Assembly: GCF_902832885.1 (NCBI RefSeq)
Contig: NZ_CADFDK010000001.1
Coordinates: 1,178,001-1,242,000 of the forward strand
DNA length: 64,000 bases
From: Burkholderia seminalis DSM 23518
GTDB lineage: Bacteria; Pseudomonadota; Gammaproteobacteria; Burkholderiales; Burkholderiaceae
Reading direction: 5' to 3'
Part shown: in pieces, positions 1 to 64,000 of the stretch
Numbering within the stretch: position 1 is the stretch's first letter
How the letters are laid out: the number at the start of each line of letters is the position of its first letter
The notes under the pieces: model-generated
Told to the model about the DNA's origin: nothing
What the model saw: the letters and a program-made list of their open reading frames with translations, nothing else
The model's database searches: none
Program-made: the position numbers and the translations under genes

Positions 1-719
1 GCGAGGAACGTCGCGACCGACGACGTCGAGCGCGGCAGGTAGCGCGAGTAATCGGCAACGTACGGGCCGAACGCGATCTGCCACGACGCGGACAGCGACA
101 TCGACAGCAGGAAGCTCGCGAGCGAGAAATGACGGTTCGCGAGCAGCGCGCCGACGTCGTGGTTCGCGAACAGCTGCGCGAACATGTAGACGAACGCGAC
201 GATGCCGACCACGCTCGCGATCCGGCCGACGAAGTGGATCGCGCGGTAGCCGAATACGGTCAGCACGACGATCACGGCCGCGAACAGCAGGATGCCGGCG
301 GCGTCATCGACGTGCAGCAACTGCGCGACGGCCTGCCCGGCCAGCACCGAGCCGCTCGCGGAAAAGCCGATATACATCAGGCACACGAGCACAATCGGGA
401 TCATCGCGCCGTACACGCCGAACTGCACGCGGCTCGAGATCATCTGCGGCAGCCCGAGCTGCGGCCCCTGCGCGCCGTGCAGCGCCATCACGGCGCCGCC
501 GACGAGCTGGCCGAGCAGCAGCGCGACCAGCGACCAGAACACGTCGCCGCCGAGCACGACCGCGAGCGCGCCCGTGACGATGGCCGTGATCTGCATGTTC
601 GCCGACAGCCACAGCGTGAACTGGCTCAGCAACCCGCCGTGGCGCTCGGCGTCGGGAATGAAGTCGATCGAGCGGACCTCGATCAGTCCGCCGGCCTTTC
701 CACTCGAATTCGTTGACAC
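1..719 (-). CDS. NCS1-family (purine/cytosine/allantoin-type) permease, 3' end beyond window
   Basis: This frame is open from a GTG at 719 to the window edge, about 239 codons. The GTG is preceded by a GGGGAG ribosome-binding site 7-8 nt upstream. After a short polar N-terminus containing EVRSIDFIP, the protein is a run of hydrophobic segments such as LWLSANMQITAIVTGALAVV and LLHVDDAAGILLFAAVIVVL. This is typical of the nucleobase:cation symporter-1 family, inner-membrane importers of nucleobases, hydantoins and related N-heterocycles. The substrate cannot be read from the sequence. A TTGTATATACAA dyad about 180 bp upstream resembles HutC operators, so a role in histidine or urocanate uptake is possible. 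The shorter overlapping frames on both strands here are shadows. Confidence 0.8.
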   Translation of the reverse strand, partial: MSTNSSGKAGGLIEVRSIDFIPDAERHGGLLSQFTLWLSANMQITAIVTGALAVVLGGDVFWSLVALLLGQLVGGAVMALHGAQGPQLGLPQMISSRVQFGVYGAMIPIVLVCLMYIGFSASGSVLAGQAVAQLLHVDDAAGILLFAAVIVVLTVFGYRAIHFVGRIASVVGIVAFVYMFAQLFANHDVGALLANRHFSLASFLLSMSLSASWQIAFGPYVADYSRYLPRSTSSVATFL

Positions 720-899
720 GGGTCAATCTCCCCAATACTCAGGACCACACATGGTTTGAACGGGACAGGATGCAGCGAGCCGCCCTTTCGGCTCTGCGGA
801 TGCGGGGCGCCGTGGATCGCCGGCATGCGCCACGCACGCATGGTCTGCACGCTGGCGCGCAAGCGGCACGACGTGTGCCGACATTGCCAGCGGATGATC

Positions 900-911
900 T
901 TGTATATACAA
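900..911. promoter_or_regulatory. HutC/GntR-like operator dyad
   Basis: TTGTATATACAA is a perfect 12-bp palindrome in the 303-bp gap (720-1022) upstream of the NCS1 permease. It matches the core of known HutC (GntR-family) operators of histidine-utilisation genes. A near-identical core, TTGTATAGACAA, lies upstream of the amino acid permease at 41826. No hut gene is in the window, so the regulator assignment is inferred. I see no gene in the rest of the gap. Confidence 0.5.
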
Positions 912-1022
912 CTTGTGAGATATCGGTGATTACCCGGTATCGACCGATTTTCGAAATCGTCCGAACAATCGGTGCGGGGTCGGGCAATTTCGCCGCAAGC
1001 CGGTCGTCGGAAAAATGAAAGG

Positions 1023-1700
1023 TCAGGCGCCGGCCGGCGGTGCCGGATCGGGCTCGGCCGTCATGCCGCCTGCGGGGAACAGGTTCAGCATGCGCCGCGC
1101 TGCTTCGATGTCACGCGTGTGCAGCCACTCGTCGTAATCCTCGCTGCGCAGGATCACGACACCGCGCTTCTCGTCGCCGGGCCGATGCATTCGCGCGAAC
1201 AGCGGATGATCGTCGGCGTTCACGGTGAGCATCGTCATGCCGATGCGGACGCGTCCGCCGCTGTCTTCATGGCGACGCCAGAGACCGGCGACGCAATACG
1301 GCTGCCAGCCGTCGACGCCGATCCGGTGCCACACGTTGCGGCCGGTCTCGTAACACGGCTCGCAGATCCAGCGCACCGGAATCAGGCAGCGCTGGCCGTT
1401 GCGCCAGGCGTTCCCGTAGAGACGCGATGCGCCGACCGTTTCCGTGCGCGCATTCACCGTATCGAGCTTCCTTCGTTTCCGGCCGTGCTCGTCGAGCCGC
1501 TCGGGCTGCATGAACTTCGGCCAGAAGCCGAACACGGCCGCCACGACCGCAAGGCCGTCGCCGTCGGCGCATGCGACGGGCGCCGCGTAGTCGGGATACA
1601 CGTCGGGTGCCCACGGGTCGCGGCGATACAGATCGCCGATGCCGATCTTCAGTTCGCTGATGCCGGGGTCTTCGCCGGGAGCGCGGTAGTGAGTGCACAC
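1023..1700 (-). CDS. SOS-response-associated peptidase (SRAP, YedK/HMCES family)
   Basis: This 225-residue protein is homologous to YedK/HMCES, which crosslinks covalently to abasic sites in single-stranded DNA through its N-terminal cysteine. The GTG start at 1700 is fixed by the chemistry because it places Cys at residue 2 (MCTHYRAPGE). Other family residues are visible: Asn83 in TVNARTET, Glu114 in WICEPCYE, and a histidine in the FARMHRPGDEKRGVVIL stretch (about residue 172). Length fits the family. It is a single gene lying upstream of the NCS1 permease and transcribed the same way. It probably acts in the cytoplasm in protection from abasic-site damage. The Shine-Dalgarno is weak. Confidence 0.9.
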   Translation of the reverse strand: MCTHYRAPGEDPGISELKIGIGDLYRRDPWAPDVYPDYAAPVACADGDGLAVVAAVFGFWPKFMQPERLDEHGRKRRKLDTVNARTETVGASRLYGNAWRNGQRCLIPVRWICEPCYETGRNVWHRIGVDGWQPYCVAGLWRRHEDSGGRVRIGMTMLTVNADDHPLFARMHRPGDEKRGVVILRSEDYDEWLHTRDIEAARRMLNLFPAGGMTAEPDPAPPAGA

Positions 1701-1830
1701 GGTTCATGCCGACCATGGAGGCAATGCTTCCATCGTAGATCAGCGCGCATGCGGCAATGGCGTTATTGCTTGGTATGACGAAACAGTTTTACGGATCGCC
1801 GGCGTATCGAGATCCGGGCAGCGCATGCGG

Positions 1831-2295
1831 TCAGGCGCCCTGCCTCACCTGAAGCGTCAGGATTTCATCGCCGGCTTCATCGAGCCTGCCGGTCGGCGTC
1901 CAGCCGAGATGTCGATAGAAGCCGTGCGAGCGCGACGCGGGATCGGTCGAGCAGCCGAGAAACAGCGACGTGACGCCGTTCGCCGCGAAATCGTCGATCA
2001 CGCGCCGCAGCAGCCGCTTGCCGATCCCCGCCCCTTCGTACTCGGGCAGGATCGCGAGCACGACGATCTCGCCCGAAGCGGTAGCGCCGAAGCAGTAGCC
2101 GACCATGCGCCCGTCCGTGCAGCAGACATGGCCCGCGAACCGGCCGTCCCGGATCCCGTCGCCCCAGCTTTCGACGGTGATGCCGAGGTCGCGCAACTGC
2201 GCTTCGGTGAACGCGTTCTCGCGTGTCTTGCCGCGCAGTGCGATGCACGCGGCCGCGTCGCCGGGCACGGCCTTGCGCCAGATGAGGTCATCCAT
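1831..2295 (-). CDS. GNAT-family N-acetyltransferase
   Basis: This 154-residue protein starts at the ATG at 2295 (MDDLIWRKAVPGD). A start 13 codons further upstream is possible but would extend further into the agmatinase gene. The acetyl-CoA-binding motif A is clear in AILPEYEGAGIGKRLLRR (the Q/RxxGxG/A pattern, here EGAGIG), followed by motif B around FYRHLGWTPTGR. The start codon overlaps the agmatinase stop (ATGGATGA), so the two are probably translationally coupled. Given the neighbour, the acceptor might be a polyamine or guanidino compound, but this is inference from position only. Confidence 0.8.
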   Translation of the reverse strand: MDDLIWRKAVPGDAAACIALRGKTRENAFTEAQLRDLGITVESWGDGIRDGRFAGHVCCTDGRMVGYCFGATASGEIVVLAILPEYEGAGIGKRLLRRVIDDFAANGVTSLFLGCSTDPASRSHGFYRHLGWTPTGRLDEAGDEILTLQVRQGA

Positions 2296-3256
2296 CGATC
2301 GATGTTTCCTTGGTGTGCCGCCGGCGCGACGCATACAGGCAGATCAGTTCCAGCGCGATCGTCGCGCCGGCCAGCGACGTGATTTCAGCATGATCATACG
2401 GCGGCGACACCTCGACCACGTCCATGCCGACCAGGTTGATGCCGTCGAGGTGACGCAGGATCTCGAACGCCTGGTGGCTCGACAATCCGCCCGACACCGG
2501 CGTACCGGTGCCCGGCGCGAACGCCGGGTCGAGACAGTCGATGTCGAACGTCAGGTACACCGGATGATCGCCGACCCGCTCGCGAATCCGCGCGGCGACC
2601 GCGGCCGGCGTCGACGCATGCACGCGGCGCGCATCCTGGATGTCGAATCCCATCGGCTCGTCGTTGGTGGTCCGGATGCCGATCTGCGCCGATCGCGCGG
2701 GCACGACCCACCCTTCCCGCGCCGCGTGATGGAACATCGTCCCGTGATCGATGCGCTTCACGTCGCGGTCGGGCCAGGTGTCGGTGTGCGCATCGAAATG
2801 CACGAGCGACAGCGGGCCGTGCACCTTCGCATGCGCCTTCAGCAGCGGATACGTGATGAAGTGATCGCCGCCGAGCGTCAGCATCGCGCAGCCGCTCGCG
2901 AGGATCGCATCGGCATGCCGCTCGATCGCACCCGGCACCGATTCCGGCTGCCCGAGATCGAACGCGCAATCGCCGTAGTCGACCGCGGCCAGCACGTCGA
3001 ACGGATCGAACGACCACGGCCATGGCCGCTCCCACGCGAGGCCCGTCGACGCGATCCGCAACCCGCGCGGGCCGAAGCGCGTGCCGGGCCGGTGCGACGC
3101 GGCGGCGTCGAACGGCACGCCGGTGATCGCGAGATCGACGCCGTCGAGATCGCGGCTGAAACGCCGCCGCATGAAGCTCGTCGCGCCCGCAAACGTCGGT
3201 TCGGCCTGGGTGCCGTGGAGGCTGTCGCGCGTAAACGCGAAATCGTTCTGGCTCAT
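2288..3256 (-). CDS. speB: Agmatinase / ureohydrolase-family enzyme
   Basis: This arginase/agmatinase-family metalloenzyme has 322 residues from the ATG at 3256, which has AGGA 8 nt upstream. A GTG at 3283 would add nine residues without a good ribosome-binding site. The dimanganese motifs are complete: GGDH (129-132), DAHTD (155-159) and DIDCLDP (238-244). Agmatinase converts agmatine to putrescine and urea in the cytosol. Related members hydrolyse guanidinobutyrate or other guanidino acids, so the exact substrate is uncertain. It is followed by an overlapping GNAT gene and faces a divergent LysR gene 113-150 bp away, which probably controls it. Confidence 0.85.
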   Translation of the reverse strand: MSQNDFAFTRDSLHGTQAEPTFAGATSFMRRRFSRDLDGVDLAITGVPFDAAASHRPGTRFGPRGLRIASTGLAWERPWPWSFDPFDVLAAVDYGDCAFDLGQPESVPGAIERHADAILASGCAMLTLGGDHFITYPLLKAHAKVHGPLSLVHFDAHTDTWPDRDVKRIDHGTMFHHAAREGWVVPARSAQIGIRTTNDEPMGFDIQDARRVHASTPAAVAARIRERVGDHPVYLTFDIDCLDPAFAPGTGTPVSGGLSSHQAFEILRHLDGINLVGMDVVEVSPPYDHAEITSLAGATIALELICLYASRRRHTKETSIDG

Positions 3257-3405
3257 CGTCGGATTCCTGTCTGAAGGGGACACGGCCGCGCGGCTGGCGA
3301 CCTCGTGCCCGATTCTGCCGCCACGGCATCCAACGAAAAATATGAACTAACATAAGCCGACTTCACGAAATGCGATGTATTGCCATGCTGACCCGGCTCC
3401 GAGAC

Positions 3406-4302
3406 ATGGATTTGCAGTTGCTGCGGCTGTTCCTGACGATCGCCGAGTGCGGCGGCTTCAGCGCCGCGCAGGGCACGCTCGGCATGGCGCCTTCGACCAT
3501 CAGCACGCAGATGGCCAAGCTCGAGACGCGCCTCGGGTTCCGGCTGTGCGATCGCGGCAAGCGCGGCTTCCGGCTGACGCCGAAAGGCGAGCGCGTGCTG
3601 CAGTCGACGCGGCGGCTCCTGCAGGCGATGGACGTGTTCACGCGCGACACGCAGCACGTGTCGGGCACGTTGCTCGGCGAGCTGCGCGTGGGTTTGTCCG
3701 AACGGCTCGCGCCGGACATCGTCGAATCGATCGCGGCGGCCGTCGGCCGTTTTCGCGAACAGGCGCCGGACGTGCTGATCGAGATGCTCGCGGTTCCGCC
3801 CGACGAACTGGAGCGCAGGCTGCTGAAAGGCGAACTGCAGCTCGCGATCGGCTATTTTTCCGGCCATCAGGCCGGCCTGCACTACGCGCCGCTGTTCGTC
3901 GAACACCAGTCGCTGCATTGCGGCGCACGCCATCCGCTGTTTGCGAAAAAAAGCGTGTCGGCGAGCGACATCGCGCGCGCGAGCAACGTCGCGCGGCTCT
4001 ACAAGACGAACACGTCGGGTGCGGCGCTGCGCAACGCGCAGCCGACCGCGTTCTCCGAAAACGTCGACGCCGACGTGATCTTCATCCTGTCCGGCGCGCA
4101 TGTCGGGTTCCTGCCCGACCACGTCGCGGCACCGTGGATCGCCGCCGGGAAGATGCGCCGGCTGCTTGCCAGCAAGCTGAGCCACACGGTCGAATTCCAG
4201 CTCGCGACGCCGCGGAACCGCGACGGCAGCGACGCGATGGACGCGTTCACCGCGGCGCTCGCCGAACAGTTCAGCGGGCTCGATGACTGGTCGGGCCGGT
4301 AA
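3406..4302 (+). CDS. LysR-family transcriptional regulator
   Basis: The product has an N-terminal winged helix-turn-helix beginning MDLQLLRLFLTIAECGGFSAAQGTLGMAPSTIS, followed by the usual effector-binding domain; 298 residues from the ATG at 3406. An earlier in-frame ATG at 3370 adds 12 residues with no better ribosome-binding site. The HTH is canonical (AAQGTLGMAPSTISTQMAKLE). It is divergently transcribed from the agmatinase/GNAT pair, the usual arrangement for a LysR regulator and its target, so control of guanidino or polyamine catabolism is the simplest guess. The inducer is unknown. Confidence 0.85.
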   Translation: MDLQLLRLFLTIAECGGFSAAQGTLGMAPSTISTQMAKLETRLGFRLCDRGKRGFRLTPKGERVLQSTRRLLQAMDVFTRDTQHVSGTLLGELRVGLSERLAPDIVESIAAAVGRFREQAPDVLIEMLAVPPDELERRLLKGELQLAIGYFSGHQAGLHYAPLFVEHQSLHCGARHPLFAKKSVSASDIARASNVARLYKTNTSGAALRNAQPTAFSENVDADVIFILSGAHVGFLPDHVAAPWIAAGKMRRLLASKLSHTVEFQLATPRNRDGSDAMDAFTAALAEQFSGLDDWSGR

Positions 4303-4330
4303 CCGGCTACGCGAGGCAGCCCGCCGCGCG

Positions 4331-4960
4331 TCAGACGAGCCGGTCCGATGCGACGACGTGCACGCCCGGCCGCGCGTCGATCGCGGCATCGACCAGCGCA
4401 CGCGCGATCCGCGACGCCGGATTCACGCGCCACTTCGCCGGCAGCACCGGCCCGACCGCGTTCAACGCGAACACGAACAGCCGCTCGCCGAACCTGAATT
4501 CGTCACGACTGCCGCCGATCAGGCCCGGCCGCACATAGGTGAGCGACGCAAAGCCGACGCCGGCCAGCGCCTGCTCGACCTCGCCCTTCACGCGGTTGTA
4601 GAAGATGCGCGACGCGGTATCCGCGCCGAGTGCGGAATTCAGCACGTAGGTCGGCGTGCCGTGCCGGTGCGCGTGCCGCGCGACGGCCAGCGGATAATCG
4701 TGATCGACGCGCCGGAAGGCCGCCTGCGAGCCGGCGGCCCGCATCGTCGTGCCGAGCGTGCAAATGACCGCATCGGCCTGCCACCAGTCGGCCGTGTCGG
4801 GCAACTGGTCGAAATCGACCTCCAGCGCGCGCATCTTCGGATGCGGGGACAGCGGCCGGCGCGCGAGGACGATGACCTGATCGACCCGCGAATCGGCAAG
4901 CGCGACTTCGAGGACGTGGCGCCCGACGAGTCCGGTCGCGCCGACGAGCAGCAGTTTCAT
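4331..4960 (-). CDS. NAD(P)-binding Rossmann oxidoreductase (atypical SDR, HTATIP2/NmrA-like)
   Basis: This 209-residue protein starts MKLLLVGATGLVGRHVLE. The glycine-rich dinucleotide motif GATGLVG is at residues 7-13. The later stretches NSALGADTASRIFYNRVKGEVEQAL (with a YxxxK-like YNRVK) and YVRPGLIGGSRDEFR match atypical short-chain dehydrogenases of the YwnB/HTATIP2 type. Family members bind NAD(P) and act in redox or stress roles with mostly unknown substrates. It is a single gene converging on the LysR gene. No partner is apparent in the neighbourhood. Confidence 0.75.
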   Translation of the reverse strand: MKLLLVGATGLVGRHVLEVALADSRVDQVIVLARRPLSPHPKMRALEVDFDQLPDTADWWQADAVICTLGTTMRAAGSQAAFRRVDHDYPLAVARHAHRHGTPTYVLNSALGADTASRIFYNRVKGEVEQALAGVGFASLTYVRPGLIGGSRDEFRFGERLFVFALNAVGPVLPAKWRVNPASRIARALVDAAIDARPGVHVVASDRLV

Positions 4961-5290
4961 GTCCGGTTCTTCCGTGTGAAGCCTGCGTTGGCGGGCCCGA
5001 TGCGGCCCGGTTTCCGGCTATCGACATGATCCCCGGCCGGCCGCTCGCGCACAACCCGTCCGTTGTCTCCAAAAATTACCGATCGGGCGTCTTCCCTGTC
5101 CTGTCGCGCGCCACGACGCGGCCGACGCCGGCCCGATCGACAGCCGGCCTTCGGCGATCAGCGCCGGCGCGGAAGCCGGCATCGATGCATTCCGCATACC
5201 GACTGGATGCACACGACGCAAGCGTGAAAAAGCACGAACCGCCGATGCGCGCATGGCACACCGGCGGTTCCGTTTCAGGCGGCCCGCCTA
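4961..5290. other. 330-bp gap between oxidoreductase and lpdV
   Basis: I see no gene here. The open frames on both strands lack ribosome-binding sites and homology-like motifs. The only clear element is the hairpin terminator of the bkd operon near 5225-5271. Confidence 0.6.
5225..5271 (-). terminator. Rho-independent terminator of the bkd operon
   Basis: On the minus strand, 20 nt after the lpdV stop, GAACCGCCG (5262-5270) can pair with CGGCGGTTC (5236-5244), a perfect 9-bp stem with a 17-nt loop. It is followed by GTGC and a run of five T residues. The loop is long, so efficiency may be moderate. Confidence 0.6.
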
Positions 5291-6682
5291 TCAGACGTGC
5301 AACGCGTGCCCGAGCGCGCGCAATGCGGCCTCCTGCAGCGCCTCACCCTGCGTCGGATGCGCATGGATCGTGCCGCCGATATCCTCCAGCCGCGCGCCCA
5401 TCTCCAGCGACTGCGAGAACGCCGCGGCCAGTTCCGACACGCCGCGTCCGACGGCCTGCCAGCCGACGATCAGGTGATTGTCGCGTCGCGCGACGACGCG
5501 CACGAAGCCGTCGGTCGCCTGCAGCGTCATCGCGCGCCCGTTTGCCGCGAACGGGAACGATGCGCTCACGCAATCGACGCCGGCCGCATGCGCATCGTCC
5601 GGCGACCAGCCGGCCGTCACGATCTCGGGATCGGTGAAGCACACGGCCGGAATCGACGCCGGCACGAACTGGCGGCGCCGGCCGGCAATCAGCTCGGCCA
5701 CCATCTCGCCTTGCGCCATCGCGCGATGCGCGAGCATCGGCTCGCCCGCGACGTCGCCGATCGCCCATACGTTGCGCATCGACGTCCGGCACGTGTCGTC
5801 GATCCGCAGCGCGCGGCCGTTGCGATCGAGCTGCAGCGTCTCCAGCCCGAATCCGTCGACGCGCGGCCGGCGGCCGACGGCCACCAGCACACGATCGGCC
5901 GGCAGCGTCTGCTCGGCGCCGTCGGCGGCCTGCACGCGCACCGCGCCGTGCTCCGCCAGCCCGAGCACCTTATGGCCAAGCCACAGCCGGACGCCGAGCC
6001 GTGCGAGCGAATCGGCAACCGGCCGCCCGAGTTCCGCATCGTATGCAGGCAGCACGCGCTCGGCCGCCTCGACGACGCTGACGTCGACACCGAGCTTGCG
6101 ATAGACGGTCCCGAGTTCGAGCCCGATGTACCCGGCGCCGACGACGACCAGCCGCTTCGGCAACGTCGCGGGCGACAGCGCCTCGGTCGACGACACGACG
6201 TGCCCGCCGAACGGCATCGTCGGCAGCTCGACCGGCTCGGAACCCGTCGCGAGCAACAGGTGTTCGCAACCGATCCGCACCGAATGATTGCCGGTGACGA
6301 CGTCGACGGTCTTGCCGTCGATCACGTGGGCGTCGCCGTGCAGCACGCGCACGCCGTTTTTCTTGAGCAGCGCGCCGACGCCGCGCGTCAGCCGGTCGAC
6401 GATGCCGTCCTTCCACGCGACGCTTTTCGCGATGTCGAGCTCGGGCGTGCGCACGCGGATCCCGAGCGCGCCTTCGCCCGCCTGGCCGCACGCCTGTTCG
6501 AACGCATCGGCCACGTGGATCAGCGCCTTCGACGGAATGCAGCCGGTGTTCAGGCACGTACCGCCGAGCCGGTCGCGCTCGACCAGCACGGTCGGAATGC
6601 CGAGCTGGCCGGCGCGGATCGCGGCGACGTAGCCGCCCGGGCCGCCGCCGACGACGAGCAGTGTGGTGTGTTCGTTCTTCAT
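5291..6682 (-). CDS. lpdV: Dihydrolipoyl dehydrogenase, E3 of branched-chain 2-oxoacid dehydrogenase
   Basis: This 463-residue protein starts [21 protein letters not shown] at 6682. The open frame continues upstream only as a shadow of bkdB. The FAD-binding GGGPGG is at residues 12-17. The redox-active disulfide is Cys43/Cys48 ([14 protein letters not shown]). The NAD-binding motif is [13 protein letters not shown] near residue 180, and the C-terminal catalytic His is in [12 protein letters not shown]. It reoxidises dihydrolipoamide on the E2 subunit, reducing NAD. It is the last gene of bkdA1-bkdA2-bkdB-lpdV, 5 nt after bkdB, so it is the complex-dedicated E3 rather than the pyruvate dehydrogenase one. 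Confidence 0.92.
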
Positions 6683-6687
6683 CGCGC

Positions 6688-7992
6688 TCACTCCACGAAC
6701 AGCAGTGCCGGGCGTTCGAGCACCGCGCGCACGGCCTGGATGAATTCGGCCGCATCCGCGCCGTCGACGACGCGATGATCGAACGACGACGACAGGTTCA
6801 TCAGCTTGCGCGCGACGACCGCCCCGTCGCGGATCATCGGCCGCTCGACGATCCGGTTCACGCCGACGATGCCGACTTCCGGGTGATTGATCACCGGGGT
6901 CGACACGATGCCGCCGAGCGCGCCGAGGCTCGAAATCGTGATCGTCGACCCGCTCAACTCGTCGCGCTGCGCGCGGTTCGCGCGCACGGCATCGGCGAGC
7001 CGCGCGATTTCCGCCGAGATCGACCACACGTCGCGCGCTTCGGCATGGCGCAGCACGGGCACCGTGAGCCCGCCGTCCGTCTGCGTCGCGACCCCCATGT
7101 GCACCGCGCCGTAACGCGTGACGACGCCTGCTTCGTCGTCGAAACGCGCGTTGATCTGCGGGAAATCGCGCAGTGCGATCACCATCGCGCGGATCAGCAG
7201 CGGCAGCGGCGTGAGCTTGCCGCGCGTGTCGCCGTAGCGTCGGTTCAGTTCCGTGCGCAACGACTCGAGCTCGGTGACGTCGATTTCCTCGACGTAGCTG
7301 AAGTGCGGGATGCGGCGTTTCGCTTCCTGCATCTTGCGCGCGATCGCGCGGCGCAAGCCGATCACCGGCACCTCGGTCTCGTCGTTGCGTTCGTCGTAGC
7401 CGTGCGCGTGCACCGGCCGCGCCGCGCCGCCGCCCGCATACGCATCGAGGTCCGCGTGCAGGATCCGCCCGGCTTCACCGGTGCCGCGCACATAGCGCAG
7501 CTCGATGCCCATGTCCCACGCGCGCTGACGCACGGCCGGCGACGCGAGCGGCCGTTCGCCCGGCGCGAGCGCCGCGCGCGGCTGCGCCGCCGGTGCGTCA
7601 CGACGCGGCCGCGCCGGAGCGTCGCTCGCCGTCGGCCGTGCAGGCGGCTCGGCCGGCACGTCGACCGCCGGCTTCGCCGGCGCCGCCGCGACCGGTGCGG
7701 TTGCTACCTTTGTTTCCCGCACCGGTGCGCCGGCCTTCAGGTTACCGTCGCCTTCGACTTCGAGTCGAATCAGCTCGCTGCCGACCGCCATCATCTCGCC
7801 GATCCGGCCGCCCAGTTCGATCACCTTGCCCGTCACCGGCGACGGAATCTCGACCGCCGCCTTGTCGGTCATCACGTCGGCGAGCGGCTGGTCTTCCTTG
7901 ATCGTCTGCCCGACTGCCACATGCCAGGCCACCAGCTCGACCTCGGCGATCCCTTCGCCGATATCCGGCATCTTGATGACATGAATCCCCAT
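6688..7992 (-). CDS. bkdB: Branched-chain 2-oxoacid dehydrogenase E2 (lipoamide acyltransferase)
   Basis: This 434-residue protein has three parts. The N-terminal lipoyl domain (1-75) has lipoyl-Lys44 in [11 protein letters not shown]. An Ala/Pro-rich linker leads to the peripheral subunit-binding domain (about 148-188, [20 protein letters not shown]). The C-terminal catalytic domain ends with the active-site His406/Asp410 in [14 protein letters not shown]. It transfers the branched acyl group from E1-bound thiamine diphosphate to CoA in valine, leucine and isoleucine degradation. It has a single lipoyl domain, as usual for this complex. It begins just after the bkdA2 stop. Confidence 0.92.
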
Positions 7993-7993
7993 T

Positions 7994-9034
7994 TCACGCC
8001 TCCATCACGCGTCGCAACGCTTCACCGACCCGGGCCGGCCCCGGAAAGTACGCCCATTCCTGCGCATGCGGATACGGCGTATCCCAGCCCGTCGTGCGCT
8101 CGACCGGCGCTTCGAGGTGGTAGAAGCAGTGTTCCTGAACCAGCGAAACGAGTTCCGCGCCGAAGCCGCAGGTGCGCGTCGCCTCGTGCACCACGACGCA
8201 GCGCCCGGTCTTGCGGACCGACGCGACGATCGTGTCGAGATCGAGCGGCCACAGCGTGCGCAGGTCGATCACCTCCGCGTCGATGCCCGTCTCCTCGGCG
8301 GCGGCGAGCGATACGTGCACGGTCGTGCCGTACGTCAGCACCGTCACGTCGCTGCCGGGCCGCGCGATGGCGGCCGTGTCGAGCGGCACCGTGTAATAAC
8401 CCTCGGGCACCGCGCTCGCCGGATGCTTGAGCCACGACGTGACCGGCCGTTCGTGATGGCCGTCGAACGGCCCGTTGTACAGCCGCTTCGGCTCGAGGAA
8501 GATCACCGGATCGTCGTTTTCGATCGACGCGATCAGCAGCCCTTTCGCGTCGTACGGATTCGACGGCATCACCGTGCGCAGCCCGCACACCTGCGTGAAC
8601 ATCGCCTCCGGGCTCTGGCTGTGCGTCTGGCCGCCGTAGATGCCGCCGCCGCACGGCATCCGGATCGTCATCGGCGCGGTGAACTGGCCGGCCGAGCGAT
8701 AGCGCAGCCGCGCGCCTTCCGACACGATCTGGTCCGACGCCGGGTAGAAATAGTCGGCGAACTGGATCTCGCACACCGGGCGCAGCCCGTACGCGCCCAT
8801 TCCGACCGCCGCGCCGACGATCCCGCCTTCGGAGATCGGCGCATCGAACACGCGCGACTTGCCGTATTTGTTCTGCAGTCCTTCGGTACAGCGGAACACG
8901 CCGCCAAAATAACCGACGTCCTGCCCGAACACGACCACGTCGCTGTCGCGGCCGAGCATCACGTCCATCGCGGAGCGCAGCGCCTGGATCATCGTCATCG
9001 GCTGCGTCGCCGTGTCTGTCTCATGTTGCGCCAT
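7994..9034 (-). CDS. bkdA2: Branched-chain 2-oxoacid dehydrogenase E1 beta
   Basis: This E1 beta subunit has 346 residues from MAQHETDTATQPMTMIQALR. An ATG two codons upstream (9040) overlaps the bkdA1 stop as ATGA, but the GGGAG ribosome-binding site is spaced about 7 nt from the 9034 ATG and only 1-2 nt from 9040, so 9034 is preferred. The transketolase pyrimidine-binding region (VVVFGQDVGYFGGVF, then FDAPISEGGIVGAAVGMG) and the C-terminal transketolase domain (VIDLRTLWPLDLDTI) are intact. It forms the alpha2beta2 E1 decarboxylase with the upstream gene product. Confidence 0.92.
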   Translation of the reverse strand: MAQHETDTATQPMTMIQALRSAMDVMLGRDSDVVVFGQDVGYFGGVFRCTEGLQNKYGKSRVFDAPISEGGIVGAAVGMGAYGLRPVCEIQFADYFYPASDQIVSEGARLRYRSAGQFTAPMTIRMPCGGGIYGGQTHSQSPEAMFTQVCGLRTVMPSNPYDAKGLLIASIENDDPVIFLEPKRLYNGPFDGHHERPVTSWLKHPASAVPEGYYTVPLDTAAIARPGSDVTVLTYGTTVHVSLAAAEETGIDAEVIDLRTLWPLDLDTIVASVRKTGRCVVVHEATRTCGFGAELVSLVQEHCFYHLEAPVERTTGWDTPYPHAQEWAYFPGPARVGEALRRVMEA

Positions 9035-9036
9035 GA

Positions 9037-10296
<1,260 letters not shown>

Positions 10297-10339
10297 TCAC
10301 GCTGTTGGGAACGCGCGGCCGGTTGCCGGCCTGCGCGCG

Positions 10340-10367
10340 GGTTGACGCGCGGATAAGCGCGTCAACC
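10340..10367. promoter_or_regulatory. 11-bp inverted repeat upstream of bkdA1
   Basis: GGTTGACGCGC (10340-10350) and GCGCGTCAACC (10357-10367) are perfect inverted arms around a 6-nt centre GGATAA, 71-98 bp upstream of the bkdA1 start. No T-tract follows on either strand, so an operator is more likely than a terminator. A TTGACG hexamer inside the arm could serve as a -35 box. It may bind the regulator of the bkd operon; the factor is unknown. Confidence 0.5.
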
Positions 10368-10578
10368 TTGGAAATCTATGCCTTGCGGCGCCGGGCGTCG
10401 ATGTCCAAGCCGCTCGTTCGTCGTGAGCAGATTTGCCATGGCAGAGGTCCACGGCGCGCGTGGGGCGGGCGGAACCGGCGAAGGATGTGGTTGCTGCAGT
10501 GCAAGACCACCGGGCCGGCCGCGATCGGGCATCGGGGGCGGACGAATCGGCCCGTCCCTCTCATGCGAGGGTACGAAG

Positions 10579-10619
10579 CAAAAGACCCCGCGACATCGTT
10601 GCGCTGCGCGGGGTCCTTT
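10579..10619 (-). terminator. Rho-independent terminator of the flavin reductase gene
   Basis: Minus strand: GGACCCCGCG pairs with CGCGGGGTC around a 14-nt loop and is followed by TTTTG. It is positioned 52-92 nt after the flavin reductase stop and separates it from the bkd operon. Confidence 0.75.
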
Positions 10620-10670
10620 CAGGTTCGGGCGCTTCGGCGCCCGGTCGCCGGCTTGCGCCGGCGCGATCGA

Positions 10671-11297
10671 TCACGCGTCGGGACGGAAAATGTCGAAGCG
10701 ACTGTCGGGCTTTACGTGCACGTAGGCCGACGGACCGCCCGCACGAAGAATGATGCCGGCGCCAAACGTGTCGAAGATGCCGTCCTTCAGCAGGTCGTGG
10801 CGGATATGGACGGCGATGACTTCGCCCAGCACGAGCGTTGCCGGCGTTTCGACACCGTGATGGTCGCGCAGCCGAATCACGTCGGTCACCTTGCATTCGA
10901 AGTTGACGCCGCTTTCCGCGACGCGCGGCACGTTGACGAGGCGCGACGGCACCGCGGTCAAGCCGCCGAGTTCGAACTCGTTCACGTCGTACGGCACGGC
11001 GGCGCAGGTCTGGTTCATCCGCTCGGCGAGCTCGCGCGTCGCGAGGTTCCACACGAACTCGCCCGTCTCCTGCACGTTGCGCAGGCTGTCCTTGGCGCCG
11101 GTACTCGAAAAGCCGATGATCGGCGGGCGATAGTTGAACGCGTTGAAGAAGCTGTATGGCGCGAGGTTGAGTGTGCCGTCGCTGCCGCGAGAAGAGATCC
11201 AGCCGATCGGGCGCGGGCCCACGATCGCGTTCAACGGATCGTGCGGCAGGCCGTGGCCTTGCGACGGTTCGTAATAGTGATGGGTCGAGTCGGTCAT
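10671..11297 (-). CDS. Flavin reductase family protein (FMN-binding split barrel)
   Basis: This 208-residue protein begins MTDSTHHYYEPSQGHGLPHDPLNAIVGPRPIGWISSRG. The PRPIGWISS segment and the following NLAPYSFFNAFNYRPPIIGFSS are hallmarks of the DIM6/NTAB flavin reductase-like barrel, which binds FMN and passes electrons from NAD(P)H to flavin or to a partner monooxygenase. No monooxygenase is adjacent. It is monocistronic, bounded by its own terminator, with a degenerate LysR-like remnant upstream. The physiological acceptor is unknown. Confidence 0.82.
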   Translation of the reverse strand: MTDSTHHYYEPSQGHGLPHDPLNAIVGPRPIGWISSRGSDGTLNLAPYSFFNAFNYRPPIIGFSSTGAKDSLRNVQETGEFVWNLATRELAERMNQTCAAVPYDVNEFELGGLTAVPSRLVNVPRVAESGVNFECKVTDVIRLRDHHGVETPATLVLGEVIAVHIRHDLLKDGIFDTFGAGIILRAGGPSAYVHVKPDSRFDIFRPDA

Positions 11298-11492
11298 GAC
11301 GATGTTTTTGCGTGACGCAAACGATGTTGGAGGCGGTCGGCGGGACGCGTGTGCCGATGGCGACCCACGCGTCCGGTACGACGGGCGTCGCCAGTATCAC
11401 ATGACGCCGTTTTTGCCGCAGCGCAGCGGCAACGCCAATGAAGGCTTCGCGTGTCCCGGTGCCCGCGTTGTGCCGGCGCACGGCGTCGCGCT

Positions 11493-11630
11493 TCAGGCGT
11501 CCGGTTCGCCGGGACGCGTCAGATGGTCGATCAGCCACTGCGTCGCGGGTCCGCACGCACGATCGGCCCGCCTGATCAACGACAGGCCGTATCGAAACAC
11601 GCGCCCGTCCCCTGCCGGAATATCGCGCAC
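11493..11630 (-). pseudogene. Possible C-terminal remnant of a LysR-type regulator
   Basis: A 45-codon minus-strand frame ending at a TGA (11493-11495) reads RVFRYGLSLIRRADRACGP, then ATQWLIDHLTR. This resembles the end of LysR effector domains. It is closed by a TGA two codons upstream, and no HTH or rest of the domain precedes it in any frame. It could be the decayed former partner of the flavin reductase gene downstream. The rest of 11298-11774 shows no recognisable gene. Confidence 0.35.
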
Positions 11631-11774
11631 TCATCGTCAGAAACGAGCCATGCGAACGGCCGGGTCTCGGGAGAGGGCATCGGCCGGGGATCTTTCGACA
11701 CTCCGCCCGCCGCAACATCCTCGACATCCGTCCCCGACACCGCGGCCTCCGACGAATGGCCAGGCCGCACAAAC

Positions 11775-11812
11775 AAAAAACCCGCGAGCGCTTCAATTCT
11801 CGCGGGTTTTTT
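11775..11812 (-). terminator. Terminator downstream of tRNA-Leu(UAA)
   Basis: A6-CCCGCGAG, a 10-nt loop, then CTCGCGGG-T6 forms a symmetrical intrinsic terminator. It lies 33 nt beyond the tRNA 3' end on the minus strand. The symmetry means it could also work on the plus strand. Confidence 0.85.
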
Positions 11813-11844
11813 CAGACCTTCATCGAAACGCATCGAAGCGATCG

Positions 11845-12180
11845 TGGTGCCGGGGACCGGACTCGAACCGGCAAGCCACTTAAGGCGGCGGATTTTCGTC
11901 ACACTGCTTCTTTCAAAGCCGGCGTCGCGTAAGCGAAGCCGTTCGTGCGCTGGACTATGCCTTCACCGTCGCGCGCGGGCGTGACCGCTGCCCGTGCGCC
12001 TTAGGCGCCCCCCGTCTAGTCTCTACACCTTCCTCGCGGATGCCGCGAGGCTTGGCTCGGCGTTGCCTCGATGCGCGCATCAGGGGTTTCGCCGAATTTG
12101 AAGGGTTCTGCACCGACCGTTTCCGGCCGGGCACTCAATCGTTTAAGTCCGCTATGTTTACCAATTTCATCACCCCGGCA
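11845..12180 (-). tRNA. tRNA-Leu(UAA), interrupted by a group I intron
   Basis: The 5' exon is 12180-12146 (35 nt, beginning GCCGGGGTGATGAAATTGG and ending GCGGACTT). The 3' exon is 11896-11845 (52 nt, beginning AAAATCCGCCGCC and ending CCCCGGCACCA). Joined, they give an 87-nt tRNA with encoded CCA. The 7-bp acceptor stem is GCCGGGG/CCCCGGC, the anticodon stem is GCGGA/TCCGC, the loop is CTTAAAA (anticodon TAA), and there is a long variable arm and a T-arm with TTCGAGT. The intron lies between U34 and A35, the position used in cyanobacterial and plastid tRNA-Leu(UAA). A TAGAAT -10-like hexamer lies about 15 bp upstream (12196-12201), and an intrinsic terminator follows. Linear tRNA searches would miss or split this gene. 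Confidence 0.93.
11897..12145 (-). ncRNA. Group I self-splicing intron in tRNA-Leu(UAA), Azoarcus-like (IC3 type)
   Basis: This is a 249-nt intron. The core matches the small Azoarcus tRNA intron: AAATTCGGCGAAACC (12085-12099), AAGGTGTAGAGACTAGACGG (12012-12031) and AAGGCATAGTCCAG (11950-11963), which contain the conserved P/Q and R/S (P7) elements. The last nucleotide is G. The 5' exon end ACUU can pair with GAGU at intron positions 9-12, putting the required U-G wobble at the 5' splice site (P1 of 4 bp). There is no homing endonuclease frame. Splicing would be needed to make this tRNA. Domain assignment rests on motif recall, not a covariance search. Confidence 0.9.
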
Positions 12181-12434
12181 AGAGGGCGGACGCGATTCTA
12201 CCATTGCTTGCGCATGCGTTCCCTTATTCTGCCGCACCGCATCGCGACACCGGCCGCCGTCGCGCGGATGCACTCCCGCCCGCTCGCCGTCGCTACGACA
12301 GGGCCGCCGGTTTCGTCGCGCGCCGCGCCCTCCCCGCTACAATCAAGCCCGCGTCGTCCGACGGCCCCAACCGTCTGACGTTTGTATCGTGCTTTTTTGC
12401 GAAACAAGCGTCGTGTGCGTCATCGCGAAGTCAC

Positions 12435-12469
12435 AAACGTTTTCGATAATTCCCTCGCCGAAAACGTTT
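12435..12469. promoter_or_regulatory. Duplicated LacI-type operator upstream of the regulator gene
   Basis: AAACGTTTTCG (12435-12445) and CGAAAACGTTT (12459-12469) are perfect 11-bp inverted arms with a 13-bp spacer. Each arm contains the self-palindrome AAACGTTT, a common LacI/GalR-family core, with centres 27 bp apart. The site ends 15 bp before the LacI-family start codon, so autoregulation and control of the downstream importer operon are likely. Confidence 0.7.
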
Positions 12470-12484
12470 ACATCGCGTTATTTC

Positions 12485-13510
12485 ATGACCTCGACCATCA
12501 AGGACGTCGCTGCCCTCGCGGGCTTCTCGATCGCCACCGTCTCGCGCGCGATCAACGCCCCGCATACCGTCAGCCCCGCCACGCTGCAGACGATCCGCAC
12601 CGCGATCGATACGCTGCAGTTCCGCCCGAGCCCGCTCGGCCGGCAACTGCGCGGCGAACGCACGCGACTCGTCGGCGTCGTCGTGCCGACGCTGTCGAAC
12701 CCCGTGTTCGCCGACTGCCTGCAAGGCATCGACGCGCTCGCGACCGCGGCCGGCTTCAAGCTGATCGTGATGACGACCGAGTACGACGCCGCGCGCGAAC
12801 GCCACGCGATCGAGACACTGCGCGAGCAGCGCGTCGAAGGGCTGATCCTCACCGTCGCCGACGCGGACACGCACCCGCTGCTCGACATGCTCGACCGCGA
12901 CGGCCCGCACTACGTGCTGATGCACAACGACACGCAACGCCGCCCGTCGGTGTCGGTCGACAACCGCCGTGCCGCCTACGACGGCGTGCGGCTGCTGATC
13001 GCGCGCGGCCACCGCCGCGTGCTGATGCTGGCCGGTTCGCTCGCCGCGTCGGATCGCGCGCGCCAGCGTCATCTCGGCTATGCGCAGGCCCTCCAGGAAA
13101 GTGGCATGGCCACGCTGCCGCCGGTCGAGGTCGACTTCAACGCACCCGAGCTGCCCGAAGCCGTGCTCGCGCATCTCACCGCGCACGCCACACGCCCGAC
13201 CGCCCTCTTCTGCAGCAACGACCTGCTCGCGATGGTCGTGATGCGCGGCCTGCGCCGCGCCGGCTTCTCGATTCCCGACGACCTGTCGGTACTCGGCTTC
13301 GACGGAATCGCGATCGGCGAACTGCTCGCGCCGCCGCTCGCGAGCGTGGCGACGCCGAACCGCGACATCGGCCGTCACGCGTGGCGGCGTCTCGTCGAAT
13401 GCATCGCCGGCGCGACGCTCGAGCGCACGTCGCTGATCCTGCCGCATGCGGTGCGCGACGGCGCGACGGTCGCACCGCCGTCCACCGATCTGCAATGGCG
13501 CCCGGCCTGA
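12485..13510 (+). CDS. LacI/GalR-family transcriptional regulator
   Basis: This 341-residue protein starts at the ATG at 12485. The frame is open further upstream through the tRNA region, but only this start places the LacI helix-turn-helix at the N-terminus (TIKDVAALAGFSIATVSRAIN). It is followed by the hinge region (LGRQLRGERTRLVGVVVPTLSNPVF) and a periplasmic-binding-protein-like sensor domain (residues 60-330). It precedes a four-gene ABC importer and a phosphodiesterase on the same strand and carries a double AAACGTTT operator in its own promoter. It is probably the repressor of the whole unit, with the imported compound or a product as inducer. Confidence 0.88.
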   Translation: MTSTIKDVAALAGFSIATVSRAINAPHTVSPATLQTIRTAIDTLQFRPSPLGRQLRGERTRLVGVVVPTLSNPVFADCLQGIDALATAAGFKLIVMTTEYDAARERHAIETLREQRVEGLILTVADADTHPLLDMLDRDGPHYVLMHNDTQRRPSVSVDNRRAAYDGVRLLIARGHRRVLMLAGSLAASDRARQRHLGYAQALQESGMATLPPVEVDFNAPELPEAVLAHLTAHATRPTALFCSNDLLAMVVMRGLRRAGFSIPDDLSVLGFDGIAIGELLAPPLASVATPNRDIGRHAWRRLVECIAGATLERTSLILPHAVRDGATVAPPSTDLQWRPA

Positions 13511-13573
13511 ACGCAGGCCGCCCCCGACAACCCCACCACCCCAGCGCACCACCCACTCGCCCGGAGACCCACC

Positions 13574-14602
13574 GTGTCCTTTCGCCTGACCTCGCTGCTG
13601 CGCGCGCTTGCCGCGCCGCTCGCCCTTGCCGCGCTCGTCGCCGGCGCGCCCGCCGCCCACGCCGACGAAACGGCGATCTGCTACAACTGCCCGCCCGAAT
13701 GGGCCGACTGGGCCGCGCAGATCGCGGCGATCAAGCAGAAGACCGGCATCCGCGTGCCGTTCGACAACAAGAATTCGGGCCAGTCGATCGCGCAGCTGAT
13801 CGCCGAACAGAAGAGCCCGGTCGCCGACGTCGTCTACCTCGGCGTGTCGTCGGCCTTCCAGGCGAAGGACAAGGGCGTGATCGCGCCGTACAAGCCCGCG
13901 CACTGGAACGACATTCCCGCGAACCTGAAGGATCCGCAAGGCTACTGGTTCGCGATTCACTCGGGCACGCTCGGCTTCTTCGTGAACAAGGACGCGCTCG
14001 ACGGCAAGCCGGTGCCGCGTTCGTGGGCCGATCTGCTGAAGCCCGAATACAAGGGCATGGTCGGTTATCTCGATCCGTCGAGCGCCTTCGTCGGTTATGC
14101 CGGCGCGGTCGCCGTCAACCAGGCGCTCGGCGGCAGCCTCGACAACTTCAAGCCGGCCCTCGACTGGTTCCGCAAGCTGAAGGCGAACGCGCCGATCGTG
14201 CCGAAACAGACTGCGTATGCACGCGTGCTGTCCGGCGAGATTCCGATCCTGCTCGACTACGACTTCGATGCGTATCGTGCGAAGTACAAGGACAGCGCGA
14301 ACGTCGAGTTCGTGATTCCGAAGGAAGGCACGATCGCCGTGCCGTACGTGATGAGCCTCGTGAAGGGTGCGCCGCACGACGCGAACGGCAAGAAGGTGCT
14401 CGACTTCGTGCTGTCGGACGAAGGCCAGAAGCTGTGGGCCAACGCCTACCTGCGCCCGGTACGCGCGCAGGCGCTCGGCGCCGACGTCGCCGCGAAGTTC
14501 CTGCCGGCGAGCGAGTACGCACGCGCGAAATCGGTCGACTTCGGCAAGATGGCGGCCGGCCAGCAGGCGTTCGGCCAGCAGTACCTGCAGGTGATGCAGT
14601 AA
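13574..14602 (+). CDS. ABC transporter periplasmic substrate-binding protein
   Basis: This 342-residue protein starts at a GTG (13574). Its Sec signal peptide ends at AAHADET (about residue 27). The mature part is a type II (iron/polyamine/2-aminoethylphosphonate-like) extracellular binding protein with ETAICYNCPPEWADWAAQIAAIKQ near the N-terminus and later GTLGFFVNKDALDGKPVPRSWADLLKPEYKG. It delivers substrate to the two permeases downstream. The linked phosphodiesterase suggests a phosphorylated organic solute such as a glycerophosphodiester, but the binding protein alone does not prove this. Confidence 0.85.
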   Translation: MSFRLTSLLRALAAPLALAALVAGAPAAHADETAICYNCPPEWADWAAQIAAIKQKTGIRVPFDNKNSGQSIAQLIAEQKSPVADVVYLGVSSAFQAKDKGVIAPYKPAHWNDIPANLKDPQGYWFAIHSGTLGFFVNKDALDGKPVPRSWADLLKPEYKGMVGYLDPSSAFVGYAGAVAVNQALGGSLDNFKPALDWFRKLKANAPIVPKQTAYARVLSGEIPILLDYDFDAYRAKYKDSANVEFVIPKEGTIAVPYVMSLVKGAPHDANGKKVLDFVLSDEGQKLWANAYLRPVRAQALGADVAAKFLPASEYARAKSVDFGKMAAGQQAFGQQYLQVMQ

Positions 14603-14619
14603 GCGGCAGGACACAATCG

Positions 14620-15444
14620 ATGCTCGACCTGACTTTTCCGCTGCGCTGGCGCGTCGCGCTCGTCGCGCCGGCGCTGGCGGTGTTCGCCGCGTTCTGGCTG
14701 CTGCCGATGGCGGCGCTCGTGCAGGTATCCGCCGACGGCGCGTTCCTGTCGCACTACGCGGCGCTGCTCGGCAATGCGCGTTACATGAAGAGCCTCGGCG
14801 AGACGGTCGCGCTGTCCGCGGGCGTCACGCTCGCGACGCTCGCGCTGTCGACGATCTCGGGCCTCCTGCTCGCGCGCCGCGAGTTCGCCGGCAAGCGCGT
14901 GCTGCTCGCGCTGCTCACGTTTCCGCTCGCGTTCCCGGGCGTCGTCGTCGGCTTCATGGTGATCATGCTCGCCGGCCGCCAGGGGCTGATCGGCATGCTG
15001 TCGGCAAAGCTCACCGGCGACAAATGGGTATTCGCGTACTCGGTCGCGGGCCTGTTCGTCGGCTACCTGTACTTCTCGATTCCGCGCGTGATCGTCACCG
15101 TGATCGCGGCCGCGTCGAAGCTCGATGCGTCGCTCGAGGAAGCCGCGCGTTCGCTCGGCGCGTCGCCGTGGCGCATCTTCGTCGACATCGTGCTGCCCGC
15201 GCTCGCGCCCGGGCTGATCGCGGCCGGCGCGATCTGCTTCGCGACCGCGATGGGCGCCTTCGGCACCGCCTTCACGCTCGCCACCGACCTGAACGTGCTG
15301 CCGATGACGATCTATACCGAATTCACGCTGAACGCGAACATCGCGACGGCGGCCGGCCTGTCGATCGTGCTCGGCATCGTCACCTGGGCCGTGCTCGCGC
15401 TCGCGCGCCGTTTCACCGGCCACACCGCCGCCGCCGCGGCCTGA
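14620..15444 (+). CDS. ABC transporter permease, subunit 1
   Basis: This 274-residue inner-membrane protein starts MLDLTFPLRWRVALVAPALA at 14620. The open frame extends far upstream only as a shadow. It has about six membrane segments and the coupling-loop EAA motif EEAARSLGASPWRIFVDIVLPAL near residue 170, which contacts the ATPase. It starts 17 nt after the binding-protein stop. It pairs with the next gene to form the heterodimeric channel. Confidence 0.87.
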   Translation: MLDLTFPLRWRVALVAPALAVFAAFWLLPMAALVQVSADGAFLSHYAALLGNARYMKSLGETVALSAGVTLATLALSTISGLLLARREFAGKRVLLALLTFPLAFPGVVVGFMVIMLAGRQGLIGMLSAKLTGDKWVFAYSVAGLFVGYLYFSIPRVIVTVIAAASKLDASLEEAARSLGASPWRIFVDIVLPALAPGLIAAGAICFATAMGAFGTAFTLATDLNVLPMTIYTEFTLNANIATAAGLSIVLGIVTWAVLALARRFTGHTAAAAA

Positions 15445-15454
15445 GGATTCCCGC

Positions 15455-16351
15455 ATGCAATCGCTTTCCAGCTCCTCCGCGCCGTCACCGGCGCCCGCTC
15501 CCGCGCAGGCGAACGGCGTCGCGCGGCGCGCGCCGCACGTCACGGGCGCGCGCGCGATCGCCGCGCTGCAATGGGGCGTCACGCTGCTGCTGTGCGCGTT
15601 CCTGATCGTGCCCGTCGTGATGTCCGTGCTCGCGGGCCTGACCGTCAACTATTTCCGCGGCCTGTCGAGCGGCCTCACGCTGCGCTGGCTCGAACAGGTG
15701 TGGCAGCAGTATCACGGCTCGGTCGCGCTGTCGCTCGAAGTCGCGTTCGCGACGCTCGCGATCGTGCTCGTCGCCGGCGTGCCGGCCGGCTATGCGCTCG
15801 CGCGCAGCAAGAGCCGCGTCGCACGCGCGATCGAGGAGGCGCTCGTGCTGCCGGTCGCGCTGCCCGGGCTCGCGTCGGCACTCGCGCTGCTGGTGGTGTA
15901 CGGCGGCTTCACCGCGTTCCGGATGAGCCTGTGGTTCATCGTCGTCGGCCACGTCGTGTTCACGCTGCCGTTCATGGTGCGCGCGGTGGCCGCCGTCGCG
16001 GCCGGCGCCGACCTGCGCACGCTCGAGGAAGGCGCGGCGAGCCTCGGCGCGTCGTTCGTCACGCGCTTCGTCACGATCGTGCTGCCGAACCTGCGCCCCG
16101 GCATCGTCGCGGGCGCGCTCGCGGTGCTCACACTGTCGATCGGCGAATTCAACCTCACGTGGATGCTGCACACGCCCGACACCAAGACACTGCCGGTCGG
16201 GCTCGCCGATACCTATGCGTCGCTGCGCCTCGAAGTCGGCAGCGCGTACACGATCCTGTTCCTGCTGATGACGCTGCCGCTCCTCGTCGCGATGCAGTGG
16301 CTCGGCGTCGATCCGTCCGGCACGCGTGCGCTCAAGCAGCGCCCGCGCTGA
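15455..16351 (+). CDS. ABC transporter permease, subunit 2
   Basis: This 298-residue protein has a Ser/Pro/Ala-rich cytoplasmic N-terminus of about 35 residues, then six predicted membrane segments. Its EAA loop is EGAASLGASFVTRFVTIVLPNL near residue 190. The gene starts 10 nt after permease 1 and is followed 13 nt later by the ATPase gene. The near-identical layout of the two permeases points to duplication. Confidence 0.87.
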   Translation: MQSLSSSSAPSPAPAPAQANGVARRAPHVTGARAIAALQWGVTLLLCAFLIVPVVMSVLAGLTVNYFRGLSSGLTLRWLEQVWQQYHGSVALSLEVAFATLAIVLVAGVPAGYALARSKSRVARAIEEALVLPVALPGLASALALLVVYGGFTAFRMSLWFIVVGHVVFTLPFMVRAVAAVAAGADLRTLEEGAASLGASFVTRFVTIVLPNLRPGIVAGALAVLTLSIGEFNLTWMLHTPDTKTLPVGLADTYASLRLEVGSAYTILFLLMTLPLLVAMQWLGVDPSGTRALKQRPR

Positions 16352-16364
16352 ATTTTTCGCAGAT

Positions 16365-17396
16365 ATGAAACTCGATTCCACTCCCATCACCCTGACCCGT
16401 TGCGCGAAGACGTTCCGCGGCACGCGCGTACTCGAACCGCTCGACCTGTCGATCGGCGCGGGCGAGACACTCGTGCTGCTCGGGCCGTCAGGCTGCGGCA
16501 AGACGACCACGCTGCGCCTGATCGCGGGCCTCGACACGCCGGACGCCGGCGGCACGATCGCGTTCGGCAACGACGACGTCACCGCGCTGCCGATCGAGCG
16601 CCGGCAGGTCGGCATGGTGTTCCAGAACTATGCGCTGTTTCCGAACCTGACGGTGCGCGGCAACGTCGGCTACGGGCTGAAGATCCGCAAGACCGAGCCG
16701 CGCGCGCTGCGTGAACGCGTCGACGAACTGCTCGCGATGATGCGGCTCGACGCGCATGCGGACAAGCCGGTCGATCAGCTGTCGGGCGGCCAGCGCCAGC
16801 GCGTCGCGCTGGCCCGCGCGCTCGCGGTGCGGCCGCGCGTGCTGCTGCTCGACGAACCGCTGACCGCGCTCGACGCGAAACTGCGCGACGTGCTGCGCCG
16901 CGAGATGAACACGCTGCTGCGCGAGCTCGGCGTGACGACCGTCTACGTGACGCACGACCAGGCCGAGGCGATGGAACTCGGCGACCGGATCGTCGTGATG
17001 GGCGCGGGCCGCATCGAGCAGATCGGCACGCCGCGCGACATTTACTACCACCCGGCGAACCGCACCGTCGCGCAGTTCATCGGCACGCTGAACCGGCTCG
17101 CCGGGCAATGGCGCGACGGCGCGCTGGTGACGACGGGCGGCGCGATCGCGACGCCGCACGCCGCCGACGAATGGTTCTTCCGCCCGGAGGACGCGCAGCT
17201 CGCCGATCCCGCGCATGCGCCGCTGCGCGGCGCGGTCGGCGCGTGCGCGTTCCTCGGCGAGCGCACGCGGCTCACGATCGAACACGCGGCACCCGATGCG
17301 CTCGTGATCGACGTGCCGGGCCGCATCGCGCTCGCACGCGGCACGGCGGTCGGCCTCACGATCGCACCGGAAGGCCTGATCGCGCTCGGCGCGTGA
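16365..17396 (+). CDS. ABC transporter ATP-binding protein
   Basis: This 343-residue protein starts at the ATG at 16365 (MKLDSTPITL). The upstream in-frame ATG lies inside the permease gene. It has Walker A GPSGCGKTT (about 45-53), Q-loop QNYALFP, signature LSGGQRQR, Walker B LLLDEPLTALD and H-loop THDQAEA. A C-terminal TOBE-like regulatory domain follows (from about residue 240, including EWFFRPEDAQLAD). This is the MalK/PotA-type architecture that powers binding-protein-dependent importers. Confidence 0.9.
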   Translation: MKLDSTPITLTRCAKTFRGTRVLEPLDLSIGAGETLVLLGPSGCGKTTTLRLIAGLDTPDAGGTIAFGNDDVTALPIERRQVGMVFQNYALFPNLTVRGNVGYGLKIRKTEPRALRERVDELLAMMRLDAHADKPVDQLSGGQRQRVALARALAVRPRVLLLDEPLTALDAKLRDVLRREMNTLLRELGVTTVYVTHDQAEAMELGDRIVVMGAGRIEQIGTPRDIYYHPANRTVAQFIGTLNRLAGQWRDGALVTTGGAIATPHAADEWFFRPEDAQLADPAHAPLRGAVGACAFLGERTRLTIEHAAPDALVIDVPGRIALARGTAVGLTIAPEGLIALGA

Positions 17397-17482
17397 CCCG
17401 TCGTTCGGGCATCATTCCCGCAGCCCCCACCGCGGCGCACGACAGCGCCGCGACAACAAACAGACGATTCCGAGGAACGACG

Positions 17483-18307
17483 ATGCTGCTTGCTCAAATC
17501 AGCGATCTCCACATCAAGCGGCCGGGCCAGCTCGCGTACCGGCGCGTCGACACGGCGGCCGCGCTTGCGCGCTGCATCGCGAAGCTGAACGCGCTCGAGC
17601 CGCGTCCCGACGCCGTGCTCGTCACCGGCGACCTGACCGACTTCGGCCACGACGAAGAGTACGGCAACCTGCGCGGGCTGCTCGCGGCGCTCGAGATTCC
17701 GTACTACCTGATGATCGGCAACCACGACGACCGCGCCGGGCTGCGCCGTGCGTTTGCCGCGCGCGCCGAATTGCAGGACGGCGCATTCGTGCAGTACGCG
17801 CTCGACGTCGGCGCGGTGCGCGTGCTCGCGCTCGATTCGCAGGTGCCCGGCGCGAGTCACGGCGATCTGTGCGACGCACGGCTCGCGTGGCTCGCCGCGC
17901 AGCTCGACGCCGCACGCGACCGGCCGGTGATCGTCGCGCTGCATCACCCGCCGTTCGTGGCGGGCATCGGCCATATGGACAAGCTGCGCCTCGCGCCGGC
18001 CGCTGCCGCGAAACTCGACGCGCTGCTGCGCGGTCATCCGAACGTCGAGCGGGTGCTGTGCGGCCACGTGCACCGCACGATGTTCACGCGCTTCGGCGGC
18101 ACGCTCGCGGCGGCGGTGCCGTCGCCCGCGCATCAGGTGGCGTTCGACCTGCGGGCCGACGCGCCGTCCGCGTTCCGGCTCGAATCGCCGGCGTTCGCGG
18201 TCCATCGTTATGCGCCCGATACGGGGATGACATCGCATCACGTGTACGTCGACGAAGGCGCCGGCCCGTATCCGTTCTACGAACCGACGGGCGAACTGGT
18301 CGACTGA
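17483..18307 (+). CDS. Metallophosphodiesterase, GpdQ/CpdA type
   Basis: This 274-residue calcineurin-like enzyme starts at the ATG at 17483, which has a GAGGAACG ribosome-binding site. Dinuclear metal ligands are visible: D8 and H10 (ISDLH), D50 (VTGD), N80-H81 (GNHDD), the HHPP segment near 154 and GHVH near 194-198. The N-terminus MLLAQISDLH and the overall layout match GpdQ, a glycerophosphodiesterase, and CpdA-type cyclic nucleotide phosphodiesterases. As the last gene of the LacI-ABC unit, it most likely cleaves the imported phosphodiester. There is no signal peptide, so it is cytoplasmic. Confidence 0.85.
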   Translation: MLLAQISDLHIKRPGQLAYRRVDTAAALARCIAKLNALEPRPDAVLVTGDLTDFGHDEEYGNLRGLLAALEIPYYLMIGNHDDRAGLRRAFAARAELQDGAFVQYALDVGAVRVLALDSQVPGASHGDLCDARLAWLAAQLDAARDRPVIVALHHPPFVAGIGHMDKLRLAPAAAAKLDALLRGHPNVERVLCGHVHRTMFTRFGGTLAAAVPSPAHQVAFDLRADAPSAFRLESPAFAVHRYAPDTGMTSHHVYVDEGAGPYPFYEPTGELVD

Positions 18308-18460
18308 CGGCTTGCGGCACGCACGGCGGCGGGCGGCGGCCGGTTCGCCGCCTGCCCGGCAGGATTCGCGTCGCTCCGGTATGATCGGCAGCCTCGACCG
18401 GCGCTCGGCCCGCCTGTGCACCCGACGCTCGCCACGCCGTCCAACTCCGTCCGCGCAGCC

Positions 18461-19660
18461 ATGTCCACCGCCTCCACCGACCGTCCGACCGACACCGCCT
18501 CGCCCCACTACTCGCGCAGCCTGCTGTTGCTGCTCGCGACGATCGCGGGCGTATCGGTCGCGAACATCTACTACAACCAGCCGCTGCTCGACAGCTTCCG
18601 CTCGACTTTTCCCGACGGCGCGTCATGGATCGGCGCGGTGCCGACCGCGACGCAGCTCGGTTATGCCGCCGGCATGTTCCTGCTCGCGCCGCTCGGCGAC
18701 CGGTTCGACCGCCGCGGGCTGATCCTGATGCAGATCGCCGGCCTGTCGGTCGCGCTGATCGTGGCGGCCACCGCGCCGTCGCTGGCCGTACTCGCCGTCG
18801 CGAGCCTCGCGATCGGCGTCCTCGCGACCATCGCGCAGCAGGCCGTGCCGTTCGCCGCCGAAATCGCGCCGCCCGCCGAACGCGGGCATGCAGTCGGCAC
18901 CGTGATGAGCGGCCTGCTGCTCGGCATCCTGCTCGCGCGCACGGCCGCCGGTTTCGTCGCCGAGTATTTCGGCTGGCGCGCGGTGTTCGCCGCGTCGGTC
19001 GCGGCACTCGTCGTGCTCGCCGCCGTGATCGTGATGCGGCTGCCGCGCAGTTCGCCGACGTCGACGCTGTCGTACGGCAAGCTGCTCGGCTCGATGTGGC
19101 ATCTGGCCGTCGAACTGCGCGGGCTGCGCGAGGCGTCGCTGACGGGTGCCGCGCTGTTCGCGGCGTTCAGCGCGTTCTGGCCCGTGCTGACGCTGCTGCT
19201 CGCAGGCGCGCCGTTCCATCTCGGCCCGCAGGCTGCCGGCCTGTTCGGGATCGTCGGGGCGGCCGGCGCGCTCGCGGCGCCGTACGCCGGCCGCTTCGCG
19301 GACACGCGCGGCCCGCGCGCGATCATCTCGCTCGCGATCGCGCTGTTGGCGTTGTCATTCGTGATTTTTGCGGTGTCGGGTTCGAGCCTCGCCGGACTCG
19401 TGATCGGCGTGATCGTGCTGGATGTCGGCGTACAGGCCGCGCAGATCTCCAACCAGTCGCGCATCTATGCGCTGAAGCCCGACGCGCGCAGCCGCGTGAA
19501 CACGGTGTACATGGTGTGTTACTTCATCGGCGGCGCGCTCGGCTCGTCGGTCGGGGTTGCCGCATGGCATGCGTTCGGCTGGACCGGCATGTGCGCGACG
19601 GGGCTGCTGTTCGCCGCGCTCGCGGGCTGGTCCCACCATCGCGGCGGCCGGCACGGCTGA
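18461..19660 (+). CDS. MFS transporter (NepI/YdhP-like, DHA1 family)
   Basis: This 399-residue protein starts at MSTASTDRPTDTASPHYSR; an upstream GTG at 18416 adds 15 residues. It has twelve hydrophobic segments. The first, LLLLLATIAGVSVANIYYNQPLL, and the loop GDRFDRRG (the MFS A-motif variant) are typical of small-solute or sugar-efflux DHA1 members. The substrate is unknown. It is a single gene ending 21 bp before a convergent EamA transporter. Confidence 0.82.
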   Translation: MSTASTDRPTDTASPHYSRSLLLLLATIAGVSVANIYYNQPLLDSFRSTFPDGASWIGAVPTATQLGYAAGMFLLAPLGDRFDRRGLILMQIAGLSVALIVAATAPSLAVLAVASLAIGVLATIAQQAVPFAAEIAPPAERGHAVGTVMSGLLLGILLARTAAGFVAEYFGWRAVFAASVAALVVLAAVIVMRLPRSSPTSTLSYGKLLGSMWHLAVELRGLREASLTGAALFAAFSAFWPVLTLLLAGAPFHLGPQAAGLFGIVGAAGALAAPYAGRFADTRGPRAIISLAIALLALSFVIFAVSGSSLAGLVIGVIVLDVGVQAAQISNQSRIYALKPDARSRVNTVYMVCYFIGGALGSSVGVAAWHAFGWTGMCATGLLFAALAGWSHHRGGRHG

Positions 19661-19681
19661 GCGCGGCCGGCCACGGCGGCG

Positions 19682-20857
19682 TCACGCGTCGGCGCGCGGC
19701 ACGGCCGGTTCGTCGACGGGCGGCGGCGCGAACGCCGGTGCCGGGTCGATCACCGCGGCGGGATCCATCACGGCAGCCGGCGCCGGCACCGCGAGCGGAA
19801 CGGCGGAAGGCGCGAGGATCGGCGCCGCTTCGGGAATCGCGATCTGCTCGGGGGCGGCATCGGCCGCCGCCGGCGCGTGCTCGGCCGCCACGGCCGCCGA
19901 ACTGTCGGCCGCCGCCCGTGCCGCCGGCCGACGCGCCGGATCGAACACGAACGACAGCGCGACACTGCCGAGGATCGCGACGGTCGCGACCACGGTCGCC
20001 ATCGTCACCGGCTCGCCGAGCAGCAGCGCACCGAGCGCGACCGCGACGATCGGGTTCACGTACATGCAGCTGCTCGCGATGATCGGGCTCGTATGGCGGA
20101 TCAGATAGCCGTACGCGACATACGCGGCCATCGTGCAGAACACCATCAGGTACAGGAACGCGAACACCGGCCCCACCATCACCTGTTCGATGCGTTCGCC
20201 GATCAGCCAGGCGACGAGCGTCGAAATCAGGCCGCCGAGGCCGATCTGCAGCGACGTCGACAGGAACAGGTCCGACGGCAGCCTGAGCCGCGTCGCGAGG
20301 TGCGCGCCGCCCGCCCAGAACAGCGCGCCGGCCAGCACGCAGATCGTGCCCAGTGCCGAATTCCGGGCCGCCGCGCCACCCGAGTTCAGCACGACGATAC
20401 CGACCATCCCGAGCGCGACGGCCGCCCACTCGCCCTTCGTCACGGGCCGCCCGGCCACCGCCGCGATCACCGTCGCGAACAGCGGCACGGTCGCCACCAT
20501 CACCGCGGCCGAGCCGCTGCTGACCGAGCTGATCCCCAGCGCGATCGTGCCGGACGACAGCGCGACGAGCATCGTGCCGACGATCCCCGCGTTGCGAATT
20601 TCGAGCAGCGTCGGCCATTCGGGCTTGCGTCGCAGCGCGAAGATGAACAGGCCGATCCCGCCGAGCAGGTTGCGCAGCCCCGACAGCAGCAGCGGCGGGA
20701 ACGACTGCAGCGCGAAATGCAGGCCGCTGTAGGTCGAACCCCAGACGAAATAGATGAACACGAGCGCCAGCGCGACCCGGCCGCCGCGGCTTTGCGGCAG
20801 GCGGATCCGGAACGAAAAGCGCGCGAGGAAATCGAGCAGGCGGTCGAGCGGCGTCAT
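19682..20857 (-). CDS. EamA/DMT-family transporter with an extended Ala/Pro tail
   Basis: This 391-residue protein is chosen to start at MTPLDRLLDFLARF (20857). The two EamA repeats cover about residues 25-305, starting ALALVFIYFVWGSTYSGLHFALQS. After the last membrane helix (VALSFVFDPARR) there is a C-terminal tail of about 80 residues almost wholly Ala, Pro, Val, Asp and Glu, which usual EamA proteins of about 300 residues lack. The tail is probably a disordered cytoplasmic extension. The substrate is unknown. Confidence 0.8.
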   Translation of the reverse strand: MTPLDRLLDFLARFSFRIRLPQSRGGRVALALVFIYFVWGSTYSGLHFALQSFPPLLLSGLRNLLGGIGLFIFALRRKPEWPTLLEIRNAGIVGTMLVALSSGTIALGISSVSSGSAAVMVATVPLFATVIAAVAGRPVTKGEWAAVALGMVGIVVLNSGGAAARNSALGTICVLAGALFWAGGAHLATRLRLPSDLFLSTSLQIGLGGLISTLVAWLIGERIEQVMVGPVFAFLYLMVFCTMAAYVAYGYLIRHTSPIIASSCMYVNPIVAVALGALLLGEPVTMATVVATVAILGSVALSFVFDPARRPAARAAADSSAAVAAEHAPAAADAAPEQIAIPEAAPILAPSAVPLAVPAPAAVMDPAAVIDPAPAFAPPPVDEPAVPRADA

Positions 20858-21382
20858 CGTGCAGCCCGCCCGCACGTCACGCCGCGTGCCCCGCTGAAAG
20901 ACGCCGGCCATGCCGGCAAACGGTCCTGGCGGGACCGGAAAGGCAGAGCGAACGTGCGGAACGACATGGCAGTGCGAACGGCGACGAAAGAGAACCGGCG
21001 AGCGGCGGCAGAGGGACAAAAAAAACGTGCGCACCCGCTTCGGCTGCACACGCTCGGCATTATGGCATCAAGGATTCGAAAGCATCGTCAGACCTGTCTG
21101 AAAGCATAAAGACTGACGTTTCGGCGCGACATTTTTCGGCCCGCACGCGGATGAAATCCGGGGCCGGATGAACGGAACGCGCGCGCACCCGCGCAATCCG
21201 GGGCCGTCGAATCCGGCGTCGGTCAAACGGCCCGCCGTGCGCGCCGGTCCGTCCGTCGCGCCGGTCGTGACGGACGACGGGTGGGCTCGACGCGTTCGTG
21301 AACAGGGCCGCTGCGGTCGGCCCGCCTGTCGATCTTCAGGTGCGCGAATCCGCGTGCCGGACGCGCGCGCCCCGTGCGACGC
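20858..21382. other. 525-bp gap; no gene recognised
   Basis: This gap lies between the starts of EamA transcription and the end of the molybdopterin oxidoreductase gene. The open frames here have no convincing start or motif. A small dyad TCAGACCTGTCTGA (21088-21101) lies about 230 bp upstream of the EamA start and could be an operator. Nothing else stands out. Confidence 0.5.
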
Positions 21383-22171
21383 TCACGATCCGCCGAACCA
21401 GTTGTAGCCCTGATCGACCCAGTAGCCGCCCGGGAACGTATCGGTCACGAAGATTTCCATGATGTGCTTCGGATTCTTGTAACCGAGCTTGGTCGGCATC
21501 CGCAGCTTCATCGGGAAGCCGTACTCCGGCGGCAACTGGCGGCCGTCGTACTCGAGCGCGAGCAGCGTCTGCGGATGCAGCGCGGTCGGCATGTCGATGC
21601 TTTCGTAATAATCGTCCGCGCACTTGAAGCCGACGTATTTCGCCCGCGTGTCGGCGCCGGCGCGCGCGAGGAACGCGCCGAACGGCGTGCCGCCCCAGCG
21701 GCCGATCGCACTCCACCCTTCGACGCAGATGTGCCGCGTGATCTGTTCCGCATGCGGCAGCGCGCGCAGCTCGTCGAGCGTCCACACGCGCTTGCCCGTC
21801 ACGCGGCCGGACAGCACGAGGCGATACGTCGACGCATCGACGTGCCGCACTTCGTCGATCCCGTAGTACGCGTTGAACGGGAACGGACGCGTGATGTCGG
21901 CCTCGGTGTAGGTCGGCGCGAGCCGGTCGGGGTTGAACAGCCACGCCTGCACGCGATCGTTCATGCGCGACACTTTCTCGAGAAACGTGTTGACCGACGC
22001 GTCGTCCTGCAACGTGCAGCCGGTCAGCATCGCGAGGCCGCCGAGCGTCAGGACGCGCCGGTTGAAGAGCCGCCGCGACGGCATCTCGAGCTCGCGGCGC
22101 ACGTCGAGTTCGAGCGACTTGCGGTCGAGCGTCCAGCGCGACTCGTCGCGGTTTTTTTCGGATTCCGACAT
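21383..22171 (-). CDS. Molybdopterin-dependent oxidoreductase (sulfite oxidase/MsrP-fold), Tat-exported
   Basis: This 262-residue protein has an N-terminus with a twin-arginine motif (SRRLFNRRVLTLGGLAMLTGC, about 32-52) preceded by an unusually long polar n-region. It ends in a lipobox-like LTGC, so it may be a Tat-exported lipoprotein. The Mo-cofactor domain follows, with the ligand cysteine in RHICVEGWSAIGRWGG (about 149) and the late FPMKLRMPTKLGYKNPKHI segment. The family includes periplasmic methionine-sulfoxide reductase and related Mo enzymes. It begins 29 nt after the cytochrome b gene, its probable electron donor. It is shorter than MsrP (about 330), so the substrate is uncertain. 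Confidence 0.8.
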   Translation of the reverse strand: MSESEKNRDESRWTLDRKSLELDVRRELEMPSRRLFNRRVLTLGGLAMLTGCTLQDDASVNTFLEKVSRMNDRVQAWLFNPDRLAPTYTEADITRPFPFNAYYGIDEVRHVDASTYRLVLSGRVTGKRVWTLDELRALPHAEQITRHICVEGWSAIGRWGGTPFGAFLARAGADTRAKYVGFKCADDYYESIDMPTALHPQTLLALEYDGRQLPPEYGFPMKLRMPTKLGYKNPKHIMEIFVTDTFPGGYWVDQGYNWFGGS

Positions 22172-22200
22172 GATGATTTCCTTCGCCCGCGGTGGGCAGG

Positions 22201-22833
22201 TCAGCGGCCGCGCAACATCGCGAGCAGCGAGCGCGGCACCAGCAGCGCCATCGCGACATGGACGACAAAGAAGGCGACCAGCAGCGACATCGCCCAGAAA
22301 TGCACGACGCGTGCGTTGTCGTAGCCGCCGAACAGTTCGCGCAGCAGCGGAAACTGGACGGACTTCCAGATCGTGAGCCCCGACAGCACCAGCACGACGA
22401 GATCGACGATCGCGGTCAGGTACGCGGCACGCTGCACCGCGTTGTAGACGCTCAGGTCGTCATGCGCGAGCCGCCCGCCGAGCGCGGCGCGGATGTCGCG
22501 CCATACGGATGCCGGCGTGACGGGCAGCAGCTTGCGCGCGAAGCGCCCCGTCGCGATCGACATCGCGAGGTAGAACAGCCCGTTGGCGACCAGCAGCCAC
22601 ATCGCCGCGAAATGCCATTGCAGCGCGCCGCCGAGCCAGCCGCCGAGCGTAATGCCGTGCGCGAACGTGAATGACGGATAGATCGGCGACGCGTCGTAGA
22701 TGCGCCAGCCCGACAGCGCCATCAGGATCGCCGCGAGCGCGTTGAGCCAGTGGCTCACGCGCACCCACGGCGGATGAATCGTGGGCGCGGGCGGCGGCGT
22801 GCTCGTGCGATCCGTGACAGGAACCGTTTGCAT
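22201..22833 (-). CDS. Cytochrome b561-family membrane protein
   Basis: This 210-residue protein starts MQTVPVTDRTSTPPPAP (22833). It has four membrane helices with candidate haem-ligand histidines in VSHWLNAL, FAHGITLGG, QWHFAAM and RVVHFWAMSLLVAFFVVHVAM. This is the di-haem cytochrome b fold of bacterial b561 and hydrogenase cytochromes. It lies between an MXKDX protein gene and the Mo enzyme gene, all on one strand. It would carry electrons from quinol to the periplasmic Mo enzyme, the role of MsrQ in the unrelated MsrPQ pair. Confidence 0.82.
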   Translation of the reverse strand: MQTVPVTDRTSTPPPAPTIHPPWVRVSHWLNALAAILMALSGWRIYDASPIYPSFTFAHGITLGGWLGGALQWHFAAMWLLVANGLFYLAMSIATGRFARKLLPVTPASVWRDIRAALGGRLAHDDLSVYNAVQRAAYLTAIVDLVVLVLSGLTIWKSVQFPLLRELFGGYDNARVVHFWAMSLLVAFFVVHVAMALLVPRSLLAMLRGR

Positions 22834-22904
22834 GATGAAGACTCCCGGATTGAGGCGTCGGGGCGGGACGCGATGCGTGTTGCCGGTCGCGCCCCGCGCA
22901 TTCG

Positions 22905-23177
22905 TCAGTTCGACGGGCTCATGGCGTCCTTCTTCATCGCGTCGCCCTTGGACATCGCGTCGTGGCCCATCGCGTCCTTCTTCATCGCGTCGTGCTTCAT
23001 GCCGTCCTTCTTCATGCCGTCCTTCTTCATCGCGCCGTCCTTGGCCATCGCGTCGTGGCCCATCGCGTCCTTCGACATCGACATGCCGTCCTTCGACATC
23101 GCATCGTTCTGCGCATATGCGCCCGTTGCGATCGTGGCAAGCGCGGCGACACAGGCAACCAGGAATACGTTTTTCAT
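22905..23177 (-). CDS. Pentapeptide MXKDX repeat protein
   Basis: This 90-residue protein has a Sec signal peptide (MKNVFLVACVAALATIATGAYA). The mature part is built of five-residue repeats of the form M-x-K/H-D-x (AMSKDGMSMSKDAMGHDAMA, and so on). The ribosome-binding site GGAGAG precedes the ATG. This matches the known short MXKDX family of proteobacteria, exported and very rich in Met, Lys, Asp and His. The function is unknown. Met and His could bind metals such as copper. It leads an apparent three-gene set with the cytochrome b and Mo enzyme. The DNA is a tandem 15-bp-type repeat. Confidence 0.85.
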   Translation of the reverse strand: MKNVFLVACVAALATIATGAYAQNDAMSKDGMSMSKDAMGHDAMAKDGAMKKDGMKKDGMKHDAMKKDAMGHDAMSKGDAMKKDAMSPSN

Positions 23178-23234
23178 GACATCTCTCCACTACATGGGTT
23201 TAGGAGCCGAATAGACGGAGCACACCGCCGGAAA

Positions 23235-23248
23235 TGACAGCGATGTCA
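23235..23248. promoter_or_regulatory. TGACA/TGTCA dyad upstream of the MXKDX gene
   Basis: TGACAGCGATGTCA (5-bp arms, 4-bp centre) lies 58 bp upstream of the MXKDX start, just before an A8 run. It may be an operator. The arms are short, so chance is not excluded. Confidence 0.25.
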
Positions 23249-23450
23249 AAAAAAATTCTAGACGCCGAAAATGAAGACGCGAATGCTGCACCGCTCGACC
23301 CTGGGCGGCCCCACCGGGAAGCCGTTCGGCGGCCGCGATTGCTGCGGCGCACCCCGCCCGGTCCGGCCGCGGCGATCAAGCGATCGCCCGGCGGCATCCG
23401 CTCCGCTCCCGGTTGAAACCGCCGCCAAGCCGGTGTATCGTGTGCCCTTG

Positions 23451-23551
23451 CTAACGCGGGGGTCCTGCAATGCGCCCGGTCAAACAACCGGCATTGCGGG
23501 TGAGAAATACCCTTTGAACCTGATCTGGATAATGCCAGCGCAGGGAAGCGT
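23451..23551 (+). ncRNA. TPP riboswitch (THI element) of thiC
   Basis: The conserved thiamine pyrophosphate aptamer is present. The P1/P2 5' strands start at CGCGGGGGTCCTGC. The J segment GCGGGTGAGAAATACCC follows, then TGAACCTGATCTGGATAAT and GCCAGCGCAGGGA. It lies about 140 nt upstream of the thiC start on the same strand and should repress thiC when TPP binds. A 9-bp hairpin at 23642-23675 lies just before the thiC ribosome-binding site and may belong to the expression platform. Confidence 0.95.
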
Positions 23552-23576
23552 ACGGATTTCGCCGCCATCCCTCTGA

Positions 23577-25622
<2,046 letters not shown>

Positions 25623-25663
25623 GCGCAAGCAGCGATCCGCGCCGGGTCGCATCGCGATGCATG

Positions 25664-25689
25664 AAGCCCGCTTTCGAGCGGGCTTTTTT
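25664..25689 (+). terminator. Rho-independent terminator of thiC
   Basis: GCCCGCT-TTCG-AGCGGGC (a UUCG tetraloop hairpin) is followed by T6, 43 nt after the thiC stop codon. Confidence 0.93.
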
Positions 25690-25854
25690 GCGCACGTCGC
25701 GTGCCTGCGGCGGCACGGGAAACAATTGATTACGAAACCGCGCAAGCCTTAACAAGTCCTTACAGCAGCCCCGCCAAGCGGCGCGTAGATTGGGGTCATG
25801 CGCGGCCGCCAGCCGGTCGCGCGACCTCCGCTCACTACCACAAGGACAACGATC

Positions 25855-26067
25855 ATGAACTCGATTCGGCGTTTTGGGGTATGCGCGCTTCTCGTCGCGA
25901 CGGTGGCCAGCCTGTCGGCCTGCGATTCGATGTCACGACGTCAGCGCGACACGGCAATCGGCGCGGGTGTCGGCGGCGTCGCCGGCGCGGCGATCGGCGG
26001 CAGCGCGCTGTCGACGCTCGGCGGTGCGGCAGCCGGCGGCATCATCGGTAACCAGGTCGGCAAGTAA
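25855..26067 (+). CDS. Small glycine-zipper lipoprotein (OsmB-like)
   Basis: This 70-residue protein starts at MNSIRRFGVCALLVATVASLSAC (25855). The lipobox LSAC gives an acylated Cys at about 23. The mature part is mainly a glycine-zipper repeat (GAGVGGVAGAAIGGSALSTL, then GGAAAGGIIGNQVG), typical of osmotically inducible outer-membrane lipoproteins of the OsmB/SlyB type. The function is unknown. It is monocistronic. Confidence 0.75.
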   Translation: MNSIRRFGVCALLVATVASLSACDSMSRRQRDTAIGAGVGGVAGAAIGGSALSTLGGAAAGGIIGNQVGK

Positions 26068-26261
26068 GCCGCCGGCCGGACCCGACGCAACCTTCGTCCA
26101 GACGGCGTTTCCGCGATGCGGAAGCGCCGTTTTCGCATGCGGCGCCGCAATAGGCGCGGCAGCCGCCCGGAAATGATCGGTTACCGTTTTGCACACCGTG
26201 TCATCGGCGCGCGGCCTAAGCTTAAGCATCTGCCGATTGCCGGCTCCGCCGGAGAGACATC

Positions 26262-26510
26262 ATGAACAGGACCCTCGTCGCGGCGGCGCTCGCCTGCACG
26301 ACGCTCGCCGGCTGCTACTACCCGTACGGCTACTATCCCGGCGGCTATTACACGGCCGCGCCGGTGCAGCCGGCGCCCGTGTACGTCGATCCCGGCCCCG
26401 CCTACTACTATCCGGCGCCGGCCTATGCGCCTGCCTGGGGCGGCTATTGGGGACCGGCGCTGTCGCTCAATTTCGGCTTCGGCGGACGCGGCGGCTGGCG
26501 CCATCACTGA
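26262..26510 (+). CDS. Small Tyr/Pro/Gly-rich lipoprotein
   Basis: This 82-residue protein has a GGAGAGACATC ribosome-binding region and a lipoprotein signal (MNRTLVAAALACTTLAGC). The mature part is low-complexity YYPYGYYPGGYYTAAPVQPAP-type sequence ending in GRGGWRHH. Similar short PXPV-type lipoproteins occur in Burkholderia. It is probably an envelope protein; the function is unknown. Confidence 0.7.
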   Translation: MNRTLVAAALACTTLAGCYYPYGYYPGGYYTAAPVQPAPVYVDPGPAYYYPAPAYAPAWGGYWGPALSLNFGFGGRGGWRHH

Positions 26511-26651
26511 CCGGGCACGGCCGCCGACGGGTGGCGCCCTGCCCCCTCGACCGGCGATATTCCCGTTTCTTGTCGTTTCATCGAATCGTGAAACGACGGC
26601 GCGGTAACGCGGTGTAAGATTCATCGCAACCCGTCCTCGCCCTCACGATCG

Positions 26652-27578
26652 ATGTCACCCAAGAACGCCTTCCTGCTGACCGTGCTCGCTGCCCTGTGGG
26701 GCGCGTCGTTCCTGTTCATCCGGATCGGCGTCATCGATCTCGGCGTCGCGCCGCTGATGGCGTTGCGCGTGGGCATCGGCGCGCTGTTTCTCACCGGCTT
26801 CGCGCTGACGCGCTTCAAACCCGCCGACCTCGGTGCGCGATTGCGCCGCCATGCGTGGCCGTTGTTCGTCGTCGGCGCACTGAACTCGGGCATCCCGTTC
26901 TGCCTGTTCGCGTTCGCCGAGCTGACGCTGTCGGCCGGGCTCACGTCGGTGATCAATGCGACGACGCCACTGTGGGGCGCGCTCGTCGCGTACCTGTGGC
27001 TGAAGGACAAGCTGTCGTTGCCGCGTGCGCTCGGCCTCGTGATCGGCTTTGCCGGGGTCCTCACGCTCGTGTGGAACCAGATCGCGAACGCGCACGGCGA
27101 CACGGGCGCCAGCGCGACCGCGCTCGCTGCCGCCGCGGCGCTCGGCGCGACGCTGCTGTACGGCATCGCGGCCAATTACACGAAGCGCACGCTCGGTGGC
27201 GTCGATCCGCTCGTCAACGCGGCCGGCAGCATGATCGGCTCGACCCTCCTGCTGCTGCCGTTCGCGATCGCCACCTGGCCGGCGGCGCCGGTCAGCGCCC
27301 ACGCCTGGGGCGCGGTACTCGCCCTCGGCATCGCGTGCACCGGCATCGCGTATTTCATCTTCTTCTATCTGATCGCGCATGTCGGCCCCGCCCGCGCGAT
27401 TACCGTGACGTTCGTGATCCCGGTGTTCGGGCTGCTGTGGGGCGCGCTGTTCCTGGGCGAACACGTGTCGGCCGTCATGATCGAAGGCTGCGCGATCGTA
27501 CTCGTCGGCACCGCGCTCGCGACCGGCGTGATCAAGCGGATTCCCGGCATCCGGCCGCGCGGCGGCGAAGCGGCCTGA
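26652..27578 (+). CDS. EamA/DMT-family transporter
   Basis: This 308-residue inner-membrane protein has two EamA repeats. It starts MSPKNAFLLTVLAALWGASFLFIRIG and ends GTALATGVIKRIPGIRPRG. There are ten predicted membrane helices, and the length is usual for the family. Substrates of such transporters are often amino acids or metabolites and cannot be told here. It is unlike the EamA gene at 19682 in lacking the long tail. Confidence 0.8.
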   Translation: MSPKNAFLLTVLAALWGASFLFIRIGVIDLGVAPLMALRVGIGALFLTGFALTRFKPADLGARLRRHAWPLFVVGALNSGIPFCLFAFAELTLSAGLTSVINATTPLWGALVAYLWLKDKLSLPRALGLVIGFAGVLTLVWNQIANAHGDTGASATALAAAAALGATLLYGIAANYTKRTLGGVDPLVNAAGSMIGSTLLLLPFAIATWPAAPVSAHAWGAVLALGIACTGIAYFIFFYLIAHVGPARAITVTFVIPVFGLLWGALFLGEHVSAVMIEGCAIVLVGTALATGVIKRIPGIRPRGGEAA

Positions 27579-28001
27579 GGATCCGGGCGCGGGCGCCAAC
27601 GCATCGCGGATGGCGGCACCGCGCACCCGCATTCATCCGACGGCGGATCTCGTTCGCGCCTGTCTCCGCCGCCGGGATTTTTCGTCCCCCGCCCTTTACC
27701 ATTCGCCATGCGGTCGGGTTGTCATGTGCGCCGGCAGCGCCCGCCGCTGCGTGACGGTCATGCGCGGCACGCACGCGAACGGCACCCGGCACCCCCGCGC
27801 CGTTGCCATGGCCGGGCCGTGTACCGTTTGCGTCTGGAGTTACCCTGATACGCGCGCCGCTGCAATCCCGGTACACTCGAAACACTTATCCGCACGAGGC
27901 GGCCTCGATGTACCACGTTCTTTCGCGTCCGCCTGCGCGTGCGACCGCATCGGCGTGGCGGCCCGCTCCCGCCCCACCGTACGCCCCCGGGCACCGTTGA
28001 C
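27579..28001. other. 423-bp gap before the EAL gene; no gene recognised
   Basis: I find no convincing coding frame. The sequence changes to lower GC only near 27820-27900, where the EAL promoter probably lies. I do not see clear promoter boxes. Confidence 0.4.
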
Positions 28002-29282
28002 ATGAAGCCCGCCCGCGACCTGTCGCTCGACTCCCTGCTCGAACGCCTGACGCCGACGCCCGGCGGCTGGGTCGCCACCTTTCGCACCACGACGCTGCGC
28101 AGCGTGTTCCAGCCCGTGTTGTCGATCACGCACAAGCGCGTCGTCGGCTACGAAGCGCTGCTGCGCGTCGTCGACGCGGACGGCACGCTGCTCTCGCCCA
28201 CCGCCCTCTTCGACAAGACGCGTGCCGACGCCGACGCGCTGCTGCTCGACCGGCTCGCGCGCTGCCTGCACACGGCCAACTTCGTCGCGCAGGGAATCGG
28301 CGACGGCTGGCTGTTCCTGAACGTGACGCCGCGCGTACTCGATACGGGCCTCGTGCAGCGCGAGTTCGTCGAGGCGCTGTGCCGGCATTTCGGGTTGCCG
28401 CCGAACCGCATCGTGCTGGAGGTCGTCGAGCAACCGGCGCGCGACGAAGCCGCGCTCGCCCGCACGATCGACATGATCCAGCATCGCGATTTCCTGATCG
28501 CGATCGACGATTTCGGCACCGGATTCTCGAATTTCGACCGCGTCTGGCGCGCACGGCCCGACATCGTCAAGCTCGACCGCTCGCTCGTCGAACGCGCGAC
28601 CGGGTCGGCCGACGATCGCCGCATCATGCATCACCTCGTGTCGATGCTGCACCAGGCCGGCGCGATGGTGCTGGCCGAAGGCGTCGAAAGCGACGACGCG
28701 CTGCAGACGCTGATGGAGGCCGATATCGATTTCGTGCAGGGTTTCCAGTTCGGCCAGCCCGATGCGTCGATCGCGCATGCGAGCGCGGCCGCGCCCGCGA
28801 TGCTCGACGCCGCGTGGCAGCGCTTCATCGCACGCCGGCGCCCGCCGGTCATCGCCGAGCAGCCGGGCTTCGATGCGATCGAACGACTCGTGCTGGGCGG
28901 TGCGGCCGCCTTTTCCGCCAGCGGCAATCTGCAGGATGCCGCCCAACGCGTGTTCACGGTGCCGGCCGCGCGCCGCGTGTTCGTCACCGACGAGATCGGC
29001 GAGCAGTTCCTGCCGTCGATCACCGCGCGGCCCGACGACGGTCAGGCAGTCACCGCCCGCCTCGCGCCGCTGTTCCCGGAAACCCACAGCAACTGGTCGC
29101 GGCGCCCGTACTTCCAGCGCGCGATCGCCGCACCTGGACGCGTCGCGCTGATGGGCCCGCATTTCTCGCTGACGGAAGGCCGCGACTGCTACACGGCCGC
29201 CGTCGCGATCCGCGCACGGAGCCGGCTCGTCGTGTTCTGCGTCGACTTCGTGCTCGACAGCGCGGGAACGGTGATGCGCTAG
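28002..29282 (+). CDS. EAL-domain c-di-GMP phosphodiesterase with C-terminal sensor-like domain
   Basis: This 426-residue protein starts at the ATG at 28002. The EAL domain spans about 25-265 with the residues needed for catalysis: E51 (YEALLR), N107 (FLNVTP), E140 (LEVVEQ), D169/D170 (IDDFGTG), K190 (KLDRSLV), E226 (AEGVES) and Q246 (VQGFQFGQP). The C-terminal 150 residues contain NWSRRPYFQRAI, like the PAS/Cache-type domain of YkuI. No GGDEF domain is present. It should hydrolyse cyclic di-GMP. It is cytoplasmic: I see no membrane segment. Confidence 0.85.
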   Translation: MKPARDLSLDSLLERLTPTPGGWVATFRTTTLRSVFQPVLSITHKRVVGYEALLRVVDADGTLLSPTALFDKTRADADALLLDRLARCLHTANFVAQGIGDGWLFLNVTPRVLDTGLVQREFVEALCRHFGLPPNRIVLEVVEQPARDEAALARTIDMIQHRDFLIAIDDFGTGFSNFDRVWRARPDIVKLDRSLVERATGSADDRRIMHHLVSMLHQAGAMVLAEGVESDDALQTLMEADIDFVQGFQFGQPDASIAHASAAAPAMLDAAWQRFIARRRPPVIAEQPGFDAIERLVLGGAAAFSASGNLQDAAQRVFTVPAARRVFVTDEIGEQFLPSITARPDDGQAVTARLAPLFPETHSNWSRRPYFQRAIAAPGRVALMGPHFSLTEGRDCYTAAVAIRARSRLVVFCVDFVLDSAGTVMR

Positions 29283-29309
29283 CCGCGCGCGCCGCCGGCC
29301 GTTCATTCG

Positions 29310-29714
29310 TCAGTCGATCACCTTCCCTCTTCCGGACTTCACCACGCTGCGGCGCGACTTGTGTTCGAGCCGCCGCTCCTTCGACGCACGCGTCGGCCGC
29401 GTCGCCACGCGTGCGCGCGGCGTGAACGCGACGCTGGAGATCAGCGAATCGAGTCGCGCCAGCGCGGCCTCGCGGTTCTTCTCCTGCGTGCGGTATTCCT
29501 GCGACTTGATCACGACGATGCCGTCGCGCGTGATGCGCTGGTCGGACAGCGCGAGAAGCCGCTCCTTGATCACCGGCGGCAGCGACGACGCACGGATGTC
29601 GAAGCGCAGGTGAATCGCGCTCGACACCTTGTTCACGTTCTGCCCGCCCGCGCCCTGTGCGCGCACGGCCGTCCATTCGACCTCGGCCGGATCGAGCGTA
29701 TAGCGGATCATCAT
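29310..29714 (-). CDS. arfB: Alternative ribosome-rescue factor / peptidyl-tRNA hydrolase ArfB
   Basis: This 134-residue protein starts at the ATG at 29714 behind GGAGG (spacing 7). The RF-1-like catalytic segment contains GGQ ([21 protein letters not shown], about 20-40), and a basic C-terminal tail follows ([23 protein letters not shown]) that enters the mRNA channel of stalled ribosomes. It releases nascent peptides without a stop codon. Its start overlaps the recD stop as ATGA, making it the last gene of the recCBD operon, an unusual location. Confidence 0.9.
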
Positions 29715-32026
29715 CGCGAAACCTCCGTGCGGTGTCGCGCGAGCGCTTCGTCGACGCGCGCCGCGAGCCCCGAATCGCGCTGCGTGCGTGTTGCGACCGC
29801 CTGCGCCAGCACGCGCCGCGGCCCGATCACCTGCACCCGCGTGCGCGCACGCGTGACGGCCGTATAGACCAGCTCGCGCGTGAGCACCCGGCTGAACGAG
29901 GCCGGCAGCACGAGCGCGGCTTCGTCGAATTCCGAACCCTGCGATTTGTGGACGGTCAGCGCGAACGCCGTCTCGTGCGGCGGCAGCGCGGCCGGCGACA
30001 CCGCACGCGCGGTGCCGTCCGCGCGCCGGAACCACACGCGCAGCACGCCGTGCGCATCGGGCAACGCGATGCCGATGTCGCCGTTGAACAGCCCGAGCGC
30101 GTAGTCGTTGCGCGTCACCATGATCGGCCGCCCGGTGAACCAGTGCGCGCCGACCGCGAGCGGCACGCGCGCCGCGTGCCGCACGTGCGCGGCCACCAGC
30201 GCGTTGACGTGCTCCGCGCCGCGCGAGCCGTTGCGGGTCGCGCACAGGATCCGGAACCGGTTGAGCGCATCGAACAGCGGCAGCGGATCGGGCACCGGCG
30301 CGTCCAGCGCGGCGCGCAACGCGTCGAGGTAAGCGCCGAACCGCCGCGCGAGCCGCTCGACCGTCGACGATGCAAGCGTATCGCCCGCATCGTCGTGGAA
30401 GGACGCGGCGGCCGTATCGTCGGCGGGCAGCGCATCCAGTGCGGCCTGCACGTCGCCGCCGCGGATCGCGACCGACAGCCGCCCGATCGGCGAATCGAGA
30501 CCGAAACGGTAGTTGCGTTCGAGCCAGACGACGCAGTCCGCGAGCGGCGCCGGCGCGCGCGCGACGGCGGCTGCGGCGTCGACTTCGCCGGTCGATGCGG
30601 ATGTCGCTGCCGTCACCGATGCGAGCGCCGCGTCGCCCGCGTCGAACGGCGGCAGTTCGACGGCATCGAGCCATGCGAGTTCGTCGACTTCGATCCATGC
30701 GGGTGTCTCCCCCGCGGTAACGGTGCCGCCGACATCGGCCGGCCCCGGGACTGCCGGCGGTGGCGATACGATCGCGACCGACGAAACTTCGTCATCCTGC
30801 GGTTCGTCGTCGAAGAGCGATGCCTGTCGCGGATCGGCCTTCTGCCGCGACGCCGGTTTGCGGGAAACCGAAGCCGATGCCGAAGGCAACGCCTGCGCCG
30901 AAACGGAAGCCGGACGTGCGGCCGGCACGCCCGCCGCGGTGGCGATTGCGGCTTCGTCCGGCACCGGCAACGCCGCGACGAACGTCGCCTCGTCGATGCC
31001 GAGCGCCTGTGCGATGCGCGTGCGCGCCGCGGCCGTAAAGGCGGGCCGCGCGCTCAACTCGGCGAACACGGCCCCCGCTTCGACCGCGGCCAGTTGATCC
31101 TTGTCGCCGAGCAGCACGAGCCGTGCGCCCGGCGCAAGCGCGTCGAGCAGATGCGCGGCGAGCGCGACGTCGATCATCGACGCCTCGTCGACGACGATCA
31201 GGTCGTACGGCAACGGATTGTCGCGATGATGGCGGAAGCCGGCCGCCCCGCCGCCGCCCAGCAGCCGGTGCAGCGTATACGACGTGTCGGGCAGGCGTGC
31301 CGCGAGTTCGGGCGGCAGGTCGCCGGCCCGTGCATGCAGCGCTTCCTGCATCCGCTGCGCGGCCTTGCCGGTCGGTGCGGCCAGCGCGATGCGCAGCCCC
31401 GGGTGCGCGTCGAGCAGGCAGGCCAGCACGCCGACGACCGTCGTCGTCTTGCCCGTGCCGGGGCCGCCGCTGACGATCGTCACGCGGCCCGTCAGCGCGA
31501 CGATCGCCGCCACGCGCTGCCAGTCGACTTCGCCGTTGGCCGGCCCGAAATAGCGCGCGAGACTGTCGCGCAGCCGGTCGGGCGACAGGCCTTCGTCCGG
31601 ACCGGCAACCCCGGCCTGTGCGACGAGCGCATCGGCAAGCCGCCGTTCGTAATCGAAATAGCGCGACAGGTACAGGTGATCGTGCCGGTCGACGATCAGC
31701 GGCCGCTCGTCGCCGCGCGCCAGCGTGCCGAACGCGACCACGCCGCTCGCGGCAAGCGCGGCGCGCACCTCGTCGAGCGGTGCGTCGTAGCGCTGCGCGA
31801 GTGCGCCGAGCGCGACGCACACGTGGCCGCCGGCCGTCGCACGGCTTGTCGCGAACGCGGCGCGCGCCGCCCAGCGTGCCGCGGCCGACGGCGCGCCGGC
31901 GCGCCGCGCGAGTTCGCCGATGCGACGCGCGAAGCCTTCCGCAAGCGCGATGCCGAAATCGGCCGGCTCGGGCAGCCGCGCGACGAGGCCGCCGGTGAAT
32001 TCGAGCGTGTCGTCCGACGCGTTCAT
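29711..32026 (-). CDS. recD: Exodeoxyribonuclease V alpha subunit
   Basis: RecD helicase with 771 residues, longer than the E. coli protein (608). Walker A is [11 protein letters not shown] (about 186-196), Walker B is VVDEASM (279-285), and the late motif [18 protein letters not shown] precedes VYTAVTRAR. About 135 residues (355-490) form a low-complexity Ala/Pro/Ser/Asp insertion between helicase motifs, containing QASLF at 401-405. RecD is the 5'-3' motor of RecBCD, processing double-strand ends for repair. It overlaps recB by 4 bp and arfB by 4 bp. Confidence 0.93.
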
Positions 32027-35000
32027 GCGCGCCTCCCTTCCATCATGCGGTCGAGGGCCTCGACGAGCGCACGCGCGGGCCGGCGGGCATGCACGCCGGA
32101 CGGCTCGCCGCCGCTGCGCCAGCCGGGCCGCACGCCGCGCACGAACAGGTACAGGTAGCCCGCGATGTGCGTATCGTAGTCGTAGTCGGGCAGCCGTCCG
32201 CGCAGGTAGCGATGCAGCGCGACCGTGTAGAGCAGCGCCTGCAGGTGATACGCGTGATCGGCCATCGCGACGTCGAGCGCGCGCGGACCGTAGGCATCCG
32301 GCGTCGTGCCGAGATGGTTCGACTTCCAGTCGACGATCCAGAAGCGGCCGTCGTGTTCGACGATCATGTCGATGAAACCCTTGATGAAACCGGCGAGCGT
32401 GCCCGCCTCCAGTGCGACGTCCGGATAGCCGTGCGCGACCAGCAAGCGGCGCAGCGCCGCCAGGTCGAGCGACGGCGCCGGGAACAGGAACCCCATTTCG
32501 TCGAGCCGCTTCGCCGGATCGAGATCGGCGAGCCGCATGCCCGGCACGAGCTCGGTGTGCACGACATCGTCGACCAGCTGCGCCATCATCGCCGGCAGCC
32601 GGGTAGCGAGCTCGGGCTCCGCCTCGACCGGCCGGTCATGCAGCGCGCCGAGCGCGGCCGCGTGCCACGACTCGGGCTCCGTGAAGCGGCTGAGTTCGAA
32701 CAGGCGGTGCAGGCATTCGCCGGCCGCGGCCCCGCGCGGGAACACGAGGATGTCGTCGTCCGGCGGTTCCGCCGCGGCCGGCTCCGAGAAGTGCCATTCG
32801 CCGTCCGGCGTCACCTCGGCAAGCGCATCGTGATCGGGCCGCAGTTCGTCGTCGGGCACGGCCGCGACGCCCGCCTCCTCGCGCGCCATCGACGCGGTCA
32901 GCGAGCTGAAGCTCGCCATCCGCCACGCGTCGCGCAGCACACGCGTCGCGTGGCGCGCCGCGAGCGCCTGCGAGGCGTCGTGCCCCGCCGCGAGACGCTC
33001 GCGGCGCGCGGGCACGGGCAGCGGCGCGACGCTCACGGGGCCGCCCGCGAGCGCGCGCCACGCCGCCTCGAGCGCAGCCTCGTCGGGCGGTTCGTCGAGC
33101 CACGCATCGAACGACTGGCCGGCGCCGGCGACGAGCCAGTTGAGCACGCTGCGCCGCGCTTCGCGCGTCGAGCGCGACGACAGGTACGGCCCGGCAACGA
33201 CATAACAACGATAGACCGCACGCGTGAGCGCCACGTAGACGAGCCGCGCACGTTCCGCGGCCTGCTCGCGCAACGCCTGCCGCGCCGCGTGCGCGGCCGC
33301 CTCGTCGTCGCATCCGTAATGCAGCACGGCGTCGCCCGCTTCGTCGTGATACTCGCGCGCATCGGGCAACGCGGACGCAGGCGGTTCACGCAATCCGCCG
33401 TCGTTCAGGAACGGACAGAACACGATTGCGTATTCAAGCCCCTTCGACTTGTGCACCGTCACGATCTGCACGAGGTTGCGATCGGATTCGAGCCGCAGCT
33501 GCGCTTCCTCGCCGCCGCCGTCGAGCCGTTGCGCGGCGAGCCAGCGCAGCGTCGGCGCGATGCCCGGCTGCGCGGAAGCGCGCGCCTGCGTCAGTTCGGC
33601 CAGATGGTTGATGTCGGTCACGCGACGCTCGCCGTCCGCACCGGCCATCAGCCGTTCGGCGATCCGCAGCTCGCGCGTGAACGTGCGCCACATCACCGCG
33701 AAACCGCGTTCGCGCCACAGCAGCCGATAGCGCGAGAAGCGCTCGACCCAGCTCATCGCGTCGGTGCTGTCGGACGCGCCGCTCGACGCATCGCCGTCGC
33801 CCTGCTCCATCCGCCACAGCGCACCGGCATCGAGGCCGAACCAGTCGGATGCGAGCGCCGCGCGCAGGCGCCGCAGGTCGCCCGGCGCATCGATCGCCGC
33901 CAGCACGCGTTCGAGCTGCTCGGCGTCGCCGGTCGAGAACACCGACGCCTGCGCCAGCTCGACGCTGCCGATGCCCCAGGTGGCGAGCACGCGTTTCACG
34001 AGACTGCCCTGCCGGTGCGTCTGCACGAGCACCGCGATGTCGCCCGGCGACAGCGGCGTGTCGCCGAGCCGCACGTGCCCTTCGCGCGCGCCGCGCATCA
34101 GCCGCGCGATCTCGGCGGCACACGCCTGCGCGGCCTGTGCCTGCGCATCGCGCTTGAGCAACGTGCCTTCCCCGCCCGGCAATGCCCAGACCCGGAAGTC
34201 GCCGGACGGGCCCGGATCGGTTTCGTCGACGAACGGCGCGCGCACGCGCGTGCCGGCACGCACCGCGTAATAGTCGAGCCCGTCGAGCACGAACGCGCGC
34301 GGATTCGACATGAAGAAGCGGTTGCATGCGTCGACGATCGCGGGCGTCGAACGCTGGTTGACCGCGAGCGTGTAGCACGCGCTCGCTCGTGCGCGCGCCG
34401 CCAGATAGGTATGCAGATCGGCCGCGCGAAAGCTGTAGATCGCCTGCTTCGGATCGCCGACCAGGAACAGCGGGCCGGTCGGCGCGAAGATCCGGTCGAA
34501 GATCGCGAACTGCAGCGGGTCGGTATCCTGGAACTCGTCGATCAGCGCGGCCGGATAGCGTGCGCGCAACGTCTCGGCGAGCCACGGATGCGCATGCAGC
34601 GCGTGGTACAGGTTCGCCAGCAGATCGTCGAACGACACGACGCGCCGCGTGCGCTTGCGCTCGGCCAGCTCGCCCGGCGCCACGTCGAGCCAGTCGGCGA
34701 TCAGCGCGAGCCAGCGCGCGCGCTGCGTGGCCTCGGCGGCGGCCACCGCGGCTTCGAGCGCATCGGCGACGTCGAAGAACGCGTGCTCGGGTGTCACGCC
34801 GCCTTTCTTCGTCGCCTTCGTCAGCGCGGATTGCGTGAGCTTCAGCGCGGCTTTCGGCAGCGCGGCCGTCGCGTCGCCCTGCGCGAAATGCGCCGTCCAG
34901 GCGGCCAGCGCATCGGCGACCGCATCGGGCTTGTGCGAGCGCTGGTTGAGCGCGGGCTGCGCCGCGCGCAGCAACGCGTCGATCGTCTCGCGCTCGGCCG

Positions 35001-35727
35001 CCCACAGCCGCGCCGCCTCGGCGAAGCATTCGGCCGCGGCGGCCTCGGCCGACTCGTCCGGCTCGGTCACGCCGTCCCAGCGCAGCGCGGCGAGCGGCTT
35101 CTTCAGCCGGCGCGCGAGCTGCGCATCGAGCGCGGCCGGGCCGGCGCCCGATTCGACGAGCCAGGTCGCGAAACCCGGCCAGCGCGCGGCCGCCGGTTCG
35201 ACGCGCGTGCGCCAGAAATCCGCCGCGAGTTCGAAGCGCAGCGACGCATCGTCGGCCTCCATGTCGAACGCGAACGGCATCGCGGCGGCGAACGGCGCTT
35301 CCTGCAACGCACGCTGGCAGAACGCGTGAATCGTATGGATCGCGGCCTGGTCGAACGCGCGCAGCGCGCGCCGGATGCGCTTCGCGGCCGTCTCGGAATC
35401 GAGCACGCCGTCTGCGCCGAGCGTGGTCTCGAGCAGGCGCGAGATGAACGGGTCCCCGCCGTCGTCGCCCGTATCGAGCGCGTGCGCAAGCTGCGCGAGC
35501 CGGCTGCGAATCCGCTCGTGCAGCTCGGCCGTCGCCGCCTTCGTGAAGGTCACGACGAGGATTTCGTCCGCGCCGAGATCCTTCTCGAGCAGCAGGCGCA
35601 CGTACAGCGCGCAGATGTTCCAGGTCTTGCCGGTGCCGGCCGATGCCTCGATCTGGTTGACGCCGTCGAGCGGGCACGCGAACACGTCGAGTTCGAGCGC
35701 CTGCTGCGGCTGCGACACGGCGCTCAT
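32023..35727 (-). CDS. recB: Exodeoxyribonuclease V beta subunit
   Basis: This 1234-residue protein starts at the ATG at 35727 (MSAVSQPQQALELDVFACPL), with AAGGAGG 4-5 nt upstream. The frame is open further upstream but as a recC shadow. UvrD-like helicase motif I is ASAGTGKTW near residue 30; later motifs include LIDEFQDTDPLQF and VTVHKSKGLEYAIVF. The C-terminal nuclease domain has GFIDMIVEHDGRFWIVDWKSNHLG, with the metal-binding Asp and DWKS motif. RecB is the 3'-5' motor and nuclease. The ATGA overlap with recC couples translation. Confidence 0.95.
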   Translation of the reverse strand: MSAVSQPQQALELDVFACPLDGVNQIEASAGTGKTWNICALYVRLLLEKDLGADEILVVTFTKAATAELHERIRSRLAQLAHALDTGDDGGDPFISRLLETTLGADGVLDSETAAKRIRRALRAFDQAAIHTIHAFCQRALQEAPFAAAMPFAFDMEADDASLRFELAADFWRTRVEPAAARWPGFATWLVESGAGPAALDAQLARRLKKPLAALRWDGVTEPDESAEAAAAECFAEAARLWAAERETIDALLRAAQPALNQRSHKPDAVADALAAWTAHFAQGDATAALPKAALKLTQSALTKATKKGGVTPEHAFFDVADALEAAVAAAEATQRARWLALIADWLDVAPGELAERKRTRRVVSFDDLLANLYHALHAHPWLAETLRARYPAALIDEFQDTDPLQFAIFDRIFAPTGPLFLVGDPKQAIYSFRAADLHTYLAARARASACYTLAVNQRSTPAIVDACNRFFMSNPRAFVLDGLDYYAVRAGTRVRAPFVDETDPGPSGDFRVWALPGGEGTLLKRDAQAQAAQACAAEIARLMRGAREGHVRLGDTPLSPGDIAVLVQTHRQGSLVKRVLATWGIGSVELAQASVFSTGDAEQLERVLAAIDAPGDLRRLRAALASDWFGLDAGALWRMEQGDGDASSGASDSTDAMSWVERFSRYRLLWRERGFAVMWRTFTRELRIAERLMAGADGERRVTDINHLAELTQARASAQPGIAPTLRWLAAQRLDGGGEEAQLRLESDRNLVQIVTVHKSKGLEYAIVFCPFLNDGGLREPPASALPDAREYHDEAGDAVLHYGCDDEAAAHAARQALREQAAERARLVYVALTRAVYRCYVVAGPYLSSRSTREARRSVLNWLVAGAGQSFDAWLDEPPDEAALEAAWRALAGGPVSVAPLPVPARRERLAAGHDASQALAARHATRVLRDAWRMASFSSLTASMAREEAGVAAVPDDELRPDHDALAEVTPDGEWHFSEPAAAEPPDDDILVFPRGAAAGECLHRLFELSRFTEPESWHAAALGALHDRPVEAEPELATRLPAMMAQLVDDVVHTELVPGMRLADLDPAKRLDEMGFLFPAPSLDLAALRRLLVAHGYPDVALEAGTLAGFIKGFIDMIVEHDGRFWIVDWKSNHLGTTPDAYGPRALDVAMADHAYHLQALLYTVALHRYLRGRLPDYDYDTHIAGYLYLFVRGVRPGWRSGGEPSGVHARRPARALVEALDRMMEGRRA

Positions 35728-38700
35728 GCAACCTCCTTCAGATGCTCGATCAGCGGCTCGAACACGAGCCGCGCCAATGTGCCGAACGGCTCGTCGAGCG
35801 ACGGGTGCGCACCGCGCCATGCGATCGCGATCGCCGGATCGTCCGCTTCGCTCACGACACGTTCGTTGATCCACACGCTCGCGGCCTTGGCCTCGCCGTC
35901 GGACACCCGCGCCCATGCGCTGCGCGGAAAGAACCGCAGCGGCATCCGCCGCCCCGCGCGGAACAGCGCGGCAAGCGGCGCGAGCCGTTCCAGCGGCGCC
36001 GCGACGGGCGTCAGCTCGAACGCGCCGCCGCTGCCGAACCACAGCGTGCGGCGCGGCCCGCCGGGCTCGATCGCGCAGTACACGAGATGCGCGAGCCAGG
36101 CGGACAGATAGTCGCGCGCGCTCGGTCGTGCGTAGCGATAGATGATCTGCCCGGCCGGCGTCAACCGGTTCAGCGTGCCCTGCAATTCGAGCGGCGCGCA
36201 CACCGCGTCGGCCGACAGCATCGCGTCGTCCGTGCCGAACAACGCCTGCTCCGTATCGGGCCATGCCGGCACGACCGTGAGCGAGAACGGCCGCCGCTCG
36301 ATGCCGTCGGCCAGCGCGCGGCGCACGCTCGACGCAAGCTGCGTCATCGAGCCGAGCGCCTGATCGCGCCACACCGTGCCCGTCGCGCCGCCCGGCAGTT
36401 CGGGGCTCGCATCGGCAATGCGCAGCGCGTGGTCATGCACCGTGCCCTCGTCCGATTCGATCAACAGCGGCAACACGCGCTCGGCGAGCGCATCACTGCC
36501 GGCGAAGTCGAGCGAGAACGGTTCCGTATCGAGCAGTTCGGCCTGCGCGTCGGCAAGCACGATGCCGAGCCGGCCGCGCAGCAACGCGCGCGCCGGATGG
36601 CGCCAGAAGCGTTCGAATTCGCTGAACGCGACGGGCTCGACCGGCTCGGCCGGCAGCGGCTGCGCGAAGAACGGCAATTCGCGCGGGCCGTCGCGCGACG
36701 CTTCGGCGGCGAGCAGCGACGCGAGCGTCGCCCGCTCGGCGTCGTAGGACACGAGCGCGCTGCCGGGCTGGAAATACGCGGCCGCGAACGGTTGCAGCGG
36801 ATGCTCGACGATGAACGCGCGCCGCGCGGCATCGACGGCGTCCGGCGCGGCGTCGGGCCCGGCCGTGACGATCGCCAGATGATCGAGCAGTTCGTCGACG
36901 AGCGCCGCGGGCGGCAACGGCGCGTTGTCGCGGATGCTGCGGCCCGTATAGGCGATCAGCAGCCGGTCGCGCGCGGCCAGCAGCAGGTCGAGAAACAGGT
37001 TGCGCTCGTCGTCGCGGCGCTGCCGGTCGCCGAGCTTCGGCAACACGGCCATCAGGTCGAATTCGTCCGCGCGCGCGAGGCTCGGCAGCACGCCGTCGTC
37101 CATCCCGAGCAGACAGACGACGCGATACGGCAGCCCGCGCAGGCTCGTCAGCGACGAGAACGTGACGCCGCCCCACGGCACCCCGCCGCGCGCCGGATCG
37201 TCGAGCGCCGCGGCCAGCCCCGCGCGGACGACCGCGGCCGGCAACGCTTCGTCGGGCGCCCCTTCCGTCATCGCGGCCAGCATCGCGTCGAGCGCATCGC
37301 GCACGCCGGCCAGCGCGTCCGCATATGCGGCGCCCGAATCGAAGAAGCGCGCGAGCGTATCGGCGAACAGTTCGCTCCAGCCGCTCGGCGTGTGCGATTC
37401 GGCCAGGCGACGCGCGAAGCCGTCGAGATCGTCGGTAAAGCGCGCCAGCCGGCCGAGCAGTTCGGCCTCGCTGCCCGTGGCCGCCTCGATCGGCAGCCAC
37501 GCGCCGATCGGCGCCGCGCCTTCCGGCATCGCATAGCCGAGAAAGAGCCGCGCGAGCGCATCGGAGAACGTATGGCGCGGCGCGGGCACGGCCGCGTCGT
37601 CGCTGACAAGCGGCGACAGCCCGCGCCGCGCGCCGGCGGCCGCGAGCCAGGTCTGCACCGTCTCGAGCGCGGCCGCGTCGATGTCGTATCGCGCGGCCAC
37701 CGCATCGACGCGCAGCCATTCGACCAACTCCGGCGCGCCGACCTGCCGTTCCGGCAACGTGAGCCAGTCGAGCAGCACGCGGGCGACCGGGTTCGCCTGC
37801 GACGGCGGCAGGCCGGTGATCCGGTAAGGCACGCGCGCGCCGCCGGCGCCGGCCGTGCCGAACACCGCATCGATCAGCGGCCCGGCCGCCGCGAGGTCGG
37901 CCACCGCGACCAGCACGTCGGACGGCTGCAGGCTCGCATCGGCGTCGAACCACGCGAGCAGGCGGTCGTGCAGCACCTCGAGCTGGCGCGCGAGGCTGTG
38001 GCACACGTGCACCTCGATGCCGCGCTCGGCCGGCGTGTCGCCGGTTTCGGCCTCCGGCCGCAGCTCGAGGATCGCGTTCTGCACGCGTGCGAGCCACGTG
38101 GGCGCGGGATTCTCGACGAAGCGCGAGGCATCGCCCGACGCGGCGCTTTCAGTCAGCTCGTGCAGCATGTGCAGCTGCGCCTGCGTCTGCCGGCCCCACT
38201 CGGCGAGCAGCGGATGGCCGACTTCCTGATAGTCGAGCCGCCCGGCCGCATCGAGCGTCTCGGCGTGCGCGGCCGTGACGATGTCGAACCAGAATTCGCG
38301 GCACGGGTTCAGCGCATAGACGCGCACGTCGATCCAGCGCGACAGCTCGCGCAGCAACGCGACGTGCAGCGGCGGCATCGTCGGCAGCGCGAACACGCTG
38401 ACCGATTCCGGCCAGTCCGCGCGCGCGACCGTTTCGGCATCGAGATGGCGCGCCTCGACGAGGAAACGGTGCGCGGGCGGCGTGCCGCTGTCGCTCAGCT
38501 CGGCGAGCAGCGCGCGCCACAGCGCGGCCTGCCAGCGCTCGTCGTCGCGTGCGGCGTCGCTGATCCCGCGCGGCGCGGCGTCGCTCGCGAGCACGGATTC
38601 GCCAGCCTGCCAGGCGGCCAGCCATTCGGGGCGATAGGTCAGGTAATGATCGAGCACGGCCGCGACGCGGTGCGCGAGCTCGTAGCGCATCGCATCGTCG

Positions 38701-39062
38701 GAGGCGGACAGGTACGCGGCCAGCCGTGGCGAGGCGAGCCATGGCGCGCCGCCGGCCGCCTGCGCGAGCAGCCGGTAGCAGCGCCACACGAGACGGTCGG
38801 GCGCGAACGGCGAACGCTTGGGCACCTCCATCACGCGGCCGATCTGCGCCCACAGCCACTGCGCGAGATACGTGAACTCGACGTTCGCGCACACGCCGTT
38901 GCGTGCGGCGATGTCGAGCTCGAGACGACGGCGCAGCGCCGCGCTCGGCACGATGACCTGTTGCGGCGCCCACGGGCCGTTGCGGGCCGGGAACGCGGCC
39001 AGATCCTCGAGCAGCGCGTCGGCCAGCGTCTCGTGACGGTTCGAATAGAAGAGATGGAGCAT
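35724..39062 (-). CDS. recC: Exodeoxyribonuclease V gamma subunit
   Basis: This 1112-residue protein starts MLHLFYSNRHETLADALLED at 39062. The family-typical N-terminus and the segments QVIVPSAALRRRLELDIA and HFSSLTSLRGLPYRVVCLLGMDD-like (here VTFSSLTSLRGLPYRVVCLLG) are present. RecC holds the complex and recognises Chi. Residues that would identify a Chi sequence cannot be assigned. It is the first gene of the recC-recB-recD-arfB operon. The divergent promoter region to the FUSC gene is 180 bp long and shows no clear LexA box. Confidence 0.93.
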   Translation of the reverse strand: MLHLFYSNRHETLADALLEDLAAFPARNGPWAPQQVIVPSAALRRRLELDIAARNGVCANVEFTYLAQWLWAQIGRVMEVPKRSPFAPDRLVWRCYRLLAQAAGGAPWLASPRLAAYLSASDDAMRYELAHRVAAVLDHYLTYRPEWLAAWQAGESVLASDAAPRGISDAARDDERWQAALWRALLAELSDSGTPPAHRFLVEARHLDAETVARADWPESVSVFALPTMPPLHVALLRELSRWIDVRVYALNPCREFWFDIVTAAHAETLDAAGRLDYQEVGHPLLAEWGRQTQAQLHMLHELTESAASGDASRFVENPAPTWLARVQNAILELRPEAETGDTPAERGIEVHVCHSLARQLEVLHDRLLAWFDADASLQPSDVLVAVADLAAAGPLIDAVFGTAGAGGARVPYRITGLPPSQANPVARVLLDWLTLPERQVGAPELVEWLRVDAVAARYDIDAAALETVQTWLAAAGARRGLSPLVSDDAAVPAPRHTFSDALARLFLGYAMPEGAAPIGAWLPIEAATGSEAELLGRLARFTDDLDGFARRLAESHTPSGWSELFADTLARFFDSGAAYADALAGVRDALDAMLAAMTEGAPDEALPAAVVRAGLAAALDDPARGGVPWGGVTFSSLTSLRGLPYRVVCLLGMDDGVLPSLARADEFDLMAVLPKLGDRQRRDDERNLFLDLLLAARDRLLIAYTGRSIRDNAPLPPAALVDELLDHLAIVTAGPDAAPDAVDAARRAFIVEHPLQPFAAAYFQPGSALVSYDAERATLASLLAAEASRDGPRELPFFAQPLPAEPVEPVAFSEFERFWRHPARALLRGRLGIVLADAQAELLDTEPFSLDFAGSDALAERVLPLLIESDEGTVHDHALRIADASPELPGGATGTVWRDQALGSMTQLASSVRRALADGIERRPFSLTVVPAWPDTEQALFGTDDAMLSADAVCAPLELQGTLNRLTPAGQIIYRYARPSARDYLSAWLAHLVYCAIEPGGPRRTLWFGSGGAFELTPVAAPLERLAPLAALFRAGRRMPLRFFPRSAWARVSDGEAKAASVWINERVVSEADDPAIAIAWRGAHPSLDEPFGTLARLVFEPLIEHLKEVA

Positions 39063-39242
39063 GAAGCGGGCGTCGGAACCTCGCCCCGGCCGGGCCGGGC
39101 GAACAGGATCACCAAGGATAGCAAATGGACCGCCGCCGCGAACCTCTGCCGGAAAGCCAGGTTTTGCGGACCGCGAAATACGATAGACTCGTCGCCAGTC
39201 AATACGCCGCCCCGGCGTCTTCGTCTGCCATTCAGCCCATCG

Positions 39243-41534
39243 ATGCGCTATTCGGTCGAAATCAGAAAGTTTTTCTACAGCCAGTACTTTTTCGGCGGCC
39301 TGCGGATCGCGGTCGGCGTCTCGCTGCCGGCCGTGCTGTGCCTGATCGTGTTTCACAACCGCGAACTCGGCTTCACGATCTCGACGGGCGCGCTCGGCGC
39401 CTGCGTCGTCGACATGCCGGGTCCGCTCAAGTACAAGCACAACGAAATGCTCGCGTGCAGCGTGATCGGCTTCCTCGCGGCGCTCGCCACCGGCCTCGCG
39501 ACACCGAACATCTTCGCGCTGTGGCTCACGATCGTGCCGCTCACGTTCGTGCTGTCGCTGATCGTCGTCTACGGCAACCGCTGGCCCCAAATCAGCTTCG
39601 CGACGCTGTTCATGATGGTGATGACGCTCGAGGAGAAGTTCACGCCGCTGCAGGCGTTCATCAACGCCGGCTGGATTCTCGCGGGCGGCCTCTGGTACAC
39701 GTACTGGGCCACGCTCGTGTCGCGATGGCAGGCGCGCCGGATCGAGCAGCAAGCGCTGGCCGAGAGCCTGTTCGCCTGTGCCGACTACCTGCTGGCGCGC
39801 GCACAGTTCTACGATCTCGACGCCGATCTCGACGAATGCTACCGCAACCTGGTCGCGCGGCAGATCACCGCGGTCGAAACGCAGGAAACCGCGCGCGACA
39901 TCGTGCTGCGCAACCTGCCGAAGCTGCGGCGCGGCAAGCTCGATCCCGGCCGCACGACGATGTACAACCTGTTCATCAACAGCGTCGACCTGCACGAGCT
40001 GTTCGTCGGCGCCCACACCGACTACCCGCTGGTGCGCAACACGTTCGGCGGCTCGGATCTGATCATTTTCTACCGCGACCTGATCCGCAAGGCGGCCGCC
40101 GATCTCGAGGAGATCGGCCTCGCGGTGCTCGAGAACCGCGCGCCGCATTCGCGGATCAGCGTGAAGGCCGAACTGCGCGCGATCGAGTACGAGATCGAGC
40201 TGATGCGCAAGAAGAACTTCGCGGCCACCAACGCGGAAGCGTACGCGGCCGTGCTCGCGACGTTCCGGCGCATCTGGAGCGCGACGCGCCTGATCGACCG
40301 GATGCGCCGCAACCTGTCGGGCCACGCCGATCCGCAGCAAACCGAACTGAAGATCGACAAGGCGCTCACGCGCTTCCTGCAGCGCCGCCGGATGTCGCCG
40401 CTGCTGATCTTCTCGAACCTGAACATGCGCTCGCCGAGCTTTCGCCACGCGCTGCGCGTGACGATCGCGGTGGCGGTCGGCTTCTGGATCGGCCGGCTGC
40501 TGCCGCTCACGAACGCGTACTGGATCGTGATGACGACCATCATCATCCTGAAGCCCGGCTACTCGCTGACCAAGCAGCGCAACGCGCAGCGGATCATCGG
40601 CACGCTGATCGGCTGCGCGGCGAGCATCGCGCTGATCTACACGGTGAAGGAGCCGCACCTGCTGATCGCGATCATGTTCGGGTCGATGGTGATGAGCTAC
40701 AGCCTGCTGCTGTTCAATTACGCGGCAAGCGTCGTGTTCACGTCGTCGTACGTATTGCTGATGTTTCACCTGCTCGCACCGGGCAGCATGCGGATCATCG
40801 GCGAGCGCGCGATCGACACGGTGGTCGGCTGCATGATCGCGATCGCCGCGAGCCGACTGTTCCCGTACTGGGAATACCGGCTGATGGGCAAGCAGGTCGC
40901 CGACATGCTCACCGCAACCCGCAAGTATTTCGAGGCCGTGTGGCGCGCCGGGCGTGGCGCGTCGCCGCCGACCGTGCCCGCCGCCGACGGCGCCGCCGTC
41001 GTGCCGGTCGTCGCCGCGGCGGTCGAAACGCCGGCCACGAGCCTCGACGACGACTACCGCTACCGCCTGGCGCGCAAGGACGTGCACATCGCGTTCGCGA
41101 ACCTCGGGCAGGCGTTCCAGCGGATGATGATCGAGCCGAAGGCGCACCAGCGTTTCGTGCCCGAACTGAACGACCTGCTCGTGCAGACGCACGTGCTCGG
41201 CGCGCAGATCACGGCCGCCGCGCCGCTGATCCGCAACGCGTGCTCGGCCGACGGCAGCATCGAGCACGACGACGCGCTGCATCGCGGCCTCGCCGCCGTG
41301 CTCGACAATCTCGAGAAGGCCGAGGCTGGCGAACCGCCGCCCGCCGACCAGCTCGAAACGTCGAAGCAGATCACGCGCGATCTCGACGCGATGGTCGTGT
41401 CCGCGGAGAAATCCGATGCGGTCGGCGCCGAGCTCACGCACGACCTGAAAGTGCTTGCCCACCAATGCAAGCAGATGCTTGCGTCGTCGCTGCTGATCCG
41501 CAAGGACGCGAGCGTGATCCGCCTGCCCGCCTGA
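39243..41534 (+). CDS. FUSC/YccS-family inner-membrane protein
   Basis: This 763-residue protein starts MRYSVEIRKFFYSQYFFGG (39243). It has two clusters of about five to six membrane helices (residues 15-170 and 395-540), each followed by a long soluble region, the duplicated layout of the FUSC (fusaric acid resistance protein-like) and YccS proteins. The second cluster includes FWIGRLLPLTNAYWIVMTTII. Such proteins are thought to export aromatic acids or act in envelope stress. Substrate is unknown. No HlyD-like or outer-membrane partner is adjacent. It is divergent from recC. Confidence 0.82.
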   Translation: MRYSVEIRKFFYSQYFFGGLRIAVGVSLPAVLCLIVFHNRELGFTISTGALGACVVDMPGPLKYKHNEMLACSVIGFLAALATGLATPNIFALWLTIVPLTFVLSLIVVYGNRWPQISFATLFMMVMTLEEKFTPLQAFINAGWILAGGLWYTYWATLVSRWQARRIEQQALAESLFACADYLLARAQFYDLDADLDECYRNLVARQITAVETQETARDIVLRNLPKLRRGKLDPGRTTMYNLFINSVDLHELFVGAHTDYPLVRNTFGGSDLIIFYRDLIRKAAADLEEIGLAVLENRAPHSRISVKAELRAIEYEIELMRKKNFAATNAEAYAAVLATFRRIWSATRLIDRMRRNLSGHADPQQTELKIDKALTRFLQRRRMSPLLIFSNLNMRSPSFRHALRVTIAVAVGFWIGRLLPLTNAYWIVMTTIIILKPGYSLTKQRNAQRIIGTLIGCAASIALIYTVKEPHLLIAIMFGSMVMSYSLLLFNYAASVVFTSSYVLLMFHLLAPGSMRIIGERAIDTVVGCMIAIAASRLFPYWEYRLMGKQVADMLTATRKYFEAVWRAGRGASPPTVPAADGAAVVPVVAAAVETPATSLDDDYRYRLARKDVHIAFANLGQAFQRMMIEPKAHQRFVPELNDLLVQTHVLGAQITAAAPLIRNACSADGSIEHDDALHRGLAAVLDNLEKAEAGEPPPADQLETSKQITRDLDAMVVSAEKSDAVGAELTHDLKVLAHQCKQMLASSLLIRKDASVIRLPA

Positions 41535-41747
41535 CCCCGACCACCCGCGCCGGCGGGCCGGCCCGCGCACGCCGCGGGTCGGCCACCGGCGCGCCCCGAC
41601 TCAGCGATCCCCGAAGCATGACCCGTCCGCTCCACGCGGCCCGCGCATCCGTCGCGCGACCGCCCCACGCCCCTTCCCGCTCGCCGCGCCAGTCAGGGAA
41701 TACCCGATTCCGGTCACCCGGCCCGGCTTGTTATCATTCGTTCACAT

Positions 41748-41769
41748 TCAAGTTGTATAGACAACTTGA
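41748..41769. promoter_or_regulatory. HutC/GntR-like operator dyad
   Basis: CAAGTTGTATAGACAACTTG is flanked by T and A that extend the arms to 9 bp with a 4-bp centre. It lies 57-78 bp upstream of the amino acid permease start, overlapping the likely -10 region. The core TTGTATAGACAA is of the HutC type and differs by one base from the dyad at 900-911. Confidence 0.6.
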
Positions 41770-41825
41770 GCCAATCGGACCGGCCCCGCTCGCCCGGTCC
41801 GTCGCATAACGATATCGGAGACTCG

Positions 41826-43193
41826 ATGAAAAACTTGCAGCGCCACCTGAGCGCGCGGCACATCCGCTTTCTCGCGCTCGGCTCGGCGATCGGCACGGGC
41901 CTGTTCTACGGCTCGGCGTCCGCGATCCAGCTCGCGGGCCCGGCCGTGATCCTGGCGTACATCCTGGGCGGCGCGGCCGTCTACATGGTGATGCGCGCGC
42001 TCGGCGAGATGGCCGTGCGCGAACCCGTCGCCGGCTCGTTCGGCCATTACGCGACCGAGAACCTCGGCCCGTTCGCAGGTTTCGTCACCGGCTGGACCTA
42101 CACGCTCGAAATGGTGATCGTCGCGATCGCCGACATCACCGCGTTCGGCATCTACATGGGCTTCTGGTTTCCGGATGTCCCGCAATGGATCTGGGTGCTC
42201 GGCGTCGTCGCGATCATCTGCGGGCTGAACCTGTGCCACGTGAAGGTGTTCGGCGAGCTCGAATTCTGGCTGTCGATCATCAAGGTCGGCGCGATCGTCG
42301 CGATGATCGGCGGCGGCGTCGCGATCCTGCTGTCCGGCATGCACTTCGGCCATTCGGCCGACGTGCCGACGTTCGCGAACCTGTGGAACCACGGCGGCTT
42401 CCTGCCGAACGGCATCGGCGGGCTGGTCGCGTCGCTGTCGGTCGTGATCTTCGCGTACGGCGGGATCGAGGTGATCGGGATGAGCGCCGGCGAGGCGAAG
42501 GATCCGGAACGCGTGATTCCGCGCGCGATCAACGCGGTGCCCGCGCGCATCCTGCTGTTCTACGTGCTGACCATGGTCGTGCTGATGTCGATCAGCCCGT
42601 GGACGGGCGTCGGCAGCGACGGCAGCCCGTTCGTGCAGATCTTCTCGGCGCTCGGCGTGAAGTCGGCTGCCACGATCCTCAACCTGGTCGTGATCAGCGC
42701 GGCGATCTCGGCGATCAACAGCGACATCTTCGGCGCGGGCCGCATGATGTTCGGGATGGCGCGACAGGGCCAGGCACCGCGCGTGCTGATGACGACGTCG
42801 CGGCACGGCGTGCCGTGGGTCACGGTGCTCGTGATGGCCGGCGCGCTGCTCGTCGGCGTGCTGCTCAACTACCTGATGCCGAAGGACGTGTTCCTGGTGG
42901 TCGCCGCGATCGCGACGTTCGCGACCGTATGGGTCTGGCTGATGATCCTGCTGTCGCAGGTCGCGATGCGCCGCCGCCTGTCGAGCGCGGAAGTCGCCGC
43001 GCTGAAGTTCAAGGTGCCGCTGTGGCCGGCCGCGCCGGCGCTGACGATCGCGTTCATGGGTTTCGTGATCGTGATGCTCGGCTGGTTCGAGGATACGCGT
43101 GTCGCGCTGTATGTCGGCGCGGCATGGCTCGCGCTGCTCGCGGCCGTGTTCTACGCACGGATCCGCCCGAAATTCGCCCCTGCGTCACGTTGA
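41826..43193 (+). CDS. AAT-family amino acid permease (ProY/HutT-like)
   Basis: This 455-residue, 12-helix APC-superfamily symporter has the family N-terminus [32 protein letters not shown] and the conserved [21 protein letters not shown] segment. It starts at 41826 with GGAG 6 nt upstream. ProY-type proteins import proline, histidine or other amino acids; several are called HutT when in histidine-utilisation loci. The HutC-like dyad in its promoter supports histidine, but there is no hut gene nearby, so I do not assign a symbol. Confidence 0.85.
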
Positions 43194-43340
43194 CGCACGG
43201 CTGCCCCGAATGCGCGGCGCGCCTCGTTCGGCGCCCGCTGCCGTCAAGGCTCCGCGCGGCGCCCGTCGCGCCGGAAGCCGCAGATTGCGCCCCTTCGCAT
43301 GCGCCGCGTGCGCGGCCCGGCCGGCCCGCGTACCGGCACG

Positions 43341-43502
43341 TCAGTGCGATGCCGCGCTCGCGGCCTCGGCCGGATGGGCCTCGTCGTACGCCCGCTTCTG
43401 CGAAATCGCGTTGTACAGGATCGTCCCGATCACGAGGAGCACGGCCACGACGATCAGGATGCTCACGTTGCGAACAGGGTTCTTCTTGCGCTGATCGTTC
43501 AT
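43341..43502 (-). CDS. Small single-pass membrane protein, 53 residues
   Basis: This short frame translates to a polar start (MNDQRKKNPVRN), one membrane helix (VSILIVVAVLLVIGTILYNA), a charged stretch with RAYDEAHPAE and a stop. The ATG at 43502 has a GGAGA 13 nt upstream, somewhat far. The clear topology (positive inside, one helix) and orderly ends support a real gene, but no function is known. It lies between the permease and the iron transporter genes and is divergent from the latter. Confidence 0.65.
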   Translation of the reverse strand: MNDQRKKNPVRNVSILIVVAVLLVIGTILYNAISQKRAYDEAHPAEAASAASH

Positions 43503-43623
43503 GGTCGGTGCGTCTCCGTCAAATTCATCGAAGCGCGCATTCTACGCGCTTGCGCCCGCGCTGCGACGTCCCGTTTCCGATCGCCGTTACGCCCATCCCC
43601 CGCTGCTTTCCGCACGCTTTCAG

Positions 43624-43644
43624 TTGGTAATCGTTCCCATTTCG
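43624..43644. promoter_or_regulatory. Candidate Fur box upstream of the iron importer
   Basis: On the minus strand the site reads GAAATGGGAACGATTACCAA, close to the Fur consensus of TGAGAAT/ATTCTCA half-sites. It lies 66-86 bp upstream of the binding-protein start. Iron-dependent repression of the operon by Fur is the likely role. Confidence 0.55.
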
Positions 43645-43709
43645 ATTTAGAATCCCGAATCTTTCATTTTGTAATATTTCCTTCGTCCACCCGTCCCACC
43701 GGAGTCACC

Positions 43710-44753
43710 ATGTCGAATCCGCGCACCCGCCTGCTGCCGCTCGCCGGCGCCCTCGCCCTGGCCGCGGCCGCCTTCGCGCCGCTTGCCCAGGCGGCCGAGG
43801 AAGTGAGCCTGTACACCACCCGCGAACCCAAGCTGATCCAGCCGCTCATCGATGCCTTCACGAAGCAGAGCGGCGTCAAGGTCAACACGGTGTTCGTGAA
43901 GGACGGCCTGCTCGAGCGCGTGAAGGCGGAAGGCGCGCAGTCGCCGGCCGACGTGCTGATGACGGTCGACGTCGGCAACCTGCTCGACCTGGTCGACGGT
44001 GGCGTCACGCAGCCAGTACGCTCGAAGGCGCTCGACGACGCGATTCCCGCGAACCTGCGCGGCACGAACGGCGACTGGTACGCGCTGTCGCTGCGCGACC
44101 GTGTGCTGTACGTCGAGAAGGACCTGAAGGTCGACGCATTCCGCTACGAGGATCTCGCCGATCCGAAATGGAAGGGCAAGGTCTGCATCCGCTCGGGCCA
44201 GCATCCGTACAACACCGCGCTCGTCGCGGCGATGATCGCGCACGACGGCGAGGCCGCGACCGAGAAATGGCTGCGCGGCGTGAAGGCGAACCTCGCGCGC
44301 AAGGCGACGGGCGGCGACCGCGACGTCGCGCGCGACATCCTCGGCGGCATCTGCGACGTCGGCCTCGCGAACGCGTACTACGTCGGCCATATGAAGAACG
44401 CGGAAGCCGGCAGCGACGCGCGCAAGTGGGGCGACGCGATCAAGGTCGTACGCCCGACGTTCGCGAACGCGAAGAGCGGCGGCACGCACGTGAACATCAG
44501 CGGCGCGACGGTCGCAAAGCACGCGCCGCACAAGGCCAACGCGGTGAAGCTGCTCGAATACCTCGTGTCGCCGGAAGCGCAGGCGCTGTACGCGCAGGCG
44601 AACTACGAATACCCGGTACGCGCGAACGTGAAGCTCGATCCGGTGATCGCGGGTTTCGGCGCGCTGAAGGTCGACCCGCTGCCGCTGGCGGACATCGCGA
44701 AGCATCGCAAGCAGGCGAGCCAGCTCGTCGACAAGGTCGGCTTTGACAACTGA
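43710..44753 (+). CDS. Ferric iron ABC transporter, periplasmic binding protein
   Basis: This 347-residue protein has a Sec signal peptide (ending ALAQAAEE, about 28). It is a member of the FbpA/FutA transferrin-like class, with YTTREPKLIQPLIDAFTKQSG at the mature N-terminus and tyrosine-rich iron-ligand region ANAYYVGHMKNAE near residue 230. It hands Fe(III) to the permease encoded downstream. The ATG has GGAG upstream. The Fur-like site in front supports an iron role. Confidence 0.88.
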   Translation: MSNPRTRLLPLAGALALAAAAFAPLAQAAEEVSLYTTREPKLIQPLIDAFTKQSGVKVNTVFVKDGLLERVKAEGAQSPADVLMTVDVGNLLDLVDGGVTQPVRSKALDDAIPANLRGTNGDWYALSLRDRVLYVEKDLKVDAFRYEDLADPKWKGKVCIRSGQHPYNTALVAAMIAHDGEAATEKWLRGVKANLARKATGGDRDVARDILGGICDVGLANAYYVGHMKNAEAGSDARKWGDAIKVVRPTFANAKSGGTHVNISGATVAKHAPHKANAVKLLEYLVSPEAQALYAQANYEYPVRANVKLDPVIAGFGALKVDPLPLADIAKHRKQASQLVDKVGFDN

Positions 44754-46431
44754 CGCCGCATCGTCCGGCGCGTACCGCGCGCCATCCCGGCTGCGTCTGC
44801 GCCCGCGCGCGGGCAGCCTGTGGCTGCTCGCGGCGCTGGCGGTCGCCGCGGCGGTCGCGGCGCCGCTCGCGGTGCTCGTGGCCGCCGCGTTCGACGCCGA
44901 TCTCGCGCACTGGCGTCATCTCGCCGAATTCGTGCTGCCGCAGGCGCTCGTCAATACGCTGCTGCTGCTCGCGGGGGTCGGCGCGATCGTGTCGATCGTC
45001 GGCACCGGCTGCGCGTGGCTCGTCACCGCGTACGATTTTCCCGGTCGCCGGATGCTGACGTGGGCGCTGCTGCTGCCGCTCGCGGTGCCGACCTACATCG
45101 TCGCATTCGCGTATCTCGACCTGCTGCATCCGATCGGCCCCGTCCAGGGCGCGATCCGCTGGCTGCTCGGCTTCGACAGCCCGCGCCAGTTCCGCCTGCC
45201 GGACCTGCGCTCGCTGCCCGGCGCGATCTTCGTGCTCGGCTTCGTGCTGTATCCGTATGTGTACCTGAGCACGCGCGCGATGTTCGTCACGCAGTCCGCG
45301 AGCCTGCTCGAGGCCGCGCGCACGCTCGGCGCGGGACGCGTCGCGACGTTCTGGCGCGTCGTCGTGCCGCTCGCGCGGCCCGCGATCGCGGTCGGCGTGA
45401 GCCTCGCGCTGCTCGAAACGCTGAACGACATCGGCGCGTCGGAATTTCTCGGCGTGCAGACGCTGACCGTGTCGGTCTACACGACGTGGATCACGCGCTC
45501 CGACCTCGCCGGTGCCGCGCAGATCGCGCTGGCGATGCTCGCGATCGTCGTCGGCATGATCGTGCTCGAACGTCATGGGCGCCGCCGCCAGCGCTACGCG
45601 CATGGCCGGCGCATGCGGCCGATCGCGCCGCGCCGCCTCACCGGCGCGGCCGCGCTCGGCGCCGCCGTGTTCGGCTGGCTGCCCGTGCTGCTCGGTTTCG
45701 GCGCACCGGCCGCGTACCTCGCGGTGGAGACCGGCAAGCGGCTGCATCTCGTCGGCGGCGTGTCCGCGCAACTGCTGACGGGGCTCACGAACACGCTGAC
45801 GATCGCCACCGCGGCCACCGCCGCGACGCTCGCCTGCGGGCTCGTCGTCGCGTGGGCCGCGCGCGCGCAACGCGACAGCGCCCGCGCGGGCCCTGCCCGC
45901 CTGTGCGCGCGGATCGCGAGCCTCGGCTATGCGGTACCGGGCACCGTGCTCGCGATCGGCCTGCTGATTCCGTTCGCGGCAGCCGACCGGCTGTTCGGCG
46001 CGGCGCTCGGCCGCGACGGGCTGCTGCTGATGGGTTCGGTCACCGCGCTCGTGATCGCCTATGCGGTGCGCTTTCTCGCGATCCCAGCCGGCAGCATCGA
46101 GGCCGGTCTCGCGCGCATTCCGCCGTCGCTCGAACAGGCGGCGCGCTCGCTCGGCGAGACGGCCGGCGGCACGCTGCGCCGCGTCCACCTGCCGCTGCTG
46201 CGGCCCGCGCTCACGACAAGCGCGCTGCTGGTGTTCGTCGACGCGATGAAGGAATTGCCGGCCACGCTGCTGCTGCGTCCGCTGAATTTCGACACGCTCG
46301 CGACCTGGCTGTATGCGGAAGCCGCACGCGGCACCTACGAAGAAGGCGCGGTCGCCGCGCTCGCGATCGTGCTGGCCGGGCTCGTGCCCGTGATCCTGCT
46401 CGCCCGCACCCGCCACAAGATCGGAGCCTGA
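44743..46431 (+). CDS. Ferric iron ABC transporter, fused permease
   Basis: This 562-residue inner-membrane protein has two tandem permease units, each with an EAA loop: SLLEAARTLGAGRVATFWRVVVPLARP near residue 185 and SLEQAARSLGETAGGTLRRVHLPLLRP near residue 470. It is therefore a fused permease of the FbpB/AfuB type that makes the whole channel. The TTG start (44743) overlaps the upstream stop by about 11 nt. A downstream start is possible but would not leave a clear ribosome-binding site either. Confidence 0.87.
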   Translation: MTTDAASSGAYRAPSRLRLRPRAGSLWLLAALAVAAAVAAPLAVLVAAAFDADLAHWRHLAEFVLPQALVNTLLLLAGVGAIVSIVGTGCAWLVTAYDFPGRRMLTWALLLPLAVPTYIVAFAYLDLLHPIGPVQGAIRWLLGFDSPRQFRLPDLRSLPGAIFVLGFVLYPYVYLSTRAMFVTQSASLLEAARTLGAGRVATFWRVVVPLARPAIAVGVSLALLETLNDIGASEFLGVQTLTVSVYTTWITRSDLAGAAQIALAMLAIVVGMIVLERHGRRRQRYAHGRRMRPIAPRRLTGAAALGAAVFGWLPVLLGFGAPAAYLAVETGKRLHLVGGVSAQLLTGLTNTLTIATAATAATLACGLVVAWAARAQRDSARAGPARLCARIASLGYAVPGTVLAIGLLIPFAAADRLFGAALGRDGLLLMGSVTALVIAYAVRFLAIPAGSIEAGLARIPPSLEQAARSLGETAGGTLRRVHLPLLRPALTTSALLVFVDAMKELPATLLLRPLNFDTLATWLYAEAARGTYEEGAVAALAIVLAGLVPVILLARTRHKIGA

Positions 46432-46435
46432 ACCC

Positions 46436-47209
46436 GTGAACCTGCTTGAACTCGATGACCTTTGCATCGCCTACGACACGCCGCACGGCCGCCGCACGGT
46501 GGTCGACGGGCTGAGCCTCGCGCTGCCGCGCGGCGACATCGGCTGCCTGCTCGGCGCGTCGGGCTGCGGCAAGACGACCGTGCTGCGCGCGATCGCCGGC
46601 TTCGAGCCCGTTCGCATGGGGCGCATCATGCTGGACGGCAGGCCCGTCGCGGCATCGTCGTTCGAGGTGCCGCCGGAGCGGCGGCGCATCGGCATGATGT
46701 TCCAGGACTATGCGCTGTTTCCGCACCTCAGCGCGGCCGACAACGTCGCCTTCGGTTTGCGGCACATGCCGAAGATCGAACGGCGCCTGCGTGTCGCCGA
46801 AATGCTCGAACTCGTCGGCCTCGCCGATTCCGGCGGCGCCTATCCGCACGAGTTGTCGGGCGGCCAGCAGCAACGCGTCGCGCTCGCCCGCGCGCTCGCG
46901 CCGTCCCCGGAGCTGCTGCTGCTCGACGAGCCATTCTCGAATCTCGACGTCGATACGCGCGAGCGGCTCGCGTTCGAGCTGCGCGACATCCTGAAACGCA
47001 CGGGCCACACCGCGATCCTCGTCACGCACAACCAGGCCGAAGCGTTCGCGATCGCCGACCGGATCGGCGTGATGAAGGACGGCCGGCTCGCGCAATGGGA
47101 CACGCCGTACGCGCTGCACCATCATCCAGCGAACGCATTCGTCGCGGATTTCGTGCGCCGCGACGCGCTCGCCGACGAACGCGCACGCGCACTGGCACGC
47201 GGCCGCTGA
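46436..47209 (+). CDS. Ferric iron ABC transporter, ATP-binding protein
   Basis: This 257-residue protein starts at a GTG (46436), 4 nt after the permease stop. It has Walker A GASGCGKTT (about 39-47), Q-loop QDYALFP, signature LSGGQQQR, Walker B LLLDEPFSNLD and H-loop THNQAEA. It lacks the C-terminal TOBE-type domain of longer FbpC proteins of about 350 residues. Completes the three-gene Fe(III) importer. Confidence 0.87.
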   Translation: MNLLELDDLCIAYDTPHGRRTVVDGLSLALPRGDIGCLLGASGCGKTTVLRAIAGFEPVRMGRIMLDGRPVAASSFEVPPERRRIGMMFQDYALFPHLSAADNVAFGLRHMPKIERRLRVAEMLELVGLADSGGAYPHELSGGQQQRVALARALAPSPELLLLDEPFSNLDVDTRERLAFELRDILKRTGHTAILVTHNQAEAFAIADRIGVMKDGRLAQWDTPYALHHHPANAFVADFVRRDALADERARALARGR

Positions 47210-47268
47210 CGCCGTGCCGCGGCCCCGTCGCGCGACACCGTCAGCCTCCGTGCCGCGTCCTTGACGCG

Positions 47269-47739
47269 CTACGCCGGCTCCGCGAGATCGCGCACGGGCA
47301 GCGCAGTCGAATACTTGATCTGCTCCATCGCGAACGACGAGCTGACGTCGAACAGCGGCACCGTGCGAATCAGTTGCTTGTAGACCCGATCGTAGTCGTC
47401 GATGCCGGCCACCACGACGCGCAGCAGGTAATCGGTCTCGCCGCTCATCCGGTAGACCTCGACCACTTCCGGCATGTCGCGCACGGCCTGCGTGAAACGC
47501 TGCGCCCATTCCTCGGTGTGCTGGTTCGTGCGGATCGCGACGAACACGGTCGTGCCGACGCCGAGCTTGCGCGGATCGCACAGCGCAACCTGCGCACGAA
47601 TCGCGCCGGTCTCCTTGAGCCGCTGCACGCGCTTCCAGCATGGCGTCTGCGACAGGTTCACGCGCTGCGCCAGTTCCGCGATCGGCAATGTGGCATCGGC
47701 CTGCAGCAGTTCCAGCAGCTTGCGATCGATGGCGTCCAT
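47269..47739 (-). CDS. Lrp/AsnC-family transcriptional regulator
   Basis: This 156-residue protein starts MDAIDRKLLELLQADATLPIAELAQRVNLSQTPCWKRVQRL. The N-terminal HTH is followed by a RAM ligand-binding domain (GVGTTVFVAIRTNQH to about residue 150). Such proteins bind amino acids and control their metabolism; some (BkdR-type) activate bkd operons. No target is adjacent, so a link with bkdA1 37 kb away is speculation. GGAG lies 3-4 nt before the ATG. Confidence 0.87.
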   Translation of the reverse strand: MDAIDRKLLELLQADATLPIAELAQRVNLSQTPCWKRVQRLKETGAIRAQVALCDPRKLGVGTTVFVAIRTNQHTEEWAQRFTQAVRDMPEVVEVYRMSGETDYLLRVVVAGIDDYDRVYKQLIRTVPLFDVSSSFAMEQIKYSTALPVRDLAEPA

Positions 47740-47973
47740 TTCTCCAGTCCCTCGTAGATAGAAATTTATTCTATTCATCCTGCACAACGGGGAACAGTAT
47801 GAAAACGGCTTCGCCGCGTCGACCGGTATAAATACCGATCCGCCACGTGCTCGCCACGCCAAACGAAACAGGCGACGCCGCCCGTGAGGATGGCATCGCC
47901 CGACCTTGTTACGCGCCGCGGCTTGTACGCCACGCCCCGGCCGGCGCTCACACGCCGCCGGTCGTCACGCCGC

Positions 47974-48615
47974 TCAATACGCGACCGTCGCGATCTCGCG
48001 CACGAAGCTGTCCTGCTCGAGCGTGTCGACGAACGCGACCGCGTAGTCTTCCGCCGAGATCTTGCTATTGCCCTGCGCGTCCACGATCAGCTTGCCGACG
48101 CCCGTGCGGAACGTGCCCGTGCGCTCGCCCGGCGCGATCAGCGCGGCCGGCGCCAGGAAGGTCCAGTCGAGATCGGTGACCGTCTTCAGGTAGTCGAACG
48201 CGTCGCGATGGGCCAGCGCGACCGCCTTGTACGCGTCAGGGAAACCTTCGCTGTCGACCAGCTGCTTGCCCGGCGCGACTTCGAGCGAACCGGCGCCGCC
48301 GACCACGACGAGCCGCTTCAGGCCGGCCTGGCGCGTGCCGGCGACCAGCGCCTGCGCGGCCCCGACGACCTTCGCCGCATCGTCCTGCTTCGGACCGTAC
48401 GCGCTCGCGACCACGTCATGCCCCGGCAGCGCGGCCGCGATGCTGGCCGCGTCGAACAGGTCGGCCGCCTGCGCGGTGATGCCGTCGCCGGCCGCGCCCG
48501 GGTGGCGCGACAGCGCGGTCACGCGGTGGCCGCGTCGTACGGCTTCCGCCGCGATGCGCGAGCCGATCATGCCGGTGGCGCCGAACAGCGCGATTTTCAA
48601 CGAACGTTGCGTCAT
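47974..48615 (-). CDS. NAD(P)-binding oxidoreductase (NmrA/YwnB-like)
   Basis: This 213-residue protein starts [20 protein letters not shown], with Rossmann motif GATGMIG (12-18). Later [21 protein letters not shown] and [20 protein letters not shown] fit the atypical SDR group including YwnB. The substrate is unknown, perhaps redox stress sensing. It lies downstream of the Rrf2 gene on the same strand. Its promoter carries a 19-bp operator resembling the one in the Rrf2 promoter, so it is the probable Rrf2 target. Confidence 0.82.
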
Positions 48616-48638
48616 GACGATTCTCCAGTCAGAAAATA

Positions 48639-48657
48639 TGTAACACAGTTAATTACA
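48639..48657. promoter_or_regulatory. Rrf2-type operator upstream of the oxidoreductase
   Basis: TGTAACACAGTTAATTACA (arms TGTAAC/ATTACA, 7-bp centre) lies 24-42 bp upstream of the oxidoreductase start. Its arms match the Rrf2 promoter site at 49248-49266 with one arm base changed. Confidence 0.6.
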
Positions 48658-48666
48658 GATAAGATC

Positions 48667-48692
48667 GAAAAAAACGGGGCGAAGCCCCCGTT
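48667..48692 (-). terminator. Terminator of the Rrf2 gene
   Basis: Minus strand: AACGGGG pairs with CCCCGTT around a 6-nt loop and is followed by a run of about 7 T, 56 nt after the Rrf2 stop. It separates the Rrf2 gene from the oxidoreductase. Confidence 0.8.
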
Positions 48693-48747
48693 GCACCGGA
48701 CACCCGCACCTGCGCGCCATCCGGCTTCCTGCCCTGCCTGCCGCCGG

Positions 48748-49200
48748 CTACCTGCCGGCTGCCGCCTGTTGCGTGCGCCGCTCGAGATCCAGCATGTCGG
48801 CCGTGACGTCGACGAGCGTGCGCGTGGCGAGCGATGCCTCCATCGCGCGCTGCGCATCGCCGATATAGCCGGTCAGCGCGACCTGGATGTGCCGCCCGAC
48901 GAGGCACGCGGGATTCGGTGCCTCGCGATGCAGCGCGAACAGTTGCGCGTCGTCGACCGCGCGATACACGTCGAGCAGCGTGATCTCGCCGGGCTCGCGC
49001 GCCAGCAACGCGCCGCCGCCCGCGCCGAGCTGCGACGTGGTCAGCCCCGCGGCTGCCAGCATCGACAGCAACCGGCGAATCAGCGCCGGATTCGTATTCA
49101 CGCTGCCCGCGATGATGTCCGACGACAGCGGCACGCCTTCCTGCATCGACAGCAAGGCGAGCACGTGGACGGCAAACGCGAACCGGCTGCTGGTATTCAT
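48748..49200 (-). CDS. Rrf2-family transcriptional regulator (YwnA-like, single Cys)
   Basis: This 150-residue protein starts MNTSSRFAFAVHVLALLSMQEG. It has the Rrf2 winged HTH and the HTH-following wing GAGGGALLAREPGEITLLDVYRAVDD. Only one cysteine is seen in the central region (NPACLVGRH), so the three-Cys iron-sulfur site of IscR/NsrR is missing. This suits YwnA/HypR-like redox or aldehyde sensing by a single Cys. Its own promoter has a 19-bp TGTAAT dyad. Confidence 0.85.
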   Translation of the reverse strand: MNTSSRFAFAVHVLALLSMQEGVPLSSDIIAGSVNTNPALIRRLLSMLAAAGLTTSQLGAGGGALLAREPGEITLLDVYRAVDDAQLFALHREAPNPACLVGRHIQVALTGYIGDAQRAMEASLATRTLVDVTADMLDLERRTQQAAAGR

Positions 49201-49247
49201 TCCTCACTCACTCGGCGACACCGGCCCGAACCGCGACCGGCGACATA

Positions 49248-49266
49248 TGTAATCATGATAATTACA
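49248..49266. promoter_or_regulatory. Rrf2-type operator upstream of the Rrf2 gene
   Basis: TGTAATCATGATAATTACA (perfect TGTAAT/ATTACA arms, 7-bp centre) lies 48-66 bp upstream of the Rrf2 start. A second copy with one arm mismatch precedes the oxidoreductase gene, so autoregulation plus target control is likely. Confidence 0.65.
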
Positions 49267-49290
49267 TTTCGTGGATCGTGCAAGCCCGCG

Positions 49291-49719
49291 TCATTCCCCG
49301 CTCGCGGGCTTGGCGCCCGACGCGTTCTGCTGGCTCCACTGCTGCAGCTTCTTGCCGGCTTCCGCGATCTTCGCACCGGCTTCGGAGGCCGCATGCGCGA
49401 CGACCGCGGAAGCGGCCGCGTCGATCTGCGCCTGCGCGGCCGACGCGAGACCGCTCGCGGACAGCGGCGGCACGGCCGACGCCGCCGAAGCGATGCCGGC
49501 CTTCGCGGCGTTGATCTGCTGGTTGACGGTGCTCGCGACCTGGTCGAGCGCCTTGGCCGCGTTGTTCGCGGCATCGGCGGCCGCGCTGGCGGCCGTATCG
49601 GCTTGCGTGGCCGGCGCGCCGGACTTCTCGCAGCCCGCGAGCAACAGCAGCGCACCGGCGGCCACCGCCGCCAGTACGGACCCGGGCACGCGACGCGCCC
49701 GCGATGTCTTCATGTTCAT
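49291..49719 (-). CDS. Ala-rich lipoprotein, coiled-coil-like
   Basis: This 142-residue protein starts at MNMKTSRARRVPGSVLAAVA (49719) with GGAGA 8 nt upstream. The upstream open extension is rejected. The signal has lipobox LAGC (Cys about 30). The mature part is Ala-rich with heptad-like spacing (AASAAADAANNAAKALDQ), reminiscent of coiled-coil lipoproteins. The function is unknown. Confidence 0.7.
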   Translation of the reverse strand: MNMKTSRARRVPGSVLAAVAAGALLLLAGCEKSGAPATQADTAASAAADAANNAAKALDQVASTVNQQINAAKAGIASAASAVPPLSASGLASAAQAQIDAAASAVVAHAASEAGAKIAEAGKKLQQWSQQNASGAKPASGE

Positions 49720-49913
49720 CAGCAAATCTCCGGCCGTGCGTCGCACGGCCTTGTGGTTGGACCGGTGTCGATGATACCGCCTGTGGAACAGGCCAAATGA
49801 CGACCAGCCATTAAAAATGCCTTTCAGTTTCGGATTCGTCTGATTCAATCGCAGGCGCTACGCCACTAAAGTGGGCACGCCTCAATCCGCTTCGTACGTG
49901 TCCCTTTTTTCTT

Positions 49914-50249
49914 ATGGCTTTTCTCGTCGACTGGTTCATCGTTCTGGCCACGCTGCTCGCCGCCACCCTGTTCCTGTGCCTGCGCGCGCCGTCGGCGCCC
50001 CGCCTGGCCGAATCCGGGCGCCCGCGCCGCGTCGCATCCGCGCGCCTGCTCACGCAGGCCGTGATCGGTTTCTGGACGGCCGCGCTGATCATCGCGGAAG
50101 GCATCCTCGGCGCCGACGGCGACGGCCAGTCGCTCGCCGGCTTCGCGGCCCTCGCGTTCGCCGCGCTCGGGCTGTCGACCGTCGCCGCCTACTGGTCGGC
50201 ATGCGCGTGGCGGCTGCGCCGGCCGCCCACGCTGTTCGCCCGTCACTGA
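49914..50249 (+). CDS. Small conserved membrane protein
   Basis: This 111-residue protein starts MAFLVDWFIVLATLLAATLFLCL. It has about four hydrophobic segments (residues 3-24, 47-65, 75-100) and a basic C-terminus. I do not recognise a family. It is upstream of the ammonium transporter, same strand, with 253 bp between, so it is probably separate. Confidence 0.6.
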   Translation: MAFLVDWFIVLATLLAATLFLCLRAPSAPRLAESGRPRRVASARLLTQAVIGFWTAALIIAEGILGADGDGQSLAGFAALAFAALGLSTVAAYWSACAWRLRRPPTLFARH

Positions 50250-50324
50250 CGCGCCAGATCGGTGCGCCACGGCGCACCACATCGCATCGCCTCGCCCGCC
50301 GTACGCACCAGTTCAGCACGCACC

Positions 50325-50340
50325 GCACCACGCGCGTGCA
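50325..50340. promoter_or_regulatory. NtrC-like site upstream of the ammonium transporter
   Basis: GCACCACGCGCGTGCA resembles the NtrC consensus GCACC-N5-GGTGC with one mismatch. It lies about 115-130 bp upstream of the sigma-54 -24 element, a typical enhancer distance. Confidence 0.4.
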
Positions 50341-50451
50341 AATCGTGCGGTCACCAATCGTCGTCGCCCGCTCCGTCACCCGTGCACGATTCACCGGAAT
50401 GCCGCACCACGCGGTATCGAGGCACCAATTCCACGCAGCCGCTCACCAAGT

Positions 50452-50466
50452 TGGCTCGATATTTGC
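50452..50466 (+). promoter_or_regulatory. Sigma-54 (-24/-12) promoter of the ammonium transporter gene
   Basis: TGGCTCGATATTTGC has GG at 50453-50454 and GC at 50465-50466, 12 bp apart as required. It differs from the TGGCACG-N4-TTGC consensus by one base. The start codon follows about 36 nt later, giving a leader of about 25 nt. Nitrogen control by NtrC is expected. Confidence 0.7.
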
Positions 50467-50502
50467 GTTCCTTGCCCGTTTTTTGCGCAAGGAAGCCACG
50501 GC

Positions 50503-51696
50503 ATGGATGGTCTGAAATCCGGCGTCGATACACTGTTCCTGTTGATCGGCGCCGTCATGGTGCTCGCGATGCACGCGGGCTTCGCATTTCTCGAACTCGG
50601 CACGGTCCGCAAGAAGAACCAGGTCAACGCGCTCGTGAAGATCCTGGTCGACTTCTCGGTGTCGACGCTCGCGTATTTCTTCATCGGCTACACGATCGCA
50701 TACGGTGTCGAGTTCTTCGACGACATCGGCACGCTGTCGCAGCACAGCGGCTACGCGCTCGTGCGCTTCTTCTTCCTGCTGACCTTCGCGGCGGCCATTC
50801 CCGCGATCGTGTCCGGCGGCATCGCCGAGCGCGCGAAGTTCAATCCGCAGCTCGTCGCGACGCTGATCATCGTCGGCTTCATCTATCCGTTCTTCGAAGG
50901 GATGGCGTGGAACGAGCGCTTCGGCGTGCAGGCGTGGCTCACGCACGCGTTCGGTGCGCCGTTCCACGATTTCGCCGGCTCGGTCGTCGTGCATGCGTTC
51001 GGCGGCTGGGTCGCGCTGCCGGCCGTGCTGCTGCTCGGCGCGCGTCACGGCCGCTACGCGAAGGATGGCCGGATCGCCGCGCACCCGCCGTCGAACATCC
51101 CGTTCCTCGCGCTCGGCGCATGGGTGCTCGCGGTCGGCTGGTTCGGCTTCAACGTGATGAGCGCGCAGACGCTCGACAAGATCAGCGGCCTCGTCGCCGT
51201 GAACTCGCTGATGGCGATGGTCGGCGGCACGCTCGCCGCGTGGATGGCCGGCCGCAACGACCCGGGCTTCACGTACAACGGGCCGCTCGCGGGCCTCGTC
51301 GCCGTATGCGCGGGCTCCGACGTGATGCATCCGATCGGCGCGCTCGTCACGGGCGCGGCCGCCGGTGCGCTGTTCGTCGCGATGTTCACTTGCGTGCAGA
51401 ACAAGTGGCGCATCGACGATGTGCTCGGCGTGTGGCCGCTGCACGGCATGTGCGGCGCGCTCGGCGGCCTCGCGGCGGGCGTGTTCGGCCTGCCTGCGCT
51501 TGGCGGCCTCGGCGGCGTGTCGTTCCTGTCGCAGCTCGTCGGCACGCTCGGCGGCATCGTGATCGCAAGCGCGGGCGGCACGCTCGTCTATGGCGCGCTG
51601 AAAGCGACCGTCGGGCTGCGCCTCGATCGCGAAGCCGAGTTCGACGGCGCCGACCTGTCGATCCATCGCATCACGGCAACGCCCGAGCGCGATTGA
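50503..51696 (+). CDS. amt: Ammonium transporter (Amt)
   Basis: This 397-residue protein, with eleven helices, starts MDGLKSGVDTLFLLIGAVMVLAMHAGFAFLELGTVRKKNQ at 50503 after AAGGAAG. The conserved SVVVHAFGGW (periplasmic-entry His and binding site) and VWPLHGMCGALGG (twin His) are present. It imports ammonium. The gene is not accompanied by glnK, unlike most amtB operons. A sigma-54 promoter precedes it. Confidence 0.93.
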   Translation: MDGLKSGVDTLFLLIGAVMVLAMHAGFAFLELGTVRKKNQVNALVKILVDFSVSTLAYFFIGYTIAYGVEFFDDIGTLSQHSGYALVRFFFLLTFAAAIPAIVSGGIAERAKFNPQLVATLIIVGFIYPFFEGMAWNERFGVQAWLTHAFGAPFHDFAGSVVVHAFGGWVALPAVLLLGARHGRYAKDGRIAAHPPSNIPFLALGAWVLAVGWFGFNVMSAQTLDKISGLVAVNSLMAMVGGTLAAWMAGRNDPGFTYNGPLAGLVAVCAGSDVMHPIGALVTGAAAGALFVAMFTCVQNKWRIDDVLGVWPLHGMCGALGGLAAGVFGLPALGGLGGVSFLSQLVGTLGGIVIASAGGTLVYGALKATVGLRLDREAEFDGADLSIHRITATPERD

Positions 51697-51785
51697 TCCA
51701 TCGAAGGACACCAGGCACACCATTACGGTTTCAATTCAAAAAACTTTCATCTAGCGTCCTTACACTTCCGTCCAGTTTTCAATCA

Positions 51786-51824
51786 GCCTTCGCGAAGCTT
51801 GCCGACCGCCTGCTTCGCGAAGGC
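51786..51824. promoter_or_regulatory. 13-bp inverted repeat in the phosphatase leader
   Basis: GCCTTCGCGAAGC (51786-51798) and GCTTCGCGAAGGC (51812-51824) are perfect inverted arms with a 13-nt spacer, ending 32 nt before the PhoX-like start. Each arm contains the self-palindrome CTTCGCGAAG, with 25-bp spacing. It may be a double operator or an mRNA hairpin; the regulator is unknown. Confidence 0.6.
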
Positions 51825-51855
51825 CATTCTTCCAACAACCGAAACTGGACTCCAC

Positions 51856-53817
51856 ATGCCCGCGTTGCCCAATGCTTCCCGTCGTCAGGCCCTGAAGATC
51901 CTCGCCGGCGCGCCGATGCTCCCCCTTTCCGGCCTCGCGCTGCCGGCCCTGCTGACGGGTTGCGGCGGCGACGATCCCGCGTCGACGCCGGCCCCGGTCG
52001 CCGCTGCCTATACGTCGGCGACGTTCTCGGCGATGGCCGCCCCCACGCTCGACAATGCGGCCGCGATGGCCACGACGACGGTCGGCTCGACGCTGTCGGT
52101 GTCGTTCTCGGACGGTTCGTCGCGCAATTTCAAGCTCGCGTACCGGCCGTTCTTCGTGACGGGCGACATGGTGCCGGACGGCAAGGGCGGCACGACGCTC
52201 GCGGGCGGCTACTACGACATCAACAACCAGCCGATCATCGATCGCTCGGTCGCCGGCAAGGAGCGCCAGTTCTATTCCGACTGCCCGGACGGCAGCTCGC
52301 TGCTGACGCTGAAGAACGCGAACGTGCCCGGCGTGAAGGGCAACACGGTGTTCGCGGTCGTGCAGTTCGAATACACGACGCGCGACCAGGCGAGCGCATC
52401 GCAGTACGGCCAGTTGCCGTCGCCGATCGCGGTGCTCTCGCTCGACCAGGATCCGGCCACCGGCGCGCTGAAGGTCGTGAAGTACCACAACGTCGACACG
52501 TCGAAGGCGCACGGGCTGTGGATCACCTGCGGCGCGAGCCTGTCGCCGTGGGGCACGCACCTGTCGAGCGAGGAATACGAGCCGGACGCGACGAAGGCTG
52601 CCACCGACGCGCAGTTCAAGGCGTTCAGCAAGAACACGTTCGGCGACGAGACGAAGGCGAACCCCTACCACTACGGCCACCTCCCCGAGATCACCGTGAA
52701 CCCGGACGGCACGGGCAGCGTGAAGAAGCACTACTGCCTCGGCCGCATCTCGCACGAGCTGATCCAGGTGATGCCGGACCAGCGCACCGTGATGATGGGT
52801 GACGACGCCACCAACGGCGGCCTGTTCATGTTCGTCGCCGACAAGGCGGCCGACCTGTCGGCCGGCACGCTGTACGTCGCGAAATGGACGCAGACGTCGT
52901 CGGCCGGCGCCGGCACCGCGACACTCACGTGGATCAGGATCGGCCACGCGACGAGCAGCGAGATCGAAGCGCTCGCGAACACGCTGAAGGCGTCGGACAT
53001 CATGGACCTGGTGACCGCCGACCCGAACGACGCGAGCTACGCGAAGATCCACTTCGGCGGCAAGTTCAACTGGATGCGCGTGAAGCCGGGGATGGAAAAG
53101 GCGGCCGCGTTCCTCGAGACGCACCGCTACGCGGCGCTGCTCGGCGGCAGCATGGGCTTCACCAAGCTCGAAGGCACGACCGTGAACGCGAAGGACAAGA
53201 TCGTCTATACGGCGATGTCGCGGATCGAAACGTCGATGGTCAAGGGCAATGCGGTGTCGCGCGACGTCGCGGTCGACAAGAAGATCGCCGCGGGCGCCGT
53301 CTACGCGCTGAACCTGAAGGCCGGCCAGCGCGACACGACGGGCGGCGCGATCGACAGCGAATGGGTGCCGGTCGACATGGGCGCGCCGGCCGCGCTCGTC
53401 GGCGAGGATCTCGCCGCGGCCGACGGGCTCGGCAACCTCGCGAACCCGGACAAGATCGCGAACCCGGACAACCTGAAGTTCTCCGAAAAGCTGCGCACGC
53501 TGTTCATCGGCGAAGACTCGGGCATGCACGTGAACAACTTCCTGTGGGCGTACAACGTCGACACGAAGTCGCTCTCGCGCGTGCTGTCGTGCCCGGCCGG
53601 CGCGGAGTCGACGGGCCTGCACGCGGTCGACGAGATCAACGGCTGGACCTACATCATGAGCAACTTCCAGCACGCGGGCGACTGGGAATCGCCGCTGCAC
53701 GACAAGGTCAAGCCGACGCTCGATCCGCTCGTGCGCGCGAACTTCAAGGACCGCTTCGGCGCCAGCGTCGGCTACCTGACGGCCGAGCAGACCGGCATCA
53801 AGCTCGCGAAGGCCTGA
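51856..53817 (+). CDS. PhoX-like Tat-exported phosphatase (DUF839)
   Basis: This 653-residue protein starts at MPALPNASRRQALK (51856). The twin-arginine signal SRRQALKILAGAP (about 8-20) ends in a lipobox-like LTGC. The mature protein has PhoX-type segments such as KAHGLWITCGASLSPWGTHLSSEE, LIQVMPDQRTVMMGDDATNGGLFMF and IGEDSGMHVNNFLWAY. PhoX hydrolyses phosphoesters in the periplasm using Ca and Fe. No clear Pho box is seen. The 13-bp repeat upstream may regulate it. A terminator follows at 53914. Confidence 0.85.
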   Translation: MPALPNASRRQALKILAGAPMLPLSGLALPALLTGCGGDDPASTPAPVAAAYTSATFSAMAAPTLDNAAAMATTTVGSTLSVSFSDGSSRNFKLAYRPFFVTGDMVPDGKGGTTLAGGYYDINNQPIIDRSVAGKERQFYSDCPDGSSLLTLKNANVPGVKGNTVFAVVQFEYTTRDQASASQYGQLPSPIAVLSLDQDPATGALKVVKYHNVDTSKAHGLWITCGASLSPWGTHLSSEEYEPDATKAATDAQFKAFSKNTFGDETKANPYHYGHLPEITVNPDGTGSVKKHYCLGRISHELIQVMPDQRTVMMGDDATNGGLFMFVADKAADLSAGTLYVAKWTQTSSAGAGTATLTWIRIGHATSSEIEALANTLKASDIMDLVTADPNDASYAKIHFGGKFNWMRVKPGMEKAAAFLETHRYAALLGGSMGFTKLEGTTVNAKDKIVYTAMSRIETSMVKGNAVSRDVAVDKKIAAGAVYALNLKAGQRDTTGGAIDSEWVPVDMGAPAALVGEDLAAADGLGNLANPDKIANPDNLKFSEKLRTLFIGEDSGMHVNNFLWAYNVDTKSLSRVLSCPAGAESTGLHAVDEINGWTYIMSNFQHAGDWESPLHDKVKPTLDPLVRANFKDRFGASVGYLTAEQTGIKLAKA

Positions 53818-53913
53818 CCGGGTCACACGAGGGGGGCTCGCTGGCCAGGCGTCCCTAACCGGGACTCCCTTTCTTCATCACCGTTCATTCGTCGGCGCTC
53901 CACGCCGTTTTGT

Positions 53914-53948
53914 GCGCGATGCCCAGTGCGGGCATCGCGCTTTTTTTT
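53914..53948 (+). terminator. Terminator of the PhoX-like gene
   Basis: GCGCGATGCCC-AGTGC-GGGCATCGCGC (11-bp stem, 5-nt loop) is followed by T8, 97 nt after the stop codon. Confidence 0.93.
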
Positions 53949-54071
53949 GCGCGTGCGAATCGTGTGCATGGCGTGCGCCAGCGCGCGCCGAACGGGCTCG
54001 GACGGGCGTTTCCATCGATCGGGGGATAATACGGGCCTGACGTGCCCGGGCGGACAGTCAAAATGACGGGC

Positions 54072-54198
54072 AAAAAAAAGCGCCACGGAGACCGTGGCGC
54101 TAAAAAAGTTCTAGCCATTCCGAGGGCCGTGCTAGAACCTGAGAGACTGCGCGAAACATCGTTGCCGGTTAAACTCTTGAAACGATGTTTCGAAAACG
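54072..54198 (-). ncRNA. Candidate small RNA
   Basis: No protein gene lies here. On the minus strand, a promoter (-35 TTGACT at 54228-54233, 17-bp spacer, -10 AAGAAT at 54205-54210) predicts a start near 54198. The transcript would fold into a 5' hairpin (CGAAACATCGTT pairing with AACGATGTTTCG, 12 bp, 17-nt loop, 54152-54192). A second hairpin follows (GTTCTAGC/GCTAGAAC, 54108-54138) with T6 after it, then a third (AGCGCCACGG/CCGTGGCGCT with a 3-nt loop, 54079-54101) with T8. The two T-tracts give tandem terminators. The predicted length is about 127 nt, or about 95 nt if it ends at the first. The target is unknown. Confidence 0.6.
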
Positions 54199-54266
54199 TG
54201 AGACATTCTTTCCGTTTCCGCCCGACAAGTCAAGCGGTATTTGCACCGGTTCATGCACTTTCTGGC

Positions 54267-54284
54267 AACGCTCATTTGAGCGTT
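54267..54284. promoter_or_regulatory. AACGCTCA dyad upstream of the IclR gene
   Basis: AACGCTCATTTGAGCGTT has 8-bp perfect arms around a 2-bp centre. It lies about 70 bp upstream of the IclR -35 box and 35-55 bp upstream of the small-RNA promoter. It may be an operator for either. Confidence 0.4.
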
Positions 54285-54355
54285 TTCCTAATAAACCAAG
54301 GGTGAACCCGTAAAATTTCATCCAATGACCGGTTCGCCCGCGGAACATGCATCCT

Positions 54356-54385
54356 TTGACAATAGTCCTACAATACCAACAAAAT
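54356..54385 (+). promoter_or_regulatory. Likely sigma-70 promoter of the IclR gene
   Basis: TTGACA (54356-54361) is followed after 18 bp by CAAAAT (54380-54385), 35 nt before the GTG start. Confidence 0.5.
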
Positions 54386-54419
54386 TGAAATCGAGTTTCG
54401 GAATTAGAGAGAATCCCTC

Positions 54420-55244
54420 GTGTCGACAACTGTAACCTCTCCCGCGTCGCGGGACCGTGAATCGTCGCCCGACGAGATCACCGCCCTCGCCCGCGGCCTC
54501 GCCGTGCTGCGCCGCATCGCGGCTGCCGACGCCCCCGTCAGCAACCGCGAACTGACCGAATTGACCGGCATCCCGAAGCCGACCGTCTCGCGCATCACCG
54601 CGACGCTCGTCAGCGCCGGCTTCCTGTTCCAGTTGCCCGACAGCGAGCGCTTCGTGCTCACCGCGTCGGTGCTCGAGCTGAGCCACGGCTTCCTGCGCAA
54701 CTTCGACATCCGCGCGCGCTCGCGGCCGTTCATGATCGAGCTGGCCGAACGCACGTCGCTGTCCGTGCACCTCGCGGTGCGCGACCGGCTCGACATGGTC
54801 GCGATCGACGTGATCCGGCCGCGCTCGGCCGTGCTCGTCACGCGCCTCGAAATCGGCTCGCGGATGGACATCGCGCGCACGGCGGTCGGCCGCGCGTATC
54901 TCGCCGCGCTCGAGGACGACGAGCGCCGCCTGCTGCTCGAGTCGCTGCGCACCACGGCGGGCGACGACTGGCCGCACGTGTCGGCGCGCCTGACCCCCGC
55001 GCTCGACGACGCGATGCGCGACGGCCACGCGATCGCAATCGGCGAATGGCGCGAAGGCCTGAATGCCGTCGCGGCCGGTTTCGTCGGCCCGTCGGGCCAG
55101 CGCTATTCGGTGAATTGCGGCGGCGCGTCGCACCAGTGTCCGCCCGAATGGCTGCAGGAACATGTCGTGCCCGCGCTGCAGGAGTGCATCGCGAAAATCA
55201 CCCGCGAGATCGGCGGCGCGCCGGCCCGGCGCGTCGGCGTGTAA
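54420..55244 (+). CDS. IclR-family transcriptional regulator
   Basis: This 274-residue protein starts at a GTG (54420) with AGAGAG upstream. The N-terminal winged HTH is ALARGLAVLRRIAAADAPVS to LTGIPKPTVSRITATLVSAGF. The C-terminal effector domain follows from about residue 90, including IARTAVGRAYLAAL and NAVAAGFVGPSGQRYSVNCGG. IclR regulators respond to small aromatic or glyoxylate-type ligands. The RND operon starts 257 bp downstream on the same strand and may be a target. The effector is unknown. Confidence 0.87.
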   Translation: MSTTVTSPASRDRESSPDEITALARGLAVLRRIAAADAPVSNRELTELTGIPKPTVSRITATLVSAGFLFQLPDSERFVLTASVLELSHGFLRNFDIRARSRPFMIELAERTSLSVHLAVRDRLDMVAIDVIRPRSAVLVTRLEIGSRMDIARTAVGRAYLAALEDDERRLLLESLRTTAGDDWPHVSARLTPALDDAMRDGHAIAIGEWREGLNAVAAGFVGPSGQRYSVNCGGASHQCPPEWLQEHVVPALQECIAKITREIGGAPARRVGV

Positions 55245-55245
55245 T

Positions 55246-55275
55246 CGTTCCGTCACCGTTCCGTCGCGTTCTGTA
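55246..55275. repeat. Short direct repeats after the IclR gene
   Basis: CGTTCCGTC occurs at 55246-55254 and 55257-55265, with a weaker CGTTCTGTA at 55267-55275, so the spacing is about 10-11 bp. It lies right after the IclR stop and 225-255 bp upstream of the RND operon. It may be a regulatory array or chance. Confidence 0.35.
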
Positions 55276-55501
55276 ACGACCGTAACCCGTTGAAAGATAG
55301 ACGACTGGACTGTAACGGGGACGGGACGTAGGATCATGCCCATCGTCGCGCCGCACTCTCGGCGCGCACCGCTCTTTTCCCCGCGCGGGTCGACGGGGGC
55401 CCCGGACCGAGCCGGGCCGCCCCGTCCCGTCACCCGCTCGCCCACGCGCAGCCCAGCAGTCCGATTTCCGGCACGCCGCGCCGTCTTCCTGACAGATCAC
55501 G

Positions 55502-56872
55502 ATGGATAACGAACAAAAGCCCACGCCCCCTTCGAAAGACCCTGCGTCCCCCGCCGCGCGACGCCCGCGCCGCACGCTGATGATCGGAACGCTCGCGGTC
55601 GTCGTCATCGGCGGCCTGCTGTGGTGGCATCCGTGGAACCGCACGCCGGCGGCCGGCAGCGCGGCACAAACCGCGGGCGCAAGCGCCGGCGGCGGCGCAG
55701 GCGGCCATCGCGGCCGCGGCGGCCCCGCTGCGATGGCGAACGTTCCGCAGCCCGTGCAGGTCGCGACCGCGACGCAAGGCGAGATGCCGATCGTGCTGTC
55801 CGCGCTCGGCACCGTCACGCCGCTCGCGAACGTGACGGTCAAGACGCAACTGTCGGGCTACCTGCAGTCGGTGTCGTTCCAGGAAGGCCAGATCGTCAAG
55901 AAGGGCGACGTGCTCGCGCAGGTCGACCCGCGCCCGTACCAGGTGGCGCTCGAGAACGCCGAAGGCACGTTCGCACGCGACTCGGCGCTGCTCGCGACGG
56001 CGCGCCTCGACCTGAAGCGCTACCAGACGCTGCTGTCGCAGGATTCGATCGCGTCGCAAACCGTCGATACGCAGGCGTCGCTCGTCAAGCAGTACGAAGG
56101 CGCGGTGAAGACCGACCAGGCCGCGATCGATTCCGCGAAGCTGAACCTCACGTATGCGCGCATCACGGCGCCGGTATCGGGCCGCGTCGGCCTGCGCCAG
56201 GTCGACCCGGGCAACTACGTGACGCCGGGCGACACCAACGGCATCGTCGTGATCACGCAGCTGCAGCCGATGAGCGTGATCTTCACGACGTCGGAAGACA
56301 ACCTGCCGCAGATCCTCAAGCAGGTGAACGCGGGCCAGAAACTGTCGGTCACCGCCTACAACCGCAACAACACGGTGCCGCTCGAGACGGGGTCGCTCGC
56401 CACGCTCGACAACCAGATCGACACGAGCACCGGCACGGTCAAGCTGCGCGCGAACTTCGATAACAAGGAAGGCATGCTGTTCCCGAATCAGTTCGTGAAC
56501 ACGCGGCTGCTCGTCGACGTGCTGCGCAACGCGACGATCGTGCCGACGTCCGCGGTGCTGACGGGTTCGATCGGCCAGTTCGTCTACGTCGTGAAACCCG
56601 ACAACACGGTAACCGTGCGCAAGGTCACGATCGGCCCGGTCGACGGCGAACGCACGAGCATCGTCAGCGGCGTCGCGCTCGGCGAGCGCGTGGTGACCGA
56701 CGGCTCCGACCGACTGCGCGAAGGCTCGAAGATCTCGATTCCGGCCGACAAGCCGAAAGGCGCGTCGGGCACGCGTGGCGCCGGCGCGGCGTCGGGTGCC
56801 TCGGCTGCGTCGGGCGCCGCCGGCCATCACGGCGGACACAAGCACGGTGCGTCGCAGGCAGCGGCCCAATAA
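55502..56872 (+). CDS. mdtA: RND efflux periplasmic adaptor, MdtA-like
   Basis: This 456-residue protein has a short cytoplasmic start, one membrane segment (TLMIGTLAVVVIGGLLWWHPW, about 25-45), then the lipoyl/barrel-sandwich and beta-barrel domains of membrane-fusion proteins. Examples are TVKTQLSGYLQSVSFQEGQIVKKGDVLAQVDPRPYQVAL and ITAPVSGRVGLRQVDPGNYV. The tail is His- and Gly-rich (AAGHHGGHKHGAS). It links the pump to an outer-membrane channel. It is the first gene of a three-gene operon with two pump genes. Confidence 0.9.
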   Translation: MDNEQKPTPPSKDPASPAARRPRRTLMIGTLAVVVIGGLLWWHPWNRTPAAGSAAQTAGASAGGGAGGHRGRGGPAAMANVPQPVQVATATQGEMPIVLSALGTVTPLANVTVKTQLSGYLQSVSFQEGQIVKKGDVLAQVDPRPYQVALENAEGTFARDSALLATARLDLKRYQTLLSQDSIASQTVDTQASLVKQYEGAVKTDQAAIDSAKLNLTYARITAPVSGRVGLRQVDPGNYVTPGDTNGIVVITQLQPMSVIFTTSEDNLPQILKQVNAGQKLSVTAYNRNNTVPLETGSLATLDNQIDTSTGTVKLRANFDNKEGMLFPNQFVNTRLLVDVLRNATIVPTSAVLTGSIGQFVYVVKPDNTVTVRKVTIGPVDGERTSIVSGVALGERVVTDGSDRLREGSKISIPADKPKGASGTRGAGAASGASAASGAAGHHGGHKHGASQAAAQ

Positions 56873-56887
56873 CGCGCGGGCCGCTCG

Positions 56888-59800
56888 ATGAATCCTTCCC
56901 GCCTCTTCATTCTCCGGCCGGTCGGCACCGCCCTCCTGATGGCGGCGATCATGCTGGCCGGTCTCGTCGCGCTGCGGTTCCTGCCGCTCGCCGCGCTGCC
57001 CGAAGTCGACTACCCGACGATCCAGGTCCAGACCTTCTACCCCGGCGCGAGCCCGGAAGTGATGACCTCGTCGGTCACCGCGCCGCTCGAGCGCCAGTTC
57101 GGGCAGATGCCGTCGCTGAACCAGATGTCGTCGCAAAGCTCGGCCGGTGCGTCGGTGATCACGCTGCAGTTCTCGCTCGACCTGCCGCTCGACATCGCCG
57201 AACAGGAAGTGCAGGCCGCGATCAACGCGGCCGGCAACCTGCTGCCGTCCGACCTCCCGGCCCCACCGATCTACGCGAAGGTCAACCCGGCCGATGCGCC
57301 GGTGATCACGCTCGCCGTCAAGTCGAAGACGCTGCCGCTCACGCAGGTGCAGGACCTGGCCGACACGCGCCTCGCGATGAAGATCTCGCAGATCGCGGGC
57401 GTCGGCCTCGTCAGCCTGTCGGGCGGCAACCGCCCGGCCGTGCGGATCCAGGCGAACCCGACCGCGCTCGCGCAGTACGGGATGAACCTCGACGACCTGC
57501 GCACGACGATCTCGAACCTGAACGTCAACACCCCGAAGGGCAACTTCGACGGCCCGACGCGCGCCTACACGATCAACGCGAACGACCAGCTGACGAGCGC
57601 CGACCAGTACAACAGCGCGGTCGTCGCGTACAAGAACGGCCGCCCGGTGATGCTGACCGACGTCGCGACGGTCGTCGCCGGCTCGGAGAACACCAAGCTC
57701 GGCGCGTGGGTGAATTCGGATCCCGCGATCATCCTGAACGTGCAGCGCCAGCCGGGCGCGAACGTGATCCAGACGGTCGACGCGATCAAGGCGCAATTGC
57801 CGAAGCTGCAGGAGACGCTGCCGGCCGCGCTCGACGTGGAGATCGTCACCGATCGCACGACGATGATCCGCGCGGCCGTGCGCGACGTGCAGTTCGAGCT
57901 GTTGCTCGCGGTCGCGCTCGTCGTGCTGGTGATGTACCTGTTCCTCGCGAACATCTACGCGACGATCATCCCGAGCCTGTCCGTGCCGTTATCGCTGATC
58001 GGCACGCTCGCGGTGATGTACATGGCCGGCTTCTCGCTGAACAACCTGTCGCTGATGGCGCTCACCATCGCGACCGGCTTCGTCGTCGACGACGCGATCG
58101 TGATGATCGAGAACATCGCGCGCTACGTCGAGGAAGGCGAGTCGGGGCTCGAGGCCGCGCTGAAGGGCTCGAGGCAGATCGGCTTCACGATCATCTCGCT
58201 GACGGTGTCGCTGATCGCGGTGCTGATCCCGCTGCTGTTCATGGGCGACGTGGTCGGGCGCCTGTTCCACGAGTTCGCGATCACGCTCGCGGTGACGATC
58301 GTGATCTCGGCGATCGTGTCGCTCACGCTCGTGCCGATGATGTGCGCGAAGCTGCTGCGTCATTCGCCGCCGCCGGAAAGCCACCGCTTCGAGGCACGCG
58401 TGCACCGCACGATCGACTGGGTGATCGCGCGCTACGCGGTCGCGCTCGAATGGGTGCTGAACCGCCAGCGCTCGACGCTGGTCGTCGCGCTGCTGACGCT
58501 CGGGCTGACCGCCCTGCTCTACATCTACGTGCCGAAGGGCTTCTTCCCCGCGCAGGACACCGGCGTGATCCAGGCGATCACGCAGGCGCCGCAGTCGATC
58601 TCGTACGGCGCGATGGCCGAACGCCAGCAGGCGCTCGCGGCCGAGATCCTGAAGGACCCGAACGTCGACAGCCTCACGTCGTTCATCGGCGTCGACGGCA
58701 GCAACATCACGCTGAACAGCGGCCGGATGCTGATCAACCTGAAGGCGCGCGACGACCGCTCCAAAACGGCCGCGCAGATCATCCGCGACCTGCAGCACCG
58801 CGTGGCGAACATCACCGGCATCTCGCTGTTCATGCAGTCGGTGCAGGACCTGACGATCGATTCGACCGTCAGCCCGACGCAGTACCAGTTCATGCTGACG
58901 AGCCCGAACGCGGAAGAATTCGCGACCTGGGTGCCGAAGCTCGTCGCGCGGCTGCAGCAGGAGCCGTCGCTCGCCGATGTCGCGACCGACCTGCAGAGCA
59001 ACGGCCAGTCGGTCTACATCGAGATCGACCGCCCGAGCGCCGCGCGTTTCGGCATCACGCCGGCGACCGTCGACAACGCGCTGTACGACGCGTTCGGCCA
59101 GCGCATCGTGTCGACCATCTTCACGCAGTCGAACCAGTACCGTGTGATTCTCGAGTCGGAGCCGAAGGAGCAGCACTACGCGCAATCGCTGAACGACATC
59201 TACCTGCCGTCGGCCGGCGGCGGCCAGGTGCCGCTGTCGTCGATCGCGTCGTTCCACGAGCGGCCGTCGCCGCTGCTGGTCGCGCACCTGTCGCAGTTCC
59301 CGTCGACGACGATCTCGTTCAACCTCGCGCCGGGCGCGTCGCTCGGCGAGGCCGTCAAGGCGATCGAGGCCGCCGAGAAGGACATCAGCCTGCCCGCGTC
59401 GTTCCAGACGCGCTTCCAGGGCGCGGCGCTCGCGTTCCAGGCGTCGCTGTCGAACCAGCTGTTCCTGATCCTCGCGGCGGTCGTCACGATGTACATCGTG
59501 CTCGGCGTGCTGTACGAAAGCTACATCCACCCGATCACGATCCTGTCGACGCTGCCGTCGGCCGGCGTCGGCGCGCTGCTCGCGCTGATGATCACCGGGC
59601 ACGACCTCGACATCATCGGCATCATCGGCATCGTGCTGCTGATCGGTATCGTGAAGAAGAACGCGATCATGATGATCGACTTCGCGCTCGAGGCCGAACG
59701 TGTCGAAGGCAAGCCGCCGCGCGAGGCGATCTACCAGGCGTGCCTGCTGCGCTTCCGGCCGATCCTGATGACGACGCTCGCCGCGCTGCTCGGCGCGGTG

Positions 59801-60001
59801 CCGCTGATCGTCGGCTCCGGCGCCGGCTCCGAGCTGCGCCAGCCGCTCGGGATCGCGATCGCCGGCGGCCTGATCGTGTCGCAGGTGCTGACGCTGTTTA
59901 CGACGCCCGTGATCTACCTCGGCTTCGACTCGCTCGCGCGCCGCGTGCGCGGCTGGTTCGAACGCCACGGCCCCGACGCCGGCAAGCGCACGGATGCGTA
60001 A
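56888..60001 (+). CDS. mdtB: RND efflux pump, MdtB-like
   Basis: This 1037-residue, 12-helix HAE1 pump starts [23 protein letters not shown]. Its proton-relay segment is [22 protein letters not shown] (about 400-420), and the second half mirrors it with [25 protein letters not shown]. It lies 15 nt after mdtA and 3 nt before mdtC. MdtB and MdtC form a heterotrimer that exports drugs, bile salts or similar compounds. Length is close to E. coli MdtB (1040). Confidence 0.92.
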
Positions 60002-60004
60002 GCC

Positions 60005-63000
60005 ATGAACCTGTCGCGCCCCTTCATCACCCGCCCCGTCGCGACGACGCTGCTCGCGCTCGGCGTCGCGCTCGCGGGCCTGTTCGCGTTCATCAAGCTG
60101 CCGGTGTCGCCGCTGCCGCAGGTCGACTTCCCGACGATCTCGGTGCAGGCGTCGCTGCCGGGCGCGAGCCCGGAAACGGTCGCGACCAGCGTGACGAGCC
60201 CGCTCGAGCGGCACCTCGGCTCGATCGCCGACGTCTCCGAAATGACGTCGACGAGCACGGTCGGCAACGCGCGGATCATCCTGCAGTTCGGCCTGAACCG
60301 CGACATCGACGGCGCCGCGCGCGACGTGCAGGCCGCGATCAACGCGGCGCGCGCCGACCTGCCCGCCGCGCTGAAGAGCAACCCGACCTACCGCAAGGTC
60401 AACCCGGCCGATTCGCCGATCATGATCGTGTCGCTGACGTCGGAAACGTCGTCGCCCGCGAAGCTGTACGACGCCGCATCGACGGTGCTGCAGCAGTCGC
60501 TGTCGCAGATCGACGGGATCGGCCAGGTCTCGGTGAGCGGCTCCGCGAACCCGGCCGTGCGCGTCGAGCTCGAACCGCAGGCGCTGTTCCACTACGGGAT
60601 CGGCCTCGAGGACGTGCGCGCGGCGCTGGCGTCCGCGAACGCCAACGCGCCGAAGGGCGCGATCGAGTTCGGCCCGCAGCACTACCAGCTCTATACGAAC
60701 GACCAGGCCTCCCAGGCGTCGCAATACCGCGACCTCGTCGTCGCCTACCGCAACGGCTCGGCCGTCAGGCTGTCCGACCTGTCGGACGTCGTCGATTCGG
60801 TCGAGGACCTGCGCAACCTCGGCCTGTCGAACGGCAAGCGCGCGGTCCTCGTGATCCTCTACCGCTCGCCCGGCGCGAACATCATCGATACGATCGACCG
60901 CGTGCGCGCGGCGCTGCCGCAACTCACCGCGTCGCTGCCGGCCGACATCACGGTCACGCCGGTGCTCGACCGCTCGACCACCATCCGCGCGTCGCTGAAG
61001 GACACCGAGCACACGCTGCTGATCGCGGTCAGCCTCGTCGTGATGGTCGTGTTCCTGTTCCTGCGCAACTGGCGCGCGACGCTGATCCCGAGCGTCGCGG
61101 TGCCGATCTCGATCGTCGGCACGTTCGGCGCGATGTACCTGCTCGGCTTCTCGATCGACAACCTGTCGCTGATGGCGCTGATCGTCGCGACCGGCTTCGT
61201 CGTCGACGATGCGATCGTCGTGCTCGAGAACATCTCGCGGCACATCGAGAACGGCAAGTCGCGGATGCAGGCCGCGTTCGACGGTGCGCGCGAGGTCGGC
61301 TTCACGGTGCTGTCGATGAGCATCTCGCTCGTCGCGGTGTTCCTGCCGATCCTGCTGATGGGCGGCATCGTCGGGCGGCTGTTCCGCGAATTCGCGCTGA
61401 CGCTGTCGCTCGCGATCGCCGTGTCGCTCGCGGTGTCGCTCACCGTCACGCCGATGATGTGCGCGCGCCTGCTGCCCGAGTCGCACGACCCGCAAAACGA
61501 AGGCCGCTTCGGGCGCTTCCTCGAGCGCGGCTTCTCGCGCATGCAGCGCGGCTACGAGCGCTCGCTGTCGTGGGCGCTGCGCCGGCCGCTGCTGATCCTG
61601 CTGACGCTGTTCGCGACGATCGGGCTGAACGTGTACCTGTACATCGTCGTGCCAAAGGGCTTCTTCCCGCAGCAGGACACCGGCCTGATGATCGGCGGCA
61701 TCCAGGCCGACCAGTCGACCTCGTTCCAGGCGATGAAGCTGAAGTTCTCCGAGATGATGCGGATCGTGCAGGGCAACCCGAACGTGAAGAGCGTCGCGGG
61801 GTTCACCGGCGGCACGCAGACCAACTCGGGCTTCATGTTCGTCACGCTGAAGGATCGCTCCGAGCGCAAGCTGTCGGCCGACCAGGTGATCCAGCAGCTG
61901 CGCCCGCCGCTGGCGGACGTCGCGGGTGCGCGCACGTTCCTGCAGGCCGCGCAGGATATCCGCGTCGGCGGCCGGCAGAGCAACGCGCAGTACCAGTTCA
62001 CGCTGCTCGGCGATTCGAGCGCCGACCTGTACAAGTGGGGGCCGATCCTGACCGAGGCGCTGCAGAAGCGCCCCGAGCTGACCGACGTGAACTCCGACCA
62101 GCAGCAAGGCGGTCTCGAGGCGATGGTGACGATCGACCGCGCGACGGCCGCGCGCTTCGGCATCAAGCCCGCGCAGATCGACAACACGCTGTACGACGCG
62201 TTCGGCCAGCGCCAGGTCTCGACGATCTACAACCCGCTGAACCAGTACCACGTCGTGATGGAAGTCGCGCCGAAATACTGGCAAAGCCCGGAGATGCTGA
62301 ACCAGGTGTGGATCAGCACGTCGGGCGGCAGCGCGAACGGCTCGCAGACCACCAACGCGGCCGCCGGCACCTATGTCGCGACGTCGGCCGGCACGTCGAG
62401 CGCCGGGACGGCCACGCAGAGCGCCGCGGCGATCGCGTCCGATTCCGCGCGCAACCAGGCGCTCAACTCGATCGCCGCGAGCGGCAAGTCGAGCGCGTCG
62501 TCGGGTGCGTCGGTGTCGACGTCGAAGTCGACGATGATCCCGCTGTCGGCGATCGCGACGTTCGGGCCGAGCACGACGCCGCTGTCGGTCAACCACCAGG
62601 GATTGTTCGTCGCGACGACGATCTCGTTCAACCTGCCGCCGGGCGTGTCGCTGTCGCAGGCGACCCAGGTGATCTACCAGACCATGGCGCAGGTCGGCGT
62701 CCCGCCGACGATCGTCGGCAGTTTCCAGGGCACCGCGCAGGCGTTCCAGCAGTCGATGAACGACCAGCCGATCCTGATCCTCGCCGCGCTGCTGGCCGTC
62801 TACATCGTGCTCGGGATCCTGTACGAGAGCTACATCCACCCGATCACGATCCTGTCGACACTGCCGTCGGCCGGCGTCGGCGCGCTGCTCGCGCTGCTGC
62901 TGTTCAAGACCGAGTTCAGCATCATCGCGCTGATCGGCGTGATCCTGCTGATCGGCATCGTGAAGAAGAACGCGATCATGATGGTCGACTTCGCGATCGA

Positions 63001-63313
63001 CCAGACGCGCAACAACAAGAAGTCGTCGTTCGACGCGATCCACGAGGCGTGCCTGCTGCGCTTCCGCCCGATCATGATGACGACGATGGCCGCGCTCCTC
63101 GGCGCACTGCCGCTCGCGTTCGGCAGCGGCGACGGCGCCGAGCTGCGCGCGCCGCTCGGGATCGCGATCGCCGGCGGCCTGATCGTGTCGCAGGTGCTGA
63201 CGCTCTATACGACGCCGGTCGTCTACCTGTACATGGACCGGTTCCGCGTGTGGGGAGAGAAACGCCGCAATCGCCGCGGCAATTCGGGCGGGCCGGCGGT
63301 GGCCGGCGAATGA
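60005..63313 (+). CDS. mdtC: RND efflux pump, MdtC-like, with an insertion
   Basis: This 1102-residue HAE1 pump starts [23 protein letters not shown]. Its relay segment is [22 protein letters not shown]. It is about 75 residues longer than E. coli MdtC (1025), owing to a Ser/Ala/Thr/Gly-rich insertion at residues about 772-841 ([20 protein letters not shown] and onward) in the second porter region, just before [13 protein letters not shown]. It forms the pump with MdtB. Confidence 0.92.
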
Positions 63314-63472
63314 CGGGAAGCGGCGGCCCGACTGAGCCGACCCCAAGGGTTGGAGTGGTGTCCAACTCCTGGGGGCAATTCAGGCAGGCGGCCGTTTTTT
63401 TGCCCTTGAACCCGGGCGGCGATCGGCTATCGTGAGTCCATGCCTACCGCGAGCCCTTCGCCGGAACCCGCC

Positions 63473-63856
63473 ATGAACGTCCAGCTCAATCACACGATCG
63501 TCTGGTGCAGCGACAAGCATGCGTCGAGCCGCTTCCTGACCGAACTCCTGGAATTGCCGCCGCCGACGCCGTTCGGCGCGATGCGGGTCGTCGCGCTCGA
63601 CAACGGCGTGTCGCTCGATTTCTACGAACAGGCGGGGGAAATCAGGTCGCAGCACTATGCGTTCCTGCTCGACGAAGCCGGCTTCGATCGCGTGCTGGCG
63701 CGCATCCGCGCGCGCGGGCTCGCGCACTGGGCCGATCCCGCGAAGCGGCAACCCGACGACATCTACCGCCACAACGGCGGGCGCGGCGTGTACTTCGACG
63801 ACCCGGACGGCCACTTCCTCGAAGTGATGACGCGTCCGTATGTGCTGAACGGCTAG
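63473..63856 (+). CDS. VOC-family (glyoxalase/bleomycin-resistance-type) protein
   Basis: This 127-residue protein starts MNVQLNHTIVWCSDKHASSRFLTELLELP (63473) with GGAA before it; an upstream ATG at 63440 adds 11 residues. Likely metal ligands are His7 (LNHTIVW) and the Glu in GHFLEVMTRPY near the end. Members act as lyases, dioxygenases or resistance proteins. The substrate is unknown. It follows the efflux operon but is separated by about 160 bp. Confidence 0.8.
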   Translation: MNVQLNHTIVWCSDKHASSRFLTELLELPPPTPFGAMRVVALDNGVSLDFYEQAGEIRSQHYAFLLDEAGFDRVLARIRARGLAHWADPAKRQPDDIYRHNGGRGVYFDDPDGHFLEVMTRPYVLNG

Positions 63857-63901
63857 CGCAGCCGCGCCGGCATTGCGCCGGCCGGTATCGTTCGGCGCGG
63901 A

Positions 63902-63923
63902 TGCCGTCCCGCTTCGGACGGCA
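63902..63923. repeat. Hairpin between the VOC gene and the converging gene
   Basis: TGCCGTCC-CGCTTC-GGACGGCA is an 8-bp perfect inverted repeat with a 6-nt loop. There is no T-tract on either side, so its role as a terminator is unsure. Confidence 0.4.
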
Positions 63924-63938
63924 CCCGGACGCCTGCCG

Positions 63939-64000
63939 TTACTCGGCCGCCGTCGTCTTGCGCGGACGACGTGCGCGCGGTGCCGCCTTGCGGGCCGGCT
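63939..64000 (-). CDS. C-terminal tail of a basic Lys/Arg/Ala-rich protein (partial)
   Basis: The TAA stop is at 63939-63941. The visible 20 residues read PARKAAPRARRPRKTTAAE, a basic Ala/Pro/Arg/Lys tail as in histone H1-like or phasin-type proteins. The rest is beyond the right edge, so nothing more can be said. Confidence 0.45.
   Translation of the reverse strand, partial: PARKAAPRARRPRKTTAAE

What the first reader, a model, noticed from the sequence alone, without database searches (positions are those of the whole stretch)
11845..12180. tRNA-Leu(UAA) split by an Azoarcus-like group I intron
Exons of 35 and 52 nt on the minus strand join into a complete 87-nt tRNA-Leu(UAA) with CCA. The 249-nt intron sits between U34 and A35, ends in G, has a U-G wobble P1 and shows the conserved core blocks AAATTCGGCGAAACC, AAGGTGTAGAGACTAGACGG and AAGGCATAGTCCAG known from the Azoarcus tRNA-Ile intron. 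The insertion site is that of the cyanobacterial intron, but the core is Azoarcus-like: a mix of site and lineage that bears on intron transfer. If it is the only UAA decoder, growth would depend on splicing.
Basis: partly seen in the sequence, partly recalled or inferred. Interest (0 to 1): 0.85.

Follow-up and report, generated by a model that had tools for sequence, protein, structure and literature searches.

The report
Self-splicing intron splits Burkholderia leucine tRNA
The only tRNA gene found in this bacterium that can read the leucine codon UUA is cut in two by a small self-splicing RNA, a known kind of element that default gene searches missed here, and related bacteria suggest that such elements have moved between tRNA genes.

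Summary
Confirmed. On the minus strand, exons of 35 nt (12179-12145) and 52 nt (11896-11845) flank a 248-nt group I intron after U34. Joined, they give an 87-nt tRNA-Leu(UAA) with CCA. Rfam RF00028 scores 34 bits (E 6.2e-7), below its gathering score of 50. The P3/P7 core covaries in 43 relatives. No intact UAA tRNA-Leu was found in the genome. All 15 genomes of the genus that were searched, this one included, match the split gene end to end.

The core is Azoarcus-like: in a 65-row tree without cyanobacteria, beta-proteobacterial Leu introns and Azoarcus-type Ile introns form one clade, 99/87; with cyanobacteria they do not. But the Leu 34|35 site is not specifically cyanobacterial, so no transfer from cyanobacteria is needed.

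Beyond the finding: related introns sit in tRNA-Leu(CAA) of Mycetohabitans and Vallotia, with C-G instead of U-G at the splice site. A split tRNA-Leu(UAA) rides on 1,257 of 72,556 plasmid records, beside aac(3)-IId on pCTX-M3.

The parts
12145..12179 (-). 5' exon of tRNA-Leu(UAA), 35 nt, ends at U34
11897..12144 (-). group I intron, 248 nt, last base G
11845..11896 (-). 3' exon of tRNA-Leu(UAA), 52 nt, starts at A35, CCA encoded at 11847-11845
12133..12148 (-). P1: exon 12148-12145 (ACUU) with intron 12136-12133 (GAGU); splice-site pair U-G
   Evidence: last pair U-G in 36 and C-G in 7 of 43 rows; the outer A-U pair does not form in 13 of 43
12113..12130 (-). P2 hairpin with GAAA loop
   Evidence: 7 of 7 pairs with changes on both sides, 91.4% of cells paired
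12008..12105 (-). P3 strands 12105-12100 and 12013-12008
   Evidence: 100% of cells paired, 1 of 6 pairs with changes on both sides, 4 never vary
12057..12095 (-). P4-P5 domain (P4 strands 12095-12090 and 12062-12057)
   Evidence: 95.7% (P4) and 90.9% (P5) of cells paired
12027..12056 (-). P6 and P6a
   Evidence: P6 97.7%, P6a 77.9% of cells paired
11953..12021 (-). P7 strands 12021-12017 (GACUA) and 11957-11953 (UAGUC), expected guanosine-binding helix, crossing P3
   Evidence: 100% paired; 2 of 5 pairs swapped on both sides in 12 of 43 rows, 3 never vary
11964..12007 (-). P8
   Evidence: outer 4 pairs 100%, inner 4 pairs 86.4% of cells paired
11906..11941 (-). P9 and P9b hairpins, the second with a GAAA loop
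   Evidence: 95.9% and 91.6% of cells paired
11775..11806 (-). terminator-like hairpin (8 bp, 10-nt loop) followed by 6 T, downstream of the tRNA; seen by eye
   Evidence: the scanner, limited to loops of 3-8, lists none

Best explanation
It is a tRNA group I intron of the Azoarcus-like type (subgroup IC3 by recall) at U34|A35 of the only tRNA-Leu(UAA) gene found. The pre-tRNA folds so that the anticodon-stem strand pairs with the intron's guide (P1). A free guanosine bound in P7 attacks after U34, then U34 attacks after the last intron G, joining the exons into a normal tRNA-Leu(UAA) and freeing the intron. At 248 nt it has no room for a homing endonuclease. It has been inherited with the gene in this genus (Burkholderia, inferred), while some other genera of the family have lost it or never had it. 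Shown: gene structure, conserved core with covariation, spliced tRNA fold, conservation in the genus, no other UAA gene found. Inferred: that it splices (by itself or with help), the two-step chemistry, and that the cell needs it.
For: RF00028 over the whole model; joined exons fold as tRNA-Leu(taa); covariation in P2-P9, including swapped P7 pairs; no intact UAA gene among the RF00005 matches of the genome (48 of 55 read; the other 7 are 72-74 nt), Leu anticodons CAG x3, CAA, UAG, GAG x2; 15 of 15 genomes of the genus, own included, match the split gene end to end; intronless alleles with the identical 35-nt 5' exon in other genera.
Against: No RNA evidence. The RF00028 score is below the curated cut-off, as it is for two relatives, 40.9 and 36.8 bits. 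The minimum-energy fold, which cannot hold pseudoknots, does not show the native arrangement. The assembly has 55 contigs, so an unassembled second copy cannot be wholly excluded.
Confidence: 0.95

Rival explanations
1. The gene is a dead copy: the intron no longer splices and UUA is read otherwise or avoided.
For: UUA is only 6 of 1,587 Leu codons in 34 heuristic ORFs of the window; the score is below the Rfam cut-off.
Against: 15 of 15 genomes of the genus, own included, keep it; compensatory changes in the core and intact exons; no other UAA tRNA found.
Confidence: 0.03
2. The intron was moved into the beta-proteobacterial tRNA-Leu from a cyanobacterial tRNA-Leu(UAA) at the same site.
For: Same site; one clade of Burkholderiales and cyanobacterial Leu introns is not rejected (p-AU 0.38).
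Against: None of the three blocks is exact in 4 cyanobacterial introns; the three cyanobacterial rows in the trees sit on a long branch away from the Burkholderiales; other proteobacterial Leu introns lie nearer.
Confidence: 0.05
3. An Azoarcus-type tRNA-Ile(CAU) intron jumped into tRNA-Leu(UAA) of Burkholderiales, the direction closest to the reader's wording.
For: Beta Leu and Ile(CAU) introns form one clade in the 65-row tree without cyanobacteria, 99/87; the tree that holds them together scored 11.15 log units higher than the free tree (p-AU 0.649).
Against: The same Leu site is widespread outside Beta, and the Ile introns nest among the Leu ones in the best tree, on weak branches of 58/37, 57/59 and 32/76, which favours the opposite direction; nested versus sister is unresolved (p-AU 0.294). 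With cyanobacteria included the Ile introns leave the beta Leu introns.
Confidence: 0.12

Closest known systems
Azoarcus-type tRNA-Ile(CAU) group I introns of Betaproteobacteria
   Same: Core blocks 2 and 3, small size, GAAA loops at P2 and P9 (by eye). The Azoarcus sequence itself was not fetched; compared with 13 CAU 36|37 introns of related bacteria
   Different: They sit at 36|37 of tRNA-Ile(CAU); this one at 34|35 of tRNA-Leu(UAA)
Cyanobacterial tRNA-Leu(UAA) introns (and, by recall, those of plastids)
   Same: Same tRNA and same splice position
   Different: Other core letters, distant in the trees
Alphaproteobacterial tRNA-Leu(UAA) introns
   Same: Same tRNA and site; a neighbouring clade in the tree without cyanobacteria
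   Different: Blocks 1 and 3 exact in 0 of 38 Leu(UAA) introns from outside Burkholderiales and Cyanobacteria, most of them alphaproteobacterial; AAGGGATAGTCC for AAGGCATAGTCC in several
tRNA-Ile2 group I introns of Acidovorax and Burkholderia noted in the tRNAscan-SE 2.0 paper (PMC8450103, passages seen)
   Same: Group I introns in tRNA genes of the same order that tRNA finders miss
   Different: Another tRNA; the passages seen do not report tRNA-Leu introns

Membership tests
Group I intron | P3/P7 pseudoknot with P4-P6 and P8 | tested here: met
   P3, P7 and outer P8 100% of cells paired in 43 sequences, with double changes in each
Group I intron | U-G pair at the 5' splice site in P1 and G as last intron base | tested here: met
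Group I intron | Match to Rfam RF00028 at its curated score | tested here: not met
   34 of 50 bits; a detection threshold rather than a structural feature; E 6.2e-7 over the full model
Group I intron | Guanosine-dependent self-splicing | not testable with these tools
   needs RNA
Cyanobacterial tRNA-Leu(UAA) intron | Insertion at U34|A35 of tRNA-Leu(UAA) | tested here: met
Cyanobacterial tRNA-Leu(UAA) intron | Common descent with the cyanobacterial introns to the exclusion of others | tested here: inconclusive
   not seen in the trees, not rejected (p-AU 0.38)
Azoarcus-type tRNA-Ile(CAU) intron | Insertion at 36|37 of tRNA-Ile(CAU) | tested here: not met
   site is 34|35 of tRNA-Leu(UAA)
Azoarcus-type tRNA-Ile(CAU) intron | Common descent | tested here: inconclusive
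   one clade with beta Leu introns in 65 rows without cyanobacteria, 99/87; in the 57-row set the exact split is absent, a Bdellovibrionales Leu intron lying inside; with cyanobacteria the Ile introns join their long branch, 95.7/94 SH-aLRT/bootstrap

The most novel reading that the evidence does not exclude
The Azoarcus-type tRNA-Ile ribozymes, a model for structure work, descend from beta-proteobacterial tRNA-Leu(UAA) introns like this one. The same lineage also hopped into tRNA-Leu(CAA), where the near-invariant splice-site U-G became C-G, so tRNA introns without endonucleases switch between anticodon loops inside one bacterial family.
Probability: 0.4. Interest if true: 0.72.

Novelty: new member of a known kind. 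Interest (0 to 1): 0.52.

Why it matters
In this genus UUA appears to be read only through a tRNA that must be spliced (sole decoder tested in one genome, split gene in 15 of 15), and default searches do not report the gene: ARAGORN without introns and Rfam at its cut-off both miss it. The family holds split and intact alleles of the same tRNA within single genera, two split Leu tRNAs together in two endosymbionts, and a likely move of an intron between tRNA genes with a changed splice-site pair. That makes intron gain, loss and site switching directly testable, and offers a natural test of how strict the U-G rule is.

Tried and rejected
Chance pairing: rejected by slid and shuffled controls. 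A second, intact UAA gene: of 55 RF00005 matches, 30 came as loci, 13 were fetched (11 of 80 nt or more and the 2 weakest) and 5 more appear in neighbouring loci as Ala, Glu x3 and Cys; the other 7, of 72-74 nt, were not read because tRNA-Leu has a long variable arm. One weak match (L045) gave no tRNA and one (L046) an unassigned one with a partial anticodon.

The groups tested were chosen after trees had been seen, which weakens the AU p-values. Support labels printed are partly shifted by rerooting; one search gives them per split.

Rows dropped before trees: 34 of 178 cores that found no tRNA in my splice solver, 10 near-copies of the own genus and L095 (151 rows left); 4 rows of doubtful tRNA; 12 long or doubtful rows and all but one of any rows 88% or more alike (104 left); hand-picked subsets (57 and 60 rows; 65; 30). 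The solver's few Lys- and Ala-like assignments are doubtful, and for L202 solver and ARAGORN disagree. ARAGORN misread some split genes, the plasmid one among them (tRNA-Stop). The RF00028 order survey (32 of 300 genomes) used strict filters and is a lower bound. The promoter scan found nothing and there are no direct repeats of 16 bases or more around the gene.

Ten literature searches, of which I saw listings and opened six papers at passages, showed no paper on a beta-proteobacterial Leu(UAA) or any Leu(CAA) group I intron or the plasmid copy. The library holds open-licence papers only.

Full report
The observation. On the minus strand of the window lies GCCGGGGTG...GGACTT, then AAACGATTGAG...GTGTGACG, then AAAATCCGCC...CCGGCACCA. 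Exon 1 is 12179-12145 (35 nt), the intron 12144-11897 (248 nt) and exon 2 11896-11845 (52 nt). Joined, they fold as an 87-base tRNA-Leu(taa); ARAGORN with introns allowed finds the same gene and intron on its own, and without introns finds no tRNA in the window. RF00028 aligns over its whole length at 34.0 bits, E 6.2e-7, below its gathering score of 50, so the standard search does not list it.

The fold. I wrote a group I structure from the window sequence (P1, P2, P3-P9, with P7 crossing P3) and counted it on 43 of the 64 split Leu tRNA genes that ARAGORN read in the family. Of 2,717 cells, 93.1% are standard pairs, against 33.7-40.5% in the slid controls (which a structure taken from one of the rows tends to beat); 34 pairs of 64 have changes on both sides; none of 500 shuffles reaches any of the five measures. 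P3, P7 and the outer P8 pairs are paired in every sequence; the weakest helix is P6a (77.9%), and the outer P1 pair fails in 13 of 43 rows. In 12 of 43 rows two neighbouring P7 pairs are swapped together (C-G to G-C, U-A to C-G), while the other three P7 pairs never vary; by recall the guanosine-binding pair is among those kept. I call introns with this P7 type B, the rest type A; the window is type A. The P2 and P9b hairpins end in GAAA. The minimum-energy fold without pseudoknots is more stable than shuffles (z -2.63, 1 of 100 shuffles as good) but does not show this arrangement.

Sole decoder. The genome (G000, 7.97 Mb, 55 contigs, completeness 100) has one RF00028 match, this one. RF00005 finds 55 tRNAs; 48 were read, and the other 7 are 72-74 nt, too short for tRNA-Leu. 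The Leu anticodons are CAG (3), CAA, UAG and GAG (2), none UAA. In 34 heuristic ORFs of the window UUA is 6 of 1,587 Leu codons, so need for the tRNA is likely but rests on few codons. That the genus is Burkholderia is inferred from the sRNA ncS54 and kin.

Relatives. In 150 genomes of the family, all 15 of the genus (own included) match the split gene end to end, and by my count of the printed rows 62 of 150 do so for the UAA gene (G029 in pieces); others show the two exons side by side. Of 70 loci taken from the family, ARAGORN reads 55 as tRNA-Leu(taa) with an intron, 9 as tRNA-Leu(caa) with an intron, 1 as tRNA-Arg(cct) with an intron and 5 as Leu without intron. Three intact UAA alleles have the identical 35-nt 5' exon, and split and intact forms occur within single genera, for example g11 (L067, L070 split; L115, L116 intact). 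So the intron is inherited in this genus and variable around it.

A second site, tRNA-Leu(CAA). Type B introns sit in tRNA-Leu(UAA) of genera g3 and g16 and of one genome of another family (L136), and in tRNA-Leu(CAA) of genus g8 and single genomes of g10 and g16; one genome, G053, has both split. Matching coordinates with records show that G099 is Mycetohabitans rhizoxinica HKI 454 and G070 Candidatus Vallotia lariciata (inferred). In both, the 8 RF00005 matches of 82 nt or more hold intact Leu tRNAs with CAG, UAG and GAG only, so both the UUA- and the UUG-specific tRNAs are split. The CAA introns follow C34, and the splice-site pair is C-G in the 7 CAA rows aligned (of 9) against U-G in all 36 UAA rows. 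A paper on tmRNA introns (PMC11915505, passages seen) gives U-G as the usual rule and reports 15 exceptions with C paired with A. Type B introns are one clade, 100/99; within it the 9 CAA rows and 3 UAA rows of g16 group at 96/94, other UAA rows outside. In one search the CAA rows are one clade (98/74); they are not, though one clade is not rejected (p-AU 0.379). That the type B UAA rows form a clade of their own is not rejected either (p-AU 0.17), so the direction UAA to CAA is favoured, not shown.

Wider picture. The Leu(UAA) ones come from Alphaproteobacteria (26), Cyanobacteria (4), Bacteroidota (3), unplaced Pseudomonadota (3), Betaproteobacteria (2), Acidobacteriota (2), and one each from Gammaproteobacteria, Bdellovibrionota and Vulcanimicrobiota. 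Several are metagenome bins, so single phyla may be misbinned, but the many Alphaproteobacteria include named isolates. The site is therefore not cyanobacterial in particular.

Descent. Introns cluster by tRNA site (11 changes on the tree against 53 in shuffles; near-copies help this). The first careful tree placed the window in a clade of 44 Burkholderiales Leu introns (100/99) away from Ile(CAU) introns, which joined the cyanobacterial rows on a long branch. The test that holds Burkholderiales Leu and Ile(CAU) together gave a tree 11.15 log units better than the free one (p-AU 0.649). In a 65-row set without cyanobacteria the two form one clade at 99/87, with Ile(CAU) nested among beta Leu introns by weak branches (58/37, 57/59, 32/76); a Leu-only clade is not rejected (p-AU 0.294), nor is one of Burkholderiales and cyanobacterial Leu introns (p-AU 0.38). 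In a 57-row set without cyanobacteria Ile(CAU) again lies among beta Leu introns, though a Bdellovibrionales Leu intron breaks the exact split; with cyanobacteria back in (60 rows) Ile(CAU) goes to them (95.7/94, SH-aLRT/bootstrap) and beta Leu stands alone (91.3/75). I read the pull to the cyanobacteria as long-branch attraction, which is a judgement, and conclude that the Azoarcus likeness probably reflects common descent within Betaproteobacteria, with the Leu site perhaps the older one; 212-224 columns cannot settle the direction.

Known or new. Reviews and papers of which I saw passages (PMC3984707, PMC4033280, PMC8450103, PMC11408192, PMC11835236, PMC11915505; [quoted passage not shown] none of those passages names a beta-proteobacterial tRNA-Leu intron. 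The classical papers (Reinhold-Hurek and Shub 1992; Paquin 1997) are recalled; the second is not held. The case may be known to specialists. It is a new member of a known kind; the Leu(CAA) introns come nearer to a new variant.

Noticed in passing
L032:1990-2288 (NC_004464.2 pCTX-M3) and relatives: A complete tRNA-Leu(UAA) split by a group I intron lies beside an AAA ATPase gene and aac(3)-IId on pCTX-M3. At least 80% of this 299-base gene is in 1,257 of 72,556 plasmid records and in 624 of 5,426 E. coli genomes, nearly always at 99% identity or more. Its intron groups with a Hyphomicrobiales Leu(UAA) intron, 100/93.
   Followed up: partly
L077-L079, L084, L086, L089-L092: Group I introns in tRNA-Leu(CAA), with a C-G splice-site pair in the 7 rows aligned, in Mycetohabitans, Vallotia and other Burkholderiaceae.
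   Followed up: yes
L033 (plasmid pBRH01), L111-L113: The split UAA tRNA-Leu, the only one found in G099 and G070, sits on the megaplasmid of Mycetohabitans rhizoxinica and on a 61-kb plasmid of Candidatus Vallotia lariciata; the 66- and 72-kb plasmids of V. cooleyia and V. tarda carry it too.
   Followed up: partly
L156, L236, L234, L240, L201, L202: Further likely split tRNAs outside the textbook set: Thr(GGU) and Thr(UGU) by the solver; Asn(GUU) in Microbacterium and Tsukamurella by ARAGORN only, where the solver disagrees or finds none.
   Followed up: no
L154:5632-6167: Two group I cores on opposite strands about 460 bases apart in one contig; one is in tRNA-Leu(UAA), the other was not placed.
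   Followed up: no
window 54149-54072 and 23448-23564: Burkholderia sRNA ncS54 (110.5 bits) and a TPP riboswitch (64.7 bits).
   Followed up: no
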